Program-made: the position numbers and the translations under genes
Assembly (NCBI GenBank): GCA_016213735.1
Contig: JACQZU010000019.1
Span: 186,001 to 250,000, forward strand
Origin: Acidobacteriota bacterium
Lineage (GTDB): Bacteria; Acidobacteriota; Holophagae; Holophagales; Holophagaceae
Length of the DNA stretch: 64,000 bases
Direction of reading: 5' to 3'
Shown: positions 1 to 64,000 of the stretch, one piece after another
Numbering within the stretch: position 1 is the first letter of the stretch
Layout of the letters: every line of letters starts with the position of its first letter
Notes under the pieces: model-generated
What the model was told of the DNA's origin: nothing
What the model saw: only the letters and a program-made list of their open reading frames with translations
Database searches by the model: none

Positions 1-619
1 CCAGGTGCTCCTGGTTGGTGTGGGCATGACAGATGATGGGGGTGGCCTTCATGTTGGCCACCATGGCGTTGAGGGGCCGTCCGATGCGCAGGCTGTCGTT
101 GATGATGAGGACGGTCTTCCCCACCAGCCAGTCGTCGCCGAAGCCCCGCTTCAGCGTCTTCACCACCGCGCGGGCGGTGCAGGGTGTCATGCAGCGGTGC
201 TGGCTGCCCTCGTCCAGGCGTTTCCGGTACTTGTTCAGGTAGCCGATGTTGATGGAATGCAGCCCCTCGATGTCCTTGCCGGGGTCCACCAGGTCCATGA
301 TCTCGTCGTCCTTGAGCTCGGGATAGCGCAGGGGATAGAAGATGAAGATCCCGTGGGTCTTGTCGTCCTGGTTGAGCCGGGCGATGGTCTTGACCAGTTG
401 GATCCCGTTCTCCACGCGGATGTCGCGGGCGTCGATCCCCAGCTCCTCGCAGTCCTTCATGAGGTAGCGCTGGTAGACGACGCAGCCCAGGTCGTCGCAG
501 CCCAGGATCACTCCGACTCCGGGAGAAAAGCCCAGCTTCTGGATGTTCTTGAGCACCAGGGCACGGTAGTGCCCAGCGGTTTCCTGGCAGTCCAGCTTCC
601 GGGTCATGATCGAAGGCAT
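1..619 (-). CDS. FolD-like methylenetetrahydrofolate dehydrogenase (partial, 3' end off window)
   Basis: This is a tetrahydrofolate-pathway dehydrogenase that would oxidise 5,10-methylene-THF in the cytoplasm. About 206 N-terminal residues are visible and the C-terminus lies beyond the left edge. The family is recognised from the PCT motif and from a Rossmann segment reading NDSLRIGRPLNAMVANMKAT, equivalent to the usual G-R-S-x-x-V-G-x-P region of FolD. The active site departs from bifunctional FolD: the YxxxK lysine position reads leucine (YQRYLMK), the usual QLPLP reads FYPLR, and DGxHP reads DIEGLH. From memory, the yeast monofunctional NAD-dependent enzyme Mtd1 has similar changes, so this may be dehydrogenase only. 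I chose the ATG at 619 because a G-rich ribosome-binding-like stretch precedes it; the in-frame ATG at 607 is an alternative. It is divergent from nth. Confidence 0.8.
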   Translation of the reverse strand, partial: MPSIMTRKLDCQETAGHYRALVLKNIQKLGFSPGVGVILGCDDLGCVVYQRYLMKDCEELGIDARDIRVENGIQLVKTIARLNQDDKTHGIFIFYPLRYPELKDDEIMDLVDPGKDIEGLHSINIGYLNKYRKRLDEGSQHRCMTPCTARAVVKTLKRGFGDDWLVGKTVLIINDSLRIGRPLNAMVANMKATPIICHAHTNQEHL

Positions 620-689
620 TACCCACCCCACGGGCCATTCTATCCAGGGGTCCTGTCCCTCCGGCCGGGCCATGGCCCACAATGAGGCG

Positions 690-1415
690 ATGCGGTGGAC
701 GCGGGGCAGGGTCCGGAAACTCCAGGAGGCGCTGGACACGGCGTACCCTGACGCCCGCTGCGCCCTGGCCCACGAGGACCCTTTCCAGTTGGTGGTGGCG
801 ACCATCCTCAGCGCCCAGTGCACGGATGCCCGGGTGAACCTGGTCACCCCCGCCCTCTTCCTGCGTTACCCGGACCCGGTGGCCCTCGCCGGGGCCTCCC
901 TGCCCGACCTGGAAGCCCTGATCCACTCCACCGGCTTCTTCCGCAACAAGGCGCGGAACCTTGTCGGCATGGCCCGGGCCCTGGTGGAACGGCACGGGGG
1001 CGCCGTGCCTTCCGATCCCCTGGCCCTTTCGGCCCTGCCCGGCGTGGGACAGAAGACCGCCAACGTGGTCCTCGCCAACGCTTTCGGCGTGCCCGCGCTG
1101 GCGGTGGACACCCACATTTTCCGCGTGGCCCGGCGTCTGGGCCTCTCCGAGGCCCGAACCCCTGAAAAGGTGGAGGCCGATCTCTGCGCGGTGATTCCCC
1201 GGGAGGATTGGATCCCCCTCCACCACCAACTGATTTTCCACGGGCGGCAGGTCTGCGCCGCTCAGCGACCCCGTTGCGCGGACTGCCCCCTGCTCCGGTT
1301 GTGTCCCACGGGAAAGGGAGAATGCGCCGATCCCCACAGCGGGGAGACCCTTCCCGCCCTGCTCCGATCCCCGAAAACGCGGGCGGGACGGGGCGCCCCT
1401 GCCGGGCGGTCGTGA
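690..1415 (+). CDS. nth: Endonuclease III (DNA glycosylase/AP lyase)
   Basis: This base-excision-repair enzyme removes oxidised pyrimidines and cleaves the abasic site. The protein has the helix-hairpin-helix motif LPGVGQKTANVV with the catalytic lysine, followed by the catalytic aspartate in VDTHIFRV. The C-terminal iron-sulfur cluster ligands are present with the expected C-x6-C-x2-C-x5-C spacing (starting CAAQRPRCADC). About 30 extra C-terminal residues are rich in Gly, Ala and Arg. The start at 690 places the standard N-terminal helix directly after the methionine; an upstream in-frame ATG at 672 is possible. It stands alone, divergent from the FolD-like gene. Confidence 0.95.
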   Translation: MRWTRGRVRKLQEALDTAYPDARCALAHEDPFQLVVATILSAQCTDARVNLVTPALFLRYPDPVALAGASLPDLEALIHSTGFFRNKARNLVGMARALVERHGGAVPSDPLALSALPGVGQKTANVVLANAFGVPALAVDTHIFRVARRLGLSEARTPEKVEADLCAVIPREDWIPLHHQLIFHGRQVCAAQRPRCADCPLLRLCPTGKGECADPHSGETLPALLRSPKTRAGRGAPAGRS

Positions 1416-1479
1416 TTCATCCTCGCGGAAATCAGGGAGTTCGGGCATCCTGATACCTTCGGGTCCGCCCGGAGTTCCT

Positions 1480-2478
1480 GTGATCGACTGGCTCTCGTTC
1501 AAGCACCACATGCTGGTGCACTTCCCGGTTGCGGCGGCCCTCCTGGCGCCCCTGGCGCTGCTTGCAGCCCAACGGGCGGGCCGGGGCATCCGGCCCTGGT
1601 GGACGGCCGCCCGCTTCCTCATCCTGGCGGGCAGCATCGTGGGCCTCTTCGCGGTGTTCACCGGGCTCGCCATGGCCCGGAAGACCGCCCTGATCCCCCC
1701 GGGCGGGTGGCTGGTGCCCGGGAACCCGGTTTCCGGCAGCCTGAATTGGATCGCCCGTCGCCATCAATTCCTGGCCCTGGCGAGCGTGGCGGTGGGCTGG
1801 GTGGCGCTCAAGGCGGCCCATCGCCAGCGGAAGGACCACCAGGGAATCGGAATCCTGGCCCTCCTGGCCGGCCTGCTCTGGGCGGGCCTCACGGGAGCCG
1901 CCGGGTACTACGGCGGGCAGCTCGCCCACGCGGGGCCGAGCCAGGACACCGAAGGCCAGAAGGCTGCAGAGCCGCCGCCTCCCCCGCCGGATCCCGAGGC
2001 CGAGGCACCCCTGCGCGCCCTGGACTACCTGCGCCTGGAGCCCATGCACCTCGAACCGGTGAAGAGCCCCCCCCACGGAAACCGGTGGATCCGGGTGTGG
2101 GTGACCCCCGCCGCGGCGGAGGCCTACGCCGCCGGGAAGGCCCTTCCGCCCGGGAGCCTGGCGGTGATGAGCAGCACCGAGGACCGATGGGGGCGTCCCG
2201 GCTTTGACGCCGGACCCCTGTACGTGATGGAGACACGGGGGGACGGAAAGCCGAGCTTCACCCTCTACTGGGCCAGGGTTCCCGAGGCCAAGCGCGGGGA
2301 GACCGGTGGGGCCGAGCGGGTTTACTGGCGCGGGGCCGACCCCGCCCTGGGCAGCTGCCAGGCCTGCCACGCCTCGGGGATCGCTCCGGTTCGGGACCGA
2401 AGCCAGTGGCGGGTTCCGCGCCGCCCCAAGGCCGAGACCGAGGAATCCCCGGCCCCGGATGGCGGCGGCAACGGCTGA
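1480..2478 (+). CDS. DUF2231-like membrane domain fused to a P460/c-type haem domain
   Basis: This is a 332-residue predicted inner-membrane protein. The first half (about residues 10-155) has four hydrophobic segments, with histidines near the first (FKHHMLVHFP), as in DUF2231-like predicted haem or redox membrane proteins. A proline-rich linker (PPPPPPDPE) leads to a periplasmic domain resembling cytochrome P460. That domain ends in the haem-binding motif CQACH, about 40 residues from the C-terminus. The start is a GTG preceded by GGAG. The likely role is membrane-linked electron transfer or haem chemistry, but the substrate is unknown. The gene is convergent with the M49 peptidase gene, 8 bp away. 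Assignment of both halves is by pattern only. Confidence 0.6.
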   Translation: MIDWLSFKHHMLVHFPVAAALLAPLALLAAQRAGRGIRPWWTAARFLILAGSIVGLFAVFTGLAMARKTALIPPGGWLVPGNPVSGSLNWIARRHQFLALASVAVGWVALKAAHRQRKDHQGIGILALLAGLLWAGLTGAAGYYGGQLAHAGPSQDTEGQKAAEPPPPPPDPEAEAPLRALDYLRLEPMHLEPVKSPPHGNRWIRVWVTPAAAEAYAAGKALPPGSLAVMSSTEDRWGRPGFDAGPLYVMETRGDGKPSFTLYWARVPEAKRGETGGAERVYWRGADPALGSCQACHASGIAPVRDRSQWRVPRRPKAETEESPAPDGGGNG

Positions 2479-2486
2479 CCTCGTCC

Positions 2487-4622
2487 CTATTGGGGAGCCA
2501 GGTCCCGGCTGCGGGCCCACCGCTTGAAGCGCAGCATCTGTTCGGCGAAGCTCTCGCCGGTGCTCAGACTCGCGTCCTGGACGACCTTCCGGGGGTCCTC
2601 CCCTTCGCCGGGGGCCTTGGCGAACTTGGAGTCCGCCAGTACGGCGCTCACCTTCGGGAAGACCAGGGCGGTGTTCTTCGGAAGGGCCAGGGCCTCGAGA
2701 CGGGCCTTCACGTCGGATTGCCAAACCTTGTTGACCCGGGTTCCATACCGGTCGAAGAGGTCCGCCGTTCCTGCGGCGTCGCCGGTGGACTTGAGGGTCT
2801 GGAGCTTGACCAGCAGGTCCTTGACGGCCTCCCGGGCCTTTGAAAGATCGGACACCTGGACGAAGTGCCTTCCGTCCTTCTGGAGGACCGAGACACCGGT
2901 GTCCTTGCCGGCTTCGGTGAGGACGTTGAGGATCACCTGGCCCCCACGCTCGTGGGCCTCCCGGATGGCCTCGCCGTCCGCCTCGCCGTTGGCGCGCAGC
3001 TGCCGGGTCAGGGCCGCCAGGAAGAGGGCCTTCGCCGCATCGAGGTGCTCCTCGGCCTTCACCGCCCCGATCTCGGCCAGTTTGGGGTCCAGGAACTGGT
3101 AGAGGGCCACCGCGTCGGCGCGGCACTCTTCGAGGGCGGTGTAGTAGGGCCCGATCTTCCTGGCCGGATCCTCGGCGAGGCCGGCGTCGGGCTGGCCCGA
3201 GCCGTGGCCGATGACCTCGTGGAGGTAGACGAGCCAGTTGCGGGCCCGGTCGCCCAGGCGGGACATGAGGGGCTGGTCTTCGGCCGTGTAGAAGGCCTCC
3301 AGGATCTGCTGCTTGATTTTGGGGCTGCGGGCGTTCTCCACGTTGAGCAGCATGACGTTCTTGCTTCCGTGGTCCCGTCTCAGGTCCGCGGCGTTGGGGA
3401 GGTTGTAGGCGACCGGGCCCATGGGTCCGCCGTCCCCGGTGGCCACGAGGAGGTTCACCACCGAGGCGAGGGGCGGCTCCACCTTGGCGCGCTTCCAGGC
3501 GTCCTGCCACGGCATCTTGGCCTCGAAGTAGGCGGCGTTCTGGCTGAGCTTGTCCAGGGCCTCGCTGAGGCCCTCGTCCCGGATGCTCACATTGGCCTGG
3601 TAGGTCCCGATGAGGCTCCGCGGATCCTTGTAGGCCTCGATGAACCCGTTGAGGTAGTCCACGGAGGCCTTCGTCTTGAGCCAGGCCACGCTGTAATCCC
3701 GGAATTTCGCCTCCTCGCCGGTCTGGAGGTGGGCGATGAGATCCTCCAGGGCCTTCTTCTGGACGGCCACCGGCTCGAAGCGGACCTTCTTCTGGCCGTC
3801 CTTCTCCACCTCGATGCGTTCGTTGTCCACGTAGGCCAGGGCCCGCTTGAGCCAGAAGACCACGTTCGAGAGCTGCTCCCCATAGACCCCGCCCACCATG
3901 AAGGGTTCGGCTTCCACCACGCGACGTCCGCGCTTGTCCCGCTTGAGGGTGAAGCGCACGTTCTGGCGGGCCTGCTGTTCTGCGGGCAGGGCCTCGATGT
4001 CCTTCAGGGTGATGCCAGGGTCGTAGAAGGCCACGGCGGAACTCTTGATGAGATCGGCCCCCGCCTGCTGGTTCACCTGGAGCGGCTCCACTTTCGGGTC
4101 GAAGATGAAGGGCTTGAGGCGGGCCAGGAGGCGCTCAGGGTTCTCCCCCTTCCGGATGGCGAACCGGGCCCCCTTCTTCTTGGCCGCCTTCACGGCCTGC
4201 TGGAGCTGCTTGAAGGTGAGGTTCCGGGGGGTGAATTTCGCGTGGCTCCAGTGGCCGTAGTTCCCGTGGTTGGCCCAAATCAGCTTCAGGTACTCGGTCG
4301 CGGCCTCGGCAACCGCCGGATCCAGGGCCTCCCGGTGCTCGTAGAGCTCCTCGAAGAGGTCCCGGATGTCCCGGGCGAAGCGATGGCTCTGGAGGTAGTA
4401 GATGTCATGGCCGGCGATGGCCGCCCGGGTCAGGTAGTAGGCCTGGAGGCGCTGGGTGCGCTTGAGCTTGTCGAAGCCGGGGGCGTCCACGCCCATGACG
4501 ATCAGGTCCCGGCCGTTCTCTCCGACGCGTTCGAGCTCGCCCGTCCCCGCTCCTGCGGGCGCCGGAGCCTGGGCCAACAACATCGAACCCGCAGCGAGGG
4601 CAAAGGCCCAACGGTGATTCAT
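2487..4622 (-). CDS. Exported dipeptidyl-peptidase III-like zinc metallopeptidase (M49)
   Basis: This 711-residue protein has an N-terminal signal peptide (MNHRWAFALAAGSMLLAQAP), so it probably acts in the periplasm. The zinc site is HEVIGH, the HExxGH form characteristic of peptidase family M49, followed about 24 residues later by EECRAD, which supplies the glutamate ligand. The spacing between the two motifs is much shorter than the roughly 50 residues I recall for eukaryotic DPP III, which fits the bacterial branch. The likely role is release of dipeptides from short peptides. The start is well supported by GGAGG four bases upstream of the ATG. It lies 44 bp downstream of the MglA-fusion gene on the same strand and may be co-transcribed with it. 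Confidence 0.82.
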   Translation of the reverse strand: MNHRWAFALAAGSMLLAQAPAPAGAGTGELERVGENGRDLIVMGVDAPGFDKLKRTQRLQAYYLTRAAIAGHDIYYLQSHRFARDIRDLFEELYEHREALDPAVAEAATEYLKLIWANHGNYGHWSHAKFTPRNLTFKQLQQAVKAAKKKGARFAIRKGENPERLLARLKPFIFDPKVEPLQVNQQAGADLIKSSAVAFYDPGITLKDIEALPAEQQARQNVRFTLKRDKRGRRVVEAEPFMVGGVYGEQLSNVVFWLKRALAYVDNERIEVEKDGQKKVRFEPVAVQKKALEDLIAHLQTGEEAKFRDYSVAWLKTKASVDYLNGFIEAYKDPRSLIGTYQANVSIRDEGLSEALDKLSQNAAYFEAKMPWQDAWKRAKVEPPLASVVNLLVATGDGGPMGPVAYNLPNAADLRRDHGSKNVMLLNVENARSPKIKQQILEAFYTAEDQPLMSRLGDRARNWLVYLHEVIGHGSGQPDAGLAEDPARKIGPYYTALEECRADAVALYQFLDPKLAEIGAVKAEEHLDAAKALFLAALTRQLRANGEADGEAIREAHERGGQVILNVLTEAGKDTGVSVLQKDGRHFVQVSDLSKAREAVKDLLVKLQTLKSTGDAAGTADLFDRYGTRVNKVWQSDVKARLEALALPKNTALVFPKVSAVLADSKFAKAPGEGEDPRKVVQDASLSTGESFAEQMLRFKRWARSRDLAPQ

Positions 4623-4666
4623 AACTCCTCCATGGGGGCGGGGCCGGGGCCGCCCGTCTGTGGGCC

Positions 4667-7033
4667 TCAGTGGTCGGGGCCGCCGGCCAGGAGGCGCTCC
4701 AGCCCCTGCTTGAATTTCTTGAGATCGAAGGGTTTGCCCAGGAACGGGATTCCGCTGCGGTCCAGGAACTGGCGGGTCTCTTGGTCGAAGGAATCGCCGG
4801 TGGTGAAGAGAAGGCGCCGGCAGAGTTCGGGCCGCTGAGCCTCCATCCATTCGTAAAGCTCGATCCCGCCGATTCCCGGCATCCGGATGTCGGAGACCAC
4901 CAGATCGAAGGGAGATTCCCCGAGCTGGCGCACGGCCTCCTGCCCGTCCCCGCTGGTGACCACCGTGCAGCCCCAGGACACGAGGGCCTCGGTGAGAACC
5001 TCCAGCAGGATCGGCTCGTCGTCCACCACCAGGACCCTGCGGCCCTCCAGTCCCGCCGAGGGGGGCGTGGCCGACCGGCCGGCCTCGATGGGGAACTCGG
5101 CAAGGTAGGCGTTGCCGATTCCCTCCTGGGACCGGACATTGATTCGGCCCTTGTGGGCCTGCACCACGGCGGCGGCCACCACGGGCCCGAGGGCCTCCAG
5201 GGAGGGGGCCTGGGCGAACTTGAAGACTCCGGCCTGCTGGGCTTCGGTAAGGGCGGGCGCGGTGTCCTGGACCACCAACTGGACGGACCCCTCCGCCTTC
5301 CGGGTGCCGATCCGGACCCGCTTCACCGGCGCCCGGGCCAGGGCGCAGATGGAATTGCGGACCAGGCCCACCAGGGCTTCGCCCATCTGGTCCGGATCCA
5401 GGCCCACCTCGGGAAGTTGAGGATCCAGGTTGAACTCCAGGCTCACCCCGCTCGCGGCGGCCTCGGGCTCCACCCGGCGGCAGGCCTCGCGAACCAGGGT
5501 GCTGAGGTTGGTCGCGACGGGCTGGGGCGTGGAGGGCATGAGCACCACCAGAAGCGGCCTCATGAGGGTCTGGACGGATTCCACCGCGTGGGAGAGGCGG
5601 TTCACCTTGGGGGACTGGGGGCTGTTCTGCAATTCATCCTGGAGGAGGCGGGCCTGCATGAGGATGGGGCTGAGGCGGTTGGCCAGGTCGTTGAACAGGC
5701 CGGGCAGGAGCCTGCCCATGGCGGCCCGGTTCTCCGAATCCTCCAGGCGCCGCTGGAGTTCGCGCTTCTCGCCTAGATCGCGGACCACCGCCGAGAAGGC
5801 GAGGACCTTGTCGTCGGCTCCCCGAACGGGGGCGTAGGTGATGCTGACGGGGAATTCGAGGCCGTCCTTGCGGAGCCGCGTGGTCTGGACATCCCGGAGG
5901 ATCTGGCCCTTCGACACGATGGCCGCCGCCTGATCCAGTTCGCCCAGGCGGGAGGGCGGGGTCAGCTGCTGCATCGTCCTGCCCACGATCTCCGTGCGGG
6001 CAAAGCCGAAGATGCGCTCGGCGGCAGAGTTCCAGGTCAGGATTTTTCCGTCCGGGGCGAAGGAGATGATGGCCTCCCCCACGCTCTGGATCAGTCCCTC
6101 CAGGTAGCGCCGGGTCTTGAGGTTGTCCTGATTGGCCCGTTCCAGCTGGGTGAAGAGCTGGGCCATCTCGTCGTTCTTCTTCTCCAGGGTCTCCTTGGTC
6201 TGTTTCAGCTCGCTGTAGAGCCTGGCCGTCTCCATGTTGGACTTGAGGGCGTCCTCCAGGAGTTCCTGGGCGTCGGCCACCTTCCCTGGCACAAGGTCCG
6301 CCACGGAGACGTTGCTGTGCCGGAGGACGGTCGAATCCGGAACCGCGGGGGTCGCCTCGGTGGGGAGGGGCTCCTGCATGGTGGAACGGATGTTGGTCTC
6401 GATGAGGTTGAGCATCTCATCGAAGTCCTTGATCTTCTTGTCGAGGTGGTACTTGCGGAAGGTCGTGCCCACCGTGTCCCGGGTGATGGCCAGGAAGGTG
6501 TCCAGCACGCCGGTTCCCTTGCAGGCAACCCCTTCGAAATAGGGCACGGAGCGGAAGTTCAAGCGCCGGTTCATGACCCCCACGGGCATGGCGTCCGCCA
6601 GGTCCCGCTTGTTGTACTGCAGGACGAAGGGGATCTGCTTGATGTTCAGGCGGTTGGCATTGAGGTTGTGGTAGAGGTTGGAGAGCGAGTCGACGTTCTC
6701 CTGCATCTTGGCTTCGCTGGAATCCGCCACGAACACCACCCCGTCGGCCCCGCCGAGGACCACCCGCCGGCTCGCGTCGTACTGGACCTGCCCCGGAACG
6801 GTATAGACCTGGAGGTGGATGGCGTTCCCGTAGATGTATCCCAGATTGATCGGAAGCAGGTCGAAGAAGAGGGTGCGGTCCTCCTGTGTGTTGACCGAGA
6901 ACATCTCCCCCCGGCTGGCGTCGGCGCACATGGCGTGGAGCATCTGCAGGTTCGTGGTCTTTCCCGACAGTCCGGGACCGTAGTACACGAGCTTCAGCAG
7001 GATCTCGTTCGCGCGCGTGTTGAATTGGACCAT
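4667..7033 (-). CDS. MglA-type GTPase fused to PAS, degenerate histidine kinase and receiver domains
   Basis: This is a 788-residue cytoplasmic signalling protein of unusual architecture. Residues 1 to about 195 are an MglA-like Ras GTPase: P-loop GPGLSGKTTNLQ, switch region YTVPGQVQYDASRR and specificity motif NKRD. A coiled-coil stretch follows (about 255-310), then a PAS domain (about 312-420). Next comes a histidine-kinase-like module in which the phospho-accepting His is Asn (LFNDLANRL) and the ATP-lid motif DxGxG reads DTAPA, so autokinase activity is doubtful. The C-terminus is a receiver domain with VVDDEP, the phospho-acceptor Asp in VVSDIRMPG and GKPFD. Gliding or polarity control is suggested by the MglA homology, but no MglB partner is seen here. 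The ATG at 7033 has GGAG upstream. Confidence 0.88.
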   Translation of the reverse strand: MVQFNTRANEILLKLVYYGPGLSGKTTNLQMLHAMCADASRGEMFSVNTQEDRTLFFDLLPINLGYIYGNAIHLQVYTVPGQVQYDASRRVVLGGADGVVFVADSSEAKMQENVDSLSNLYHNLNANRLNIKQIPFVLQYNKRDLADAMPVGVMNRRLNFRSVPYFEGVACKGTGVLDTFLAITRDTVGTTFRKYHLDKKIKDFDEMLNLIETNIRSTMQEPLPTEATPAVPDSTVLRHSNVSVADLVPGKVADAQELLEDALKSNMETARLYSELKQTKETLEKKNDEMAQLFTQLERANQDNLKTRRYLEGLIQSVGEAIISFAPDGKILTWNSAAERIFGFARTEIVGRTMQQLTPPSRLGELDQAAAIVSKGQILRDVQTTRLRKDGLEFPVSITYAPVRGADDKVLAFSAVVRDLGEKRELQRRLEDSENRAAMGRLLPGLFNDLANRLSPILMQARLLQDELQNSPQSPKVNRLSHAVESVQTLMRPLLVVLMPSTPQPVATNLSTLVREACRRVEPEAAASGVSLEFNLDPQLPEVGLDPDQMGEALVGLVRNSICALARAPVKRVRIGTRKAEGSVQLVVQDTAPALTEAQQAGVFKFAQAPSLEALGPVVAAAVVQAHKGRINVRSQEGIGNAYLAEFPIEAGRSATPPSAGLEGRRVLVVDDEPILLEVLTEALVSWGCTVVTSGDGQEAVRQLGESPFDLVVSDIRMPGIGGIELYEWMEAQRPELCRRLLFTTGDSFDQETRQFLDRSGIPFLGKPFDLKKFKQGLERLLAGGPDH

Positions 7034-7558
7034 GGGGCTCCGCCAGGAGTTGCTCAAAGCCTACCAGGGATCGGCGGACCCATACTTCTGCCGTCGGGAC
7101 GGGCCTTAGAAAAAGGCGCATGCTACATTCGGTTTCCACCCCCGCCTTCACGGCTCCCCGTCCTTCATCCCATGCCGATCCCGCCCCCTCCGATGCGCCC
7201 CCCCCGAACGGGAGGGAAATGGATTCCGGCGGGCGCTCCGCATCCCCGGAGGCGCCCGTGAGCGTCCCCGCCCATGTGACTCAGGCACCTCCTGTGCCCT
7301 CGCCCCTCCGGGGCGGCAATCGGCTTCGCCGATTCCGTCCTATTCCCCAATCCTGGGGAATGGTCGCGATCATCTTCTCGGCATGGCCTGCGGCCATGCG
7401 CGAGACCTCCTTCCCGGGCGTTCAGGGCTCTGAGGGGCCTGGGGGTCTCCCGTGAGCGCCCCCGCCCAAGTGGCGATCATCTTCTCGGCATGGCCTGCGG
7501 CCATGCGCGAGACCTCCTTCCCGGGCGTTCAGGGCTCTGAGGGGCTTGGGGGTCTCCC
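7034..7558. other. Long upstream region of uppS with hairpins and duplicated start region
   Basis: No conventional gene is evident here. The first part separates the MglA-fusion gene from the uppS operon and should hold both promoters, although I see no clear -35/-10 pair. Positions 7318-7334 form a perfect 7-bp hairpin (AATCGGC-TTC-GCCGATT). Positions 7342-7361 form a perfect 8-bp hairpin (ATTCCCCA...TGGGGAAT). From 7366 a 107-bp unit is repeated up to uppS. A strong ribosome-binding site (GGAGG, 7248-7252) precedes a GTG at 7258 whose first 21 bases match the true uppS start. Confidence 0.6.
7258..7455 (+). CDS. Possible upstream cistron sharing the uppS N-terminus (65 aa, doubtful)
   Basis: This open frame starts with the same first seven codons as uppS (MSVPAHV) and has the best ribosome-binding site in the region, GGAGG five bases before the GTG. 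It runs through two hairpins and the first 107-bp repeat copy, then stops at a TGA that overlaps the GTG of the next short cistron. The encoded peptide resembles no protein I know. I read it as a by-product of duplication at the uppS start that may still matter by passing ribosomes on to uppS. It could equally be untranslated. Confidence 0.3.
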   Translation: MSVPAHVTQAPPVPSPLRGGNRLRRFRPIPQSWGMVAIIFSAWPAAMRETSFPGVQGSEGPGGLP

Positions 7559-7579
7559 GTGAGCGTCCCCGCCCATGTC
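7366..7579 (+). repeat. Two tandem 107-bp direct repeats ending in the uppS start region
   Basis: Copies run 7366-7472 and 7473-7579, and I count three mismatches between them. Each contains a strong hairpin (7376-7405 and 7483-7512): a 13-bp stem with one bulged base and a TGC loop, centred on GCATGGCC-TGC-GGCCATGC. Each copy ends with the GTG and first codons of uppS, and the uppS reading frame continues directly from the second copy. The unit length is not a multiple of three. Confidence 0.9.
7452..7562 (+). CDS. Possible 36-aa coupled cistron within the repeat
   Basis: It begins MSAPAQVAII, nearly the uppS N-terminus MSVPAHVAII, and then diverges into repeat-derived sequence. Its TGA stop overlaps the GTG start of uppS, and its own GTG overlaps the stop of the preceding open frame. 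This chain would allow translational coupling through to uppS. There is no strong ribosome-binding site of its own. Function as a protein is unlikely. Confidence 0.3.
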   Translation: MSAPAQVAIIFSAWPAAMRETSFPGVQGSEGLGGLP

Positions 7580-8245
7580 GCGATCATCATGGACGGCAAC
7601 GGCCGCTGGGCCGCCCAGCGGGGCTTGCCTCGCATCAAGGGGCACAAGGCCGGGGTGCGGGCGGTGGAGCGCATCCTCGAGGCGGCTTCGGAGGCCGGCC
7701 TTCAGCACCTCTCGCTCTACGCCTTCTCCACGGAGAACTGGAAACGCCCGGCCGGCGAGGTCATGGCCCTCATGGCCCTGCTCCGGATCTACCTGCGGGT
7801 CTTCCTGCCCAGCCTCCGGCAGAAGCGGATCCGCTTCCACCACTTGGGCAGCCGTGAAGGCATTCCTCCCGGGGTGCTGGCGGACATGGACACCCTGGCG
7901 GAGGCCACGCGGAATCACGAGGGCCTCTGCTTCCACCTGGCGGTGAACTACGGCTCCCGCCTCGAACTGGCCCAGGCGGCCCGCCGCTGCGTGGAGGATG
8001 GCCTCTCCCCGGAGGCGGTGGACGAGGCCGCCCTGAACGACCGGCTCTGGACCGCAGGCGTCCCCGACGTGGACCTGCTCATCCGCACCAGCGGGGAACA
8101 CCGGATCTCCAACTTCATGCTCTGGCAGGCGGCCTATGCCGAGTTCCACCTCACCGATTGCCTCTGGCCCGACTTCGGCCCCGCCGAGCTCCGGGCCGCG
8201 CTGGACGACTACGCCACCCGGGATCGGCGCTTCGGGGGCCTGTGA
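7559..8245 (+). CDS. uppS: Undecaprenyl diphosphate synthase
   Basis: This cis-prenyltransferase condenses isopentenyl diphosphate onto farnesyl diphosphate to make the C55 lipid carrier for peptidoglycan and O-antigen synthesis. The 228-residue length is normal. The signature HVAIIMDGNGRWA with the catalytic Asp is at residues 6-18. The C-terminal DLLIRTSGEHRISNFMLWQ region binds the diphosphate. The GTG start follows only a weak G-rich stretch and overlaps the stop of a short upstream frame. The better ribosome-binding site lies about 300 bp upstream at a duplicate start. It is the first gene of uppS-cdsA-dxr-rseP, with cdsA 10 bp downstream. Confidence 0.97.
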   Translation: MSVPAHVAIIMDGNGRWAAQRGLPRIKGHKAGVRAVERILEAASEAGLQHLSLYAFSTENWKRPAGEVMALMALLRIYLRVFLPSLRQKRIRFHHLGSREGIPPGVLADMDTLAEATRNHEGLCFHLAVNYGSRLELAQAARRCVEDGLSPEAVDEAALNDRLWTAGVPDVDLLIRTSGEHRISNFMLWQAAYAEFHLTDCLWPDFGPAELRAALDDYATRDRRFGGL

Positions 8246-8255
8246 CGAGGATGCG

Positions 8256-9200
8256 ATGACCACCACTCCAGCCCCGGCCCCCAGGGCCTCCTTCGACAAG
8301 AAGAACATGCAGGTCCGGGTGGCCACCTCCCTGGTCTTCGCGGTGCTCTTCATCGGCATCCTCTTCTTCGGGGGGGGGCCCAGCCGCCTGGGAAGCCTGA
8401 GCCTCGGCGACGGCCGGGTCTGGGGCGCGTGGGTGTACCTGGCCCTCATGGCCTTCGGCATCTTCGGAGGGGTCCGGGAGATGACCCTCATCGGGCGGAA
8501 GATGGGTTACCACCCCTCCCTGGCGGCGGGGCTCGTGGTGGCCTGGGGCCTGCTGCTTCATTTCTTCCTGGACCGCCCCACCCGGGGCGACAACCCCATG
8601 CCCCTCTGGCTCGTGTTGGCCGGGGGGGGTGCGTTGATCCACTTCGTGGCCCTTTTCCGGGACAAGGACCTCGACCAGGCCCTCCCCAGCCAGGCCATCA
8701 CCTGGCTGGGAGCCCTCTACATGGGCCTGGGGCTGGGCTTCCAGCAGAAGATCTTCATGCTGGACGGCAGCCTCTCCAAGACCGGCAGCCGGCTGATCTT
8801 CGCCCTCTACATCATTGTCTGGTTCGGCGACACCTTCGCCTACTTCATCGGCAGCACCCTCGGGAAGCGGAAGCTGGCCCCCCGCATCAGCCCCAAGAAG
8901 ACCTGGGAGGGCCTCGCGGGAAACTACTTCGGCAACCTCTTCGGGGCCTTCCTCATGAAGGCCTTCGTGTGCATCGAATGGAGCCTGGTGGATGCGTTGC
9001 TGCTGGGCCTGCTCCTGGGCACCGTCGGCCAGCTGGGGGACCTGGTGGAGAGCACCTGGAAGCGCAGTGCCGGCGTGAAGGACAGCAACGTGGGGGTGGC
9101 CATCCCGGGTCATGGAGGCATGCTGGACCGCGTGGACAGCCTGGTCTTCGCGGCCCCGGCGCTCTACGCCTACGTCCACTTCGTGCATGGGCTGGGATGA
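8256..9200 (+). CDS. cdsA: Phosphatidate cytidylyltransferase (CDP-diglyceride synthase)
   Basis: This inner-membrane enzyme makes CDP-diacylglycerol from CTP and phosphatidic acid, the branch point of phospholipid synthesis. The protein is hydrophobic with about eight predicted membrane segments. The family signature is near the C-terminus: KRSAGVKD, then PGHGGMLDRVDS. The stretch between KD and PGHGG appears two residues longer than in the classical pattern (KDSNVGVAIPGHGG). SPKKTWEG, another conserved block, is also present. The ATG at 8256 follows a GAGG-containing stretch shortly after the uppS stop. Confidence 0.95.
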   Translation: MTTTPAPAPRASFDKKNMQVRVATSLVFAVLFIGILFFGGGPSRLGSLSLGDGRVWGAWVYLALMAFGIFGGVREMTLIGRKMGYHPSLAAGLVVAWGLLLHFFLDRPTRGDNPMPLWLVLAGGGALIHFVALFRDKDLDQALPSQAITWLGALYMGLGLGFQQKIFMLDGSLSKTGSRLIFALYIIVWFGDTFAYFIGSTLGKRKLAPRISPKKTWEGLAGNYFGNLFGAFLMKAFVCIEWSLVDALLLGLLLGTVGQLGDLVESTWKRSAGVKDSNVGVAIPGHGGMLDRVDSLVFAAPALYAYVHFVHGLG

Positions 9201-9219
9201 TGCGAGGGCCCGGTTCACT

Positions 9220-9248
9220 TTCGATTGTCGATGTTCGATGTTCGATGG
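9220..9248 (+). repeat. Short TTCGATG-type stutter repeat
   Basis: The gap between cdsA and dxr holds three to four near-copies of TTCGATG/TCGATG in a row, in otherwise GC-rich sequence. From memory, runs of this kind are scattered in several GC-rich phyla, where they give spurious translations such as NIEHR. It is too short to judge alone. Confidence 0.5.
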
Positions 9249-9276
9249 CTGAACCTTCCATCGGCCGTGTGGAGCC

Positions 9277-10437
9277 ATGAGGAAACTCGCGATCCTCGGG
9301 AGCACGGGGTCCATCGGGACCTCGGCCCTGGAGGTGGCGGCCGCCTTTCCAGATCGCCTGGAGGTGACCGCCCTGGCGGCGGGGCGGAACCGCGAACTGC
9401 TCCGGGAACAGTGCCGGCGCTTCAGGCCGGCCCTCGTCTCCGTGGGCCAGGAGGCCGATGCCCGCTGGCTCGCGGGGGAGCTTGGCCCGGAGATCGAAGT
9501 GCAGTGGGGCCTGGAGGGCCTGGAAGCCTGCGCCCTCCGCTCCGGCGCGGACACGGTGCTGGCCTCCATCGTGGGGGCCGCCGGGCTGTCGAGCACGGAG
9601 GCCGCGCTGCGGGCGGGCCGGCGGGTCTGCGTGGCCAACAAGGAGAGCCTGGTGGTGGGCGGCGGCCTGCTGCGGAAGGCCCTGGCCGTAGGGGGGGGTG
9701 AACTCCTGCCCGTGGACAGCGAGCACGCGGCCCTGCACCAGCTGCTGGCCGGGCGGGACCCCGCCAGCGTTCGGGAGCTGCGCCTCACCGCCAGCGGCGG
9801 GCCCTTCCGGGAATGGCCCCTGGACCGCATCCGGGCCGCCACGGTGGAGGAGGCCCTCAACCACCCCACCTGGAAGATGGGCCCCAAGATCACCGTGGAC
9901 AGTGCCACCCTCATGAACAAGGGCCTGGAGGTGATCGAGGCCTCCGTGCTCTTCGGCCTGGGCCCGGAGCAGGTGGGCGTCACGGTGCACCCCCAGAGCC
10001 AGGTGCACGCCATGGTGGACTTCCGGGACGGCAGCTACCAGCTCCAGGTCTGCGCCAACGACATGAAGCTGCCCATCCAGTACGCGCTGCTGTTCCCAGA
10101 CTGCCTGCCCGGGCCCGTGCCCCCCTACGACTGGGAGCAGGCCCGCGCCTGGAGCTTCGAGCCCCCGGACCTGGCGCGCTTCCCCTGCCTGGCCCTGGCC
10201 TTCGAGGCCCTGCGGCTGGGAGGCACCGCCCCGGCCCTCCTCAACGCCGCCAACGAGGAGGCCGTGGCCGCCTTCCTCAGCCGCGCCATCGGCTTCTGGG
10301 ACATCCAGGCCCTCAATGCCGAGGTGCTGGCGCGGATCCCCCCCGAACAAGCCGGGGAGCTGGCCCAGGTGCTGGACGCCGACCGGCGCGCCCGCGCCTG
10401 CGCCCAGGACTGGATCCGGCGGCGGGCGGGCAACTGA
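9277..10437 (+). CDS. dxr: 1-deoxy-D-xylulose 5-phosphate reductoisomerase
   Basis: This is the second enzyme of the MEP isoprenoid pathway. It converts DXP to 2-C-methyl-D-erythritol 4-phosphate using NADPH and a divalent metal. The N-terminal NADPH motif GSTGSIG, the metal-ligand region VDSEHAA and the substrate loop LTASGGPFR with KMGPKITVDSATLMNKGLE are all present. Its 386 residues match the family. Together with uppS and cdsA it joins isoprenoid-carrier and lipid synthesis in one transcription unit. Confidence 0.97.
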   Translation: MRKLAILGSTGSIGTSALEVAAAFPDRLEVTALAAGRNRELLREQCRRFRPALVSVGQEADARWLAGELGPEIEVQWGLEGLEACALRSGADTVLASIVGAAGLSSTEAALRAGRRVCVANKESLVVGGGLLRKALAVGGGELLPVDSEHAALHQLLAGRDPASVRELRLTASGGPFREWPLDRIRAATVEEALNHPTWKMGPKITVDSATLMNKGLEVIEASVLFGLGPEQVGVTVHPQSQVHAMVDFRDGSYQLQVCANDMKLPIQYALLFPDCLPGPVPPYDWEQARAWSFEPPDLARFPCLALAFEALRLGGTAPALLNAANEEAVAAFLSRAIGFWDIQALNAEVLARIPPEQAGELAQVLDADRRARACAQDWIRRRAGN

Positions 10438-10578
10438 TCCAGGGGGGGGCCCTCCCTTGAAACCATGGATCCCCTCCGGGGTCCGGCCTGAGCTTCTTGC
10501 TTGGTCCCCTCCGGATCCCTGGGACAATGGAGCTTCGCGCCGGTCCCGGCCCCGGCCCCATGCCCACCCAGGAGCTCC

Positions 10579-11685
10579 ATGACCCCCGACCTCCTCCCGA
10601 TCCTCCTCGCCCTCCCGGACCTCAAGGGGGTCCTGGGCATCGTGGGCGCCCTGGGGGGCCTGATCTTCGTCCACGAACTGGGCCACTTCCTCATGGCCAA
10701 GCGCATGGGGATGCCCGTGGAGGTCTTCTCCCTAGGCTTCGGCCCGCGGCTGGTGGGCTTCAAGTGGCGGGAGACCGACGTGCGGCTGTCGGCCCTGCCC
10801 CTGGGGGGCTACGTGAAGCTGGCGGGCTACAACCCCGAGGAGCCGGACGCGGAGGATCCCCACGGCTTCCTCCAGCAGCCGGCCTGGAAACGCCTCCTCT
10901 TCTACGCCGGGGGCGTGATCTTCAACGTTTTGGCGGCCTGGCTCTGCCTCATGGTGGTGGCCGCGGACCTGAGCCGGGTCACGAAGTTCGAGGAGCGCTG
11001 GGCCGTGGGCCAGGTGGCCAAGGGCTCCCGGGCCGAACAGGGGGGCCTGAAGCGGGGGGACGTGCTGGTCCGGATCGGGGACCTGCGCTTCCCCGGCGCG
11101 GACTGGGGCAAGGAAGTCCTCCCCGCCATCCAGGCCAGCCCCGAGAAGGCCGTGCCCTTCGTGGTGCAGCGGGACGGGAAGGAACTGACCTTGAACCTGG
11201 TGCCCGCCAACGAGGGCGGCAAGGGCCGCCTGGGCTTCGGCCCCGAAATCCAGGGCCGGCCCCTGGAGCGGCGCGCGCTCACCCTGAAGGACCTCCGGGA
11301 CGGGGCGGTGCAGGGGACCCAGGAGACCCTCTACCTCACGGGTGGCGTGGCGGCGGGCATCGGCAAGCTCGTGGTGGGCAAGGCCAGCGTGAAGGACATG
11401 GGGGGCCCCGGCACCATCGGGGTCATGGCCTACCGCACCGCCCAGATCGGCTGGACGGCCTTCCTGCGCTTCCTGGCCTTCATCTCCCTGAACCTGGCGG
11501 TGCTCAACGCCCTGCCCATCCCCTTCCTGGACGGGGGCCACGCCGCGATCCTCCTCTTCGAAAAGCTCCGGGGGCGGGACCTGGCCATCAAGGTGAAGGA
11601 GCGCATCCTCATGGGAGGCTTCGTGTTCCTCATGGGGCTCATGGGCCTGGTGATCTTCCTGGACATCCTGCGGTTCCGGAAGTGA
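10579..11685 (+). CDS. rseP: Site-2 protease RseP
   Basis: This intramembrane zinc metalloprotease cleaves anti-sigma factors or remnant signal peptides in the inner membrane. The active-site HELGH lies in the first transmembrane segment (FVHELGHFLMAK), and the second catalytic motif is LNALPIPFLDGGH near the C-terminus. A single PDZ-like domain lies between (about residues 130-215), whereas E. coli RseP has two. The ATG at 10579 is preceded by GGAG. The 141-bp gap after dxr may hold a local promoter, but I see no convincing one. It ends the uppS operon. Confidence 0.95.
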   Translation: MTPDLLPILLALPDLKGVLGIVGALGGLIFVHELGHFLMAKRMGMPVEVFSLGFGPRLVGFKWRETDVRLSALPLGGYVKLAGYNPEEPDAEDPHGFLQQPAWKRLLFYAGGVIFNVLAAWLCLMVVAADLSRVTKFEERWAVGQVAKGSRAEQGGLKRGDVLVRIGDLRFPGADWGKEVLPAIQASPEKAVPFVVQRDGKELTLNLVPANEGGKGRLGFGPEIQGRPLERRALTLKDLRDGAVQGTQETLYLTGGVAAGIGKLVVGKASVKDMGGPGTIGVMAYRTAQIGWTAFLRFLAFISLNLAVLNALPIPFLDGGHAAILLFEKLRGRDLAIKVKERILMGGFVFLMGLMGLVIFLDILRFRK

Positions 11686-11699
11686 GGGGAGAAGGGGTC

Positions 11700-11801
11700 A
11701 ACGCAAAGGCGCGAAGGCGCAAAGAGAGATCAGGGCCTTCGATCCAAGCCCCAGGTGGCGGCCGGTCCTCCACAGCCTTTGCGCCTTCGCGCCTTTGCGT
11801 T
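11700..11801. repeat. Large inverted repeat of CGCAAAGG units between convergent genes
   Basis: Two arms of 25 bases (11700-11724 and 11777-11801) are perfect reverse complements separated by 52 bp. Each arm is itself built of stuttered units such as CGCAAAGG and CGCGAAGG. Pairing extends outward after a small internal loop (GGGGT with ACCCC). It lies between the convergent ends of rseP and smpB and could terminate both transcripts. The composition resembles a dispersed repeat family rather than an ordinary terminator. Confidence 0.9.
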
Positions 11802-11814
11802 CAACCCCCGCGTT

Positions 11815-12270
11815 TCACTCCCGCGCGCCCTTGCGGACGCGGTCCATTTCGCGCTTGGCCTCCCGTTCCTTGAGGGCCTCCTTCTTGCTGCGGGCCTGCT
11901 TGCCTTCGCAGAGGGCGATGCGGAGCTTCACCTTCCCCTTCTCATTCAGGTACATGGCCAGGGGGATGAGGGTGTAGCCCTTGCGGTCCACCTTGGAGGC
12001 CAGCTTCCGGATCTCGGCCTTGTGGAGCAGGAGCTTCCGGGGGCGCAGGGGCTCGTGGTTGGTGAAGGTGCCGAATTCGTAGGGGCTGATGTGGGCCTGG
12101 CGGAGCCAGAGCTCCCCCGCCACCACATCCACGTAGGCGTCCTGGAGCTGGCCCCTCCCGGCCCTCAGGCTCTTCACCTCCGTCCCCAGGAGGCAGACCC
12201 CGGCCTCCCAGGTTTCAAGGACGTGGTAGTCGTGCAGGGCTCGGCGGTTCCGGACCAGGTCGGCGGTCAT
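11815..12270 (-). CDS. smpB: SsrA-binding protein
   Basis: This tmRNA partner is required for rescue of stalled ribosomes. Typical motifs are NRRALHDYHVLETWEAGV, the block GTEVKSLR near the N-terminus, and the basic C-terminal tail rich in Lys and Arg that occupies the ribosomal decoding site. Its 151 residues are the normal length. The gene stands alone, convergent with rseP across the large inverted repeat. The tmRNA gene itself was not seen nearby. Confidence 0.97.
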   Translation of the reverse strand: MTADLVRNRRALHDYHVLETWEAGVCLLGTEVKSLRAGRGQLQDAYVDVVAGELWLRQAHISPYEFGTFTNHEPLRPRKLLLHKAEIRKLASKVDRKGYTLIPLAMYLNEKGKVKLRIALCEGKQARSKKEALKEREAKREMDRVRKGARE

Positions 12271-12407
12271 GGCCCGGTCATTGTGGCAGGCGCGGCGAGG
12301 GGGTCGCCCCTGCCGAACACAAGTTCACCTGGCCCTTGCCGATGGGGTGTCCAAGGCGCCCTTCCAGGCCGGCCCGGGCCTGGGGGGAACCGAGGTCGTA
12401 AACTCCA

Positions 12408-13736
12408 ATGGTGGATGGCTTGGCACTCCTGGACAGTGTTCCGGTGCCCCTGGCGGTGCTGGAAGGGCCCGACCTCAGGGTCAGCCTGCTCAACCGGTGC
12501 CTCGTCGAATCCTTCGGCCATCCCTGGGCCGGACCCGCGACTCCGGACGACTGGTGGTCCAAGGCCTTCCCGGACCCGCTCTACCGGCGACGCCTCCTGG
12601 AATCCCTTGCGTCTTGGGCCCCGGGCAAGGAAGGGGAGGATCGGCCCCTGGAGGCTCGGCTGACCTGCGGGGACGGCTCCGAGCGCGAGGTCCTCATCCG
12701 TCTCGCCACCCTGGGGGAAACCCGCCTGATGGTGCTGGAAGAGGTGGGGGCCCAGCGCAGGGCCCAGCGGGAACTGGAATTCCTGGCCTTCCACGATCCC
12801 CTCACGGGTCTGCCGAACCGCATGCTCTTCTACGACCGCTTCCACCAGGCCCTGCGGCTCGCCAAGCGGCACCAGAGAGGCTTTTCCGTCCTGCTCGGGG
12901 ACCTGGACGGCTTCAAGGCCATCAACGACCGCCTCGGCCACGAGGCGGGCGACCTTCTGTTGAAGAAAGCCGCCGGGCGCTTCCAGGCTGCCCTCCGGGC
13001 CACGGACACCGTGGCGCGCATCGGGGGCGACGAATTCGCCTTCCTCCTTCCCGACACGGGGATCGAGGGGGACCTGGAAGCGGTGGCCCGGAAGATCCTG
13101 GAGGCCCTCGGGGAACCCTTCCAGCTCCGGGGCGAACCGGTTCGGGTCGGATGCAGCCTGGGCGCCGCCCGGTTCCCGGTGCACGGGGACACCATGGACC
13201 TGCTCCTGGCCCGGGCGGACGGGGCCATGTACGCGGCCAAGTCCCGGGGGACGAACACCTTCGTCCACGCCGCCGCCGGAGACCGGGAGGGGCCGGGGAC
13301 CCGGCCCCCCTTCATCACCTTCGGGAATTCCGCCCTGGTGGGCATCCCGGTCATCGACGCTCAGCACCAGCACCTGGCCGGGCTTTGCAATGACCTGGCG
13401 GGGGCCATCTTCGACGCTCAGCCCCCCGACCAGTTGCGGGAACGGCTGGAGGCCGTATCGGCCTTTGTCCGGGTCCACTTCGCCCTGGAGGAGGACCTCA
13501 TGCGGACGTTCCGCACCTCCGACCAGGAGGCCCATTTCCGGCACCACGGGCACCTGTTGAAGCAGTTGGCGGAGATTCAGGCCCGCTTCGACCTCCAGGG
13601 GCTCTCGGCCACCCTCCTGGAGGTGAAATCCTGGCTGCTGGCCCACATTCACGAATCCGACCAGGCCCTGGCCCGCGAGCTGCTGGCCCGGGGGTTCCCC
13701 GGGAACCCGGAAAGCCCGGGCGCGCCTTCACCTTGA
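12408..13736 (+). CDS. PAS-like/GGDEF diguanylate cyclase with C-terminal hemerythrin
   Basis: This is a 442-residue predicted cytoplasmic c-di-GMP synthase. The N-terminal 115 residues look like a divergent PAS sensor. The GGDEF domain (about 125-285) has an intact active site IGGDEF and an inhibitory I-site RATD exactly five residues before it, so product feedback is likely. The C-terminal hemerythrin domain (about 305-430) retains the di-iron ligand pattern: H in DAQHQH, H-x3-E in HFALEED, H-x3-H in HFRHHGH and H-x4-D in HIHESD. Hence oxygen or redox sensing probably controls c-di-GMP output. It has no operon partner. Confidence 0.9.
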   Translation: MVDGLALLDSVPVPLAVLEGPDLRVSLLNRCLVESFGHPWAGPATPDDWWSKAFPDPLYRRRLLESLASWAPGKEGEDRPLEARLTCGDGSEREVLIRLATLGETRLMVLEEVGAQRRAQRELEFLAFHDPLTGLPNRMLFYDRFHQALRLAKRHQRGFSVLLGDLDGFKAINDRLGHEAGDLLLKKAAGRFQAALRATDTVARIGGDEFAFLLPDTGIEGDLEAVARKILEALGEPFQLRGEPVRVGCSLGAARFPVHGDTMDLLLARADGAMYAAKSRGTNTFVHAAAGDREGPGTRPPFITFGNSALVGIPVIDAQHQHLAGLCNDLAGAIFDAQPPDQLRERLEAVSAFVRVHFALEEDLMRTFRTSDQEAHFRHHGHLLKQLAEIQARFDLQGLSATLLEVKSWLLAHIHESDQALARELLARGFPGNPESPGAPSP

Positions 13737-13767
13737 GCCGCAGCCCCGTCCCCGGGATCCTGGGGGG

Positions 13768-14424
13768 ATGCTGGAACGACTGCTGAAGCCCATCGTGGCC
13801 TGGATGACCGCCGTCATGGCCGCCATGGGCCCCCCGGGGGTCATGGTCCTCATGGCCATCGAGAGCGCCTGCATCCCCCTGCCCAGCGAAGTGATCATGC
13901 CCTTCGCGGGCTACCTGGCCTACCGGGACCAGATGAGCCTTTTCGGCCTCGGCGCGGGGAACCCCACCGCCCAGATCTGGATCGCGGGGATCTTCGGGGC
14001 CCTGGGCTGCAACCTGGGCTCCTGGCCCGCCTACGAGGTGGGCGCCTGGGGCGGGCGCCGGGCGGTGGAACGCTACGGCCGCTACATCTGGCTGAACCTG
14101 GGGCACCTGGACCAGGCCCACCGTTTCTTCGATCGTTTCGGCCGCTCCGCCATCCTCATCGCCCGGATGATGCCGGTGGTCCGGACCTTCATCGCCCTGC
14201 CCGCCGGGATCGCCCGGATGGAGCGCCTGCGCTTCCACATCTACACCTTCCTGGGGAGCCTGCCCTGGTGCCTGGGCCTGGCCTGGATCGGTTTCAAGCT
14301 GGGGGAACAGTGGCGCATCCTGGGCGCCTGGTTCCACCGTTTCGACCTCCTGATCGGCGCCCTGATCCTCCTGGGGGTGGCCTGGTTCATCTGGGACCAC
14401 TTTCGAAGCCGATCGCGGGGTTAA
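13768..14424 (+). CDS. DedA/VTT family membrane protein
   Basis: This is a 218-residue inner-membrane protein of the DedA family, whose members are linked to membrane homeostasis and lipid-carrier flipping. The family marks are the early acidic pocket ESACIPLPSEVIMPFAG and the later FDRFGRSAILIARMMPVVRTF with conserved arginines. Four to five hydrophobic segments are visible. It begins 31 bp after the GGDEF-hemerythrin gene, so the two may be co-transcribed. Proximity to an undecaprenyl synthesis operon is suggestive only. Confidence 0.9.
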   Translation: MLERLLKPIVAWMTAVMAAMGPPGVMVLMAIESACIPLPSEVIMPFAGYLAYRDQMSLFGLGAGNPTAQIWIAGIFGALGCNLGSWPAYEVGAWGGRRAVERYGRYIWLNLGHLDQAHRFFDRFGRSAILIARMMPVVRTFIALPAGIARMERLRFHIYTFLGSLPWCLGLAWIGFKLGEQWRILGAWFHRFDLLIGALILLGVAWFIWDHFRSRSRG

Positions 14425-14484
14425 GGAAGGACCCAGACTGCCCGAAAGGATGGAGTGGCCTATCCTGGAAGGCCTGGAGTCCCC

Positions 14485-17400
14485 ATGCGCCTGCGCAGCT
14501 TCGTCACCGGCATCCTGGTTTCCCTGGCCCTGGCCTGCGGAGGCTCCAGCGGGGGTGGAGGAGGGAACCCGCCCCCGCCCACGCCCGACTTCAGCGTGTC
14601 CGTTTCCGCCCCCTCCAGCATCCAGGCCGGCTCCAGCGGGAGCACGGGGGTCGCCCTCACCCGCAGCGGGGGGCACAGCGCCGCGGTCACCCTCACCCTG
14701 TCCAGCCCGCCCCAGGGCATCACCGGGAGCGGCAGCGTGGCCAGCGGCTCCGTCTCCGGAACCCTGAACCTCTCGGTCCCCGCCTCCGCCACCCCGGGCG
14801 CCTACACCCTCAACGTCAGTGCCACCGACGGCACCCTCACCCGCAGCGCCACGGTCAACCTCACCGTGACACCCGCTCCGGACTTCAGCCTCTCGGTGGC
14901 GGCCCCGCCCGCCATCCAGGCCGGCGCCACGGGCTTCACCCCCGTGACCCTCACCCGCAGCGGGGGCCACAGCGCCGCGGTGAACCTCAGCCTGGCCTCC
15001 AACGCCCAGGGCATCACGGGCAACGGGAACATCACCGCGGGCGGCACCAGCGGCAACCTGGCGCTCACCGTGCCCCTGACGGCCGCACCCGGGACCTACA
15101 CCCTCACCGCCAACGCCACCGACGGGGCCCTCAGCCGCAGCGCCACCTTCTCCCTGACCGTCACCCCCGGTCCCGACTTCGGCTTCACCGTGACGCCCCC
15201 GGCGGGGGTGGTCCAGGGCGGAACCGGGAACGCCACCCTGGCGGTCACCCGGAGCAACGGGCACACCGCGGCCCTCAGCCTGGGCCTCGCCACCAATCCC
15301 CAGGGCATCACCGGCAGCGGGTCCATCGCCGCAGGGGTCAACAGCGGTACCCTGCTCCTCACCGTGCCGGCCTCCGTGGCCCCGGGCTCCTACAACCTCA
15401 GCGCCACCGCCACCGATGGAACCCTTGTCCGGACGGCCAGCTTCAACCTGGTGGTGACCGCGGCGCCGAATTTCAGCCTCAGCGCCACCAATCCCGGCAC
15501 CATCACCGCGGGCTCCAGCGGCACCAGCACGGTGACGGCCGCCCGGGTGGGCGGCCACACCGCCGCCATCGCCCTCAGCATCGGTTCCAACCCCCAGAAC
15601 ATCACGGGGACGGGGAACATCCTCTCCGGCGCCAGCACCGCGAACCTCAGCGTCGTGGTGCCCGCCCCCACCGCTGCGGGCACCTACACCCTCACGGTGA
15701 ACGGCAGCGACGGCACCCTCACCCGCAGCGCCTCCATCACGGTCACCGTCCAGGCGGCCCCGGCCCAGAACTTCACGCTCTCGGTCACCCCCCCGGCCTC
15801 CATCAACAACGGAGCCACGGGCGCCACCTCCGTGGCCGCGAACCGCAGCGGCGGCCACACGGCCGCCATCTCGCTCTCCATCGACCCGAACCCCCAGAGC
15901 ATCAGCGGCAGCGGAACCATTTCCTTTGGAGCCTCCTCGGGGACCGTCAGCATCACCGTTCCGGCGCCCGTGACCCCCGGAACCTACACCCTCAGCGTCA
16001 CCGGCACGGACGGCACCCTCGTCCGCAGCGCCAGCTTCAGCCTCACGGTCACGGCAGCTCCCACGCCGGACTTCTCCCTTTCCGTGGCGGCCCCCCCGAG
16101 CATCCCCGCCGGGAGCAGCGCGGGAACCACAGTCACGGCCACCCGCAGCGGCGGCCACAACACCACCATCACCCTGAGCATCGCCGCCAACGGCCAGGGC
16201 GTGACGGGCAGCGGCACCATCCCCAGCGGCAACTCCACCGGGACCCTGACCCTCAGCGTTCCCGGCGGCGCCACCGCCGGCACCTACAGCCTCACCTGCA
16301 ACGGCACGGACGGCACCCTGACCCGCACCGCCGGCTTCAGCCTCACGATCCTTCCCGCGGGGGCGGTGACCTACACCATCCCCGTGCTCTACATCAGCCA
16401 GGCCAACCAGAACCAGGGCTTCACCGTGCCCCTGGTGAAGGACCGGGACGGCTACCTGCGGGCCTTCGTCATCGCCAGCGGGGCCAACAGCGCCACGCCC
16501 ACCCTGACCATCACCATCAAGAACGGCGGGGGCACCACGGTCTTCAGCAGCGTCATCCCCGCGCCCGGGGCCTCGGTGCCCACCGCGGTGGACGAGAGCC
16601 TGCTCAGCAAGTCCTGGAACGTGGCGGTGCCGGGCGCCTACATCCAGCCCGGCTACACGCTCCTGGCCACCCTCAGCGCGGGAGGCGTCACCTGGCCCGC
16701 CTCCGGCACGCCCTGGACCTTCGACAGCACCCGGCTCAAGACCGTGAACCCCTTCCGGGTCACCTTCTGGGCCGTGCAGACGGCCGACGTCCCCACCCCC
16801 CGGGTGGGCAACGTGAACGCCGGGAACATCGGCAGCTACACCAGCCTCCTGGAGCAGATCTGGCCCATCAACCCCGCCACCGACCGGGTCTACGGAGGAA
16901 TCTGGGCCACGAGCAATGTCCTGCTCTCTGACGGTACGGGCTGGAGCCCCACCCTCAGCGCCCTGGACGCCAAGCGCACCGCCGACGGCGCCACGACCCG
17001 GTACTACTACGGCGTGGTGAACCCCACCTACAGCGGCGGGGTGGCCGGGCTCGGCTACATCGGCTGGCCCGCGGCCATCGGCTGGGACAAGCTCTCGGGC
17101 TACTCGGACAGCGGCCTGATGTCGGGCGTCTACGCCCACGAGGTGGGTCACAACTTCGGCATCCAGCACGCCCCCTGCGGAGGCCCCGCGGGTCCCGACC
17201 CGGGCTACCCCTATTCAGGGGGTTTCATCGGCACCTGGGGCATCGACGTGGGCAGCGCCACGCTCAAGAGCCCCTCCACCTACCACGACATCATGGGCTA
17301 CTGCAGCACCGTCTGGGTGAGCGACTACAACTTCAAGAACGTCGTCCTCAACCGCAGCGGCGGCACCCTGGAAGCGGCGCCCCCCGATCCGGAAGGGCCG

Positions 17401-17967
17401 TCGGCCACGGGACCCCGCAGCCTGCTTCTCTGGGGCCGGCTGGACGACGGAGTGGCCACGCTCGAACCCGCTTTCCACATGGCGGTGGACGCCCAGGTCC
17501 CCGAGGGCGGGGACCAGGTGCTCGAGGGCCTGGATGCCTCAGGCCGCCGGATCTTCAGCCGCTCTTTCGGCCTCCGGGAGGTCGGCTGTCTGGAGCCTGG
17601 GCGGGCACGCCACTTCAGCTTCTCCGTGCCCCTGAGCCCCGCTGAGGCGCTCCGGCTCCATGAACTTCGCTGGACCAAGGCGGGCGAACTGCTGGCCCGC
17701 CAGGGAAGCACCGCCACCGCCCGCACCGGGGGCCCCAGCATGGAGCCCCTGATGCAGCCCATGTTCGACGGGCGCACGCGGCTCCTCTGGGACGCCGCCG
17801 CCGAGCCCGCCGTCATGGTCCGGGACAAGGCCACCGGCCTCGTCATCGGCCTCGGACAGGGCGGCGAATTGCGCCTCAACACCGAAGCCGACGAGGTCGA
17901 GCTTCAGTTCTCCGACGGCGTCCGAAGCCGCACGGTCATCCAGAAGCGCCCGAAGTACGAGCGCTGA
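14485..17967 (+). CDS. Secreted lipoprotein with six tandem Ig-like repeats and a metzincin protease domain
   Basis: This is a 1160-residue surface or secreted protease candidate. It starts with a lipoprotein signal (LVSLALAC) and a Gly/Pro-rich linker. Six tandem domains of 98-100 residues follow, with starts at about residues 35, 133, 231, 329, 429 and 529. Each begins like PDFSLSV, has SGGHSAA in the middle and ends near DGTLTRSATF. The catalytic region holds HEVGHNFGIQH at about residue 885 (the HExxHxxGxxH zinc site) and a Met-turn in DIMGYCS about 52 residues later, so it is a metzincin. The C-terminal 200 residues look beta-rich. The ATG at 14485 is preceded by GGAG. The substrate is unknown. 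Confidence 0.87.
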   Translation: MRLRSFVTGILVSLALACGGSSGGGGGNPPPPTPDFSVSVSAPSSIQAGSSGSTGVALTRSGGHSAAVTLTLSSPPQGITGSGSVASGSVSGTLNLSVPASATPGAYTLNVSATDGTLTRSATVNLTVTPAPDFSLSVAAPPAIQAGATGFTPVTLTRSGGHSAAVNLSLASNAQGITGNGNITAGGTSGNLALTVPLTAAPGTYTLTANATDGALSRSATFSLTVTPGPDFGFTVTPPAGVVQGGTGNATLAVTRSNGHTAALSLGLATNPQGITGSGSIAAGVNSGTLLLTVPASVAPGSYNLSATATDGTLVRTASFNLVVTAAPNFSLSATNPGTITAGSSGTSTVTAARVGGHTAAIALSIGSNPQNITGTGNILSGASTANLSVVVPAPTAAGTYTLTVNGSDGTLTRSASITVTVQAAPAQNFTLSVTPPASINNGATGATSVAANRSGGHTAAISLSIDPNPQSISGSGTISFGASSGTVSITVPAPVTPGTYTLSVTGTDGTLVRSASFSLTVTAAPTPDFSLSVAAPPSIPAGSSAGTTVTATRSGGHNTTITLSIAANGQGVTGSGTIPSGNSTGTLTLSVPGGATAGTYSLTCNGTDGTLTRTAGFSLTILPAGAVTYTIPVLYISQANQNQGFTVPLVKDRDGYLRAFVIASGANSATPTLTITIKNGGGTTVFSSVIPAPGASVPTAVDESLLSKSWNVAVPGAYIQPGYTLLATLSAGGVTWPASGTPWTFDSTRLKTVNPFRVTFWAVQTADVPTPRVGNVNAGNIGSYTSLLEQIWPINPATDRVYGGIWATSNVLLSDGTGWSPTLSALDAKRTADGATTRYYYGVVNPTYSGGVAGLGYIGWPAAIGWDKLSGYSDSGLMSGVYAHEVGHNFGIQHAPCGGPAGPDPGYPYSGGFIGTWGIDVGSATLKSPSTYHDIMGYCSTVWVSDYNFKNVVLNRSGGTLEAAPPDPEGPSATGPRSLLLWGRLDDGVATLEPAFHMAVDAQVPEGGDQVLEGLDASGRRIFSRSFGLREVGCLEPGRARHFSFSVPLSPAEALRLHELRWTKAGELLARQGSTATARTGGPSMEPLMQPMFDGRTRLLWDAAAEPAVMVRDKATGLVIGLGQGGELRLNTEADEVELQFSDGVRSRTVIQKRPKYER
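14587..16365 (+). repeat. Six tandem 294-300 bp coding repeats
   Basis: Repeat starts fall at 14587, 14881, 15175, 15469, 15769 and 16069, giving periods of 294, 294, 294, 300 and 300 bp. They encode the Ig-like modules of the metzincin lipoprotein. Units are diverged rather than identical, which argues for old domain duplication and not recent slippage. Confidence 0.9.
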
Positions 17968-17974
17968 TCCTCCC

Positions 17975-18020
17975 GTGGGGGCAAACGGCGGCTCCGCCGC
18001 CTGGGCCCCCACACCCCGCG
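17975..18020 (-). repeat. Dispersed palindromic element, copy 1
   Basis: This 46-bp element is a reverse-orientation copy of the pair at 54276-54420. It folds as an outer 8-bp stem around an inner GGCGGC/GCCGCC stem. Relative to the other copies it has three changes. Two of them swap the outermost C-G pair for G-C, preserving pairing, and the third is in the loop. It sits 8 bp after the metzincin stop codon, between convergent genes. Confidence 0.85.
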
Positions 18021-18048
18021 TTCAGACCCGGCTCAGCCGGGTCTGAAC
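18020..18048. terminator. Bidirectional terminator hairpin
   Basis: A perfect 13-bp stem (GTTCAGACCCGGC with GCCGGGTCTGAAC) and a TCA loop lie between the convergent metzincin and hemW genes. On the plus strand a T/C-rich run (TTCTTTC) follows. It directly abuts the dispersed palindromic element. Confidence 0.75.
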
Positions 18049-18085
18049 TTCTTTCACATGGGGGGGCCTGTCCTGGGGGACTCCA

Positions 18086-19279
18086 TCACACGAAGACCTG
18101 GAGCACGGGGTTGCTGAGCAGCATGCCCCGGGGGGTGAGGCGGAGGCGGGGGCCTTCGCGCAGGAGCAGGCCCTGGCTGTGGAAGGTCGACAGGTTCTGT
18201 TCCCAGGCGTCCACCAGGGGCAGGAGGCCGTCCCGCTCCGCCCGAGCGCGCAGGGCATCCCAGTCCACCCCCTGGTGGAGGCGCAGGCCCAGGAGGGGGA
18301 CTTCCCCCAGTTCTTCCGCCGCGTCCAGTTCCTGAAGTTCCGTCTCTCCCCGGCCCTCGGCCCAGGCGGGGATCACCGGGGAGGCCGTCCAGCGCCAGCG
18401 GCCCAGGTGGCTGGCGGCGCTGGGGCCCAGGCCCAGGTAGGGGCGGCGCTCCCAGTAGCGGAGGTTGTGGCGGGAATGTTCGCCGGGGGCCGCGGCGTTG
18501 CTGATCTCGTAGGGCTCCAGGCCCAGGGCGGGGAGCCGCGCCTGGAGGGCCTCGAAGCATTCGGCCACGTCGTCCTCGGAGGGCAGGGCCAGGCGGCCGG
18601 CCTCCACCTCGGCGCGCAGGGGGCAGGCCTTGTCCAGGTCCAGCATGTAGATGGAGAGGTGGGTGACCCCGAGGTCCGCCAGGCGCTGCGCGTCCTCCAG
18701 GACCCCGGACAGGCGCTGGCCCGGGATGCCCAGAATGAGGTCGGCGCTGCGCCGGGCGAATCCCGCCGCCGAGGCGGCCCGGAGGGCCTGCTCCGCGGCG
18801 GCCCCGTCGTGGATGCGCCCCAGGCGGGCGAGCAGGGCGTCGTCGAAGCTCTGGACGCCGAGGCTGACGCGGTCCCACCCCAGGCGCCGCGCGCCCTGGA
18901 GCCAGTCCTGGTCCACGGTGCCGGGGTTGGCCTCCAGGGTCGCTTCCGCCAGGCCCAGGGTGCCGAAGGCGGCCCGGATCCCTCTGCTCAGGGCCCCCAG
19001 GGCCTCCAGGCCCAGCAGGGAAGGGGTGCCGCCGCCCAGGTACAGGGTGTCCAGGGCCGGGCTCCCCAGGGCCCGCCCCCACCCCCGGATCTCCTCCAGG
19101 AGCCGTGCCAGGACCGCGGCTTCCAGCCCGCCGTCCCGGGTGGTCACGAAGGAACAGTAGGTGCAGCGGTCCCGGCAGAAGGGCCAATGGAGGTACAGGC
19201 CCAGGGGTTCGCGGGCAGCCTCCCGGAGGGCCGGAAGCAAGGGCGCCAGGCGGGCCGGGAGGGAATCGGGCGCCGCCAT
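18086..19279 (-). CDS. hemW: HemW-type radical SAM protein
   Basis: This 397-residue radical SAM protein belongs to the coproporphyrinogen III oxidase-like HemW family, thought to handle or insert haem. The iron-sulfur motif is C-x3-C-x2-C in CRDRCTYCSF, and the glycine-rich SAM motif is LYLGGGTPS. HemW lacks the extra N-terminal residues of true HemN, as seen here. It is the last gene of the gmhA-DUF4124-hemW unit, starting 8 bp after the previous stop. It is convergent with the metzincin gene across a strong hairpin. Confidence 0.88.
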   Translation of the reverse strand: MAAPDSLPARLAPLLPALREAAREPLGLYLHWPFCRDRCTYCSFVTTRDGGLEAAVLARLLEEIRGWGRALGSPALDTLYLGGGTPSLLGLEALGALSRGIRAAFGTLGLAEATLEANPGTVDQDWLQGARRLGWDRVSLGVQSFDDALLARLGRIHDGAAAEQALRAASAAGFARRSADLILGIPGQRLSGVLEDAQRLADLGVTHLSIYMLDLDKACPLRAEVEAGRLALPSEDDVAECFEALQARLPALGLEPYEISNAAAPGEHSRHNLRYWERRPYLGLGPSAASHLGRWRWTASPVIPAWAEGRGETELQELDAAEELGEVPLLGLRLHQGVDWDALRARAERDGLLPLVDAWEQNLSTFHSQGLLLREGPRLRLTPRGMLLSNPVLQVFV

Positions 19280-19287
19280 GGCGGGGA

Positions 19288-20022
19288 TCAGGGATCCAGG
19301 GCCACGCGGATCATGGTGTCCTCCGCGGCGCGGGTCTCCAGGAAGAAGGCCCAGGGGGGCGAGACGGGGCGCGCGGCGGCTTCCAGGGTCTGGAGGTGCT
19401 GGCGCAGCGCCTCCTGGTTGGAGGGCCGGGGGGACCGGCCTCCGAGGTGCTGTTCCAGCACCGCGAGGTTGGACTGGAGGCGCAGGAACTGATTTCGGAA
19501 GAGAAAACGCGTGAGCGTCAGGTGGGCCAGGCCCAGGCCCAGCACGGCGGCCAGTCCCACCACCGCCACGGAGGCGGGGGGCCGGAGCCCCGTGGCGATC
19601 CACCAGCCCAGCAGGATGAGGAAGGCCAGGGTGGCCAGGGGCAGGAGGGGCAGGGCCCAGAGTCCGCTGCCCCAGAGGCTCTCCCGGAACAGGCCCTCCA
19701 CCACCGCCTCGATGGTGGCGGCGTCCTTCTTGTTCCTCGCCTCCTCCAGGCGCAGGTCCAGGGCGCGCCAGCGCTCGAGCTGCTGCTCGCTCAGCCCCTG
19801 CAGGTTCTTTCGCGGGGCGCGTTCGGGGGGATCGGCGGCGGGGGGCGACCCGGCGCCGGGCTCCCGGCCGTTCTGGGCGGGGGGGACCTCCAGGGCCGTG
19901 GCTCCCGGGGGAGGCGGGGTGTTGGTGACGTGCTCCACCCCCTTCTTGTCCTTCCAGCGGTACATCTGGGTCTGGCCGGGGAGCAGGACCGAGAGGGCGA
20001 GGAGGAGAAGCGCGGACCTCAC
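19288..20022 (-). CDS. DUF4124-type exported membrane protein
   Basis: This 244-residue protein has a signal peptide followed by [17 protein letters not shown], the hallmark of DUF4124 domains. A disordered Pro-rich stretch comes next, then a charged helix with [14 protein letters not shown], and two adjacent hydrophobic segments at about residues 120-170. The rest looks helical. Function is unknown. The GTG start overlaps the gmhA stop codon, indicating translational coupling, and hemW follows closely. Confidence 0.7.
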
Positions 20023-20597
20023 GGGAAGGCCTCGTCCAGGGCCTCGCACCAGAAGTGGTAGACCATCTGGTGCACTTCCTGGATGCGGGCGGTGACGGTG
20101 CTGGGAACGACCAGGGGGTCGTCCACCGCCGTCCGGAGCTTCCCTCCGTCCCGCCCCAGAAGGCCCAAAGTGCGCATTCCGAGGTCCCGGGCGGCCTCCA
20201 CCGCCCTCAGGACGTTCGGACTGTTGCCGCTGGTGGAAATTCCCACCAGCAGGTCCCCGGGCCTTCCGAGGGCCTCCACCTGGCGGGAGAAGACCTGGTC
20301 GAAGCCGTAGTCGTTGCCGATGGCCGTGAGGGCGGAGCTGTCGGTGGTCAGGGCCAGGCCCGCGAGACCGCGCCGCTCCTTGAGGTACCTCCCGGAGAGT
20401 TCGGCGGCGAAATGCTGGGCGTCGGCGGCGCTCCCCCCATTGCCGCAGACCAGGATCCGGCAGCCCCGGCGCAGACGCTCGGCCATGTCGTCGGCCTGGG
20501 CGAGGAGGTGGTCCATCTCGGCGTCGAAGAAGCGGCGGCGCAGTTCCGCCGATTCCGCCACCTGCGCGAGCAGGGATTCGCGTAGCGGGGAAGGCAT
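20019..20597 (-). CDS. gmhA: Sedoheptulose-7-phosphate isomerase
   Basis: This enzyme converts sedoheptulose 7-phosphate to D-glycero-D-manno-heptose 7-phosphate, the first step towards heptose for LPS core or heptosylated glycans. The SIS-domain signature is clear: [20 protein letters not shown], then [12 protein letters not shown]. Its 192 residues are normal. It is the first gene of the unit with the DUF4124 protein and hemW, and is divergent from the TlpA-like gene across 111 bp. No other heptose genes lie nearby. Confidence 0.93.
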
Positions 20598-20708
20598 GGG
20601 AGCGATGATGCCACGGTTGGGGCGGGTCCGCAGCGTCGGAGGAGGCTCCCGACCCCTGGAGCCCGGCCGCGCCCTGGCCCACAATGGAGCCCTGCGGAGG
20701 GTGTCCCC

Positions 20709-21821
20709 ATGCTCGCGATCCTTGGTCTCGGCCTCGTCCTGGCGCTCGGCCCCCAGGAGGCCTCCAGGCCCACTCCCAAGGCCAAAACCGCGAAAAGGGC
20801 CTCTGCGCCCCAGGAGAAGGGCCCCGTTCCCGTGGCCCTGAGCCCCGCGGCCCAGGCGGTGCTGGACGGCGTGGAAGCCAAAGGGAAGGCCATCCGGGAG
20901 GCCCTCAAGGCCCACACCGAATCCGGGAAGGCCCCGAAGGACTTCAAGGCCGAGGTGGGCGCGGAACTGGCCGAGATCGCCGAGCGCCTGAAGGGCGAAA
21001 ACCCCGTGGAAGTCCGGGAGGCGCTCCTGCTGGCGAGGTACGGGTACCAGCGCCTCGCCTTCCAGAGGCCCTCGCCGGAGCAGTTGGATGAACTGCGCGC
21101 GGGGATCCATCCCACCTCCCCGGTCTGGATGGCCAATCCGGGCGCCCTCGCCGCGGTCATGGACCTCGAGAAGCCGGCCCAGAAGGCCTACCTCCTGGAG
21201 GCCATGGAGAAGAACCCCGCGCCGGAGGTTCGCCGGGCCGCCCTCTTCGCCTGGTTCCTGGACCGGCTGGAGTGGGGGGAGGAGGCCGCCTGGAAACCTG
21301 CGCTCGCGAAGCTGGAGAAGGAGCATGCGGGCAGCCGGGAGGCCCAGAACGCCCGCCGCTGGGTGGACAGCGCAGCCCGCACGGCCCCCGGCAAGCCCGC
21401 TCCGCCCTTCGCCATTCCTGCCCTGGGGGATCCCTCGACCAGCTACACCCCCGCAGCCTTCAAGGGGAAGGTCCTGCTGGTGGACTTCTGGGCCACTTGG
21501 TGCCCGCCCTGCCGCGCGGAACTTCCCGCGGTGCACAAGGCCTACGCCCGCTTCAAGGACCGGGGCTTCGAGATCCTGAGCCTCTCCTTCGACCGGAAGG
21601 CCGAGGACATCGCCCCCTTCCGGGCCAAGCCCGAAACCCCCATGCCCTGGAAGCATGCCTTCGTCGAGGGAGGGTTCCAGAGCGAACTGGCGAAGGCCTA
21701 CGGCGTGATGGGCATCCCCAAGCCCGTGCTGCTGGGACCCGACGGCCGGATCCTGGCCGTGGAGTCCGACCTGCGGGGGGAAAAGCTGGAGAAGACCCTG
21801 GAGAAGTTCCTGGGGAACTGA
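20709..21821 (+). CDS. TlpA-like thioredoxin-domain protein with long N-terminal helical region
   Basis: This is a 370-residue exported protein. After a short signal sequence, about 200 residues of Ala/Glu/Lys-rich helices precede a TlpA/ResA-type thioredoxin domain (about residues 228-368). Its active site is intact ([14 protein letters not shown]), and a cis-Pro is in [10 protein letters not shown] likely role is disulfide reduction or cytochrome maturation in the periplasm. DsbD, which could supply its electrons, is encoded 1.3 kb away. The N-terminal region is not recognised. The gene is convergent with the DAHP synthase gene, with only 10 bp between them. Confidence 0.85.
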
Positions 21822-21831
21822 GACTCCGCCC

Positions 21832-22932
21832 TCAGCGGCGCCGGGCGCGCTTCCGCGCGGCCGCGGCCAGGGTGTCCAGGGCCTCCACCGTGCCCTCCCA
21901 GCCCATGCAGGGGTCCGTGATGCTCTGGCCGTAGGTCAGGGCCCTGCCCGGCTTCAGGTCCTGCCGGCCCGCCACGAGATGGGACTCGAGCATGAGGCCC
22001 AGGATGCGCCCATCGCCGGCGGCGATCTGGGCCGCCAGTTCGACGGCCACGGCGGCCTGCCGCAGGGGATCCTTGCCGCAGTTGGCGTGGCTGCAGTCCA
22101 CCATGAGGCGGGGCTCCAGTCCGGCCTTCTTCAGCAGGGCCTCGGCCTCCGCCAGGTCCTTGGGCTTGTAGTTGGGGCGGGCCCCGCCCCGCAGGATGAG
22201 GTGGGCATCCGGGTTGCCCTTGGTGCCCACGATGGCCACCTGGCCGTTCTTGTGGACGGAGAGGAAGTGGTGCTTCTGCCGGGCGGCCTGGATCGCATCC
22301 ACCGCCACTTGAATGTTGCCGTCGGTGCCGTTCTTGAAGCCGATGGGGGCGGAGATGCCGGAGGCCAGCTCCCGGTGCACCTGGGACTCGGTGGTTCGGG
22401 CGCCGATGGCCCCCCAGCTGATGAGGTCCCCGATGTACTGGGGGGAGATGGTGTCCAGGAATTCCACGGCGGCGGGCACGCCCACCTGGTTGATGCGCAG
22501 GAGGAGGTCCCGGGCGACCCGGAGGCCTTCGTTGATCCTGAAGCTGCCGTCCAGGTAAGGGTCGTTGATGAGGCCCTTCCAGCCCACGGTGGTGCGGGGC
22601 TTCTCGAAGTAGACCCGCATCACCAGTTCCAGGTCCTCGGAGAGGCGCTCCCGTTCTCCCGCCAGGCGCTGGGCGTACTCCAGGGCGGCCCGGGGGTCGT
22701 GGATGGAACAGGGGCCCACGATCACGAGCAGCCGCTGGGACTTGCCGTGCACGATCTGGCGCAGCTTGCGGCGCGTGCGGGTGACCAGCTCCTCCACGGG
22801 CGTGTCCTGGATGGGGAAGAAGCGGATCAGGTGCTCGGGCGGGGGCAGGGGAACGATGGTGGCGATGTGCTCGTCGTCCGCCCGGGAGGTGCGGTCCTGG
22901 GGGGCGGCGGGGGCTTTCTCATCGTCCTTCAT
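21832..22932 (-). CDS. aroG: 3-deoxy-7-phosphoheptulonate (DAHP) synthase, AroG type
   Basis: This is the first enzyme of aromatic amino-acid synthesis, joining PEP and erythrose 4-phosphate. It belongs to the type I-alpha (AroF/G/H) class: [31 protein letters not shown], a GFKNGTDG block and CSHANCGKD are all present over 366 residues. A 25-residue hydrophilic N-terminal extension precedes the usual start. A GCAGGAG ribosome-binding site precedes the ATG. Immediately upstream lie a Phe-rich leader peptide and a terminator-like hairpin, implying attenuation control by phenylalanine supply. Confidence 0.96.
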
Positions 22933-22952
22933 GGGGGCTCCTGCAAAGCAAA

Positions 22953-22979
22953 ACCGCCGGGCTGGGAGGCTCCGGCGGT
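22953..22979 (-). terminator. Attenuator hairpin upstream of DAHP synthase
   Basis: On the minus strand an 8-bp perfect stem (ACCGCCGG with CCGGCGGT, 11-nt loop) is followed by TTTGCTTTGC, ten bases before the aroG ribosome-binding site. Its 5' arm can instead pair with CCGGCGG at 23014-23020, inside the last codons of the leader peptide. The two structures are mutually exclusive, as in classical amino-acid attenuation. Confidence 0.75.
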
Positions 22980-23002
22980 GGATTCGAGGTTCGCGGCTGC
23001 GC

Positions 23003-23062
23003 CTAGCGACCCTCCGCCGGAAGCGGATGGGTAAAGGCGAAGGTGAAGGAGGGACGTTTCAT
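23003..23062 (-). CDS. Phe-codon leader peptide of the DAHP synthase gene
   Basis: This 19-residue open frame reads MKRPSFTFAFTHPLPAEGR. It has Phe at every second position from 6 to 10, encoded TTC, TTC and TTT, reminiscent of enteric pheA and pheST leaders. It ends 70 bp before aroG, and the region encoding its last residues carries the strand able to form the antiterminator. A ribosome stalled at the Phe codons would leave that strand free; one reaching the stop would cover it. No clear ribosome-binding site is visible, which is the main weakness. Confidence 0.7.
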   Translation of the reverse strand: MKRPSFTFAFTHPLPAEGR

Positions 23063-23116
23063 CGGAAGGGTTCTGGAACTGCCATTCAAGCACGGAGGCC
23101 CGGGGAGGCCAAGGCC

Positions 23117-24841
<1,725 letters not shown>

Positions 24842-24885
24842 GGGCGCTCCACACCCAGTCTATCCGGGAGGGCTATGCTCTACGG

Positions 24886-25536
24886 ATGCCGCCCGCCTTC
24901 CCCTGGTTGCAGCCGCTGACCGAATCCCTGCGCCGGCACCTGGAATCCGGTCCCCCCCGGGACGGGGCCCACGACCTCGGCCACGTGCTGCGGGTGGCCC
25001 GGCTCGCCGGGGACATCGCGGTGGAGGAGGGCGCGGACCCGGACATCTGCCTGGCCGGAGCCCTTCTCCACGACCTGGTGTACTTTCCAAAAAACCACCC
25101 GGATTCGTCCCGCAGCGCGGCCCTGTCGGCCGCCCTGGTTCCGGAATGGTGCGCCCCCTTCCCCGACCTGGCGGCCCGGGCCGCCGCCATCGTCCATTGC
25201 GTGGAGGCCCACAGCTTCAGCGGGGGGATCGAGCCGCGCACCCTGGAGGCCAAGGTGGTGCAGGACGCGGACCGGCTGGAGGCCCTCGGAGCCATCGGCA
25301 TCGCCCGGGCCTTCGCCACCGGCGGCCACTTCGGCGGGGGACTCTGGCATCCGGAAGACCCCTGGGGAGAGCATCGGGAACTGGACGACAAGGCCTGGAG
25401 CCTGGACCACTTTCCGAAAAAGCTGCTGCGTCTGCGCGAGGCCATGCACACCGCCTCGGGCCGGCGCCGGGCCGAGGCCCGGGAGGCCCTGGTCCACCGA
25501 TTCCTCCAGGACCTTCGGGCCGAGCTGGGCGGATGA
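24886..25536 (+). CDS. HD-domain phosphohydrolase (YedJ/YpgQ-like)
   Basis: This is a 216-residue cytoplasmic HD-superfamily metal-dependent hydrolase. The ligands are visible in order: H in HDLGHVLRVARL, HD in ALLHDLVYF and the distal D in VVQDADRLEALGAIG. This pattern matches the YedJ/YpgQ group, some members of which hydrolyse nucleotide triphosphates. The substrate here is unknown. Its TGA overlaps the ATG of the next gene, so it heads an operon with the pterin enzyme, the deacetylase and ftsK. Confidence 0.85.
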   Translation: MPPAFPWLQPLTESLRRHLESGPPRDGAHDLGHVLRVARLAGDIAVEEGADPDICLAGALLHDLVYFPKNHPDSSRSAALSAALVPEWCAPFPDLAARAAAIVHCVEAHSFSGGIEPRTLEAKVVQDADRLEALGAIGIARAFATGGHFGGGLWHPEDPWGEHRELDDKAWSLDHFPKKLLRLREAMHTASGRRRAEAREALVHRFLQDLRAELGG

Positions 25537-25895
25537 ATTACACTGGGGCCGTGGCCCCCCTGGAACGCACCCTCCGCCGAAGCTTCGTGGCCGATCACTT
25601 CCACGACCGGCCGGGCTTCCAGGAAGCCCGCCACGGCCACAACTGGACCGTGGAGGCCACCGTGGAGGACCCGGAGGGTGGCGAAGCGGCCTTCGCCGGC
25701 GCCCTCGACGCCTGGGTGCAGAGCCTGGACTACGCCCTACTCAACGATGCCCCTCTCCTGGCCCGGCGGAACCCCACGGCCGAGCTTCTGGCCCAGCGTG
25801 CGTTCGAAGCCCTGGCGGCGGAAGGCCTGGCCCCCCGCCGGGTGAAGGTCACCGAGAAGCCCAACTACTGGGCCGCCTGCGAGGCCCGGTCGTGA
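25533..25895 (+). CDS. 6-pyruvoyl-tetrahydropterin synthase-like enzyme, probable PTPS-III
   Basis: This is a 120-residue tunnel-fold pterin enzyme. Zinc histidines lie in ADHFHD and in the family motif HGHN. The residue that is Cys in QueD (CxxxHGH) is absent, and the sequence instead reads EARHGH, an ExxHGH pattern. That pattern is the hallmark I recall for PTPS-III, which makes 6-hydroxymethyl-dihydropterin for folate and can replace FolB. So folate synthesis is more likely than queuosine. The start codon overlaps the previous stop (ATGA), and the stop overlaps the next GTG. Confidence 0.75.
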   Translation: MNYTGAVAPLERTLRRSFVADHFHDRPGFQEARHGHNWTVEATVEDPEGGEAAFAGALDAWVQSLDYALLNDAPLLARRNPTAELLAQRAFEALAAEGLAPRRVKVTEKPNYWAACEARS

Positions 25896-27310
25896 GGCGC
25901 GCCCTCTCGGCCCTCCTCCTGCTGGCCCCCCTGGCCTGCGAGCGCAGCGCCCCGCCGGCTCCCGCCCCGCCGGCCCCGGCCCCGAAGCCCGCCGCCCCGG
26001 CCCCTCCGAAGAAGCCCGTCACCTGGACCTGGCGGCCCCTGGGGAACCTGGCGGTGATCGAAGGGGAGATCCCTGAGGCCGGCGAGGTCGTGCTGGAAGG
26101 CCCCAGCACCCTGCAGCGCACCAAGGCCGGCGCCGGCCGCTTCCGCTGGGAGATCATTCGGCCCCCCGAAGGTGAGCGGGCCGAATTGCGCATGGCCTCG
26201 GGAAAGGTGCTCGCGCGCTTCCGGTTCGAAACCCCCAAGGCCACCCCCGGCCCGGAGGCCCCCGCCGGGGAGCCGGCCCCGGGAGAAGCCGTCGAGGCCC
26301 CCGAGGCCAAGGCGGGCCCGGAGGGATCGGAGTCCGCGAAGCCCCCCGCCCCGCCCAAGGAGATCCCCAAGGAAGCGACTCCCCTGGCCTCCTTCGAGTC
26401 CAGCCTTCGGGGTCCCCTGGGGCTGCCGGAATCGCTCCCTGGAAGGCCCCAGTTCGGCTTCCCGGAGGTGCCCCCCGCCCCCAGGGCGAAGATCCAGCCC
26501 CCCCCGCTCCCGGCCCTCCGCCCTCCCCTCCCGGGAGGCGCCTGGCCCGGCGCCGGGGAGGCCCTGCACCTGGCGCGGGGACCGCGGAACGGCAAGCGGC
26601 TCGTGCTCTCCTTCGACGGAGGCAGCAGCGCGGAGGTCGCGGGGGAGATCCTGGACACGCTGCGGGCCCGGCAGGTCCGGACCACGATGTTCCTCACCGG
26701 GGCCTTCGTCCAGCGCTATCCAGACCTGGTGAAGCGCATGGCCCGGGAAGGGCACGAGCTGGGCAACCACACCATGAACCACCCCCATTTCGCCCCCGGA
26801 GGCCGCCGGGATCCCCGGTGGACCCGGGAGCGGTTCCAGCGGGAGCTGTTGGAAGCCGACCAGGCCCTCTACGCCCTCCTGGGCCGGCCCATGGATCCCT
26901 TCTGGCGCGCGCCCTACGGCGAGCAGACCCCCGAGATCCGGGAATGGGCCGAACAGCTGGGTTACCGCCACGTGGGCTGGAGCGAGGGGGCGGACACCCT
27001 GGACTGGGCCACGGCCAGCGACCGGAAGTTGTACCGGAGCGGGACCGCGATCCTCGAGCGGCTTCACCGCCGACTCGCGAAGGACGGCGAGGGCATGATC
27101 GTCCTCATGCACCTGGGCAGCGCGAGGCCCCAGGAGGACCGCCCGGCGAAGAGCCTGGGGGGGTTCATGGACCGCGCCGCGAAGGAGGGCTGGCGCTTCG
27201 TTCCGGTGGGGGCCTTCCTCCGGGATCTGGGCAAGCCCGAATGGAATCCGCTTCGCCGGGTGGCCATGCTCCGGGGCAGCCCCTTCCCGCAGGGGGCCCA
27301 CCAGCCCTGA
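25892..27310 (+). CDS. Lipoprotein polysaccharide deacetylase (NodB domain)
   Basis: This 472-residue protein is a predicted lipoprotein (LLLLAPLAC) anchored on the periplasmic side. About 200 residues of Pro/Ala-rich linker with a small beta region precede a NodB-type deacetylase domain (about 230-440). Catalytic motifs are SFDGGSS (the catalytic Asp, with Gly where many members have a second Asp), the metal histidines in GNHTMNHP, RAPYGEQTPEIR and a C-terminal LMHLG histidine. Peptidoglycan or a surface glycan is the likely substrate. The GTG start overlaps the pterin-gene stop. The operon context with ftsK fits a wall role. Confidence 0.88.
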   Translation: MRRALSALLLLAPLACERSAPPAPAPPAPAPKPAAPAPPKKPVTWTWRPLGNLAVIEGEIPEAGEVVLEGPSTLQRTKAGAGRFRWEIIRPPEGERAELRMASGKVLARFRFETPKATPGPEAPAGEPAPGEAVEAPEAKAGPEGSESAKPPAPPKEIPKEATPLASFESSLRGPLGLPESLPGRPQFGFPEVPPAPRAKIQPPPLPALRPPLPGGAWPGAGEALHLARGPRNGKRLVLSFDGGSSAEVAGEILDTLRARQVRTTMFLTGAFVQRYPDLVKRMAREGHELGNHTMNHPHFAPGGRRDPRWTRERFQRELLEADQALYALLGRPMDPFWRAPYGEQTPEIREWAEQLGYRHVGWSEGADTLDWATASDRKLYRSGTAILERLHRRLAKDGEGMIVLMHLGSARPQEDRPAKSLGGFMDRAAKEGWRFVPVGAFLRDLGKPEWNPLRRVAMLRGSPFPQGAHQP

Positions 27311-27359
27311 GCCCCTGGGCCCTGGTCGCCTGCCGCTACACTGGACCCGCGGAGGTGGC

Positions 27360-29960
27360 GTGAAGGGTATGGGGCGCGTGGTCCTGCGGGTGGCGGCGGG
27401 TGCCTTCGCCCTGATGCTCGCCCTCGCCATCCTCACCTTCCATCCCCTGGACCCGCACTTCTTCGCCACGGGAACGGTGGGGGGGCCCGTCCGGAACCTC
27501 TGCGGCTCGGTGGGAGCCTACCTGGCGGGCCTGCTCAACACCCTGGTGGGCTTCGGGGCCTGGCTGGTTCCCGCCTACGTGGTCTGGGAGTGCTGGCCCC
27601 GGGAGAAGCCCCTGTGGGCCCGGCGGCTGGCGTGGGCGGCCTTCGCGCTGTCCGTGTGGGTGCTGCTCGGCGCCTTCGGCGCGCGGAACTGGTCGGCGGG
27701 CCCGGGCCTGCCTCCCCTCGAGACCCGCTGGGGGGGCTGGCTGGGCAGCGTGCTCTGGCCCCTCTGCCTGAACCTCCTGGGTCCCTTCGGCCTGCCCCTC
27801 GCGCTGGGCCTGCTCATGTTCCTCTCGCTGCTGGTGCTGGCCCCGGCCATGGCCCGGGCGGCGGGTGCGCGGCTGGGGGCCTGGGCCGAGGCCAGCGCCA
27901 TCCCCTTCCTGCGCATGCTGCCCGGGCGCGGAGCCAAGGGCGTCATCGGCATGATGCGCCGCGCCACCCTGCCCTGGACGAAACGCACGGAGGACCTGCC
28001 GGACCTCAGCGCCGAGGACGCCCGGCAGCTGGCCATCATCGCCGAGCAGCAGCGGGTCATGGAGGAGCAGCACCAGGCCCTGCTGAAAGCCGAGCGGGAG
28101 TCCGCGGACTACCGGAGGACCCACAAGGCCGTGCCCGAGGAGCTCTCCCTGCCCGTGATCCACAGCGTGCGCCTCGAGGACCTCGAGGACGAGGCGGCCA
28201 TCCTCGAGGCGGACGCCCAGGCCTTCCAGTCCCTGCCCAGGGAGCAGCGGCCCGCGCCGGTGCTGTTGCGGAACGCCCCCAAGGGGAAGAAGCCCCTGGT
28301 GAACGAACGAATCATGCACGACCGCTACGGCCGCACCATCGTCCAGCCCGCGCTTCCGCTCACCGAGCCCACCCCCTCCCGCCCCCTGGGGCACGGGGCG
28401 GACCCCACCCCGCCGCCCAGGCGCCATGCGCCCGGGCCCCCGCCCCCGGCCGAAGCGGCCCCGGGACCCGCGGACCGGCACGAGCTGCCTCCGCGCCGCC
28501 TCTTCAACCCCCCCGTGGAGCACAGCCGCATCGCCGCGGCGGAGCTGGAGCCCGTGCGGGAGCTGATCCAGCAGAAGCTTGCGGAGTTCAAGGTGAAGGG
28601 GGCCGTGGTGGGCCTGGAGCCGGGGCCGGTAGTGACCGTCTTCGAGTTCCAGCCCGAGGCGGGGATCCCCCTGGCCAAGGTGCTCGGCATGGAGGAGGAC
28701 CTGGCCCTGGCCCTCAAGGCGGAGGCCATCCGCATCGACCGCATCCCCGGGCGCAACCTCGTGGGCATCGAGGTTCCCAACCCCCGGCGGGAGATCATCA
28801 GTTTCCGGGAGATCATCGACAGCCCCTCCTTCCGGGACCCCTCCAGCCGGGACGGCGCGAGCCTGTTGACCCTGGCCCTGGGCAAGGACATCGGGGGCCG
28901 CCCGGTGGTGTCGGACCTCTCCCGCATGCCCCACCTGCTCATCGGCGGAAGCACGGGCAGCGGGAAGAGCGTAGGCGTCAACGCCATGATCTGCTCCATC
29001 CTCGTGCGGGCCCTGCCCGAGGAGGTGAAGCTCATCCTGGTGGATCCGAAGATGGTTGAGCTGGGGGTCTACGAAGGCATTCCCCACCTCTGGGCCCCCG
29101 TGGTGACCGACATGAAGGAGGCCGGCCGGGTCCTCAAGTGGGTGGTGGCCCAGATGGAGGACCGCTACCGCCGCCTGGCCCTTCTCAGCGTGCGGAACCT
29201 GGAACAGTTCAACGGAAAGATCCGGGAGGCCGGGGGGCGCTTCGAGCTGAACGACCGCACCCCCAATCCCCGGTGGCCCGACCGCCCCAGCGAACTGGAG
29301 GCCCTCCCCTACGTGGTGGTGGTCATCGACGAGCTTGCGGACCTCATGATGGTCGCCCGCAGCGAGGTGGAGGACAGCATCGCCCGCATCAGCCAGAAGG
29401 CGCGGGCGGTGGGCATCCACCTCATCCTCGCCACCCAGCGGCCCAGCGTCGACATCATCACGGGGGTCATCAAGGCCAATCTCCCCAGCCGACTGAGCTA
29501 CCGCGTCCGCACCAAGATCGACAGCCGGACGATCCTGGACCAGGGTGGCGGCGAGATGCTGCTGGGGGCGGGGGACGCGCTCTTCCTGGCCCCGGGCACC
29601 GCCAAGCCCCGTCGCATCCACGCCCCCTTCCTCACCGAGGAGGAGACCCTGCGCCTGGTGGACTGGCTCAAGGACCGCGGGGAGCCCGCCTTCAACCAGG
29701 CCCTGCTCTCAGCCCTGGAGACCGAGGAGGAGGGGGCCGGGGAGGCCCCGGAGGCCGAAGGGGCCGGGGACGACATCTACCAGCGCGCCGTGGCCGTGGT
29801 CCGGCGGGAGCGCAAGGCCAGCACCAGCCTCCTCCAGCGCAAGCTCAACATCGGCTATGGCCGGGCCGCCCGGGTCATCGACCGCATGCAGGAGGAAGGC
29901 ATCATCGGGCCGGACCGGGGGGCGGGGAAGCCGCGGGAGGTCTACGCCCCGGAGGAGTGA
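27360..29960 (+). CDS. ftsK: DNA translocase FtsK
   Basis: This septal ATPase clears chromosome DNA during division. The N-terminus has four hydrophobic segments (residues 1 to about 180), followed by a Pro-rich linker of medium length. The motor then follows: Walker A in GGSTGSGKSVGVN, Walker B in VVVIDELADLMM, and RAVGIHLILATQRPSVD. The C-terminal gamma winged helix (ASTSLLQRKLNIGYGRAARV) recognises orienting DNA sequences. The GTG at 27360 is favoured by GGAGG four bases upstream. It is the last gene of the operon and ends 3 bp from the convergent response regulator. Confidence 0.96.
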   Translation: MKGMGRVVLRVAAGAFALMLALAILTFHPLDPHFFATGTVGGPVRNLCGSVGAYLAGLLNTLVGFGAWLVPAYVVWECWPREKPLWARRLAWAAFALSVWVLLGAFGARNWSAGPGLPPLETRWGGWLGSVLWPLCLNLLGPFGLPLALGLLMFLSLLVLAPAMARAAGARLGAWAEASAIPFLRMLPGRGAKGVIGMMRRATLPWTKRTEDLPDLSAEDARQLAIIAEQQRVMEEQHQALLKAERESADYRRTHKAVPEELSLPVIHSVRLEDLEDEAAILEADAQAFQSLPREQRPAPVLLRNAPKGKKPLVNERIMHDRYGRTIVQPALPLTEPTPSRPLGHGADPTPPPRRHAPGPPPPAEAAPGPADRHELPPRRLFNPPVEHSRIAAAELEPVRELIQQKLAEFKVKGAVVGLEPGPVVTVFEFQPEAGIPLAKVLGMEEDLALALKAEAIRIDRIPGRNLVGIEVPNPRREIISFREIIDSPSFRDPSSRDGASLLTLALGKDIGGRPVVSDLSRMPHLLIGGSTGSGKSVGVNAMICSILVRALPEEVKLILVDPKMVELGVYEGIPHLWAPVVTDMKEAGRVLKWVVAQMEDRYRRLALLSVRNLEQFNGKIREAGGRFELNDRTPNPRWPDRPSELEALPYVVVVIDELADLMMVARSEVEDSIARISQKARAVGIHLILATQRPSVDIITGVIKANLPSRLSYRVRTKIDSRTILDQGGGEMLLGAGDALFLAPGTAKPRRIHAPFLTEEETLRLVDWLKDRGEPAFNQALLSALETEEEGAGEAPEAEGAGDDIYQRAVAVVRRERKASTSLLQRKLNIGYGRAARVIDRMQEEGIIGPDRGAGKPREVYAPEE

Positions 29961-29963
29961 GCT

Positions 29964-30683
29964 TCAGTCCTCGCCCTTCCGTTGCCGGCCCTCGGGGTCG
30001 TAGAGGTACCCCACGGAGCGGATGGTGTGGACCCACCGCGGGTGGTGGGGGTCCTTCTCCATGCATCGGCGGATCCGCACGATGAAATTGTCCACGGTGC
30101 GGGTGGTGGGATAGGCGTCCTCCCCCCAGACCCTGTCCAGGATGTCGGCGCGGCTCACCACCTGGCCCGGGCGCTCCATCAGCAGCTTGAGGATCATGCA
30201 TTCCTTCATGCCCAGCTGGAAGGGGCCGCCGGGCCCCTCCCCCGCGTAATTCTCGAAGTCCACCCAGTGCTCCCCGAAGTGCTGGCGCCCCTCGCCCCCG
30301 CGGTTGCGGTACCAGGCCTCCCGGCGCAGGATCGCCCGCACCCTGAGGATCAGCTCCTTCACCTGGAAGGGCTTGCCCAGGTAGTCGTCGCCCCCGGTCT
30401 CGAAGCCGTGGACACGGTCGTCCTCCGTGTTTTTCGCCGTGAGAAAGAGGATGGGCGTGAAGTTCTTGGCATCCCGAACCCGCTCGCAGACCGAAAAGCC
30501 GTCCATGCCCGGGAGCATCACGTCCAGGATCACCAGGTCGAAGCGCTCCGCGAGGACGCGGCGCAGGGCCTCGTCGCCCCGGGTGATCCACTCGCAGGGC
30601 AGGCCCTCCATGTCCAGGTTGAGGCGGATGCCTTCGGCCAGGCTGAGTTCGTCTTCCACCAGGAGGATGCGGGGCTGGGCCAT
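29964..30683 (-). CDS. OmpR/PhoB-family response regulator (orphan)
   Basis: This is a 239-residue two-component regulator. The receiver domain has VEDE, the phospho-acceptor Asp in VILDVMLPGMDG, Thr in FLTAKN and Lys in GKPF. The C-terminal winged helix ends with the typical VDNFIVRIRRCME and IRSVGYLYDP. No histidine kinase is adjacent. I prefer the ATG at 30683, which puts RILLVEDE near the start and has GGAGGG upstream; an in-frame ATG at 30704 would add seven residues. Confidence 0.93.
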   Translation of the reverse strand: MAQPRILLVEDELSLAEGIRLNLDMEGLPCEWITRGDEALRRVLAERFDLVILDVMLPGMDGFSVCERVRDAKNFTPILFLTAKNTEDDRVHGFETGGDDYLGKPFQVKELILRVRAILRREAWYRNRGGEGRQHFGEHWVDFENYAGEGPGGPFQLGMKECMILKLLMERPGQVVSRADILDRVWGEDAYPTTRTVDNFIVRIRRCMEKDPHHPRWVHTIRSVGYLYDPEGRQRKGED

Positions 30684-30761
30684 GGGATGACTCCCTCCGA
30701 GCATCCTAGTCGGAATCGGAGCCGGGGCCCCCCGGGTTCCAGGCCCAGGGGCCCCCGAGGT

Positions 30762-32135
30762 TCACCAGAACAGTTCGGCGCTGGTGAACCCGCCATTCTG
30801 GTTGTTCCTCCCCCCCACCAGCAACGCCTTGCCGTTGAGGAGGACGATCATGTCGTGGGCGTAGACGCCGTGGAGGTGGGTGCCGGCGGTCTGCCAGGTC
30901 CCCAGGGCGGGATCGTATAGCGCGCTGGCGCCCGGGTCGGCCACGGGGGCCTCTCCTCCGGCGAGGAGGGCCTTGCCGTTGGGAAGGAGCACCAGGCCGG
31001 GCCCGTTGGGGAAGGTCTGGGGGAGGCTGCCCGTGGCGCTCCAGGCGAGGGTTCCGGGGTCGAAGAGCCGGCAGGTCGCGCTGCTCTGGCCCTGGGCACT
31101 GCCCCCGGCCAGGAGCACCTTTCCGTTGGGCAGCAGGAGCGCCCCCGCGTAGGCGCGGGCCTCGGGGAGGTCACCGGCGGACCGCCAGGTGTTGGTGGAG
31201 GGCTCGTAGAGGGTGGACCCGTTGGTGGTGGTCATGGCGGGCCGCTGGTAGCCCCCCGCCACGAGCACCCGGCCGTCCCCGAGCCGGACCGCGGAGTGGA
31301 GGTCCCTGGGGGACACCGACGGGACGGCGGACCAGGCGTTGGTGGCGGGATCGTAGAGTTCGGCTGACCCGATGGAGGTCTGCCCCGTGGTGGCGCCCCC
31401 CACCACCAGGACCTTTCCGCTCGTGAGGAGGGTCGCGGAGTGCCACTGGCGGGCGGTGGCCATCGGGGCCGTCACGGTCCAGGTGTTGAGGGCGGGATCG
31501 TAAAGCTCGCAGGTCGCCGTGGGCTGGGAGGAATCGGAGTTGTAGCCTCCGCTCAGGAACACTTTTCCCGAGGGCAGGAGGACGGATGCCGCCCCGCTCC
31601 GGCGCAGCGCGGGATTGGCCACCACGCTCCAGGTTCCTGTCCCGGGATCGTAGACGCCCGTTCCGTAGTACCCGGCGAGCAGGACCTTCCCGTCGGGCAG
31701 CAGGGTCAGGGATTGGTAGCTGGCGAGGAAGGTGGTGCTCCCCGTGGCGGTCCACTGGCTGGCGGGCACCGGGTTGACGGCGAGCTTGAGCTGGCCGTTG
31801 GTGCCACCGCCGCCGTTGCTGGCGGTCACCGTGTAGGTGCTGAAATAGGCCGTGGCGGCGGCGGGGGTCCCGGTGACGGCCCCCGTGGCGGCGTTGAAGG
31901 AAAGACCCGAGGGCAGGCCGGGATTGACCGTGAACTGGGTGGCGGTCCCCCCGCCGACGGTGGGGGCCGGGATGGAGGCGGCGGTGCCGACCTGGAGGAG
32001 GTACGACGCGGCGCCGTAGGACACCGAGGTGGGCGGGGCCGGGGGCGGGGCAGGAGTGCTCCCGCCTCCGCCTCCCCCGCAGGCCAGGGCGGATCCGAGG
32101 GCGAGGCAAATCATGAAGGAATGGGACGAGCGCAC
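30762..32135 (-). CDS. Kelch-repeat lipoprotein
   Basis: This is a 457-residue predicted outer-membrane lipoprotein (LALGSALAC followed by Gly). A small putative-Ig/cadherin-like domain (about 40-120, with GLPSGLSFNAATGAVTGTP) precedes kelch-like beta-propeller repeats. The repeats recur as LLPNGKVLLAGG and LYDPATNAWS at roughly 45-50 residue intervals to the C-terminus. A binding or carbohydrate-related role is possible, and no catalytic residues are evident. The GTG start is chosen because AGGAGG lies seven bases upstream. It is divergent from the glycosyltransferase gene. Confidence 0.82.
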   Translation of the reverse strand: MRSSHSFMICLALGSALACGGGGGGSTPAPPPAPPTSVSYGAASYLLQVGTAASIPAPTVGGGTATQFTVNPGLPSGLSFNAATGAVTGTPAAATAYFSTYTVTASNGGGGTNGQLKLAVNPVPASQWTATGSTTFLASYQSLTLLPDGKVLLAGYYGTGVYDPGTGTWSVVANPALRRSGAASVLLPSGKVFLSGGYNSDSSQPTATCELYDPALNTWTVTAPMATARQWHSATLLTSGKVLVVGGATTGQTSIGSAELYDPATNAWSAVPSVSPRDLHSAVRLGDGRVLVAGGYQRPAMTTTNGSTLYEPSTNTWRSAGDLPEARAYAGALLLPNGKVLLAGGSAQGQSSATCRLFDPGTLAWSATGSLPQTFPNGPGLVLLPNGKALLAGGEAPVADPGASALYDPALGTWQTAGTHLHGVYAHDMIVLLNGKALLVGGRNNQNGGFTSAELFW

Positions 32136-32160
32136 GGTTTCCTCCTGCAAGTCCACGGTC

Positions 32161-32190
32161 ACTATAGGCCGCTGATTGGCTCTATGAAAA
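32161..32190 (-). promoter_or_regulatory. Putative promoter of the kelch lipoprotein gene
   Basis: On the minus strand TTTTCA (32190-32185) and TATAGT (32166-32161) are separated by 18 bp. The -10 element lies 26 bp before the GTG start, just ahead of its ribosome-binding site. The stretch is AT-rich in a GC-rich genome. A similar TTTTCG-16-TATAGT occurs upstream of the beta-barrel cassette at 43533-43560. Confidence 0.5.
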
Positions 32191-32315
32191 ATTCAATGAA
32201 AATCATTCGATCGACCGATTTTTTGGACGCCGTTCCGACCCCGGAACGCGACGCCCGGCGCTGGCGCCGGGAACCCGGGAGGGGGAGAGGCCGGGGGACC
32301 TCGTAGAATGGCCCC

Positions 32316-33278
32316 ATGTCCCCCTTCCTCTCGGTGGTGATCCCCATCTTCAACGAGGAGGCCAACATCCCGGCCCTCTGGGAGCGCCTTTCCAGGGTGC
32401 TCGCGGAGAACTTCGCGGGGCCCGGCCGGGACTGGGAAGTCCTCTTCACCGACGATGGAAGCCGGGACCGAAGCCTTCCGATGCTGCTGGAGATCGCCGC
32501 GGCGGAGCCCCGGGTGAAGGTGGTGGAGTTCAACCGCAACTACGGCCAGCACGCGGCCATCTTCGGGGCCTTCGCGGAGGTGTCGGGGCGCATCGTGGTG
32601 ACCCTGGACGCGGACCTCCAGAACCCCCCGGAGGAGATCCCCAAATTGGTGGCCAAGGCGGAGGAGGGCTACGACGTGGTGGGGGGCTGGCGCCAGGGAC
32701 GGGAAAAGAACGATTCCATCTTCCGCCGGCTGCCCAGCAAGGTGGTGAACGCCATCACCCGGCGGACCACAGGGGTGAAGCTCCACGACTACGGATGCAT
32801 GCTGCGGGCCTACAGCCGGGAAGTGGTGGACGCCATGCTCATGTGCAAGGAGCGCCACAGCTTCATTCCCGCCCTGGCCAATTCCTTCGCCAAGCGCATC
32901 ACGGAGGTCCCGGTGGACCACGCCGAGCGGGCGGCGGGGGACTCCAAGTACGGCCTCTGGAAGCTCATCAACCTGCAGTTCGACCTGCTCACCAGCTTCA
33001 GTCTCATCCCCCTGCAGGCCCTCAGCGTGCTGGGGGTGTGCATCAGCGCCCTGGGAATCGGCTTCGGCGTCTACCTGATGATCTACCGCGTGCTCCACCC
33101 CGAGGGAACCGTGCAGGGGGTCTTCACCCTCTTCGCGATCCTCTTCTTCTTCGTCGGGGCCCAGTTCCTGGCCTTCGGCCTTCTGGGGGAGTACATCGGC
33201 CGCATCTACGTGGAAGTGCGGGACCGGCCGCGCTACATGGTCCGCAAGGTGCACGGCCAGGGGGAGCCGAAGGCGTGA
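32316..33278 (+). CDS. GT2 family glycosyltransferase (polyprenyl-phosphate type)
   Basis: This is a 320-residue membrane glycosyltransferase. The N-terminal GT-A domain has VVIPIFNEE, DDGSRD and the metal-binding LDADLQNPPEE. Two C-terminal transmembrane helices follow (about 230-255 and 265-290), then a conserved EYIGRIYVEVRDRP. This is the layout of ArnC/GtrB/DPM1-like enzymes that load a sugar onto undecaprenyl phosphate. The acceptor sugar is unknown. It is coupled by a GTGA overlap to the next gene. Confidence 0.88.
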   Translation: MSPFLSVVIPIFNEEANIPALWERLSRVLAENFAGPGRDWEVLFTDDGSRDRSLPMLLEIAAAEPRVKVVEFNRNYGQHAAIFGAFAEVSGRIVVTLDADLQNPPEEIPKLVAKAEEGYDVVGGWRQGREKNDSIFRRLPSKVVNAITRRTTGVKLHDYGCMLRAYSREVVDAMLMCKERHSFIPALANSFAKRITEVPVDHAERAAGDSKYGLWKLINLQFDLLTSFSLIPLQALSVLGVCISALGIGFGVYLMIYRVLHPEGTVQGVFTLFAILFFFVGAQFLAFGLLGEYIGRIYVEVRDRPRYMVRKVHGQGEPKA

Positions 33279-34411
33279 GGGGCTCCGCCCTGGCGAGGAC
33301 GGTGGCCCTGGCCCTGGCCTGCCTGGGGGGCCGGGCCCAGGAGCCGGGGGCCGAGGCCACGCCGCGCCCCCAGGGGCCCGTCTTCTACAAGCCCCTCCCC
33401 TACGGGTCCAGCTCCGAATGGACCCCCCTCCACAGTTGGATCACCTGGGCCTACGACAGCCAGCAGATTCCCGAGAGTTTCGACGACTGGCACCTGCGGG
33501 AGCGCTGGGGGACGGTGCGCTGGGACCTCACCCACCTGGGCGGTGCGATCCGGAAGCGGGGCTCCTGGGCGGATTTCGTCAACCGCCAGGTGTTTCCCTA
33601 CCGCATGACGGAGAAGGACTGGATCCCCAACTACGCCCTGCACCTTCTGGGGGGCGGCATGGTCCACCTCAAGACGAAGGAGTGGTTCGAGGCCCAGGGG
33701 GTGCCGCTCCCCTGGCTGGCCTCGGCCCTGTGGTGCGCCAGCGCCGAGCTGTACCAGGAGGTCCTGGAGAAGTCCTCCACCAAGCCCGACGACGAGATCG
33801 CCGACCTCCTGATCTTCCGGCCCGCCGGGTTCCTGCTCTACAGCTACGAACCCTTCGCCCGCTGGGCCGCGGACACCCTGCGCCTCGAGGAGTGGAACCA
33901 CCAGCCCATGTGGGATCCCGACCAGCCCAAGGCGGTCAACAAGCGGGGCCGCCTGGTGAACGTGGGCCAGAACTTCGTGGTGCGCCCGGACCTCTTCGGT
34001 TCCGCGCGGCACAGGCCCTTCGTCTATTTCGGATTGACCACCGTCTTCGGCCTCTCCCACCGGATCACGGCGACGGATTCCATCTCCTGGGGTTACGGCG
34101 CGGCGATGCGCCACGCCCAGGACCCCACCCTGACCCGGCCCGCGGGCGGCCTCTTCTGGGACCGCAACGGCTCCCTCATGGCCTCCCTCATCCTCAACGG
34201 AACCGACAACCTCAAGGCGCGGCTGAACCTCTATCCGGGAATCGTGGGAGAGGGGCGGTGGTGGAGCCCGGGCCTCTACGTGGGCCTGGGGGACCGCCGC
34301 GAACTGCAGGCGGGGCTGACGCTGCGGATCCTGCCGCTGGGCTGGGCGGGGAGCAGGGGGCGCCGGGGCATCCAGGTCCCCAACGGGGAGCCGGCCACGG
34401 GACACCCCTAG
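33275..34411 (+). CDS. Conserved hypothetical exported protein
   Basis: This is a 378-residue protein with an N-terminal signal sequence (VALALACLGGRAQ). It has a membrane-apposed stretch with IPNYALHLLGGGMVHLKTKEW, and two conserved-looking hydrophobic patches near residues 125-160. The second half is beta-rich and aromatic (FVYFGLTTVFGLSHRI, then WWSPGLYVGLGDRRELQAG), as in an outer-membrane or periplasmic beta protein. I do not recognise the family. The GTG start overlaps the glycosyltransferase stop, so the two products probably act together. Confidence 0.65.
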   Translation: MRGSALARTVALALACLGGRAQEPGAEATPRPQGPVFYKPLPYGSSSEWTPLHSWITWAYDSQQIPESFDDWHLRERWGTVRWDLTHLGGAIRKRGSWADFVNRQVFPYRMTEKDWIPNYALHLLGGGMVHLKTKEWFEAQGVPLPWLASALWCASAELYQEVLEKSSTKPDDEIADLLIFRPAGFLLYSYEPFARWAADTLRLEEWNHQPMWDPDQPKAVNKRGRLVNVGQNFVVRPDLFGSARHRPFVYFGLTTVFGLSHRITATDSISWGYGAAMRHAQDPTLTRPAGGLFWDRNGSLMASLILNGTDNLKARLNLYPGIVGEGRWWSPGLYVGLGDRRELQAGLTLRILPLGWAGSRGRRGIQVPNGEPATGHP

Positions 34412-34552
34412 GCGCCGGGCCGGTCCCCGGGCTTCGGGACCTGGCGAATCCTTGATAAGCTTGGAGGTTCGGGCCGGGCCGGGATGCCGGGGCCGGGGTG
34501 CCCCCGGGCGCTCGCGCAGGACGGGCGCCTGACCGCGCCAGAGAGGGATGGC

Positions 34553-36472
34553 ATGCTCCGCAATTTCCGATCCGTGTTCAAGGGCAAGCAGGGCCTCACC
34601 GGGGGCATGATGCTGATCCTCTCGGTGGGGATGCTGACCTACCTGCTCCCCGGGGGCGGTTCGCTCCAAGCCCCCGAGACGGTGGTGGCCCGGGTGTACG
34701 GCAAGGAGATCCTCTACCGGGACTTCCTGGAGGCGGTGCGCAACCTCCAGCGCTCCCTGGGCAAGCAGGCCAACCTGGACTCCATGATGCCCTTCATCCA
34801 GTCCCAGGCCATCCGCGGCCTGGTGCAGCAGGGGGTGATGGAGGAGATGGCCGAGCGCCGGGGCGTAGTGGTGACCGACGACGAGGTCCTGGCCCGGCTC
34901 AAGGACGACCTCACCCGGGGCGGTTTCGTGCAGCCCAACGGCCAGCTCATGCCGCGGGAGGAGATCGAGGCCTACCTGCGGGACAAGGGCTTCACCCTGG
35001 CCATGGTGGAGCGGGACATCAAGCGGGCCCTGGTGTTCGGGAAACTCCAGGACCAGGCCGCGGCCCAGGTTCCGGTGACGGCGGAGTGGCTGGACCGGGA
35101 GAACCGGGTCCGGAACGAGAAGGTCGCTTTCGACTATGTCGCGGTTGTCCCGGACGAGAACGCCGTGAAGGACCCGGGGGACGCCGTTCTGGACGGTTTC
35201 CTGAAGGCCGGGGGGGCCCGCTTCCAGCAGGCTCCCCGCCGGGTGGCGCAGTTCGTCGCCCTCACGCCCGCCACCCTCGGGGACGCGGTCCGGGTCACGG
35301 ACGATGAATTGAAGAAGACCTACGAAGCCAACAAGACCCGCTACCAGGAGCTCAAGGTCAGCCACATCCTGTTCAAGGCCACCACCGAATCCGAGTTCAA
35401 GGCGGCCCAGGCCAAGGCCGAGGCCCTGCGGCCCAAGCTCACGGGCGGCCAGGACTTCAACAACGCCGCGGAGGAGCAGAGCCAGGATCCCTCCGCCAAG
35501 GTCAACAAGGGCGACATGGGCTGGTTCAAGAGCGGCGCCATGGTGAAACCCTTCGAGGACGCGGCCCGGGCCCTCAAGATCGGAGAGATCAGCCAGCCGG
35601 TCCGGACCCAGTTCGGGGTGCACCTCATCAAGCTGGAGGGCCGGCGCGAGAAGAGCTTCGAGGAGGCCAAGGTCCAGCTGAAGGACGAGCAGGAGCGGCA
35701 GCGGTTCACCCTGCGGGCCAAGGAACGCCTGGAGCAGCTTCGCAAGCGGGCCGGGGACCGGGGCGACATCAGCACCCCCGCCAAGAACCTCAACCTCAAG
35801 ATCGCCACCACCCCGCCCCTCCTGGAGGAAGATTCGACCCCCCTGGAGGGCGTGACCATCTCCCGTCCCCTCATCGCCGAAATGTTCCGGCTGAAAGTGG
35901 GGGACGTGTCCAAGGTCCTCCAGGCGGGGGACGCCTACGCGGTGCTCCGGGTCATCGAGGAAAAGCCCACGGGCGTCCCGCCCCTGGGCGAGATCCGGGC
36001 CAAGGTGCTCGCCGCCTGGAAGCTGGAAGAGGCCCGGAAGGCCACGGTGGACCGGGTCCGGGCCGCCCTGGCCTCCGGGGGCCTCCAGGCCGCCGGAACC
36101 GTGCAGCACCAGGCCGCCACCACCCTCCAGGCCCTGGGGGAGCTGGGCCAGCACCCCGGCATCCGCAAGGCGCTCTTGGAGACTTCCGTGGGCGGCACCA
36201 CGCCCCCGATCTGGAATCCCACCGGCCACCTCTGGGTGGCCACGGTGACCGAACGCACCCCCGCGGAGGCCCTGCCGTTCGACAAACGGAACACCCTGCT
36301 CGGCGACATCCAGCGGACGCAGTCGGAAAAGCAGATCCAGGCCGAGCTGGGCGCCCTGGAGCAGCAGGGGCGCCTCCACCCCGGCCTCAGCTCCCTGTGG
36401 GGCCGCCTCAACGGCATCTGGGTCAATCCGAAGCTTGCCGAGACCAAGCTCGAGGGCGGGGAAGAGGAGTAG
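34553..36472 (+). CDS. PpiD/SurA-like peptidyl-prolyl isomerase
   Basis: This is a 639-residue periplasmic foldase anchored by one N-terminal helix (GGMMLILSVGMLTYLLPGGG). A SurA_N-like chaperone segment (about 45-200) is followed by a parvulin domain (about 265-365) with LKVSHILFKA, GDMGWFKSGAMV and the closing QFGVHLIKLEGRR. A second, degenerate parvulin-like or PpiD C-terminal part follows. It presumably helps fold outer-membrane proteins, of which this window encodes several. The ATG at 34553 follows a GAGAGGG stretch. Confidence 0.88.
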   Translation: MLRNFRSVFKGKQGLTGGMMLILSVGMLTYLLPGGGSLQAPETVVARVYGKEILYRDFLEAVRNLQRSLGKQANLDSMMPFIQSQAIRGLVQQGVMEEMAERRGVVVTDDEVLARLKDDLTRGGFVQPNGQLMPREEIEAYLRDKGFTLAMVERDIKRALVFGKLQDQAAAQVPVTAEWLDRENRVRNEKVAFDYVAVVPDENAVKDPGDAVLDGFLKAGGARFQQAPRRVAQFVALTPATLGDAVRVTDDELKKTYEANKTRYQELKVSHILFKATTESEFKAAQAKAEALRPKLTGGQDFNNAAEEQSQDPSAKVNKGDMGWFKSGAMVKPFEDAARALKIGEISQPVRTQFGVHLIKLEGRREKSFEEAKVQLKDEQERQRFTLRAKERLEQLRKRAGDRGDISTPAKNLNLKIATTPPLLEEDSTPLEGVTISRPLIAEMFRLKVGDVSKVLQAGDAYAVLRVIEEKPTGVPPLGEIRAKVLAAWKLEEARKATVDRVRAALASGGLQAAGTVQHQAATTLQALGELGQHPGIRKALLETSVGGTTPPIWNPTGHLWVATVTERTPAEALPFDKRNTLLGDIQRTQSEKQIQAELGALEQQGRLHPGLSSLWGRLNGIWVNPKLAETKLEGGEEE

Positions 36473-36516
36473 CTGCCCTCCGGTTCCCGAGGGGTGATCC
36501 CCGAGGGCCGTTTGGA

Positions 36517-36554
36517 TGGAGCCCCGCGCACCGGGATCCCACCGGTGGGCTCCA
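36517..36554. terminator. Terminator-like hairpin between convergent genes
   Basis: An 8-bp stem (TGGAGCCC with GGGCTCCA) encloses an inner ACCGG/CCGGT stem. It lies midway between the PpiD-like gene and the convergent ABC ATPase gene. No long T-run follows on either strand. Confidence 0.5.
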
Positions 36555-36578
36555 CAACCAAGGGTCCAGAAAGGGAAT

Positions 36579-37487
36579 TCAAAAAGGATCGTGGCAGCGC
36601 AGTTCCCGGTCCATCGGCGGGGCGACCTGGCAGGCCTCCCCGGCCCGGGGGCAGCGGTCCAGGAGGCGGCAGCCTCCGGGGCTCAGGTCCCGCTGCCGCT
36701 CCACGCCCCACCGCCGGGGAGCCCCGGGACGGCTGAGGTCGGGCAGGGCTTCCCAGAGTCCCCGCAGGTAGGGATGGCGCAACTCGGAGAGGAGGCTTTC
36801 GCAGGGTCCCTGGGCCATGGGCTCCCCGCCGTACAGCACCAGCATGCGGTCACAGAGGCGCCGCACCGCCAGCAGGTCGTGGCTCACGAAGAGGAGGGCC
36901 GTGCCCCCGGCCCTGAGCTCCAGCAGCAGCTCCAGCAGGTGCCCGCCCAGGGTCGGATCCAGGGCCGAGAGGGGCTCGTCCAGCACCAGGAGGCGGGGAT
37001 CCAGCATGAGGGCCCGGGCCACCGCAAGGCGCTGGGCCAGGCCCCCGGACCACTGGGCCGGACGCTGATCCAGGCCCGGCTGGGGGAATTTCACCCGGTC
37101 CGCCATCCGACCCGCGGCCTGGCGGCGGGCCGCCGCGTCGCCCCGTTTGTGGACCACCAGGGGCTCCTCCAGGATCTGCCAGCCCGTCAGGTGGGGCGGA
37201 AGGGAGGCCAGGGGATCCTGGAAGACCGCCTGGAGCAGGGGGCGGCGGGCCCGGCGCCGCTTCTCGGGCAGCCCGGACCAGGCTTGTCCCTCGAGGAGTA
37301 CGCTGCCTTCCGTCGGCTCCAGGAGGCCCAGCACCAGGTTCATGAGGGTGGTCTTGCCCGCGCCGCTCTCCCCCACCACGCCCCAGGCCTGGCCCGGCTG
37401 GACCTCCAGGGAAACCCCGCGGAGGGTCCAGGTTCCGCCGCGCTGGAGCCCGAGCCCGCGGAGGGAGAGGAGGCTCAGCTCAGGCAA
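36579..37487 (-). CDS. Dpp/Opp-type ABC transporter ATP-binding protein (orphan)
   Basis: This is a 302-residue ATPase with Walker [10 protein letters not shown], a signature reading [15 protein letters not shown] in place of the common SGGQ, Walker [13 protein letters not shown] and the switch His in FVSHD. The C-terminal Cys-rich tail ([14 protein letters not shown]) is the oligopeptide/dipeptide ATPase extension. No permease or substrate-binding gene is adjacent, so its partners must be elsewhere. A TTG start is inferred from a GAGG four bases upstream. It overlaps the serS stop by 8 bp, so it is co-expressed with serS. Confidence 0.85.
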
Positions 37488-38751
37488 GGACCTCGGCCCC
37501 GAAATAGGGCACCAGGGCCCGGGGGATCCTCACGGTGCCGTCGGGCTGCTGGCCGTTCTCCAGGATGGCCACCCAGGTCCGTCCCACGGCCAGGCCGCTG
37601 CCGTTGAGGGTGTGCACCAGCTGCGCCTTCGCCTTGGGCTCGGGGCCCTTGAAGCGGATGCCGGCCCGCCGGGCCTGGAAATCGCCGAACCAGCTGCAGG
37701 AACTGATCTCCCGGTAGGTCCGCTGGGAGGGCAGCCAGACCTCCAGATCGTAGGTCTTCTGGCTGGAGAAGCCCATGTCCCCGGTGCAGAGGAGCACGCG
37801 GCGGTAGGGCAGTTCCAGGGCCTCCAGCACCGCCTCGGCGCAGGCGGTGAGGTGCTCCAGTTCGGCCTCGGCCTGCTCCGGGGCGGCGAAGGCCACCAGC
37901 TCCACCTTGTGGAACTGGTGCTGGCGGATGATGCCCTTGGTGTCCTTGCCGTAGCTCCCGGCCTCGCTGCGGAAGCAGGGCGTGAAGGCGCAGTGGCGCA
38001 GGGGCAGCTGGGCGGCGGGGAGGATCTCGTCCCGGTAGAGGTTGGTGACGGGCACCTCGGCGGTGGGGATGAGGTACAGCGCTCCGTCGCCGTGGGGCAC
38101 CTTGAACAGGTCCTCCTCGAACTTGGGCAGCTGCCCGGTGCCGTAGAGGCTGTCGGCGTTCACCAGGTAGGGCGGCAGGATCTCGCCCCAGCCGGCCTTC
38201 GTCTGGAGGTCCAGCATGAAGGAGATCAGGGCCCGCTCGAGCCGGGCCCCGGCCCCCTTGAGGACCGAGAACCGCGCGCCGCTGATCTTGGCGGCCCGGT
38301 CGAGGTCCAGGATGCCCAGGCGGGTGCCGAGCTCCACGTGGTCCAGGGGCTTCTCGATGGCGCGGGGCTGTCCCCAGCGCTTCACCTCCACGTTGCCGTG
38401 CTCGTCCCGCCCCTCGGGGACGCTGGGGTGGGGCACATTGGGCACCAGGGCCAGGAAGGCCCGGAACTCGGCCTCCGCCTCCCGTTCCGCCGCCTCCAGG
38501 GCCTTGAGTTTCTCCCCCACCGATTTCTGGGCCTCGATGAGGTGGGCCGCGTCCTGTTTGGCCCGCTTCAGCTGGGCCACCTCCTCGCTCACCCGGTTCC
38601 GCTCGGCCTTGAGGGCCTCGGCCTCCTGGATGACCAGTCGGCGCTTCCCGTCCAGCTGCGCGAAGGCTTCCCGGTCGAAGGCGTAGCCCCGCCGGGCGAG
38701 ACCTGCGAGGACGGCGTCCAGTTCGTTGCGGAGGAGGGTGGGATCGAGCAT
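37480..38751 (-). CDS. serS: Seryl-tRNA synthetase
   Basis: This class II aminoacyl-tRNA synthetase charges tRNA-Ser. The N-terminal coiled-coil arm (about residues 30-105, rich in Glu, Lys and Ala) contacts the tRNA. Motif 2 is visible around [16 protein letters not shown], with [16 protein letters not shown] following, and motif 3 lies near [16 protein letters not shown]. Its 423 residues are typical. No T-box or leader was seen in the 106 bp upstream, which carry the terminator of the preceding beta-barrel cassette. Confidence 0.97.
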
Positions 38752-38807
38752 GGAGGTCCTTCCAGCGTCCAGTCTAACGGAGGGTCCTGGAGCCGGCCGG
38801 AAAGGGC

Positions 38808-38833
38808 GGGGCCCGGGCGTTGGCCCGGGCCCC
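38808..38833 (-). terminator. Terminator hairpin after the first beta-barrel cassette
   Basis: A perfect 11-bp stem (GGGGCCCGGGC with GCCCGGGCCCC) has a 4-nt loop. It lies 25 bp downstream of the last cassette gene on the minus strand. The sequence after it is C/T-rich rather than a clean T-run. It separates the cassette from serS. Confidence 0.65.
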
Positions 38834-38857
38834 GGAGGGTGAGGGTGGCTGGGGGAG

Positions 38858-39529
38858 CTACTTGCCCCAGTTGAAACGGTAGGAGGCGGAGATGGCCATC
38901 CAGCTCGGGTTCATGGGGTTGTAGCCCGAGATCTTGAGGCTCGCTTCCTTGCTGCCGTTCATGTTGGTGTCGCGGGAATTGGCCCGCCACTCCGAGTAGT
39001 TGTAGTCGGCGGAGACGCCCCAGGACTTGGTGATCTGGTATTCCACCCCGACCCGGCCGGCGAACTTGGCGTTGGATTCCAGGATGGGTCCCTTGGGCCC
39101 GAAAATGGGGCTGTCGCCCATGCGCTCGCCCTTCCAGTACACCAGGCCGAGTCCGATGTAGGGGGTGAGGCCCTTGATGGGGGTCTCGAAGCGGATGTCC
39201 CCGCCCAGGCGCCAGCCCATCAGGTTGAAGCCGGTTCCGATGGGGGCGAAGCTGCCGGTGGGGGTCTGGTAGATCTCCTTGCGAAGGTCCCCGATGCTGC
39301 GGACATAGCCGGCGTACACCGCGATGCCGGCCACATCGCCAGGGGTGGAGAAGTCGTAGCCGAGTTCGAAGCCCCAGCCGAATGACTTGCCGCCGGCGTA
39401 AGCACGCCAGTCGGCGAAGGTGGTGATCTCCTGGATCTTGAAGGAGATGGGGGGCTTGGCGGCGTCCTGGGCGAAGCCCGAAGCGGCCACCAGACCCGCC
39501 AGAAGAGAGGTGCGGAATGCATTCTTCAC
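38858..39529 (-). CDS. Small outer-membrane beta-barrel protein A (cassette 1)
   Basis: This is a 223-residue exported protein. After a signal peptide ([13 protein letters not shown]) it alternates aromatic and glycine-rich strands and ends in an aromatic-containing strand (ASYRFNWGK), as expected for an OmpW/OmpA-like 8-strand barrel. It resembles the 209-residue protein encoded at 45406-46035: both have an EWR block, then NPMNP or NPNNP and a closing YRF. The GTG start has AGGAGG upstream. It is the third gene of a cassette with a TonB-dependent receptor. Function is unknown. Confidence 0.75.
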
Positions 39530-39559
39530 TGTTTCCTCCTGGTTAGTGTCGGGATGGCC

Positions 39560-42500
39560 TCAGAACTTGAAGCCCATGTCGATGTTGAAGGTTCGCCCGC
39601 CCTGGAGGGCCGTCGGCTGGCCCCAGGTGGTGAAGCTGGCCGCGGCGTAGGTCGGGTTGGGGTCGGGGGTGGCGTGGAGCGTCCCCGAGGCCGTGCGCGT
39701 GATGGTGGCGGGCATCTTGGTGTTGAAGAGGTTGTTGCAGCTCAGGTAGCTGAAGAACTGGATGCCGCCCTTGACGGGGATGAAGAGGTTCCACTGGAAG
39801 TCGAAGGTGAAGTAGTCCGGACCGGTGAACTTCCCGCGGCCGTTGAAGTACTCGTTCACGCTGGTGGGCATTCCAGGCGCACCCACCAGGGTTCCGGTGG
39901 GGATGGTCTGCTGGTTGACCAGGCTGTAGGGCGCGCCGCTGGTGTAGCGGCCGAGGAGGCTGAAGGTGTTCCGGATCCCGGTGGGAGCGCCGACAGTCAT
40001 GGTGGCCCAGACCTTCAGGACGTTGTGGATGCTGTTGGCGTTCTCCCCGTAGGGGTTGTACTGGCCCGGATCCAGGCCCGCGGCGCGGTAGGCGTCGTCG
40101 AAGCGGGCGGCGTTGTTGGCCACGTTGCCCTCGCGCCAGACATCGGTGCTGTACAGGCGGTTGATGGTGTAGTTGCCGTTCAGGTCAATCTGCAGCGATT
40201 TGCCCTTGTACATGGGGTAGGCCCATTCCGTCTCCACGCCCCGGTAGTTTCGCTTGGCCATGGGGTCGAAGGTGAGGATCTGCTTGAAGCCGGTTGGGGT
40301 GACCGAGGCCTTCCCGGTGAAATCTGGCACGTTCACCACCGCGTTGATTCCCTTGGAGTACCAGAGGTCCGCGAAGTGCTTGTAGATGGCGGTGACCTTG
40401 AAGAATCCGCCCCCCGTGAAGTTCCGGTTGTAGCCCAGGGTGTATTCGTGTGCCACCTCGGGTTTGAGGCTGTGGTCCATGTCGAACAGGATGTCGTTGT
40501 CCTGGATGGTGTACAGGTAGCCGTAGTTGGCGGGGTTCTGCATCTCCGCCTTGGAGACGGCGTAGGGGGTCGTGCTGCCCTGGTTCCAGAAATAGCGGGC
40601 GATCTGATTGCCGGGCGTCCGTGCGAAGGTGCTGCTCACGTTGCCCAGGCCGATCGTTCCCCGCATCTGAGCGTAAGAGGCCGAGAAGACGTGGATGTTG
40701 GCCCCGGTGAGGTCGTACTTGGTCATGAGGCGCGGGCTCACGCCGCTGGACTTGATGCGCTCACCGCCCCGGTCCGTGAGCTTCCACTGGTCGAAGCGGA
40801 GGCCGCCCATGACGATCCAGTGATTGTTCACCGTCCACATGTCGTTGAGGTAGAAGGAGGTGGTGGTGGCGTAGTTGTTGGCATCCACCCCCGTCCCCCC
40901 GCCGTCCTGGTAGGGCCGGAACTCGGCCACGTAGGCCGCGCCGTCCCGGAAGGTCGCGCTGTTCTGGGCGGGCGACCCGACGTAGTTGTAGACGAGGTAG
41001 GTTCCGTCCGCGAGGCGTCCCGGCGTGTAGAAACGCCGGCGGTTCACGCCGCTGGACTCGGGGAGGTAGGACTTCTCCCGCAGCCACTCGAAGCCCACGT
41101 CAATGCTGTGGGTGCCGTTGAACCAGTTCAGGTTGGCGCTGGCCGTGTTGGCCTCGCGGTGCTCTGCGGGCCGGATGTCGCCCGACCAGGGATCGCCGCC
41201 GGTCAGGATCGTGCCTGCCGTCGTCCCGGTGTTGAAGATCGTCGTGACGTTGCTGTAGTACACGCGCTGGAAGATGGGATCGTCCGGGCCGCCCGAGAAG
41301 CGGACGTCAGAAATCTTCTTGCCGAAGCGGGCGTCCACAAGAATGTTGTCCCCGAAGGTGCCGCGGTAGTTGATCCCGTAGAAGGGACGCTTGGACGACT
41401 GACTGGTCATCGCGGTCGGGTCGTAATTCCCGTACTGGGTGTCGAAGTAGGGGCCCAGCTTGTCGTCGGTGTAGAAGACCTCGAGCTGGCTGGTGGGGTT
41501 GATGATCCAGAACAGCTTGTACTGCTGGGTGTTGGTGTACTGCTGGCCGCTGGAGATGACATCGGCGCCCACGTTGGGTCCACTGGTGGGAACGCCGTAG
41601 GTGTAGGCGATCTGGGCCGCCCCGCTGACGGGCACATAGTAGAAGCCCTGGGTCACCATGTTGGGCCGGGCGCCGACGGCGTACACCGTGGGGCTGATGC
41701 GGTTGGCGTAGGCGAACGTGATGTGATCCTTCCAGATGGGCCCCAGGAAGGTGACCTCGTAGGTTCGGCTGAGGTCGTCCGACTGGATGGCCGAGGAATT
41801 GCTCGCGAAGGCCGAGCCGTAGCGGGCCGGCAGGGGGCCCCGGCCGGCGAACCAGGAATTGCGGAAGAGCTTGGCGCGGAAGCTGCCCTCGAACTGGTTG
41901 GTGCCGGACTTGGTGACGAGGTTGACGATCCCGCCCGAGCTGTTGCCGTACTTGGCGTTCAGGGGGGACTGGATCACCGAGACATCCTCGGTGAGGTCGT
42001 CAATGACCACTTCGAACTGGCGGCCCTGGCGGACCACGCTGTCGCGGACGCTGATGCCGTTCACCTGGAAGTTGGACTGGCCGGCGATGCTGCCCCGCAC
42101 CACGGGATAGGCCGTGCTGCCCACCACGCCCGGCGAGAGGGCCAGGGTGGCGTAGGAGTTCAGGCCCAGGGGCAGGTTCTGGAGCTTTTCCAGGGTCAGG
42201 TTGGTGCTGGTCTTGGTCTCGGTCTTGTCCACCGCGGCGGCGGTGCCGATCACCTCCACCTCGGCCTCGGCGGCCTTCACGGGACGGAGCCTGAAGTCCT
42301 GGCGCAGGGTGGAGCCGGCCGAGAGGTAGGCTTCGGCCCGGGCGCCGACGTAACCGTCCTTGGCGACGTTGATGACGTAGTCCCCGGGGGGGAGCAGGGG
42401 AACGCGGAACTCGCCCTTGTCGTTGGTCCTCAAGACGCGCTGGATGGGGACCTTGACCCCGGCGAGGGAGATGGTGGCCTGGGCGAGGGGCTGTCCCTTC

Positions 42501-42604
42501 GTGTCGTTGACGGTGCCCACGAAGGTGCCGATGCTCTCCTGGGCCAGCAGCGGGGCCGCGGCCAGCACAGCGGCCAGGGTGGTCATGCGGAACATACCGT
42601 TCAT
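39560..42604 (-). CDS. TonB-dependent receptor with carboxypeptidase-regulatory-like domain (cassette 1)
   Basis: This is a 1014-residue Oar-like outer-membrane receptor. After the signal peptide, a carboxypeptidase-regulatory-like Ig domain (about 25-110, with GQPLAQATISL and GEFRVPLLPPGDY) precedes the plug domain (about 125-250, with QSPLNAKYGNSSGGIVNLVT). A large barrel follows, ending in the aromatic terminal strand NIDMGFKF. Such receptors import or secrete large substrates, and the ligand here is unknown. The ATG at 42604 has GGAGG seven bases upstream. It lies between two small barrel genes and is paralogous to the receptor at 46051-49146. Confidence 0.9.
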   Translation of the reverse strand: MNGMFRMTTLAAVLAAAPLLAQESIGTFVGTVNDTKGQPLAQATISLAGVKVPIQRVLRTNDKGEFRVPLLPPGDYVINVAKDGYVGARAEAYLSAGSTLRQDFRLRPVKAAEAEVEVIGTAAAVDKTETKTSTNLTLEKLQNLPLGLNSYATLALSPGVVGSTAYPVVRGSIAGQSNFQVNGISVRDSVVRQGRQFEVVIDDLTEDVSVIQSPLNAKYGNSSGGIVNLVTKSGTNQFEGSFRAKLFRNSWFAGRGPLPARYGSAFASNSSAIQSDDLSRTYEVTFLGPIWKDHITFAYANRISPTVYAVGARPNMVTQGFYYVPVSGAAQIAYTYGVPTSGPNVGADVISSGQQYTNTQQYKLFWIINPTSQLEVFYTDDKLGPYFDTQYGNYDPTAMTSQSSKRPFYGINYRGTFGDNILVDARFGKKISDVRFSGGPDDPIFQRVYYSNVTTIFNTGTTAGTILTGGDPWSGDIRPAEHREANTASANLNWFNGTHSIDVGFEWLREKSYLPESSGVNRRRFYTPGRLADGTYLVYNYVGSPAQNSATFRDGAAYVAEFRPYQDGGGTGVDANNYATTTSFYLNDMWTVNNHWIVMGGLRFDQWKLTDRGGERIKSSGVSPRLMTKYDLTGANIHVFSASYAQMRGTIGLGNVSSTFARTPGNQIARYFWNQGSTTPYAVSKAEMQNPANYGYLYTIQDNDILFDMDHSLKPEVAHEYTLGYNRNFTGGGFFKVTAIYKHFADLWYSKGINAVVNVPDFTGKASVTPTGFKQILTFDPMAKRNYRGVETEWAYPMYKGKSLQIDLNGNYTINRLYSTDVWREGNVANNAARFDDAYRAAGLDPGQYNPYGENANSIHNVLKVWATMTVGAPTGIRNTFSLLGRYTSGAPYSLVNQQTIPTGTLVGAPGMPTSVNEYFNGRGKFTGPDYFTFDFQWNLFIPVKGGIQFFSYLSCNNLFNTKMPATITRTASGTLHATPDPNPTYAAASFTTWGQPTALQGGRTFNIDMGFKF

Positions 42605-42650
42605 GTGGATTCCTCCGGCAGTTGAATGAGGGGCTCCTGGCGCCGGGGCG

Positions 42651-43340
42651 TCAGAAGCGGAACCCGAGGTTGGCGTCAAGGACGACCTTGTTCTTCGTCT
42701 GGCTCGTGGTCGTCGGGGCCTGGCCGGTGTACGCGAAGGGCACGTAGTTGGCCTGGGAGAATCCCACCGAGGACAGGTTCAGCTCGACGAAGAAGGCGTC
42801 GGTGGCCTTCAGCCGCAGGCCCGCGAAGGCGCCCACGCTGAGGGCGCTCTTGGAGACCACGTAGTTGAGGCCTTCCCGGTAGGTGCCCACCTGGATCTGG
42901 CCGGTGACCTCCTGGTTCGAGACCATGCGGGCCACGGTGAGGCCGGCCTGCCAGCTCCAGGGTCCGGAAAGGACCGCGCGGTAGCCGCCGTTGAACACGT
43001 AACCCTCGACCATGTCCTTCCGGATGTCCACCGAGGAGGTGTTCACGATGGGGCCCGTGGCCCCGCCCGGGGCGTAGCCCGTGCCGAACCGGGTGACCTC
43101 GTGGTCCTCGGCCCGGAAGAAGCGGTAGCCCAGTTCGCAGAAGAGGATGGCCCTCTGGTTCAGGGGCCGCTCCACGCTGAGGGCGAAGTTGATGGCGGCG
43201 TGGGCCTTCTGGTCGCCCGCGGAGCTGACCACGGGGCCCGCGCCGAACTTGATCCCGTAGGTGTAGCCGCTCTGGGCGGCCAGCGGCAGGGCCGCCAGCG
43301 CCGCTGCGAGCAGCGAGATTCGCCTGAGCTCTCTCATCAT
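42651..43340 (-). CDS. Small outer-membrane beta-barrel protein B (cassette 1)
   Basis: This is a 229-residue predicted barrel with a signal peptide (LLAAALAALPLAAQ) and a C-terminal strand ending NLGFRF. It shares a distinctive segment with the 263-residue protein at 49174-49965: SVGFSQANYVPFAYTG here against SVGYTKLTYKPFTYTG there. The ATG at 43340 has GGAGG six bases upstream. It is the first gene of the cassette; the receptor gene follows after 46 bp. The role is unknown, though tight linkage suggests a receptor accessory protein. Confidence 0.75.
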   Translation of the reverse strand: MMRELRRISLLAAALAALPLAAQSGYTYGIKFGAGPVVSSAGDQKAHAAINFALSVERPLNQRAILFCELGYRFFRAEDHEVTRFGTGYAPGGATGPIVNTSSVDIRKDMVEGYVFNGGYRAVLSGPWSWQAGLTVARMVSNQEVTGQIQVGTYREGLNYVVSKSALSVGAFAGLRLKATDAFFVELNLSSVGFSQANYVPFAYTGQAPTTTSQTKNKVVLDANLGFRF

Positions 43341-43715
43341 GCGGTTCCTCCTTGTGGGGTGGGGTGGAAGGGCAGGGGGGGTGGAAAAGGTGTCGCCAGC
43401 CAGGGCTTGGCCTCGCCGTGTGGAGGTTCACCCGGTCGGTGACAGTTGGGACGGAGGGCAGGGAGCACTGCTTTGGTGGGGGAATCCGGGCTGGTTGAGC
43501 ACCCGGGGGTCGTTCATGATCTACCTCGTCTCACTATATGTAAATGTGGATCCTCGAAAACAACAAAAAAGAAGACCTAATTGTTCATATTTGGACGATT
43601 AAATAGCATATTTCATTAATGGAATATTGAATTCAGGCGGAGTTTTTCACACCCGGGGCCGGCCCTAAACCTCAGGGTCCCGGCTGGTTCATTCGACATG
43701 GGACTTGAGCAACCC
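43341..43715 (-). promoter_or_regulatory. AT-rich upstream region of cassette 1
   Basis: This 375-bp gap contains an AT-rich island (about 43530-43640) unlike its GC-rich surroundings. On the minus strand a plausible promoter is TTTTCG (43560-43555), 16 bp, then TATAGT (43538-43533), leaving a long leader before the barrel gene. Inside that leader is a 29-codon open frame (43517-43428) preceded by GAGGT. I see no riboswitch core. The asparaginase gene ends just upstream. Confidence 0.55.
43428..43517 (-). CDS. Possible 29-aa upstream peptide (doubtful)
   Basis: This short frame starts MNDPRVLNQPGFPHQSS and has GAGGT six bases before the ATG. It lies between the predicted promoter and the first barrel gene of cassette 1. 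A frame of exactly the same length occupies the equivalent place before cassette 2 (50011-50100), and the first 17 residues match at six ungapped positions. That may be chance. Confidence 0.25.
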   Translation of the reverse strand: MNDPRVLNQPGFPHQSSAPCPPSQLSPTG

Positions 43716-44717
43716 CTAGACGGGTTCCCCTGCCCAGCTAACCGCGAAGGCCTCCCGGATGGCTGCGAGATCCCAGCCCGACCCCAGGCAGAGGCCCAGC
43801 TTGGCCAGGGCCGCCCAGCGGGTGTGGAGGCCGCCCGAAATGGCGCCCGTGGCGGCGAGTTTGCGGCTCAGATCGTAGGTCCCGAACTCGACCCCCCCCC
43901 AGGTGCATTGGCTGAGGACCACCACGGGGAGGCGTCGCTCCTTGGCCCGGTCCAGGAGGGCGGCGAGGTCCTGACGCTCCATGGGCAGGTTGCCGGCGCC
44001 ATAGGCGAGAATGAGCAGGCCCCGGATGCCTTCGGGAGGGAGGGCCCACGGCATGCCGGGATGGGGCGAATGGACGGCGATGGCGCCCTCCAGGGCCGTG
44101 CCCAGGCCCGGGGGGACCCGTCGTTCGAACTGGCCGGCGTGGGGATAGAGCTGCACCTTCATGCCGATTTCCGCCAGGGGCGGCAGGTTGGGGGAGCCGA
44201 AGGCGCGGTAGCGGGTGACGCTCAGCTTCTCGGAGGCCACCCCGCGGTACCAGAAGTCGCCGAAGCAGATGCCCACCTCGGGCACTCCGGTGGTCGCCAG
44301 GTCCACCGCATCGATGAGGTTCTTCCGGGCGTCTCCGCGAACGAAGGCCAGGGGGCGCTGGGAGCCCGTGAGCACCACGGGCTTCCCCAGGTCCGCCAGC
44401 AGGAAGCCCAGCACCGAGGCCGTGAAGGCCATGGTGTCGGTGCCGTGGATGATCACGATGCCCTGGTAGTCGGGGGCCCGCTCCCGGACCGTCCGGGCCA
44501 GGAGGAGGATGTGCTCGGGCTCCAGTTCGCTGGAATCCCGATTGAAGGGGATTTCCAGCCGGAGGTCCGCCAGCTCCTTCAGCTCGGGCACCTGCTCCAG
44601 GATCCGTTCCAGCGCGGGGCCCGGGGCCAGGGAATGGTGGGGATCCGCGGGGGCCATCCCGAAGGTGCCGCCCGTGTGGAGGAGGAGGATCCGCGGCCGG
44701 GGGTGACGGGCGTCCAC
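43716..44717 (-). CDS. Type I (AnsA-like) L-asparaginase
   Basis: This is a 333-residue enzyme hydrolysing asparagine to aspartate and ammonia. The first catalytic Thr lies in LLHTGGTFGMA and the second in IHGTDTMAFTAS. A conserved Lys is in the ARKNLIDA region. There is no signal peptide, so it is cytoplasmic. The GTG start lies one base after the stop of the redoxin-like gene, so the two are co-transcribed. It sits between two outer-membrane cassettes, but nothing links it to them functionally. Confidence 0.9.
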   Translation of the reverse strand: MDARHPRPRILLLHTGGTFGMAPADPHHSLAPGPALERILEQVPELKELADLRLEIPFNRDSSELEPEHILLLARTVRERAPDYQGIVIIHGTDTMAFTASVLGFLLADLGKPVVLTGSQRPLAFVRGDARKNLIDAVDLATTGVPEVGICFGDFWYRGVASEKLSVTRYRAFGSPNLPPLAEIGMKVQLYPHAGQFERRVPPGLGTALEGAIAVHSPHPGMPWALPPEGIRGLLILAYGAGNLPMERQDLAALLDRAKERRLPVVVLSQCTWGGVEFGTYDLSRKLAATGAISGGLHTRWAALAKLGLCLGSGWDLAAIREAFAVSWAGEPV

Positions 44718-44718
44718 G

Positions 44719-45300
44719 CTAGTCCTTCTCGTCCAGCAGGGCCTGGACGGTCTTGGTGAGGAGGCCCTTCTGGTATCCCTCCAGGACGGCCGCGAGGCGC
44801 CCCTGCCGGTCGATCAGGTAGGCGGCGGGTGGCTTCCGGAGCGCCGGGAGGAGGTCCAGCCCCTGCCCCGGTGCGCCGGGGCGTTCGATGTAGGCGCGAA
44901 AGCCCAGGGGGAGCATGTACTCCTTGGGCGGCACCAGGGTGAAGTCCCCCTGATCGGAATCCTTGTAGTTCTTCGCCCACTCCGCGAGTTCCGTGGGATT
45001 GTCGGTGCCCGGCCTCGGGCCGGCCTGGACCCGGAAGACGGGAAGGACATAGACCGCCGTGGAGGCCTCTTTGGCCTGGAGCCAATCCAGTTCCTTCGCC
45101 AGGGCCCGGCTGGCGGTGGCCCACCGCACCAGGACCCCCAGGACGACCACCCTCCCCCGCGCGTCCGCCACACGGGTGACCACCTTCTGCGCCGGATCCT
45201 GCACGGCCAGGGCGGAAACATCCTTTCGCTGGGAGGGGGGGAGGACGGGGGACTGCCCCAGCAGCAGGGCACAACAGGACGAGAGGAGCAGGCTGCGCAC
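44719..45300 (-). CDS. Exported thioredoxin-fold (redoxin-like) protein lacking the CxxC motif
   Basis: This is a 193-residue protein with a signal sequence (LLLSSCCALLLGQ). Its secondary-structure pattern matches TlpA/AhpC-like redoxins: a VVVLGVLVRW strand, a long helix, a central beta region and a KPPAAYLIDRQGRLAAVLEG closing segment with the cis-Pro. The active-site position reads WATASRAL where TlpA-type proteins have W-C-x-x-C, so no redox-active cysteine pair remains. A binding or structural role is therefore more likely. It starts after a strong terminator and is followed by the asparaginase gene. Confidence 0.7.
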   Translation of the reverse strand: MRSLLLSSCCALLLGQSPVLPPSQRKDVSALAVQDPAQKVVTRVADARGRVVVLGVLVRWATASRALAKELDWLQAKEASTAVYVLPVFRVQAGPRPGTDNPTELAEWAKNYKDSDQGDFTLVPPKEYMLPLGFRAYIERPGAPGQGLDLLPALRKPPAAYLIDRQGRLAAVLEGYQKGLLTKTVQALLDEKD

Positions 45301-45358
45301 GGATCACCCCTGGAACCGGATCACGGTATCGAAAGAGGGGGGGACCCTCAAGGGCCGC

Positions 45359-45389
45359 AAAAAAAAGCGGGGGGCCGGAACCCCCCGCT
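45359..45389 (-). terminator. Strong intrinsic terminator after cassette 2
   Basis: On the minus strand a perfect 9-bp stem (AGCGGGGGG with CCCCCCGCT, loop TTCCGG) is followed directly by a run of eight Ts counted from the stem's last base. It ends transcription of the barrel-receptor-barrel cassette about 17 bp after its last gene. Confidence 0.92.
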
Positions 45390-45405
45390 CCAGGGTCCGC
45401 CGGTT

Positions 45406-46035
45406 TCAGAAGCGGTAGCCCACCATGAAGGCCCCGTAGGCGGGGTTGTTGGGGTTGACGTCCTCCAGGCGGGGTTCGCCCGGGGCACCGCCGCGCCACT
45501 CACCGGCGCTCAGGTCCAGCGCAAGGAAGAACTTCGAGGTGATGGCCACGTCCACCCCCGCGCGCCAGCCGATCTGCCAGCGCTTGTTGGTCAGGGAGTT
45601 GGGGGTTCGCTTCCCCTCGGCGATGTAGTTGTGGAAGACCGGTCCGGTGCGGAAGGCCCAGGCCTGGTTGAAGAGCTTCCCCTTGGCCCACACCATGTCC
45701 ACGCCGAAGCGGAAGGCGCTGACCTTGTAGAACTGGGAGGCAATGGGGGCGCCCTGGGGAACGCTCGGAGCGGCCGGGACATAGCGGATGTCGGTCTTGC
45801 CCTCGATGAGAAGGTAGCCCGCGTAGGGCATGAGGTCGAGGCCGAGGTCCCCGGCGTTGGCGAAGTAGTAGCCCAGCTCGTAGTTCGGGGCGGTGTTCTT
45901 CCCCGTGATCCCCTTGAGCTGGCCCATGGAGGTGAGGAGCAGCCCGGCCTTGGCCTGGGCGTGGTCGGCGTCCTGGGCGCCGAGGGTGGTGGAGAGGGCG
46001 AGGAGGCCTGCCGCGGCGATGGAATGGATTCTCAT
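45406..46035 (-). CDS. Small outer-membrane beta-barrel protein A' (cassette 2)
   Basis: This is a 209-residue predicted barrel. The signal peptide (AAAGLLALSTTLGAQ) is followed by amphipathic strands and a C-terminal aromatic (MVGYRF), the classic BAM recognition end. It is related to the 223-residue protein of cassette 1 (shared GEWRG/SEWRA and NPNNP/NPMNP blocks). It is the last gene of cassette 2, 15 bp after the receptor gene, and is followed by a strong terminator. Confidence 0.75.
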   Translation of the reverse strand: MRIHSIAAAGLLALSTTLGAQDADHAQAKAGLLLTSMGQLKGITGKNTAPNYELGYYFANAGDLGLDLMPYAGYLLIEGKTDIRYVPAAPSVPQGAPIASQFYKVSAFRFGVDMVWAKGKLFNQAWAFRTGPVFHNYIAEGKRTPNSLTNKRWQIGWRAGVDVAITSKFFLALDLSAGEWRGGAPGEPRLEDVNPNNPAYGAFMVGYRF

Positions 46036-46050
46036 GGTGTCCTCCTTGTC

Positions 46051-49000
46051 CTAGAACCGCACGCCGACATCGACGGTGGCCATGTTCCGGCGGCCGCCGG
46101 GCGCCGTGTCCGTGCCGTAGATGTTGGCATTGGCCCCGTTCACCCGGTAGCCGTTGTAGAAGGCGTTGGCGTCGGCGCTCTGCAGGGCGTACACGATGTA
46201 GTTGGTGCCGTTGTTGAACTGGTAGCCGGCCCGGCCCCGGATGCCGTCCTGGTACTGGTGATTGAGGAAGTTGGTGACCCGGATCTCGGAGAACAGCTCC
46301 AGGCGTCCCTTGAGTTTCACGCTCACGTTGTACTGGAGGTTGATGCTGTAGGTGTCCTCGTTGGTGTAGCGGCCGCGGCCGTTCCAGTAGAGGCCGATGG
46401 TGGCGGGGATGTCCGAGTTGGTGCCCAGGCCGGGGATCATGGCGGCGCCGAGGCGGGAATCCACGAAGTTGTTGATGAGGCTCTCCCGGGCGCCCGAGTT
46501 GTAGAGGGCCTGCAACCCGATGCTGGAGGTCCAGCGGCCCTTGGTCAGGTTGTAGAGCAGGGCCAGCTTGGCCTGGTGCTCGATGCTGTTGGGCAGCACG
46601 CCATAGGGGTTGAACTGGTTGTCGGTGTACCCCAGGGCCCGGTAGGTGCGCCGGAACTCGCCAGCCGTGGAAACGTTGATGGCGGAGTCGGAACTGGCGC
46701 TGTCGGCGAAGAGGTTGTTGCCGACGGTGCGGCCCCAGGTGTAGTTGCCGATGGCGGTCCACCGGGAGCCCAGGGGGACCTGGAACTCGAACTCGAAGCT
46801 GCGGTAGACCTTTTCCCCCTCCGGGTCGTTCATGAGGGTGCGGCGGTAGTTGAGGGCCGTCTGGCTGGGGTCCATGATGTTGGCCACCGAGATGGGGGCC
46901 GTGGCGTCCGCCGGGGCGTAGGGCAGGTCCTTGTAGGTGCGAAGCACCAGGGTGCCGCGCCAGAAGCCGCCCGCCGGGAGGTTGCGGCGCAGTCCCAGGG
47001 TCCACTCGTGGTTCACCTCCGGCTTGAAGCTCTGGTCCAGGGTGAAGGCGCTGCTGTTGTTGAAGGAGACGTAGGCGTAGTTCGCGGGGTTGGTGATGTC
47101 GGCGTAGGTGACCAGGTAGGGGGTCTTGCTGCCCACGTTCCAGAGCTTGACCGCCTGCTGGACCTTCCGGGTGACCACGAAGTTGCGCCAAGTGCGGGCG
47201 GCCATGTTGCCCCTGAACTGCCCATAGCTGAGATTGAAGATGCGGCTCTGGTCGCCGAAGAGGTCCAGCTTGACCTCGAAGCGGGGGGACCAGGTCTTGG
47301 CGTCCATCTTGGTGCCTTCGGCGTCCTGGATGCGCATGCGGTCATAGCGAAGGCCGGCCATGACGGACCACTTGTTGTTGATGGCCCAGAGATCGTTGAT
47401 GAAGAAGCTGTCGTTGGGGTTCTTGACGATGACCTTCTCCTGGCCCTCGTAGATGTCCATGCGGGGGATCAGGCTGGTGATGTTGCCCGTCCCGCCCAGA
47501 TCGGCCGCCGTGGCGGTGCGGTTGAAGACGATGAACATGCCGGCGTTGGCGGCTTCCGTGGGGGAGATCTGACCCGGCACCCGGACCTGCATGGGATAGG
47601 AGTTCCCGCGGCTCACCGTGTCCCAGATGGGGTTCTGGCGTTCGAAGCCGAAGTCCACCGTGTGGCTGCCGTGCCAGTCGTAGACCCCCGTGACCACCGC
47701 CAGGAGGCTCTCCGTGGCCCGGCCTTCGGGCTTGTTGTCCGAGGTGGCGCCGCCGGTGAGGTAGGTCTGGTTGAGCTGGGTGAGGTTGGTGGCGGTCTGG
47801 GGGCCCGAGTACAGGGTCAGGGGCATGCCCGGACCGCTGGGGAACTGGATGTCCGAGCGGTTCTTCCCGTACCGTACCTCCGCCGTATGGTTGGCTCCGA
47901 GGATGCCGCGGTAGCCGATGTTGTAGAACTGGCGGAAGGTCTTCTGGATGCCCTTGACCTCGACGTCCGGCGAGACGTAGTTGAACTGCAGGTCCGCGGT
48001 CTGGCTGTCCACCTGGGTGTAGTTGTACTCGAAGCTGTGGTTGGTGTTGAGCTGCCAGAAGAGGATGTACTGGTTGAAGGCCGACTTGGAGCTGGCGTAC
48101 TGGGTCTGCCCTTCCTGGAAGGTGTTGGCCCGGTAGCTCGTGCCGCCGAAGGGGACGTAGCCCCGCTGGATGGAGGTGAGCTGCTGGGTCTGGGCCTGGG
48201 CGGGAGCCTCGGGGGCCAGGCGGGCGCCGTAGGCGAAGGTCAGCGTGTCCTTGATGATGGGACCCTTGATGGTGATCTCGTAGGTCCGCTGCAGGTCGTC
48301 GGTCCCGAGGCTGGGCAGGGCGGCCGTCAACGGGGTTCCGCTGGCCGGGGCCTGCCGCAGGGAGAAGGGCACGTAGCTGGAGATCCAGGAGTTCTTGTTG
48401 ATCTTGGCCCGGATGACCCCGCTGAACTCGTTGGAGCCGCGGCTGGTCACCAGGGTGACGATGCCCGAACTGCTGTTGCCGTACTTGGCATTGAGGGGGG
48501 ACTGGATGACGGCGGTGCTCTCGATGAGGTCGTCCAGGGTGTAGTCCCCCAGGCGTCCCTGGGCGGTGGCGTTGTCGCGGGAGGCCATGCCGTTGACCAT
48601 GTAGTTGGCCTGCTGCTGGCCGCCGCCGCGGATGGACAGGTTCTGGACGCCACCCACCACGCCGGGAGAGAGCTGGGCGATCCCGTAGGGATTGGTCCCG
48701 GTGATCTGGACGATCTTCTCCTGGCTGAAGGCCGTCATGGTCTGGGTTTCGTTCTTGTCGGCCATGGCGGCGACGGCGACCACCTCCACGGTGGCCCCCT
48801 GGGCCTTCTCCACCTCGGCCATGGGCCTCAGGGTGAGGTCCTGGAAGAGGGCCTGCCCCGCGGAGAGGGTGGTTTCAGCCTTGGAGGGGAGGAACCCCTC
48901 GGCGGTGACCACCATGTTGTAGCGGCCGCTGTTGAGCAGCGGGATGCGGAACCTGCCGTCGGGGCCGCAACGGACCACGCGCTCGCCCAACATGTTGCTG

Positions 49001-49146
49001 CCCGTGAGCCGGATCGTCGCATTGGGGATGGCGGCGCCCTTCCTGTCCTTCACCTGGCCGGAGATGGACCCCGTCACGTCCTGGGCCCCAAGGGAGGCGG
49101 CCGCAAGCATCACGGCCACCGTGGTCAATCGGAATTGGATAGACAT
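46051..49146 (-). CDS. TonB-dependent receptor with carboxypeptidase-regulatory-like domain (cassette 2)
   Basis: This is a 1031-residue Oar-like receptor and a paralogue of the one at 39560-42604. The signal peptide (AVMLAAASLGAQ) is followed by the Ig-like regulatory domain (KDRKGAAIPNATIRL, then GRFRIPLLNSGRY). Next come a plug domain with SPLNAKYGNSSSGIVTLVT and a long barrel ending ATVDVGVRF. The plug region is close to its paralogue, while the barrel is strongly diverged, suggesting different ligands. It lies 27 bp downstream of barrel gene B', in the same order as cassette 1. Confidence 0.9.
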   Translation of the reverse strand: MSIQFRLTTVAVMLAAASLGAQDVTGSISGQVKDRKGAAIPNATIRLTGSNMLGERVVRCGPDGRFRIPLLNSGRYNMVVTAEGFLPSKAETTLSAGQALFQDLTLRPMAEVEKAQGATVEVVAVAAMADKNETQTMTAFSQEKIVQITGTNPYGIAQLSPGVVGGVQNLSIRGGGQQQANYMVNGMASRDNATAQGRLGDYTLDDLIESTAVIQSPLNAKYGNSSSGIVTLVTSRGSNEFSGVIRAKINKNSWISSYVPFSLRQAPASGTPLTAALPSLGTDDLQRTYEITIKGPIIKDTLTFAYGARLAPEAPAQAQTQQLTSIQRGYVPFGGTSYRANTFQEGQTQYASSKSAFNQYILFWQLNTNHSFEYNYTQVDSQTADLQFNYVSPDVEVKGIQKTFRQFYNIGYRGILGANHTAEVRYGKNRSDIQFPSGPGMPLTLYSGPQTATNLTQLNQTYLTGGATSDNKPEGRATESLLAVVTGVYDWHGSHTVDFGFERQNPIWDTVSRGNSYPMQVRVPGQISPTEAANAGMFIVFNRTATAADLGGTGNITSLIPRMDIYEGQEKVIVKNPNDSFFINDLWAINNKWSVMAGLRYDRMRIQDAEGTKMDAKTWSPRFEVKLDLFGDQSRIFNLSYGQFRGNMAARTWRNFVVTRKVQQAVKLWNVGSKTPYLVTYADITNPANYAYVSFNNSSAFTLDQSFKPEVNHEWTLGLRRNLPAGGFWRGTLVLRTYKDLPYAPADATAPISVANIMDPSQTALNYRRTLMNDPEGEKVYRSFEFEFQVPLGSRWTAIGNYTWGRTVGNNLFADSASSDSAINVSTAGEFRRTYRALGYTDNQFNPYGVLPNSIEHQAKLALLYNLTKGRWTSSIGLQALYNSGARESLINNFVDSRLGAAMIPGLGTNSDIPATIGLYWNGRGRYTNEDTYSINLQYNVSVKLKGRLELFSEIRVTNFLNHQYQDGIRGRAGYQFNNGTNYIVYALQSADANAFYNGYRVNGANANIYGTDTAPGGRRNMATVDVGVRF

Positions 49147-49173
49147 GCTCTTCCCTCCTAAGGCCGATGCGGG

Positions 49174-49965
49174 TTAGAACCGGATGCCCATGGCCAGCTC
49201 GAAGACGATGCCCATGCGGGAGGTCTCTTCGGTGCGGGCGGGGTTGCCGGTGTAGGTGAAGGGCTTGTAGGTCAGCTTGGTGTAGCCGACGCTGCGGAGG
49301 TTGGCCTCCAGCCGCACGTCGCCCGTCAATTGGTTCACGACCCCCGCGTAGACCCCGAAGCCCGGCTTGGACTTGTTGCTCACCGTGGCCAGGGATTCGT
49401 AGTAGGGCTGGACGGGGCCGCTGGTGTTCGGGTTGGGGATGTTCGCGTTCCCCGCCCCGATGGGATAGAGGGTCCCGGAGACCTCCTCGGTGGCCCGGTG
49501 GAAGTCGAGGGAGAGGCCCGCCTGCCAGTCCCAGCCCTGGGCGAAGTTCTGGGCGTAGCCGCCCCGCAGGTTGAAGCCCTGGAACCAATTCTTCCGGTTG
49601 TCCGTGGAGCCGCTGGCCTGGCTGGTGGCAATGATGACCAGGGTCACGGGGGTGTTGTTGTGAGTCGAGGAGGGGCTGGCGGGGTTGTAGTAGAAGGTCC
49701 CGCTCCGGGGCATGGCGTCCCAGTTCTTCCCCGGGAAGTAGTCGAAATTGGCCTCGAAGGTCAATTTGCCCCCGCCGAATTTCATCGCGGATCCGAATCC
49801 GATCCCCATCATTCTTTCGGCGTGGAGGTCGGTCCGGAGGTTGCCCGTGCCGTACCCTGCCCGGACCTTGAAATGGGCGTTGTCCAGCAAGTCGCCGGCC
49901 TGGAGGCCCGCGGCCGCCGTGAGAAGCGCGAGGGGCAGGACGCCCCGCATGGCTCGTGGAAACAT
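49174..49965 (-). CDS. Small outer-membrane beta-barrel protein B' (cassette 2)
   Basis: This is a 263-residue predicted barrel with a signal peptide (VLPLALLTAAAGLQAG) and a terminal strand ELAMGIRF. Its last 45 residues align well with the 229-residue cassette 1 protein (SVGYTKLTYKPFTYTG). It contains an additional loop of about 30 residues rich in Asn, Ser and Thr. It is the first gene of cassette 2, downstream of a long AT-rich region. Function is unknown. Confidence 0.75.
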   Translation of the reverse strand: MFPRAMRGVLPLALLTAAAGLQAGDLLDNAHFKVRAGYGTGNLRTDLHAERMMGIGFGSAMKFGGGKLTFEANFDYFPGKNWDAMPRSGTFYYNPASPSSTHNNTPVTLVIIATSQASGSTDNRKNWFQGFNLRGGYAQNFAQGWDWQAGLSLDFHRATEEVSGTLYPIGAGNANIPNPNTSGPVQPYYESLATVSNKSKPGFGVYAGVVNQLTGDVRLEANLRSVGYTKLTYKPFTYTGNPARTEETSRMGIVFELAMGIRF

Positions 49966-50358
49966 GGAGACTCCTCTGGAAGGCCGGCGCGCCGGAGCGG
50001 CCGGGATGATTCAAAAGGGAGGAACGCCCGCAATGCGGTGAGGATTCATTCCGGATTGATCGGGATTGAACGCTGGGACGAGGATCTGGAGGTCCATCAT
50101 GCGGGTTCACACTCCAGGGGGGAGAAGGTGGCCCATGATGGGTCCAAATTTTTTATGAGATCAAGAAAAAGAATTTGAGGATAAATTAATCCTGTTTATT
50201 TTTGTTGAAATATTTGTATTTATAAAATCGTTCTTCTCGCGAATTTTTTCAAATTTTCAGGAACTTTTCAGCCAATCGACGCACCACGGAAGGCACCGAA
50301 ATTTTCCCAGCCCGGCCTGAAAGCCGGGGAAGGGCCCTGAGGGATGGGCAGTCGTTCC
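49966..50358 (-). promoter_or_regulatory. AT-rich upstream region of cassette 2
   Basis: This 393-bp gap holds a strongly AT-rich island (about 50145-50270) with several possible -10/-35 combinations on the minus strand, none decisive. A 29-codon open frame (50100-50011) starting MMDLQILVPAFNPDQSG lies downstream, like the one before cassette 1. At 50311-50328 a CCCGGC/GCCGGG hairpin probably ends transcription from the preceding minus-strand gene. Confidence 0.5.
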
Positions 50359-51000
50359 CTACTCGGTGACCAGGGCCTTGACTTCGTCGTTCCCCATTTC
50401 GGAGCTGCAGCCCACCACGAGGGCGCACTGTCCGGGCTGACTGGGGGGCAGCTCGACCTCGCCCCGGAAGAGCCCTTCCCCGTCGGTGCGGCCCGTGAGC
50501 AGGGGGACGGCCTTTTTCAGGCTGGAGACCATTCGGATGTTGATTTCGGCATCCACCACGGGGTTCTGGCTGTGGGAATGCCTTGCCCGGATCTGGACCT
50601 GGAAGGGCTTCCCGAAGCGGGGCTTCATGGGAGCGTCCAGGACCAGCTCGAGGGTATCCACCTCGCCCTCGGCCTGGAGGTACTCGAGGATGGCCTGGTC
50701 CAGGGGGCGGTCGTTGAAGATCTGCTGTTCGGACAGGTCCGGCGGCGTGGTGTCGTACTTTCCGTTCTTGATGTCGCGGATGACCGCCTTGTGCTGCTCG
50801 TCCATGCGCCCCTGGATGACGGGGTCGCTGACGGGACCCTCGGCGACCAGGTCCTCGTAGGAACTGCGGTAGCTGTCCAGGATCTCGCCCCCGACGTAGA
50901 TGAGGGTCTCGATCCTGGGGTTGGACAGGCCCTTGTCTTCGGTCTGGACGTGGAAGACGCGGTTGCCGTGGCGGACGTCGGTGTTGTAGCCGGTGATCAT
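50359..51000 (-). CDS. Conserved hypothetical protein with C-terminal beta domain
   Basis: This is a 213-residue protein without a signal peptide. The N-terminal 45 residues (GYNTDVRHGNRVFHVQTEDKG) look highly conserved. I recall similar starts in hypothetical proteins of Acidobacteriota and Deltaproteobacteria-like groups, with no known function. A charged helical middle follows. The C-terminal 90 residues resemble an Ig-like fold (LVLDAPMKPRFGKPFQVQI, then GLFRGEVELPPSQPG). It begins 9 bp after the stop of the response regulator upstream, so the pair is probably co-expressed. Confidence 0.65.
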   Translation of the reverse strand: MITGYNTDVRHGNRVFHVQTEDKGLSNPRIETLIYVGGEILDSYRSSYEDLVAEGPVSDPVIQGRMDEQHKAVIRDIKNGKYDTTPPDLSEQQIFNDRPLDQAILEYLQAEGEVDTLELVLDAPMKPRFGKPFQVQIRARHSHSQNPVVDAEINIRMVSSLKKAVPLLTGRTDGEGLFRGEVELPPSQPGQCALVVGCSSEMGNDEVKALVTE

Positions 51001-51009
51001 GGGGGCCGC

Positions 51010-52275
51010 TCAGACCTTCAGGCGGGCGGCCAGCTCGGGCATGACCTCCCAGGCGATCTCGCGGAGGTTCTTCTCTCCGAGGCGCTCGACGAGGGCCCGG
51101 GCCAGGGCATCCATGGCGGCAGGATCCTGGAGCAAGGCCTGGAGCATGGGATTCGAGGGTGCCGCGGCCGGGAGCGCTGGGGCGGCCGAGGGTTCGGGCG
51201 GTGACGGAGCGGGTCCTGCGACGGGGGGCGCGGACGTTTCGGAGGCCCCCTCGCGCAGCGCCAAGGCCCCGGCCCCGAGGGCGAGACCAGCGGCCGGGAT
51301 GGCAAGGGCGGCCGGGGGCAGCCCCCCGAATTCATCCGTGGGGGGGCTGACGGGAATCGGTTCCGGCCCCGAGACGGCGGGCCCGAGGTCCAACTCTTCC
51401 TCCAGGGAGAGTTCGCCCTCCTGGTCCAGGGGGGCGATCTCCAGGGAGGGAGCGGGCGCGGCGTCGAGGGTGAGGGTGGGGGCCTCGGCCGCGGCCACGA
51501 GATCCCCCAGATCGGGAAGTTCGTCGGCGGTGACGAGGAAGGGGACCTCCTCCGGCTCGGCCTTGGGGGCGGTGGGGCGATCCCAGGCCTCGTCCGCCCA
51601 GACATCCGCCGCCGCCGCAGCCTGGCGTTCCTGATCGTCCCCGATCAGGAGCTCGGTGCCCGCTGGAGAGGGGCCGGCCGCCCCGGGGAAGGCCAGGTTT
51701 TCCACGGGGACCCCGGGCAGACTCTGAAGGCTCTCCAGGTCCAGTTCCTCCAGTTCAAGGGACTCATCCGGTGCGGCGGGAAGGGCCCCGGGTTCCGCGA
51801 AGAGGTCCTCCGGCCCCAGGACGAGGACGTCCTCATCCTGGGCGGCCAGAAGCTCCGCCACGGGAGTGTCGGGAACGGTGGCCACGGCGGAGGGCGGGAG
51901 GGGGACAGGGGTTTCCAGGAGTTTCTGCACCCGGTCGCCCAATTCCCGAAGCTCCACGGGCTTCTTGAGGAATCCCTGGATGGGGGCCTGCTCCAGCCGC
52001 TGGGGATCCACGGAATCCAGGACGCCGGCCATCATGGCCACGGGAATCCGCGCGGTGGAGGGCAGCTCCCGAAGCCGTGACAACAGGGTCCAGCCGTCCA
52101 TGCCAATCATGGCGGTGTCGATGAGGGCGACGTCGAACCGCTCCCCGGCCTCCACACGGCGCAGGGCCTCCTCCCCGCTCTCAAGACAGGTGAGATCGAT
52201 GCTCGTGGAAGCCAGCAGCGTCTCCGCGATCTTGTGGATGCTTGGGTTGTCGTCCACGAGGAGCAGGCGTGGCAT
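51010..52275 (-). CDS. Response regulator with long acidic/proline-rich linker and conserved C-terminal helix
   Basis: This is a 421-residue protein. The receiver domain (1-120) has VDDNPSIHK, the phospho-acceptor Asp in VALIDTAMIGMDGW and the Lys in FLKKPVE. About 250 residues of low-complexity Ala/Pro/Glu/Leu sequence follow. The final 45 residues form a conserved-looking helical motif ending LREIAWEVMPELAARLKV. I recall that motif at the C-terminus of other response regulators in related bacteria. There is no DNA-binding domain, so it probably works through protein contacts. The partner gene lies 9 bp downstream. Confidence 0.8.
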   Translation of the reverse strand: MPRLLLVDDNPSIHKIAETLLASTSIDLTCLESGEEALRRVEAGERFDVALIDTAMIGMDGWTLLSRLRELPSTARIPVAMMAGVLDSVDPQRLEQAPIQGFLKKPVELRELGDRVQKLLETPVPLPPSAVATVPDTPVAELLAAQDEDVLVLGPEDLFAEPGALPAAPDESLELEELDLESLQSLPGVPVENLAFPGAAGPSPAGTELLIGDDQERQAAAAADVWADEAWDRPTAPKAEPEEVPFLVTADELPDLGDLVAAAEAPTLTLDAAPAPSLEIAPLDQEGELSLEEELDLGPAVSGPEPIPVSPPTDEFGGLPPAALAIPAAGLALGAGALALREGASETSAPPVAGPAPSPPEPSAAPALPAAAPSNPMLQALLQDPAAMDALARALVERLGEKNLREIAWEVMPELAARLKV

Positions 52276-52391
52276 GGGGACCTCGGGCGGTCGGGGCAGA
52301 AGGATGCTGCGCTAACGCTACCAGAAACGAAGGATACCCTGGGCGGGGATTCGGGAAGCGGTCCGGGCGCGGGAAGAATGGGATGGGGGGT

Positions 52392-53705
52392 TCACCGCAG
52401 CCCCAGGATCTTCCGGATCTGGCGGAGGCGCTCGCCCTCGGGGAGCTTGACCAGCACCACCCGATCGCCGACCCAGACCCAGGCGGCCCCCGCCCCTTCC
52501 CGAAGGGCCAGTTCAGGACCCGCGGGCAGCCAGCCCTTCACGGAGGCCCGCAACCCCCGGGCCGCCCGCCAGTCTCCCCGGAATCGTTTCAGCAAGGCCT
52601 CCCGCTGCTGTTCCCGGGGAAGGACCGGACTTCCCTCGGCCCAGCGGAGATCCCAGGCGGTGCAGGCGCTGCGGTCGTCCCGCCAGACCCAGGAGGGATC
52701 GTAGGCGGGCCAGGAGGGGGCCCCGGGAGGCAGGGTCGTCCACCGGGCCTGTTCGAGGGGGCTCGTGGCTCGTTCGGGGTCCCCCGAGGGACCGCTCCGC
52801 ACCAGGCCCATCCGTCGGGGGGGCTGCGCCGCGAGGAGCCCCGGGCCGGCGGCCTGCCGCCTCCAATGGGAGCCCTCCAGCCCCCAGAGCGTCCATCCCG
52901 GCGAGGTCTGGATCCAGAGCCGGTCCCGGGTGGGCATCCACATCCTGTCTTCCATGGAGAAGGGGGTGAGGATCCGGGCTCCCGGAAGGTCCTTGCCGTC
53001 GTCCCAGAGGGCGTCGGGAAGCAGGGGCCACCCCCGGGGCGGAGGGGGAAGGGATTTCTCATCCCACGGGGACAGAGAATTCGAGGGCGGCTCCCCCTCG
53101 AGGGGCAGGGAGCTGAGGAGGAGACGCTCGGGATCCTGGGGATCCTGGAGTCCGATCAGGACCGTCGCGCCGTCCCAGCTGAACCGGCTCCAGGGGCCGC
53201 TGTCCACGGACCACAGCACCCTCCCCTCGGGGATTTCCAGGAGCCGGGTTTCGAACCGCAACGGCCCCGCCTGCAGGGTGACGAGGAGGCGGTTGAGCCG
53301 CCGGGGATGGATGCGGGCAGAGACCAGGGGAACATCGAAGCGGTAGTGCCGCCACTCAAGCCCCCGCCACAGAATCACCTCGCTGCGGTCCCGGGGACCG
53401 TTCAGGGCCAGACCCTGATCCCAGAGGTAGGGCGAGGCGGGTTCCCAGGGTGCGCCGAATCCCCCTTCGAAGGGCCAGGGATCGGGCTGATCGGGATCCC
53501 GGGTTCCCCTGAATCGGGGGGCCCAGCCCTCTTCGAGCCTCGCCTCGGCCACCACCTCGAAGCTCTCCAGGGTGAGGGCGCTCCCCCCCCCGGGGGCCGC
53601 TGCGACCCCACCGGATTTCGGGGACCGCGGGGCCTGCACCACGGCCACCAGCAGCAGGAGGGCCGCGATGAACAGCGTGGCGATCAGGTACCGAGTGGGT
53701 ATCAT
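52392..53705 (-). CDS. Hypothetical membrane-anchored exported protein
   Basis: This is a 437-residue protein with one N-terminal membrane helix (LIATLFIAALLLLVAVVQA) and a large exported part rich in Trp, Pro and Arg. Repeated short beta segments (such as RVLWSVDSGPWSRFSWDGA and RLWIQTSPGWTLWGLEG) hint at a beta-propeller or similar fold. I do not recognise the family or any catalytic motif. Codon and base composition match the neighbours. It is divergent from the CYTH gene. Confidence 0.6.
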   Translation of the reverse strand: MIPTRYLIATLFIAALLLLVAVVQAPRSPKSGGVAAAPGGGSALTLESFEVVAEARLEEGWAPRFRGTRDPDQPDPWPFEGGFGAPWEPASPYLWDQGLALNGPRDRSEVILWRGLEWRHYRFDVPLVSARIHPRRLNRLLVTLQAGPLRFETRLLEIPEGRVLWSVDSGPWSRFSWDGATVLIGLQDPQDPERLLLSSLPLEGEPPSNSLSPWDEKSLPPPPRGWPLLPDALWDDGKDLPGARILTPFSMEDRMWMPTRDRLWIQTSPGWTLWGLEGSHWRRQAAGPGLLAAQPPRRMGLVRSGPSGDPERATSPLEQARWTTLPPGAPSWPAYDPSWVWRDDRSACTAWDLRWAEGSPVLPREQQREALLKRFRGDWRAARGLRASVKGWLPAGPELALREGAGAAWVWVGDRVVLVKLPEGERLRQIRKILGLR

Positions 53706-53743
53706 TCCGACTCCATGATGGCGTCATCGGGGGAGAGGGCTTC

Positions 53744-54268
53744 ATGAAAGGTGGCTCAGGCCTGGAGACCGAAATGAAACTCCGGATCCCCGGCCCCCAA
53801 GCCCTGGAGCCGGGCCTCCGGGCCCTGGGCTTCCAGCCGCGGACGCCGGCCCAGGCGGAGGAGAGCGTGCTGTGGGACCGGGGCCGTGAGCTCCTGGACC
53901 AGGGCTGTGCCCTCCGGGTGCGGCGCTACGGGGGCGCAACCCTCCTCACCTTCAAGGGCGCCCGCCAACCCCACCCCACCCTCAAGATCCGCCCCGAATT
54001 CGAAACCGCGGTGGAAGACGGTGAGGCGTTGGAGGCCATCCTCCAGGCCCTGGGCTTCCGCCCCGTGCTCCGGATGGTGAAGACCCGGGCCGTCTGGGAC
54101 CGGGAAGAACTGGTGGCCTGCCTGGACGAGACCCCCTTCGGGAACTTTCTGGAACTGGAGGGCGAGCCTCGGGCCATCCACCTGGCCATGGAGGCCCTGG
54201 GCCTGGGGCCCGACCGCATCGAAACCCGCAGCTACGCCGCCCTGTTCAGCGAGGTCCCCCAAGGCTGA
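53744..54268 (+). CDS. CYTH-domain protein (class IV adenylate cyclase/thiamine triphosphatase-like)
   Basis: This is a 174-residue cytoplasmic protein of the CYTH superfamily, which acts on triphosphorylated substrates through a metal-lined tunnel. The signature ExExK is present as ETEMK near the N-terminus. It is followed by alternating basic and acidic strands (ALRVRRYGG, LTFKGAR, RPEFET, VWDREELVACLDETPFGNFLELEG). Both adenylate cyclase and inorganic triphosphatase activities occur in the family, so the substrate is uncertain. The ATG at 53744 is needed to include ETEMK and has AGGG upstream. Confidence 0.85.
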   Translation: MKGGSGLETEMKLRIPGPQALEPGLRALGFQPRTPAQAEESVLWDRGRELLDQGCALRVRRYGGATLLTFKGARQPHPTLKIRPEFETAVEDGEALEAILQALGFRPVLRMVKTRAVWDREELVACLDETPFGNFLELEGEPRAIHLAMEALGLGPDRIETRSYAALFSEVPQG

Positions 54269-54275
54269 AGGCTTG

Positions 54276-54420
54276 CGAGCGCGCGGGGTCTGGGGGCCCA
54301 GGCGGCGAAGCCGCCGTTTGCCCCCAGGGTGAAGAGAGGAGTGGAAGCGGGAGGGAGGCCCCGCCGACCGAGCGCGCGGGGTCTGGGGGCCCAGGCGGCG
54401 AAGCCGCCGTTTGCCCCCAG
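54276..54420 (+). repeat. Two identical copies of a 52-bp dispersed palindromic element
   Basis: Copies at 54276-54327 and 54369-54420 are identical and 93 bp apart in the same orientation. Each folds as an outer CTGGGGGC/GCCCCCAG stem around GGCGGC-GAA-GCCGCC. They lie between the convergent CYTH and PLP-enzyme genes. A third, inverted copy with a compensatory base-pair change is at 17975-18020. This looks like a REP-type element that may also end transcription. Confidence 0.88.
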
Positions 54421-54426
54421 ATAAAA

Positions 54427-55584
54427 TCAGCCCTGGAAGACCTGTTCAAGGTCGGCCCGGAGGTCCTCCAGGTCCTCCACCCCCACACTGAGCCGCAGCA
54501 GGCTGTCCGTGATCCCGAGGGCCGCCCGCTGGGCCTCGGGAACACTGCCGTGCGTCATGGAGGCAGGGTGGCAGACCAGACTCTCCACCCCCCCCAGGCT
54601 CTCGGCCAGGGCGAAGAGGCGGAAGCGGGCCGCCATGCGCCGGGTCCGTTCCGGATCTCCCGTGTCGAAGCTCACGATGCCGCTGAAGCCCTTCATCTGG
54701 AGCGCCGCCAGGGCGTGCTGGGGATGACTCTCCAGGCCCGGGTAGAAAACCCTGGCCAGGTCCTTCCGCCCTTCCAGCCACCGGGCGAGGGCCAGGGCGC
54801 TGGCGTTGTGGCGCTCCATGCGGAGGTGAAGGGTCTTCGTGCCCCGAAGGATGAGCCAGGATTCCATGGGGCTGAGGATGGCCCCGGCGGCGTTCTGGAG
54901 GAAACGGAGGCGGGACGCCAGATCCTCGCTGGAGGTGACGATCACGCCGCCCACGCTGTCGCTGTGCCCGTTGAGGTACTTGGTGGTGCTGTGCAGCACC
55001 AAGTCCGCCCCCATCGCGAGGGGGAGCTGGTTGAAGGGAGTGGCGAAGGTGTTGTCCACCGCGAGGAGCGCTGGAGAGGCCTTTCGCTGGAGCAGGCTCC
55101 GCACCGCGGGGATGTCGGTGAGGGAGAGCATCGGGTTGGTGGGCGTCTCAAGGAGGACCAGGCGGGTCTCGGGGCGCAGCGCCGCGTCCAGGGCCCCCAG
55201 GTCGCCGGTGTCCACCTGGGTGTAGGCGAGGCCCAGGCGGGTCATGACCTTGTCCACCAGACGGAAGGTGCCGCCGTAGACGTTGTCCCCCAGCACCAGG
55301 TGGTCCCCCGCGGAGAGAAGCTGCAGCAGGGTCTGCACGGCGGCCATGCCGCTGGCGAAGGCGATGCCGTGGGTTCCGCCCTCCAGGGCGGCGAGGTTGG
55401 CCTCCACCGCGTCCCGGGTGGGATTCCGGGTGCGGGCGTACTCGAAGCCCTTGTGCTGGTTCAGCCCCTCCTGCACGTAGGTGGAGGTGAAGAAGACCGG
55501 CGTCATGATGGCCCCGGTCACCGGCTCGGGGCTCTGCCCGGCGTGGATGCATCGGGTGGAGAAGCGGTGGCCGGCGTCGCCCAT
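54427..55584 (-). CDS. Cys/Met metabolism PLP-dependent enzyme (cystathionine synthase/lyase type)
   Basis: This is a 385-residue fold-type I PLP enzyme of the transsulfuration family. Visible marks are the early FEYARTRNPTRDAVE, the cofactor pocket LETPTNPMLSLTDI, the AVDNTFATP loop and the PLP lysine in HSTTKYLNGHSD. The C-terminal SLGGVESLVCHPASMTH is also typical. The sequence does not let me decide between cystathionine gamma-synthase (MetB), gamma-lyase and beta-lyase. No SAM riboswitch fits in the 44 bp to the divergent lipoprotein gene. Confidence 0.92.
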   Translation of the reverse strand: MGDAGHRFSTRCIHAGQSPEPVTGAIMTPVFFTSTYVQEGLNQHKGFEYARTRNPTRDAVEANLAALEGGTHGIAFASGMAAVQTLLQLLSAGDHLVLGDNVYGGTFRLVDKVMTRLGLAYTQVDTGDLGALDAALRPETRLVLLETPTNPMLSLTDIPAVRSLLQRKASPALLAVDNTFATPFNQLPLAMGADLVLHSTTKYLNGHSDSVGGVIVTSSEDLASRLRFLQNAAGAILSPMESWLILRGTKTLHLRMERHNASALALARWLEGRKDLARVFYPGLESHPQHALAALQMKGFSGIVSFDTGDPERTRRMAARFRLFALAESLGGVESLVCHPASMTHGSVPEAQRAALGITDSLLRLSVGVEDLEDLRADLEQVFQG

Positions 55585-55628
55585 GGGATCCTCGCGTGGA
55601 GGTTCTAGAATGAGGGTGGGGAATCCCC

Positions 55629-56045
55629 ATGAGAAGCCTTGCCCTCCTGCCTGTGACCGTGGTCCTGATTTCGTGCGGGGCCGAGAGCCCCGAGGCCCAG
55701 GTCCGCAAGGCCTTCGGGGACGCGGTGAAGGCGGTGGAGGCCGGCGACGCGGCCGGGGCGGTGGAGGTGCTGCACCCTGAATTCCAGGGCCCGGAGGGCA
55801 TGAACAAGGCCGAAGCCCGGGCCTACCTCTTCGGCTGGCTGCGCCAGGAGAAGGTGGGGGTCACGGTGATCGCCCAGCGGCTGGAGCTGAAGGGCCCGGT
55901 GGCCATGCACTCCGCCGACCTCCTCCTCACCGGGCGACGGGGTGGACTGATCCCGGAGGAGTCCTCCCGCCGGACCCTGGTGATCCGATGGGAGCTGCGG
56001 GACAAGCGGTGGAGGATACGGGAGATCAGGACCCCGAACCCTTGA
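55629..56045 (+). CDS. Small lipoprotein with NTF2/SnoaL-like fold
   Basis: This is a 138-residue predicted lipoprotein (VTVVLISC followed by Gly). The mature part is one helix-rich then beta-rich domain, like the DUF4440/NTF2-like superfamily: KAVEAGDAAGAVEVLHPEF is followed by strands ending DKRWRIREIRTP. A ligand-binding or structural role is possible. Its last 20 bp overlap the end of the convergent Ser/Thr kinase gene. The start is supported by a G-rich stretch just upstream. Confidence 0.75.
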   Translation: MRSLALLPVTVVLISCGAESPEAQVRKAFGDAVKAVEAGDAAGAVEVLHPEFQGPEGMNKAEARAYLFGWLRQEKVGVTVIAQRLELKGPVAMHSADLLLTGRRGGLIPEESSRRTLVIRWELRDKRWRIREIRTPNP

Positions 56046-57594
56046 AGGGGCCCCGGCGGCGCAGTCCCTCCCGCCGCAGGGCCTCCACCATGCGCTCGTG
56101 CATTTCCGCAGGTAGCTTCGGGTTCTCCAGTTCCTGCTTCAGCATGGCCCGGTAGCGGGGGAAGGCCAGGAGGGCCCTCGGAGGGACCCCGCTGGCGGGA
56201 AGGGTCTTCAGGCTCTCCTTCATGCCCTCGAAGTCGCCCAACTCATAGAAGGCCACCACCCTCAGGGCGTGGGCACGGGGGTTCCGCGGATCCTCCCGGA
56301 GGAATCGGTCGAGGAAGGCCAGGACGGCCCGGGGGTCCCGGTCCACCGCCTGACCCGCCTCGTCGAGGGTGGCGATGGGCGGTGGCTTGGGTGCAGCTTG
56401 TGCAGGCCGCGGGATCCCGGGGGCCGAAACAGCCTTCGAAGCCGCCGGGGGCGGCCTGTCGACGCTGGAGGTGGAGGCAACCTGGGGAGGGAGACGATCC
56501 TGCGGCCCGGGGGCGGGGTCCTGGGGCGCAGGTGGGGCCGGCGGGGGGGCGGGGACAGGAGAGGGCGCCGAAGCAGGCAAGGTCGCGGGGCCGGCCGCCC
56601 CGGGCCGGGGCCAGAAAAGGAGACCCCCTCCGACCAGGAGGAGCAGGCCCGCGGCGGCGGCGATCCAGGGTCCCCGGCGTGGAAGCGCCGCTCCTGTGGG
56701 GCTCGCTTCATTCTGAACAAGGGTTCCCGCAGGCCGGGCCACGGCCACGGTGGCCTCGCCATCCAGGCCCCGCCAGGTGGGATCCATGGCGGCCCGGAGC
56801 GCCAGGGCCATCTCCCCGGCGCTCTGGAATCGGGCCTCGGGGTCTTTGGCCAGGGCCCGGCAGACGATGGCCCCCACGGAGGGGCTGACCCCCGTGAGCA
56901 CGGCGGGGTCCAGGGGAGGGGGCTGCTCGTGCACGATGCGGTAGAGCACGGTGGCCGTGGTGTCTCCCAGAAAGGGGCGGACGCCGGTGAGGGCCTCGTA
57001 GAGGATGACCCCCACCGCGAACAGGTCCGACCGGGCGTCCGGGCGACCGGTCTGGATGTACTCCGGGGCCATGTAGCCGAAGGTGCCCAGCAGGGTGCCC
57101 GTGCCCGTGAAGTCCGAACCCGAGATGCGGGCGATCCCGAAATCCATGACCTTGGCCAACGGCCGTCCGTTGGGACGCGCCACCCGGATGTTGCTGGGCT
57201 TGATGTCCCGGTGGAGGACCCCGCGGCCATGGGCGAAGGCCAGGCCGTCCAGCACCTGGGCCAGGATGTCCAGCACCTCCCTGGGCGGGAGCAGCTTGCG
57301 GTTCAGCAGGCTGTGCAGGTCGTCCCCGGGCACGAATTCCATCACCAGGTAGAGCAGGCCCTGGTCCTCCCCGAATTCGTGGACCGTCACCAGGTTGGGA
57401 TGGCTCAGGGTGCCCGCCGCCCGGGCCTCGCGGAGAAAGCGTCCCCGGGCCTCGTCGCCCTGGGCGTTGGCGGCCGAGATGGTCTTGATGGCCACCTCCC
57501 GGCCGATCTGGGGATCCCGCCCCAGGTGCACCTCGCCCATGGCTCCCTGCCCGAGGGGCCGGAGGATCTCGTACTTGCCGATGCGCTCGAGCAT
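56026..57594 (-). CDS. PknB-like transmembrane Ser/Thr protein kinase
   Basis: This is a 522-residue kinase. The cytoplasmic catalytic domain (1 to about 265) has the Gly loop LGQGAMGEV, the VAIK lysine, HRDIKPSN, the metal-binding MDFGIA and MAPEY, so it should be active. A single transmembrane helix (WIAAAAGLLLLVGGGLLFW, about 305) is followed by a long Pro/Ala-rich extracytoplasmic linker. The C-terminal helical region resembles a short tetratricopeptide array (NPRAHALRVVAFYELGDFEG). No phosphatase gene is adjacent. The ATG at 57594 directly precedes the Gly-loop strand. Confidence 0.93.
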   Translation of the reverse strand: MLERIGKYEILRPLGQGAMGEVHLGRDPQIGREVAIKTISAANAQGDEARGRFLREARAAGTLSHPNLVTVHEFGEDQGLLYLVMEFVPGDDLHSLLNRKLLPPREVLDILAQVLDGLAFAHGRGVLHRDIKPSNIRVARPNGRPLAKVMDFGIARISGSDFTGTGTLLGTFGYMAPEYIQTGRPDARSDLFAVGVILYEALTGVRPFLGDTTATVLYRIVHEQPPPLDPAVLTGVSPSVGAIVCRALAKDPEARFQSAGEMALALRAAMDPTWRGLDGEATVAVARPAGTLVQNEASPTGAALPRRGPWIAAAAGLLLLVGGGLLFWPRPGAAGPATLPASAPSPVPAPPPAPPAPQDPAPGPQDRLPPQVASTSSVDRPPPAASKAVSAPGIPRPAQAAPKPPPIATLDEAGQAVDRDPRAVLAFLDRFLREDPRNPRAHALRVVAFYELGDFEGMKESLKTLPASGVPPRALLAFPRYRAMLKQELENPKLPAEMHERMVEALRREGLRRRGPFKGSGS

Positions 57595-57908
57595 GGGGGG
57601 CCTGGATCCAGGATAGACGCACCGGGCGGCGGGTTGGTTGAGGGGGGGAGCAGGAATCCGTGGCGATGGAGGGAGGATCGAGGGGCCTTTGGGTCGAAAA
57701 ACGGCCTCGGCCGGGAGCACGGGGGACGAGCACGAAAAAGACCACGAAAAAGACCACGATGGAGCGGCCGTCCCGCATTCGTTTTTCGTTCTCGTTCTCG
57801 TACCACGAAGCCGTGGCCGTGGTCCGTTCTCGAAACACCACTGCGGCCGCGAGGGCAGTGGCCGGCCCCGTCCCCCCCGGGGTTTTCGAAGTCCGCCCCC
57901 TGCGGCCT
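57595..57908. repeat. Non-coding gap with CACGAAAAAGAC repeats
   Basis: This 314-bp gap separates ligA from the kinase gene. Two perfect 12-bp units CACGAAAAAGAC (57731-57754) plus a partial third are followed at about 57777-57815 by TTCGTTTTTCG and CTCGTTCTCGT, roughly an inverted counterpart. A short CCACG/CGTGG hairpin follows near 57812. The architecture parallels the stuttered inverted repeat at 11700-11801. No gene or clear promoter is visible. Confidence 0.6.
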
Positions 57909-59921
<2,013 letters not shown>

Positions 59922-59989
59922 CTAGTTGGAAGCCTCGCCCGGAGCTTCCAGGCGGAGGGTCCAGGGGCGCGGTGGCCCCCCACGGAACC

Positions 59990-61075
59990 TCAACGCACCT
60001 TGGAGAGGTAGCGGATGTTGAGGATCACGCCCAGGGCCAGGAAGAAGGCCAGGGTGCTGCTGCCCCCGTAGGTGAAGAAGGGCAGGGGGATGCCGGTGGT
60101 GGGGACGGCGCCGCTGACCATGCCCACGTTGATGAGGATGTGCAGCCCGAAGATCCCGGCTGCCCCGGCGCAGAAGTAGGCCCCCGCGGCGCTCTTGGCC
60201 TCCTTGGCGATGTCCAGGATGCGCTTGATGAAGACCCCGAAGAGGCCCAGCACCATGAGGACCCCCAGGTAGCCCCGCTCCTCCGCCCACACCGAGAAGA
60301 CGAAGTCCGTGGTCTTGACGGGGAGGAAGTTGAGCTGGGTCTGGGAGCCGCTCATGAAGCCCTGCCCCAGGAGCCCCCCCGACCCGATGGCGATGCGGCT
60401 CTGGTGCACCTGGTAGCCCTTGCCCTTCAGATCCCGGGAGGGATCGAGGAAGGTGAGGATGCGCTCCTTCTGGTAGGGGTGGAGCTTGTACTGCCAGGCC
60501 AGGCCGGAGAGGGCCACGCAGCCCAGCAGGCCGAGGAGGACCCAGCGCCACTTGATGCCCTTCACCAGGGGAACGAAAAGGAAGAGGGGCGTGAAGGTGA
60601 GGGCCACGCCCAGGTCGGGCTGCCGGAGCACGAGGAGCATGGGGAAGCAGATGAGGCCCGCCACCCCCGCCAGCTCCCAGCCCGGGATCTGGTCCGGGGC
60701 CTTGGAGCCCAGGCGGTGGGCCACGAAGAGCAGGGTCATCCACTTCACGAACTCGCTGGGCTGCAGCGTCACGCCCCCCAGGGCCAGCCAGCTCTTCGAC
60801 CCCGCGACGGTCTTCCCGGCCACGAGGACGACCCCAAGGCTCAGGACGCCAACGACGTAGATGGGCAGGCTGTTCCGGAAGAGGCGGCGATGGTCCATCC
60901 CCGCCAGGTAGCCTGCGGCGGCGATGCCCAGGACATTCCACAGGCTCTGCTTGATCCAGAGGTGGGCCTGGGGGGTCCCCACGCCGGCGCTGTACACCGT
61001 GAGGGTTCCCATGACCGCCAGGAGGAGTACGGGCAGGGCGAGCTCCAGCTCCAGGGCCCGGAGGGAGGTCTTCAT
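59990..61075 (-). CDS. rodA: Rod shape-determining SEDS glycosyltransferase
   Basis: This is a 361-residue polytopic peptidoglycan polymerase of the SEDS family, with about ten hydrophobic segments. Conserved blocks include GSKSWLALGGVTLQPSEFVK, then FLPVKTTDFVFSVWAEERGYLG with the catalytic Asp region, and GIPLPFFTYGGSS near the end. It partners PBP2, encoded 7 bp upstream, to build the lateral wall. It is the last gene of the mreC-mreD-mrdA-rodA cluster, so the cell is presumably rod-shaped. Confidence 0.96.
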   Translation of the reverse strand: MKTSLRALELELALPVLLLAVMGTLTVYSAGVGTPQAHLWIKQSLWNVLGIAAAGYLAGMDHRRLFRNSLPIYVVGVLSLGVVLVAGKTVAGSKSWLALGGVTLQPSEFVKWMTLLFVAHRLGSKAPDQIPGWELAGVAGLICFPMLLVLRQPDLGVALTFTPLFLFVPLVKGIKWRWVLLGLLGCVALSGLAWQYKLHPYQKERILTFLDPSRDLKGKGYQVHQSRIAIGSGGLLGQGFMSGSQTQLNFLPVKTTDFVFSVWAEERGYLGVLMVLGLFGVFIKRILDIAKEAKSAAGAYFCAGAAGIFGLHILINVGMVSGAVPTTGIPLPFFTYGGSSTLAFFLALGVILNIRYLSKVR

Positions 61076-61082
61076 GGGCGGC

Positions 61083-62975
61083 TCACGGACCCTCGCCCGG
61101 CCTCAGGCCCGCCTGCCGGGGCCCGGTCTCGAAGGCGTCGGGGATCCGGCCCCCCGGGGGCGGAAGGGGCTTGCGGGGCCGCTCCAGGAACCAGTACTGG
61201 CAGATGCGCCGAGCCAGGGGGGCGGCCGTGTCCGCGCCGAAGCCGGCATTCTCGGCCACCACCGCGAAGGCGATCTGGGGATTCTCCCGGGGCGCGTAGC
61301 CGGCGAAGAGGCTATGGTCCTTGAGGTGCTTGGCCTGCTTCGCGTAGTGGGCCTTGTCCTTGAACTCCGCCACCTGGGCCGTGCCGGTCTTGCCGCAGAT
61401 TTCGATGCCCGGCAGCGCCGCCTTCCGGGCGGTGCCGTAGCGCAGCACGCCGGCCAGGCCCTCGTCCAGCGCGGTCCAGATCCTGGGATCCATGCCCAGG
61501 TCCCGGGGCGCGGGCGGGGGGACCAGGTCCGGGAGGCGGGTCCGGTCGTTCCGGAAGGCGTAGAGAAGGTGGGGGGTCAGCAGCTTTCCCCCGGTGGCGA
61601 TGGCGGCGTAGAAGCGAGCGAGGGAGATCGGCGTCAGGCCGTTCTGTCCCTGCCCGATGGCCACGCTGATCGTTTCCCCGGCGTACCACTTGCGGTCGAT
61701 GGCCCGCTTGGCCGTCCGGGCCTTCCAGTCCCGGCTGGGCACGCGGCTGGGAATCTCATGGGGCAGGTCCACTCCCGTCAGCTCGGTCACCCCGTACCGG
61801 ACGGCGGTGGCGTGGATGTCGTCCACATCCAGCCGCATCCCCAGCTCGTAAAAATAGATGTCGCAGGAATGGGCGATGGCCTGGACCAGGTCCACGGTGC
61901 CGTGGACCCCGTCGCAGCGGAATTCACGGTCGTAGTAGGTCTTCCGGCCCCGGCAGGTGAAGGTGGACTCCGGCGTGATGATCCCCTTCTCCAGGGCGCA
62001 GAGGGCCACGAGGAGCTTGAAGGTGGAGCCGGGGGGGTAGCGGCCTCGGATCGCACGGTTCAGCAGGGGTTTGCTGGGATTCCGGAAGAGGGCGTCGGCC
62101 TGCTGCCGGTCCATGTGGCCCAGGAAGATGTTGGGGTCGAAGGAGGGACTGGAATGCAGGGCCAGGATGCCCCCGTCCCGTAGGTCCAGCACCACCGCGG
62201 CGCCCTGTTCCCCCGCGAAGGCGTCGGCGAGGGTTTTCTGAAGGCCGGCGTCCAGGGTCAGGAAGAGGCTTCGGCCGGGGTTGGGCTCCTTGCCGTCATA
62301 GAGCCTGACCTCCCGTCCCAGGTGGTCCACCAGGATCCTGCGCTGCCCGTCGTTGCCCTTCAGATGTTCGTTGCGGGCAGCTTCGAATCCGGTGCGGCCC
62401 ACGATTTCGCCGAACTGGTAGCGCCCCGGCTCCTTCAGCATGGCGTCGGTGGTCACCTCCCCCACGTAGCCCAGCACGTGGCCGGCCAGCTCGTCCCCCA
62501 GGTAGACCCGGCTGGGAGCGACGACAATGCTCAGGAAGGGGAAGCGGGCACGCAGGCGCTCGGCCATGGCGAGCCCCGCCTCGTCCAGATTGTCCGCCAG
62601 GAGCAGGGCCCGGTTCCCCCCGGAATTCCGGATGGCCTGGACCCTCCGTTTCAGGGCCTCCGGATCGGTGTTCAGCCCGCGGGCCAGTGCCTCGACCGGT
62701 TCGGGTCGGAGGGGCAGGTCCTCCCGCTGGATCACCAGGTGCAACGCGCGCTTGTTGTCCACCAGGCGGTAGCCGTTCCGGTCAAAGATGATGCCCCGCT
62801 GGGCCGGTGAGGTCCGGACCTTCACCGACTGCTGGAGGGCCAGCCGCTGGAGTTCGTTCCTGCGGACCAGCTGGAGCCATCCATAGACCGCCGCCAGGAA
62901 GAGGAAGAAGCCCCAGGCGAAGGTCTGAAGGGTGCCCACCCGTTCCTGCAGGATCCGCCTTTGCCGAGGTTCCAC
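61083..62975 (-). CDS. mrdA: Penicillin-binding protein 2
   Basis: This is a 630-residue monofunctional transpeptidase with an N-terminal membrane anchor (FAWGFFLFLAAVYGWLQLV) and a pedestal region (RGIIFDRNGYRLVDN). The penicillin-binding domain has the active-site Ser in PPGSTFK, the SxN-type motif reading SCD, and KTGT near residue 530. It crosslinks peptidoglycan together with RodA. The GTG start follows GGAGG and lies just after the mreD stop. A Pro/Gly-rich tail ends the protein. Confidence 0.96.
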   Translation of the reverse strand: MEPRQRRILQERVGTLQTFAWGFFLFLAAVYGWLQLVRRNELQRLALQQSVKVRTSPAQRGIIFDRNGYRLVDNKRALHLVIQREDLPLRPEPVEALARGLNTDPEALKRRVQAIRNSGGNRALLLADNLDEAGLAMAERLRARFPFLSIVVAPSRVYLGDELAGHVLGYVGEVTTDAMLKEPGRYQFGEIVGRTGFEAARNEHLKGNDGQRRILVDHLGREVRLYDGKEPNPGRSLFLTLDAGLQKTLADAFAGEQGAAVVLDLRDGGILALHSSPSFDPNIFLGHMDRQQADALFRNPSKPLLNRAIRGRYPPGSTFKLLVALCALEKGIITPESTFTCRGRKTYYDREFRCDGVHGTVDLVQAIAHSCDIYFYELGMRLDVDDIHATAVRYGVTELTGVDLPHEIPSRVPSRDWKARTAKRAIDRKWYAGETISVAIGQGQNGLTPISLARFYAAIATGGKLLTPHLLYAFRNDRTRLPDLVPPPAPRDLGMDPRIWTALDEGLAGVLRYGTARKAALPGIEICGKTGTAQVAEFKDKAHYAKQAKHLKDHSLFAGYAPRENPQIAFAVVAENAGFGADTAAPLARRICQYWFLERPRKPLPPPGGRIPDAFETGPRQAGLRPGEGP

Positions 62976-62976
62976 G

Positions 62977-63453
62977 TCACCTCCAGGAGGGGCGCTTCTG
63001 GAAATGATGGATCAGGGTGCCCCAGAGCGGAACGCTGGCCAGGGCCCAGGCCCAGCCGGTGCCCCAGGGATGGGGGCCGCAGGCCAGGCGCACGGCCCCG
63101 TGCACGGCCAGGGCGTGGAGGGCGGTGAGGGCCGCGAGCTGGGCCCAGCGGATCCACAGGCGGTCCGGGGGCCAGCGCCTGGCGAGGGTGGCCGCGAGCA
63201 CCACCAGGGTGATGTCCGCCCAGGGGGTGCCCCCCACCACCGGGTAGAGACGGAGGGTCCCCTCCAGGATCCAGCCCCCTGCCGCCGCCCAGAGGGCTGC
63301 CAGCAGGAGGTTGGAGGCCTGCGGCGCCAGCCCCAACACCAGGAAGGCATGGAAGACCCCCTGGAGCGAGGGCCAGGGCGCGGTGAAAAAGATGCCGCCG
63401 AGCAGCAGGGTCGCCGCCAGGGAGTGCCGGATGAGGGGGGGAGCGTACCTCAT
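62977..63453 (-). CDS. mreD: Rod shape-determining protein MreD
   Basis: This is a 158-residue integral membrane protein with about five hydrophobic segments. MreD is poorly conserved and is identified mainly by length, topology and position between mreC and mrdA. The fragment WADITLVVLAATLARRW resembles the middle helices of the family. Its ATG overlaps the mreC stop (ATGA), and its own stop lies just before the mrdA start, indicating translational coupling through the cluster. Confidence 0.85.
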   Translation of the reverse strand: MRYAPPLIRHSLAATLLLGGIFFTAPWPSLQGVFHAFLVLGLAPQASNLLLAALWAAAGGWILEGTLRLYPVVGGTPWADITLVVLAATLARRWPPDRLWIRWAQLAALTALHALAVHGAVRLACGPHPWGTGWAWALASVPLWGTLIHHFQKRPSWR

Positions 63454-64000
63454 CGTTTCCCACTGCGGGCTGGATCAGGTTTGGCGGAACCCTGGCCCGG
63501 GGGCTCGATTTCGAGGGGGGGTTCCGCGGGGAGGACGAAAACCAGGTGGAGCCGGTCCAGGGGGGCGGCCAGGCCCACCTCCACCCCCAGCTCCGAGCCC
63601 CGGGTCCACACCTGGACCACGTGGCCGACCAGCAGGCCCCTGGGGAAGACCCGGTCCAATCCCGAGGTGAAGACCGCCTCCCCCACCTGGACGACCTCCT
63701 GGGAGCTGATGTAGCGGATCTCCGCCCTCCCCGGGCCGGTGCCCTGCAGCACCCCCGTGGCCCGGCTGCGGGCGAGCATGACCCCGGTGGAGGCGTTGTA
63801 GGCGTCCAGGGGCAGGACGCTGGCCTGCTGCGGGGAGGCGGACCAGATCCGGCCGACCACCCCTTCCGCCGCGATCACGCCCTGATCCGGGAGGAGGCTG
63901 GGACCCAGGGCCGGCTCGATCACCATGCCGCTGAAGGGCGCCTTCCGGTTGTTCACCACGATCCGGGCCGCCCTGAGGTCCAGCCCCACCATGGGCTTCA
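63450..64000 (-). CDS. mreC: Rod shape-determining protein MreC (partial, 5' end off window)
   Basis: At least 183 C-terminal residues are visible, and the reading frame continues past the right edge. The beta-rich periplasmic core is recognisable: ARIVVNNRKAP, GVIAAEGVVGRIWSA, SVLPLDAYNASTGVML and VVQVGEAVFTSGLDRVFPRGL. These match the MreC domain that scaffolds PBP2. A charged tail (QGSAKPDPARSGKR) ends the protein. It is the first visible gene of the mreC-mreD-mrdA-rodA unit. Confidence 0.92.
   Translation of the reverse strand, partial: KPMVGLDLRAARIVVNNRKAPFSGMVIEPALGPSLLPDQGVIAAEGVVGRIWSASPQQASVLPLDAYNASTGVMLARSRATGVLQGTGPGRAEIRYISSQEVVQVGEAVFTSGLDRVFPRGLLVGHVVQVWTRGSELGVEVGLAAPLDRLHLVFVLPAEPPLEIEPPGQGSAKPDPARSGKR

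Follow-up and report, generated by a model that had tools for sequence, protein, structure and literature searches.

A putative phenylalanine attenuator with betaproteobacterial-type relatives upstream of the DAHP synthase gene aroG in an Acidobacteriota genome

Introduction

Leader peptides through which transcription is attenuated in response to phenylalanine are known from the pheA and pheST genes of the enterobacteria. The locus described here, situated in a stretch of 64,000 nucleotides (the window) from an Acidobacteriota bacterium of the family Holophagaceae, resembles these systems in its Phe-rich leader, its mutually exclusive antiterminator and terminator and the Phe-related gene downstream, but differs in targeting the first step of the shikimate pathway and in occurring in a different phylum. 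The leader contains fewer Phe codons than that of pheA and, unlike pheA and pheST, the element has no counterpart in Rfam; no leader family or T-box was matched at the gathering threshold in the window or in seven related loci, and at a permissive setting the only matches, to lncRNA, miRNA and snoRNA families, were chance-like and scored far below threshold. Judged from its sequence features and its relatives, the element probably represents (at a rough probability of 0.87) a classical ribosome-mediated transcription attenuator, which would match the output of the DAHP synthase AroG to the phenylalanine supply.

The mechanism itself is textbook ribosome-mediated attenuation. The apparently newer elements are the mixed Phe/Tyr/Trp leaders of the related genes, the narrowing to Phe in this locus and the apparent transfer of a gene together with its switch. 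None of the papers searched described an aroG leader peptide in the Betaproteobacteria or Acidobacteria, though an earlier prediction may exist. According to a 2010 survey (PMC2965389), the Firmicutes cases that it presented were the first leader-peptide systems to be shown outside the Proteobacteria and Actinobacteria, and almost no predicted attenuator of the Acidobacteria had an assigned function. Conserved leader-terminator units before aroG and trpE would place classical attenuation firmly in the Acidobacteriota.

Anatomy of the aroG leader region

The features of the leader region and of the loci with which it was compared are given in Table 1. The target gene had been annotated initially as a DAHP synthase, and this is borne out by its match to TIGR00034 and by its best PDB matches, 4hsn and the Phe-sensitive enzyme of E. 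coli. The switch lies directly before aroG, a gene for the synthesis of the amino acid that would be sensed and hence its candidate target, and dsbD is located directly upstream on the same strand. The 19-codon leader with three Phe codons at alternating positions proved to be present base for base on the minus strand. It contains no Tyr and no Trp codons, and most relatives have more regulatory codons. Taken alone, a Phe-rich ORF is weak evidence for an attenuator; at least three Phe in five codons also occur in two other short ORFs of the window. One of these, MRSFTFPFSFRYMARGMRV on the plus strand at 11918-11977, lies opposite a minus-strand ORF of 151 codons, a probable smpB gene, and is thus ascribed to chance.

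Table 1. Locations of the features of the aroG leader region and of the loci compared with it. Positions are those of the window unless another locus is named.
Feature	Location	Strand	Description
aroG	22932-21832	minus	Type I-alpha DAHP synthase, 366 aa; NCBIfam TIGR00034 aroFGH, 507 bits
Leader ORF	23062-23003	minus	MKRPSFTFAFTHPLPAEGR + TAG; 19 codons, Phe at codons 6, 8 and 10
Possible promoter	23084..23112	minus	TTGGCC-17-TTGAAT; 21 nt before the leader ATG; 8/12 consensus matches; weak
Candidate protector hairpin	23009..23032	minus	ACCC-UCCGCU/GGCGGA-GGGU; minimum-energy fold; would hide A2 if the leader were untranslated
Antiterminator strand A2	23020-23014	minus	CCGGCGG; leader codons 15-17; starts 12 nt after Phe codon 10
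Intrinsic terminator hairpin	22979-22972 with 22960-22953	minus	ACCGCCGG/CCGGCGGT; 8 bp, -18.3 kcal/mol; same stem in relatives
U-tract	22944..22953	minus	TTTTGCTTTG; interrupted, as also at corresponding family sites
Second aroG (L111)	G000:C9:58418-59446		DAHP synthase of the family's own type
trpE Trp leader (L154)	G000:C21, about 1314-1470	reverse	WWW run
Native family leader loci	L002-L005, L009, L012, L014, L015, L018-L020, L022, L023, L026, L027, L116, L120		17 aroG loci

No clear Shine-Dalgarno sequence was seen on inspection ahead of the leader ATG. The candidate promoter was not listed by a stricter promoter/terminator scan, and its spacing of near 21 nt to the leader recurs in members of the family. 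An intrinsic terminator lies between the leader and aroG. The hairpin proposed in the initial annotation and the T-rich stretch that follows it were both recovered, the latter as an interrupted tract, and the stem begins 23 nt after the leader stop codon; a strict pattern scan with a loop limit of 8 nt did not list this terminator. The further proposal that the 5' arm of the hairpin may pair instead with CCGGCGG in the last leader codons also holds, such that the arm CCGCCGG can be engaged either by A2 or by the downstream 3' arm. The two pairings exclude each other and are placed so as to depend on the position of a ribosome, as A2 ends within reach of a ribosome sitting at the leader stop codon.

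Several comparisons set this arrangement apart from its sequence background. The window contains a single copy of CCGGCGG...CCGCCGG...CCGGCGGTTT in this order, where 100 dinucleotide shuffles give an expectation of 0.00, and this copy is also the only one in the whole 3.59-Mb genome, in which a reversed control pattern is absent. When the leader was recoded synonymously 5000 times, just 4 of the variants matched its pairing with the terminator 5' arm, and the fold of the leader region is more stable than those of shuffled versions (z -2.60). Phe-rich short ORFs do arise elsewhere in the window by chance, and in a genome of high GC content a short ORF could accordingly have come to lie beside a GC-rich repeat by coincidence. 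This explanation is scarcely credible given that the motif is unique in the genome and absent from the shuffles and that the same arrangement precedes orthologous genes; the comparative data refute it.

Control at the level of translation, through ribosome reinitiation or masking of the aroG ribosome-binding site, could be exerted by a leader peptide in principle (PMC4833913). In the same paper it is argued that about 40 bp is the minimum for attenuation, while reinitiation peaks near 10 bp. The leader stop codon lies 70 nt from the aroG start, and the hairpin, which has a U-tract behind it, ends ahead of the GCAGGAG ribosome-binding region, all of which renders translational control very improbable.

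Proposed mechanism

From this arrangement we infer translation of the leader, stalling of the ribosome and the direction of control. When Phe-tRNA is ample, the ribosome would reach the leader stop codon and cover CCGGCGG, so that the 5' arm CCGCCGG would join its downstream partner, the terminator would form and transcription would stop before aroG. Under a shortage of Phe-tRNA, the ribosome would be expected to halt at Phe codon 6, 8 or 10. Assuming that it covers about 12 nt ahead of the A site, the leading edge of a ribosome halted at codon 10 would fall just short of CCGGCGG, and the exposed A2 could then pair with the terminator 5' arm, allowing RNA polymerase to continue into aroG. Folding calculations follow the same pattern; with the ribosome placed at codon 10 the antiterminator is favoured until the terminator 3' arm is made, and with the ribosome at the stop codon, where CCGGCGG is covered, only the terminator can form.

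In a leader that is not translated, a hairpin over codons 11-18 may mask CCGGCGG and thereby favour termination. Thermodynamic folding indicates that the antiterminator can form before the terminator 3' arm exists even without a stalled ribosome, and the model therefore depends on this protector hairpin folding first. Folding alone does not suffice to settle the state of the untranslated leader.

Related leaders upstream of aroG

Conservation of the Phe or other aromatic codons in relatives had been put forward as a check, and at least 80 other aroG loci (at least 81 with the window) proved to have a leader rich in aromatic codons with a terminator-like hairpin after it. The distance from the leader stop codon to the stem is mostly 16-30 nt across these loci. 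Leaders mixing Phe, Tyr and Trp precede most of the listed aroG genes of the Burkholderiales and Xanthomonadaceae (L031-L110), as exemplified by MNTGRFYFWYFRFFRPSAEELG (L031), MSAKFYFYFFWHLKPLADREG (Caballeronia and Burkholderia) and MNASCRSFYFWYYGFPMPLAEEGSRSP (Xanthomonas). They share with the window element the gene, the layout, the terminator core CCGCC..GGCGG and the antiterminator core GGCGG, and are probable homologues on the grounds of this layout, the A2 and terminator words and the placement of the window aroG with its six nearest rows (clade support 99/94). Among the matches listed, the closest relatives of the attenuator thus appear to be betaproteobacterial rather than from the Holophagae. 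The A2 core starts 6-16 nt past the last aromatic codon in 62 of the 63 listed betaproteobacterial-type loci, with the window counted, and the CC/GG/CC variable positions beside the GGCGG/CCGCC core are shared by 21 of these 63. Pairing is weak in some relatives, for example L031 and L032, the two nearest listed with a leader. The search was not positive everywhere, as no leader with terminator was recognised in the close relatives from Polynucleobacter (L049, L050 and L059) or in the nearby rows L033, L034 and L061, and inspection of 29 aroG loci from other parts of the phylum showed no comparable unit.

Seventeen aroG genes of the window's own family carry native leaders, such as MTPRFHRYYWFPRADRAWHGEGPA before ACCCCGATCC...GGATCGGGGT, which were chosen by a motif (ADRA or VDRA) in addition to the aromatic count. 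These resemble the window element in gene, layout, aromatic leader and terminator-like hairpin, and differ from it in their words (antiterminator GGATCG pairing with CCCCGATCC, terminator ACCCCGATCC...GGATCGGGGT), in the additional presence of Tyr and Trp codons and in belonging to a different aroG clade. A comparison with related Holophagae had been suggested in the initial annotation; an attenuator does appear to precede the family's native aroG, but it is built from different words, and the nearest kin of the window's switch among the matches listed are betaproteobacterial. The family leader MTRRLHHHYYRPSRADRAWSGQGLS (L022) lacks Phe and contains a His run, which suggests that its sensor codons have drifted.

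All three aromatic amino acids are represented in 48 of the 62 betaproteobacterial-type relatives among the matches listed and in 16 of the 17 native family leaders. The window leader might on this basis be regarded as a general sensor of aromatic amino acids or of translation rate, rather than a Phe-specific one. This is unlikely, however, as among the aromatics only Phe can be directly sensed by a leader without any Tyr or Trp codon, and a separate Trp leader precedes trpE in the same genome. The ancestral sensor instead appears to have comprised Phe, Tyr and Trp, of which the window leader, unlike its usually mixed counterparts in the Burkholderiales and Xanthomonadaceae, retained only Phe. 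The occurrence of mixed leaders before the first shikimate enzyme suggests a simple RNA route to joint control by three products. A broader proposal can be advanced only tentatively, at slightly less than even odds: that the aroG attenuators form a largely undescribed class sensing Phe, Tyr and Trp, which spread between phyla with the gene and became Phe-only in this locus, and that the family's native aroG is served by an attenuator which shares this logic but not the sequence. Such a class, if real, would tie entry into the shikimate pathway to Phe, Tyr and Trp alike.

Covariation of the alternative pairings

Covariation of both alternative stems in relatives, which had likewise been suggested as a check, was found well beyond that in shuffled sets. 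A2 and the two terminator arms were aligned in register for 78 loci; L095, which has a different hairpin, was left out of the pairing counts, and the covariation count also omits L002 and L004, owing to the different A2 site that the program had picked in them. Double-change cells numbered 94 in the antiterminator pairing, where shuffles averaged 35.5 and reached at most 58, and 111 in the terminator pairing, where shuffles averaged 43.7 and reached at most 71; these counts are not to be equated with probabilities because the aligned sequences are kin. Since A2 had been chosen by pairing, it was searched for anew in each of 300 permutations, where the true mean pairing score of 10.16 exceeded the permutation maximum of 8.81. 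Part of the covariation depends on kinship among the sequences and on the selection of A2 by pairing. Most persuasive is that one type has all three strands replaced relative to the other; the strands shift jointly between lineages, reading CCGGCGG/CCGCCGG, CTGGCGG/CCGCCAG or, in the family to which the window belongs, GGATCG/CCCCGATCC, and the pairing of leader and arm is better with the own type than with the other (10.6 versus 5.8, and 8.4 versus 6.8). Shuffle tests on single relatives are often weak (p up to 0.85), with synonymous recoding giving p <=0.05 for 19 of the 80 relatives, and the claim therefore leans on the whole set and on the strong value of the window itself. Taken together, the layout of the locus, its conservation in relatives and the covariation of the two pairings support the initial annotation of the element as a classical Phe attenuator.

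The switch could alternatively be a decayed relic; having been brought in with the gene, it would have shed its Tyr and Trp codons and become unresponsive, and the hairpin would now serve mainly as the terminator of dsbD. The loss of the Tyr and Trp codons of most relatives, with only three Phe codons left, would fit such decay, as would the interrupted U-tract, the lack of a clear Shine-Dalgarno sequence and the position of dsbD directly upstream on the same strand. Against this, the pairing of A2 with the terminator arm is still strong, as the synonymous recodings indicate, and neither the ORF nor its three Phe codons nor the spacing has been disrupted. The hairpin also trails the leader in relatives with another upstream gene, being retained in L031, where an alaS-like ORF takes the place of dsbD. 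Decay to a relic is accordingly considered improbable, and a functional attenuator remains the preferred reading.

Origin of aroG and its switch

Relatives of the window aroG were sought with a pattern-based scan of one genome per species across about 85,000 species. The best 80 among the matches listed share 71-56% identity with it and derive mainly from the Burkholderiales and other Betaproteobacteria, while its identity to the aroG of the window's own family is 49-55%. In the tree it falls inside a mostly betaproteobacterial clade (45 rows, SH-aLRT 100). The second aroG of the genome groups with the family's own aroG in trees and has no recognisable leader upstream, and as the window aroG is of betaproteobacterial type, the switch probably came with the gene. 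Forcing the window aroG into the family clade was rejected marginally (AU p 0.044) and some of the nearest rows are metagenome bins with doubtful labels, and horizontal acquisition of aroG and its switch from a betaproteobacterial-type donor is thus likely rather than proven. The apparent joint transfer of a gene and a ribosome-sensing switch bears on whether such switches work across phyla.

Attenuation upstream of trpE and other genes

A search of the same genome revealed no aromatic leader with terminator upstream of pheS or of the two pheA-like genes, and no His leader upstream of hisG. The trpE gene is preceded by MVRRPCSPSAAASKAWWWCAGSDGASEAL and a terminator-like hairpin. Like the window element, this leader of the classical trp type would combine sensing by ribosome position with a terminator and an aromatic biosynthesis gene, but it contains a WWW run, would sense Trp and precedes anthranilate synthase. 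With such leaders defined by two or more neighbouring Trp codons and a terminator-like hairpin after them, they were found before trpE in all 30 family loci (this genome and 29 relatives, L158-L186), which points to a second, putative conserved attenuator and suggests that attenuation is normal in this family. A promoter-like TTGACA-17-TCTCAT is located upstream of the trpE leader in this genome.
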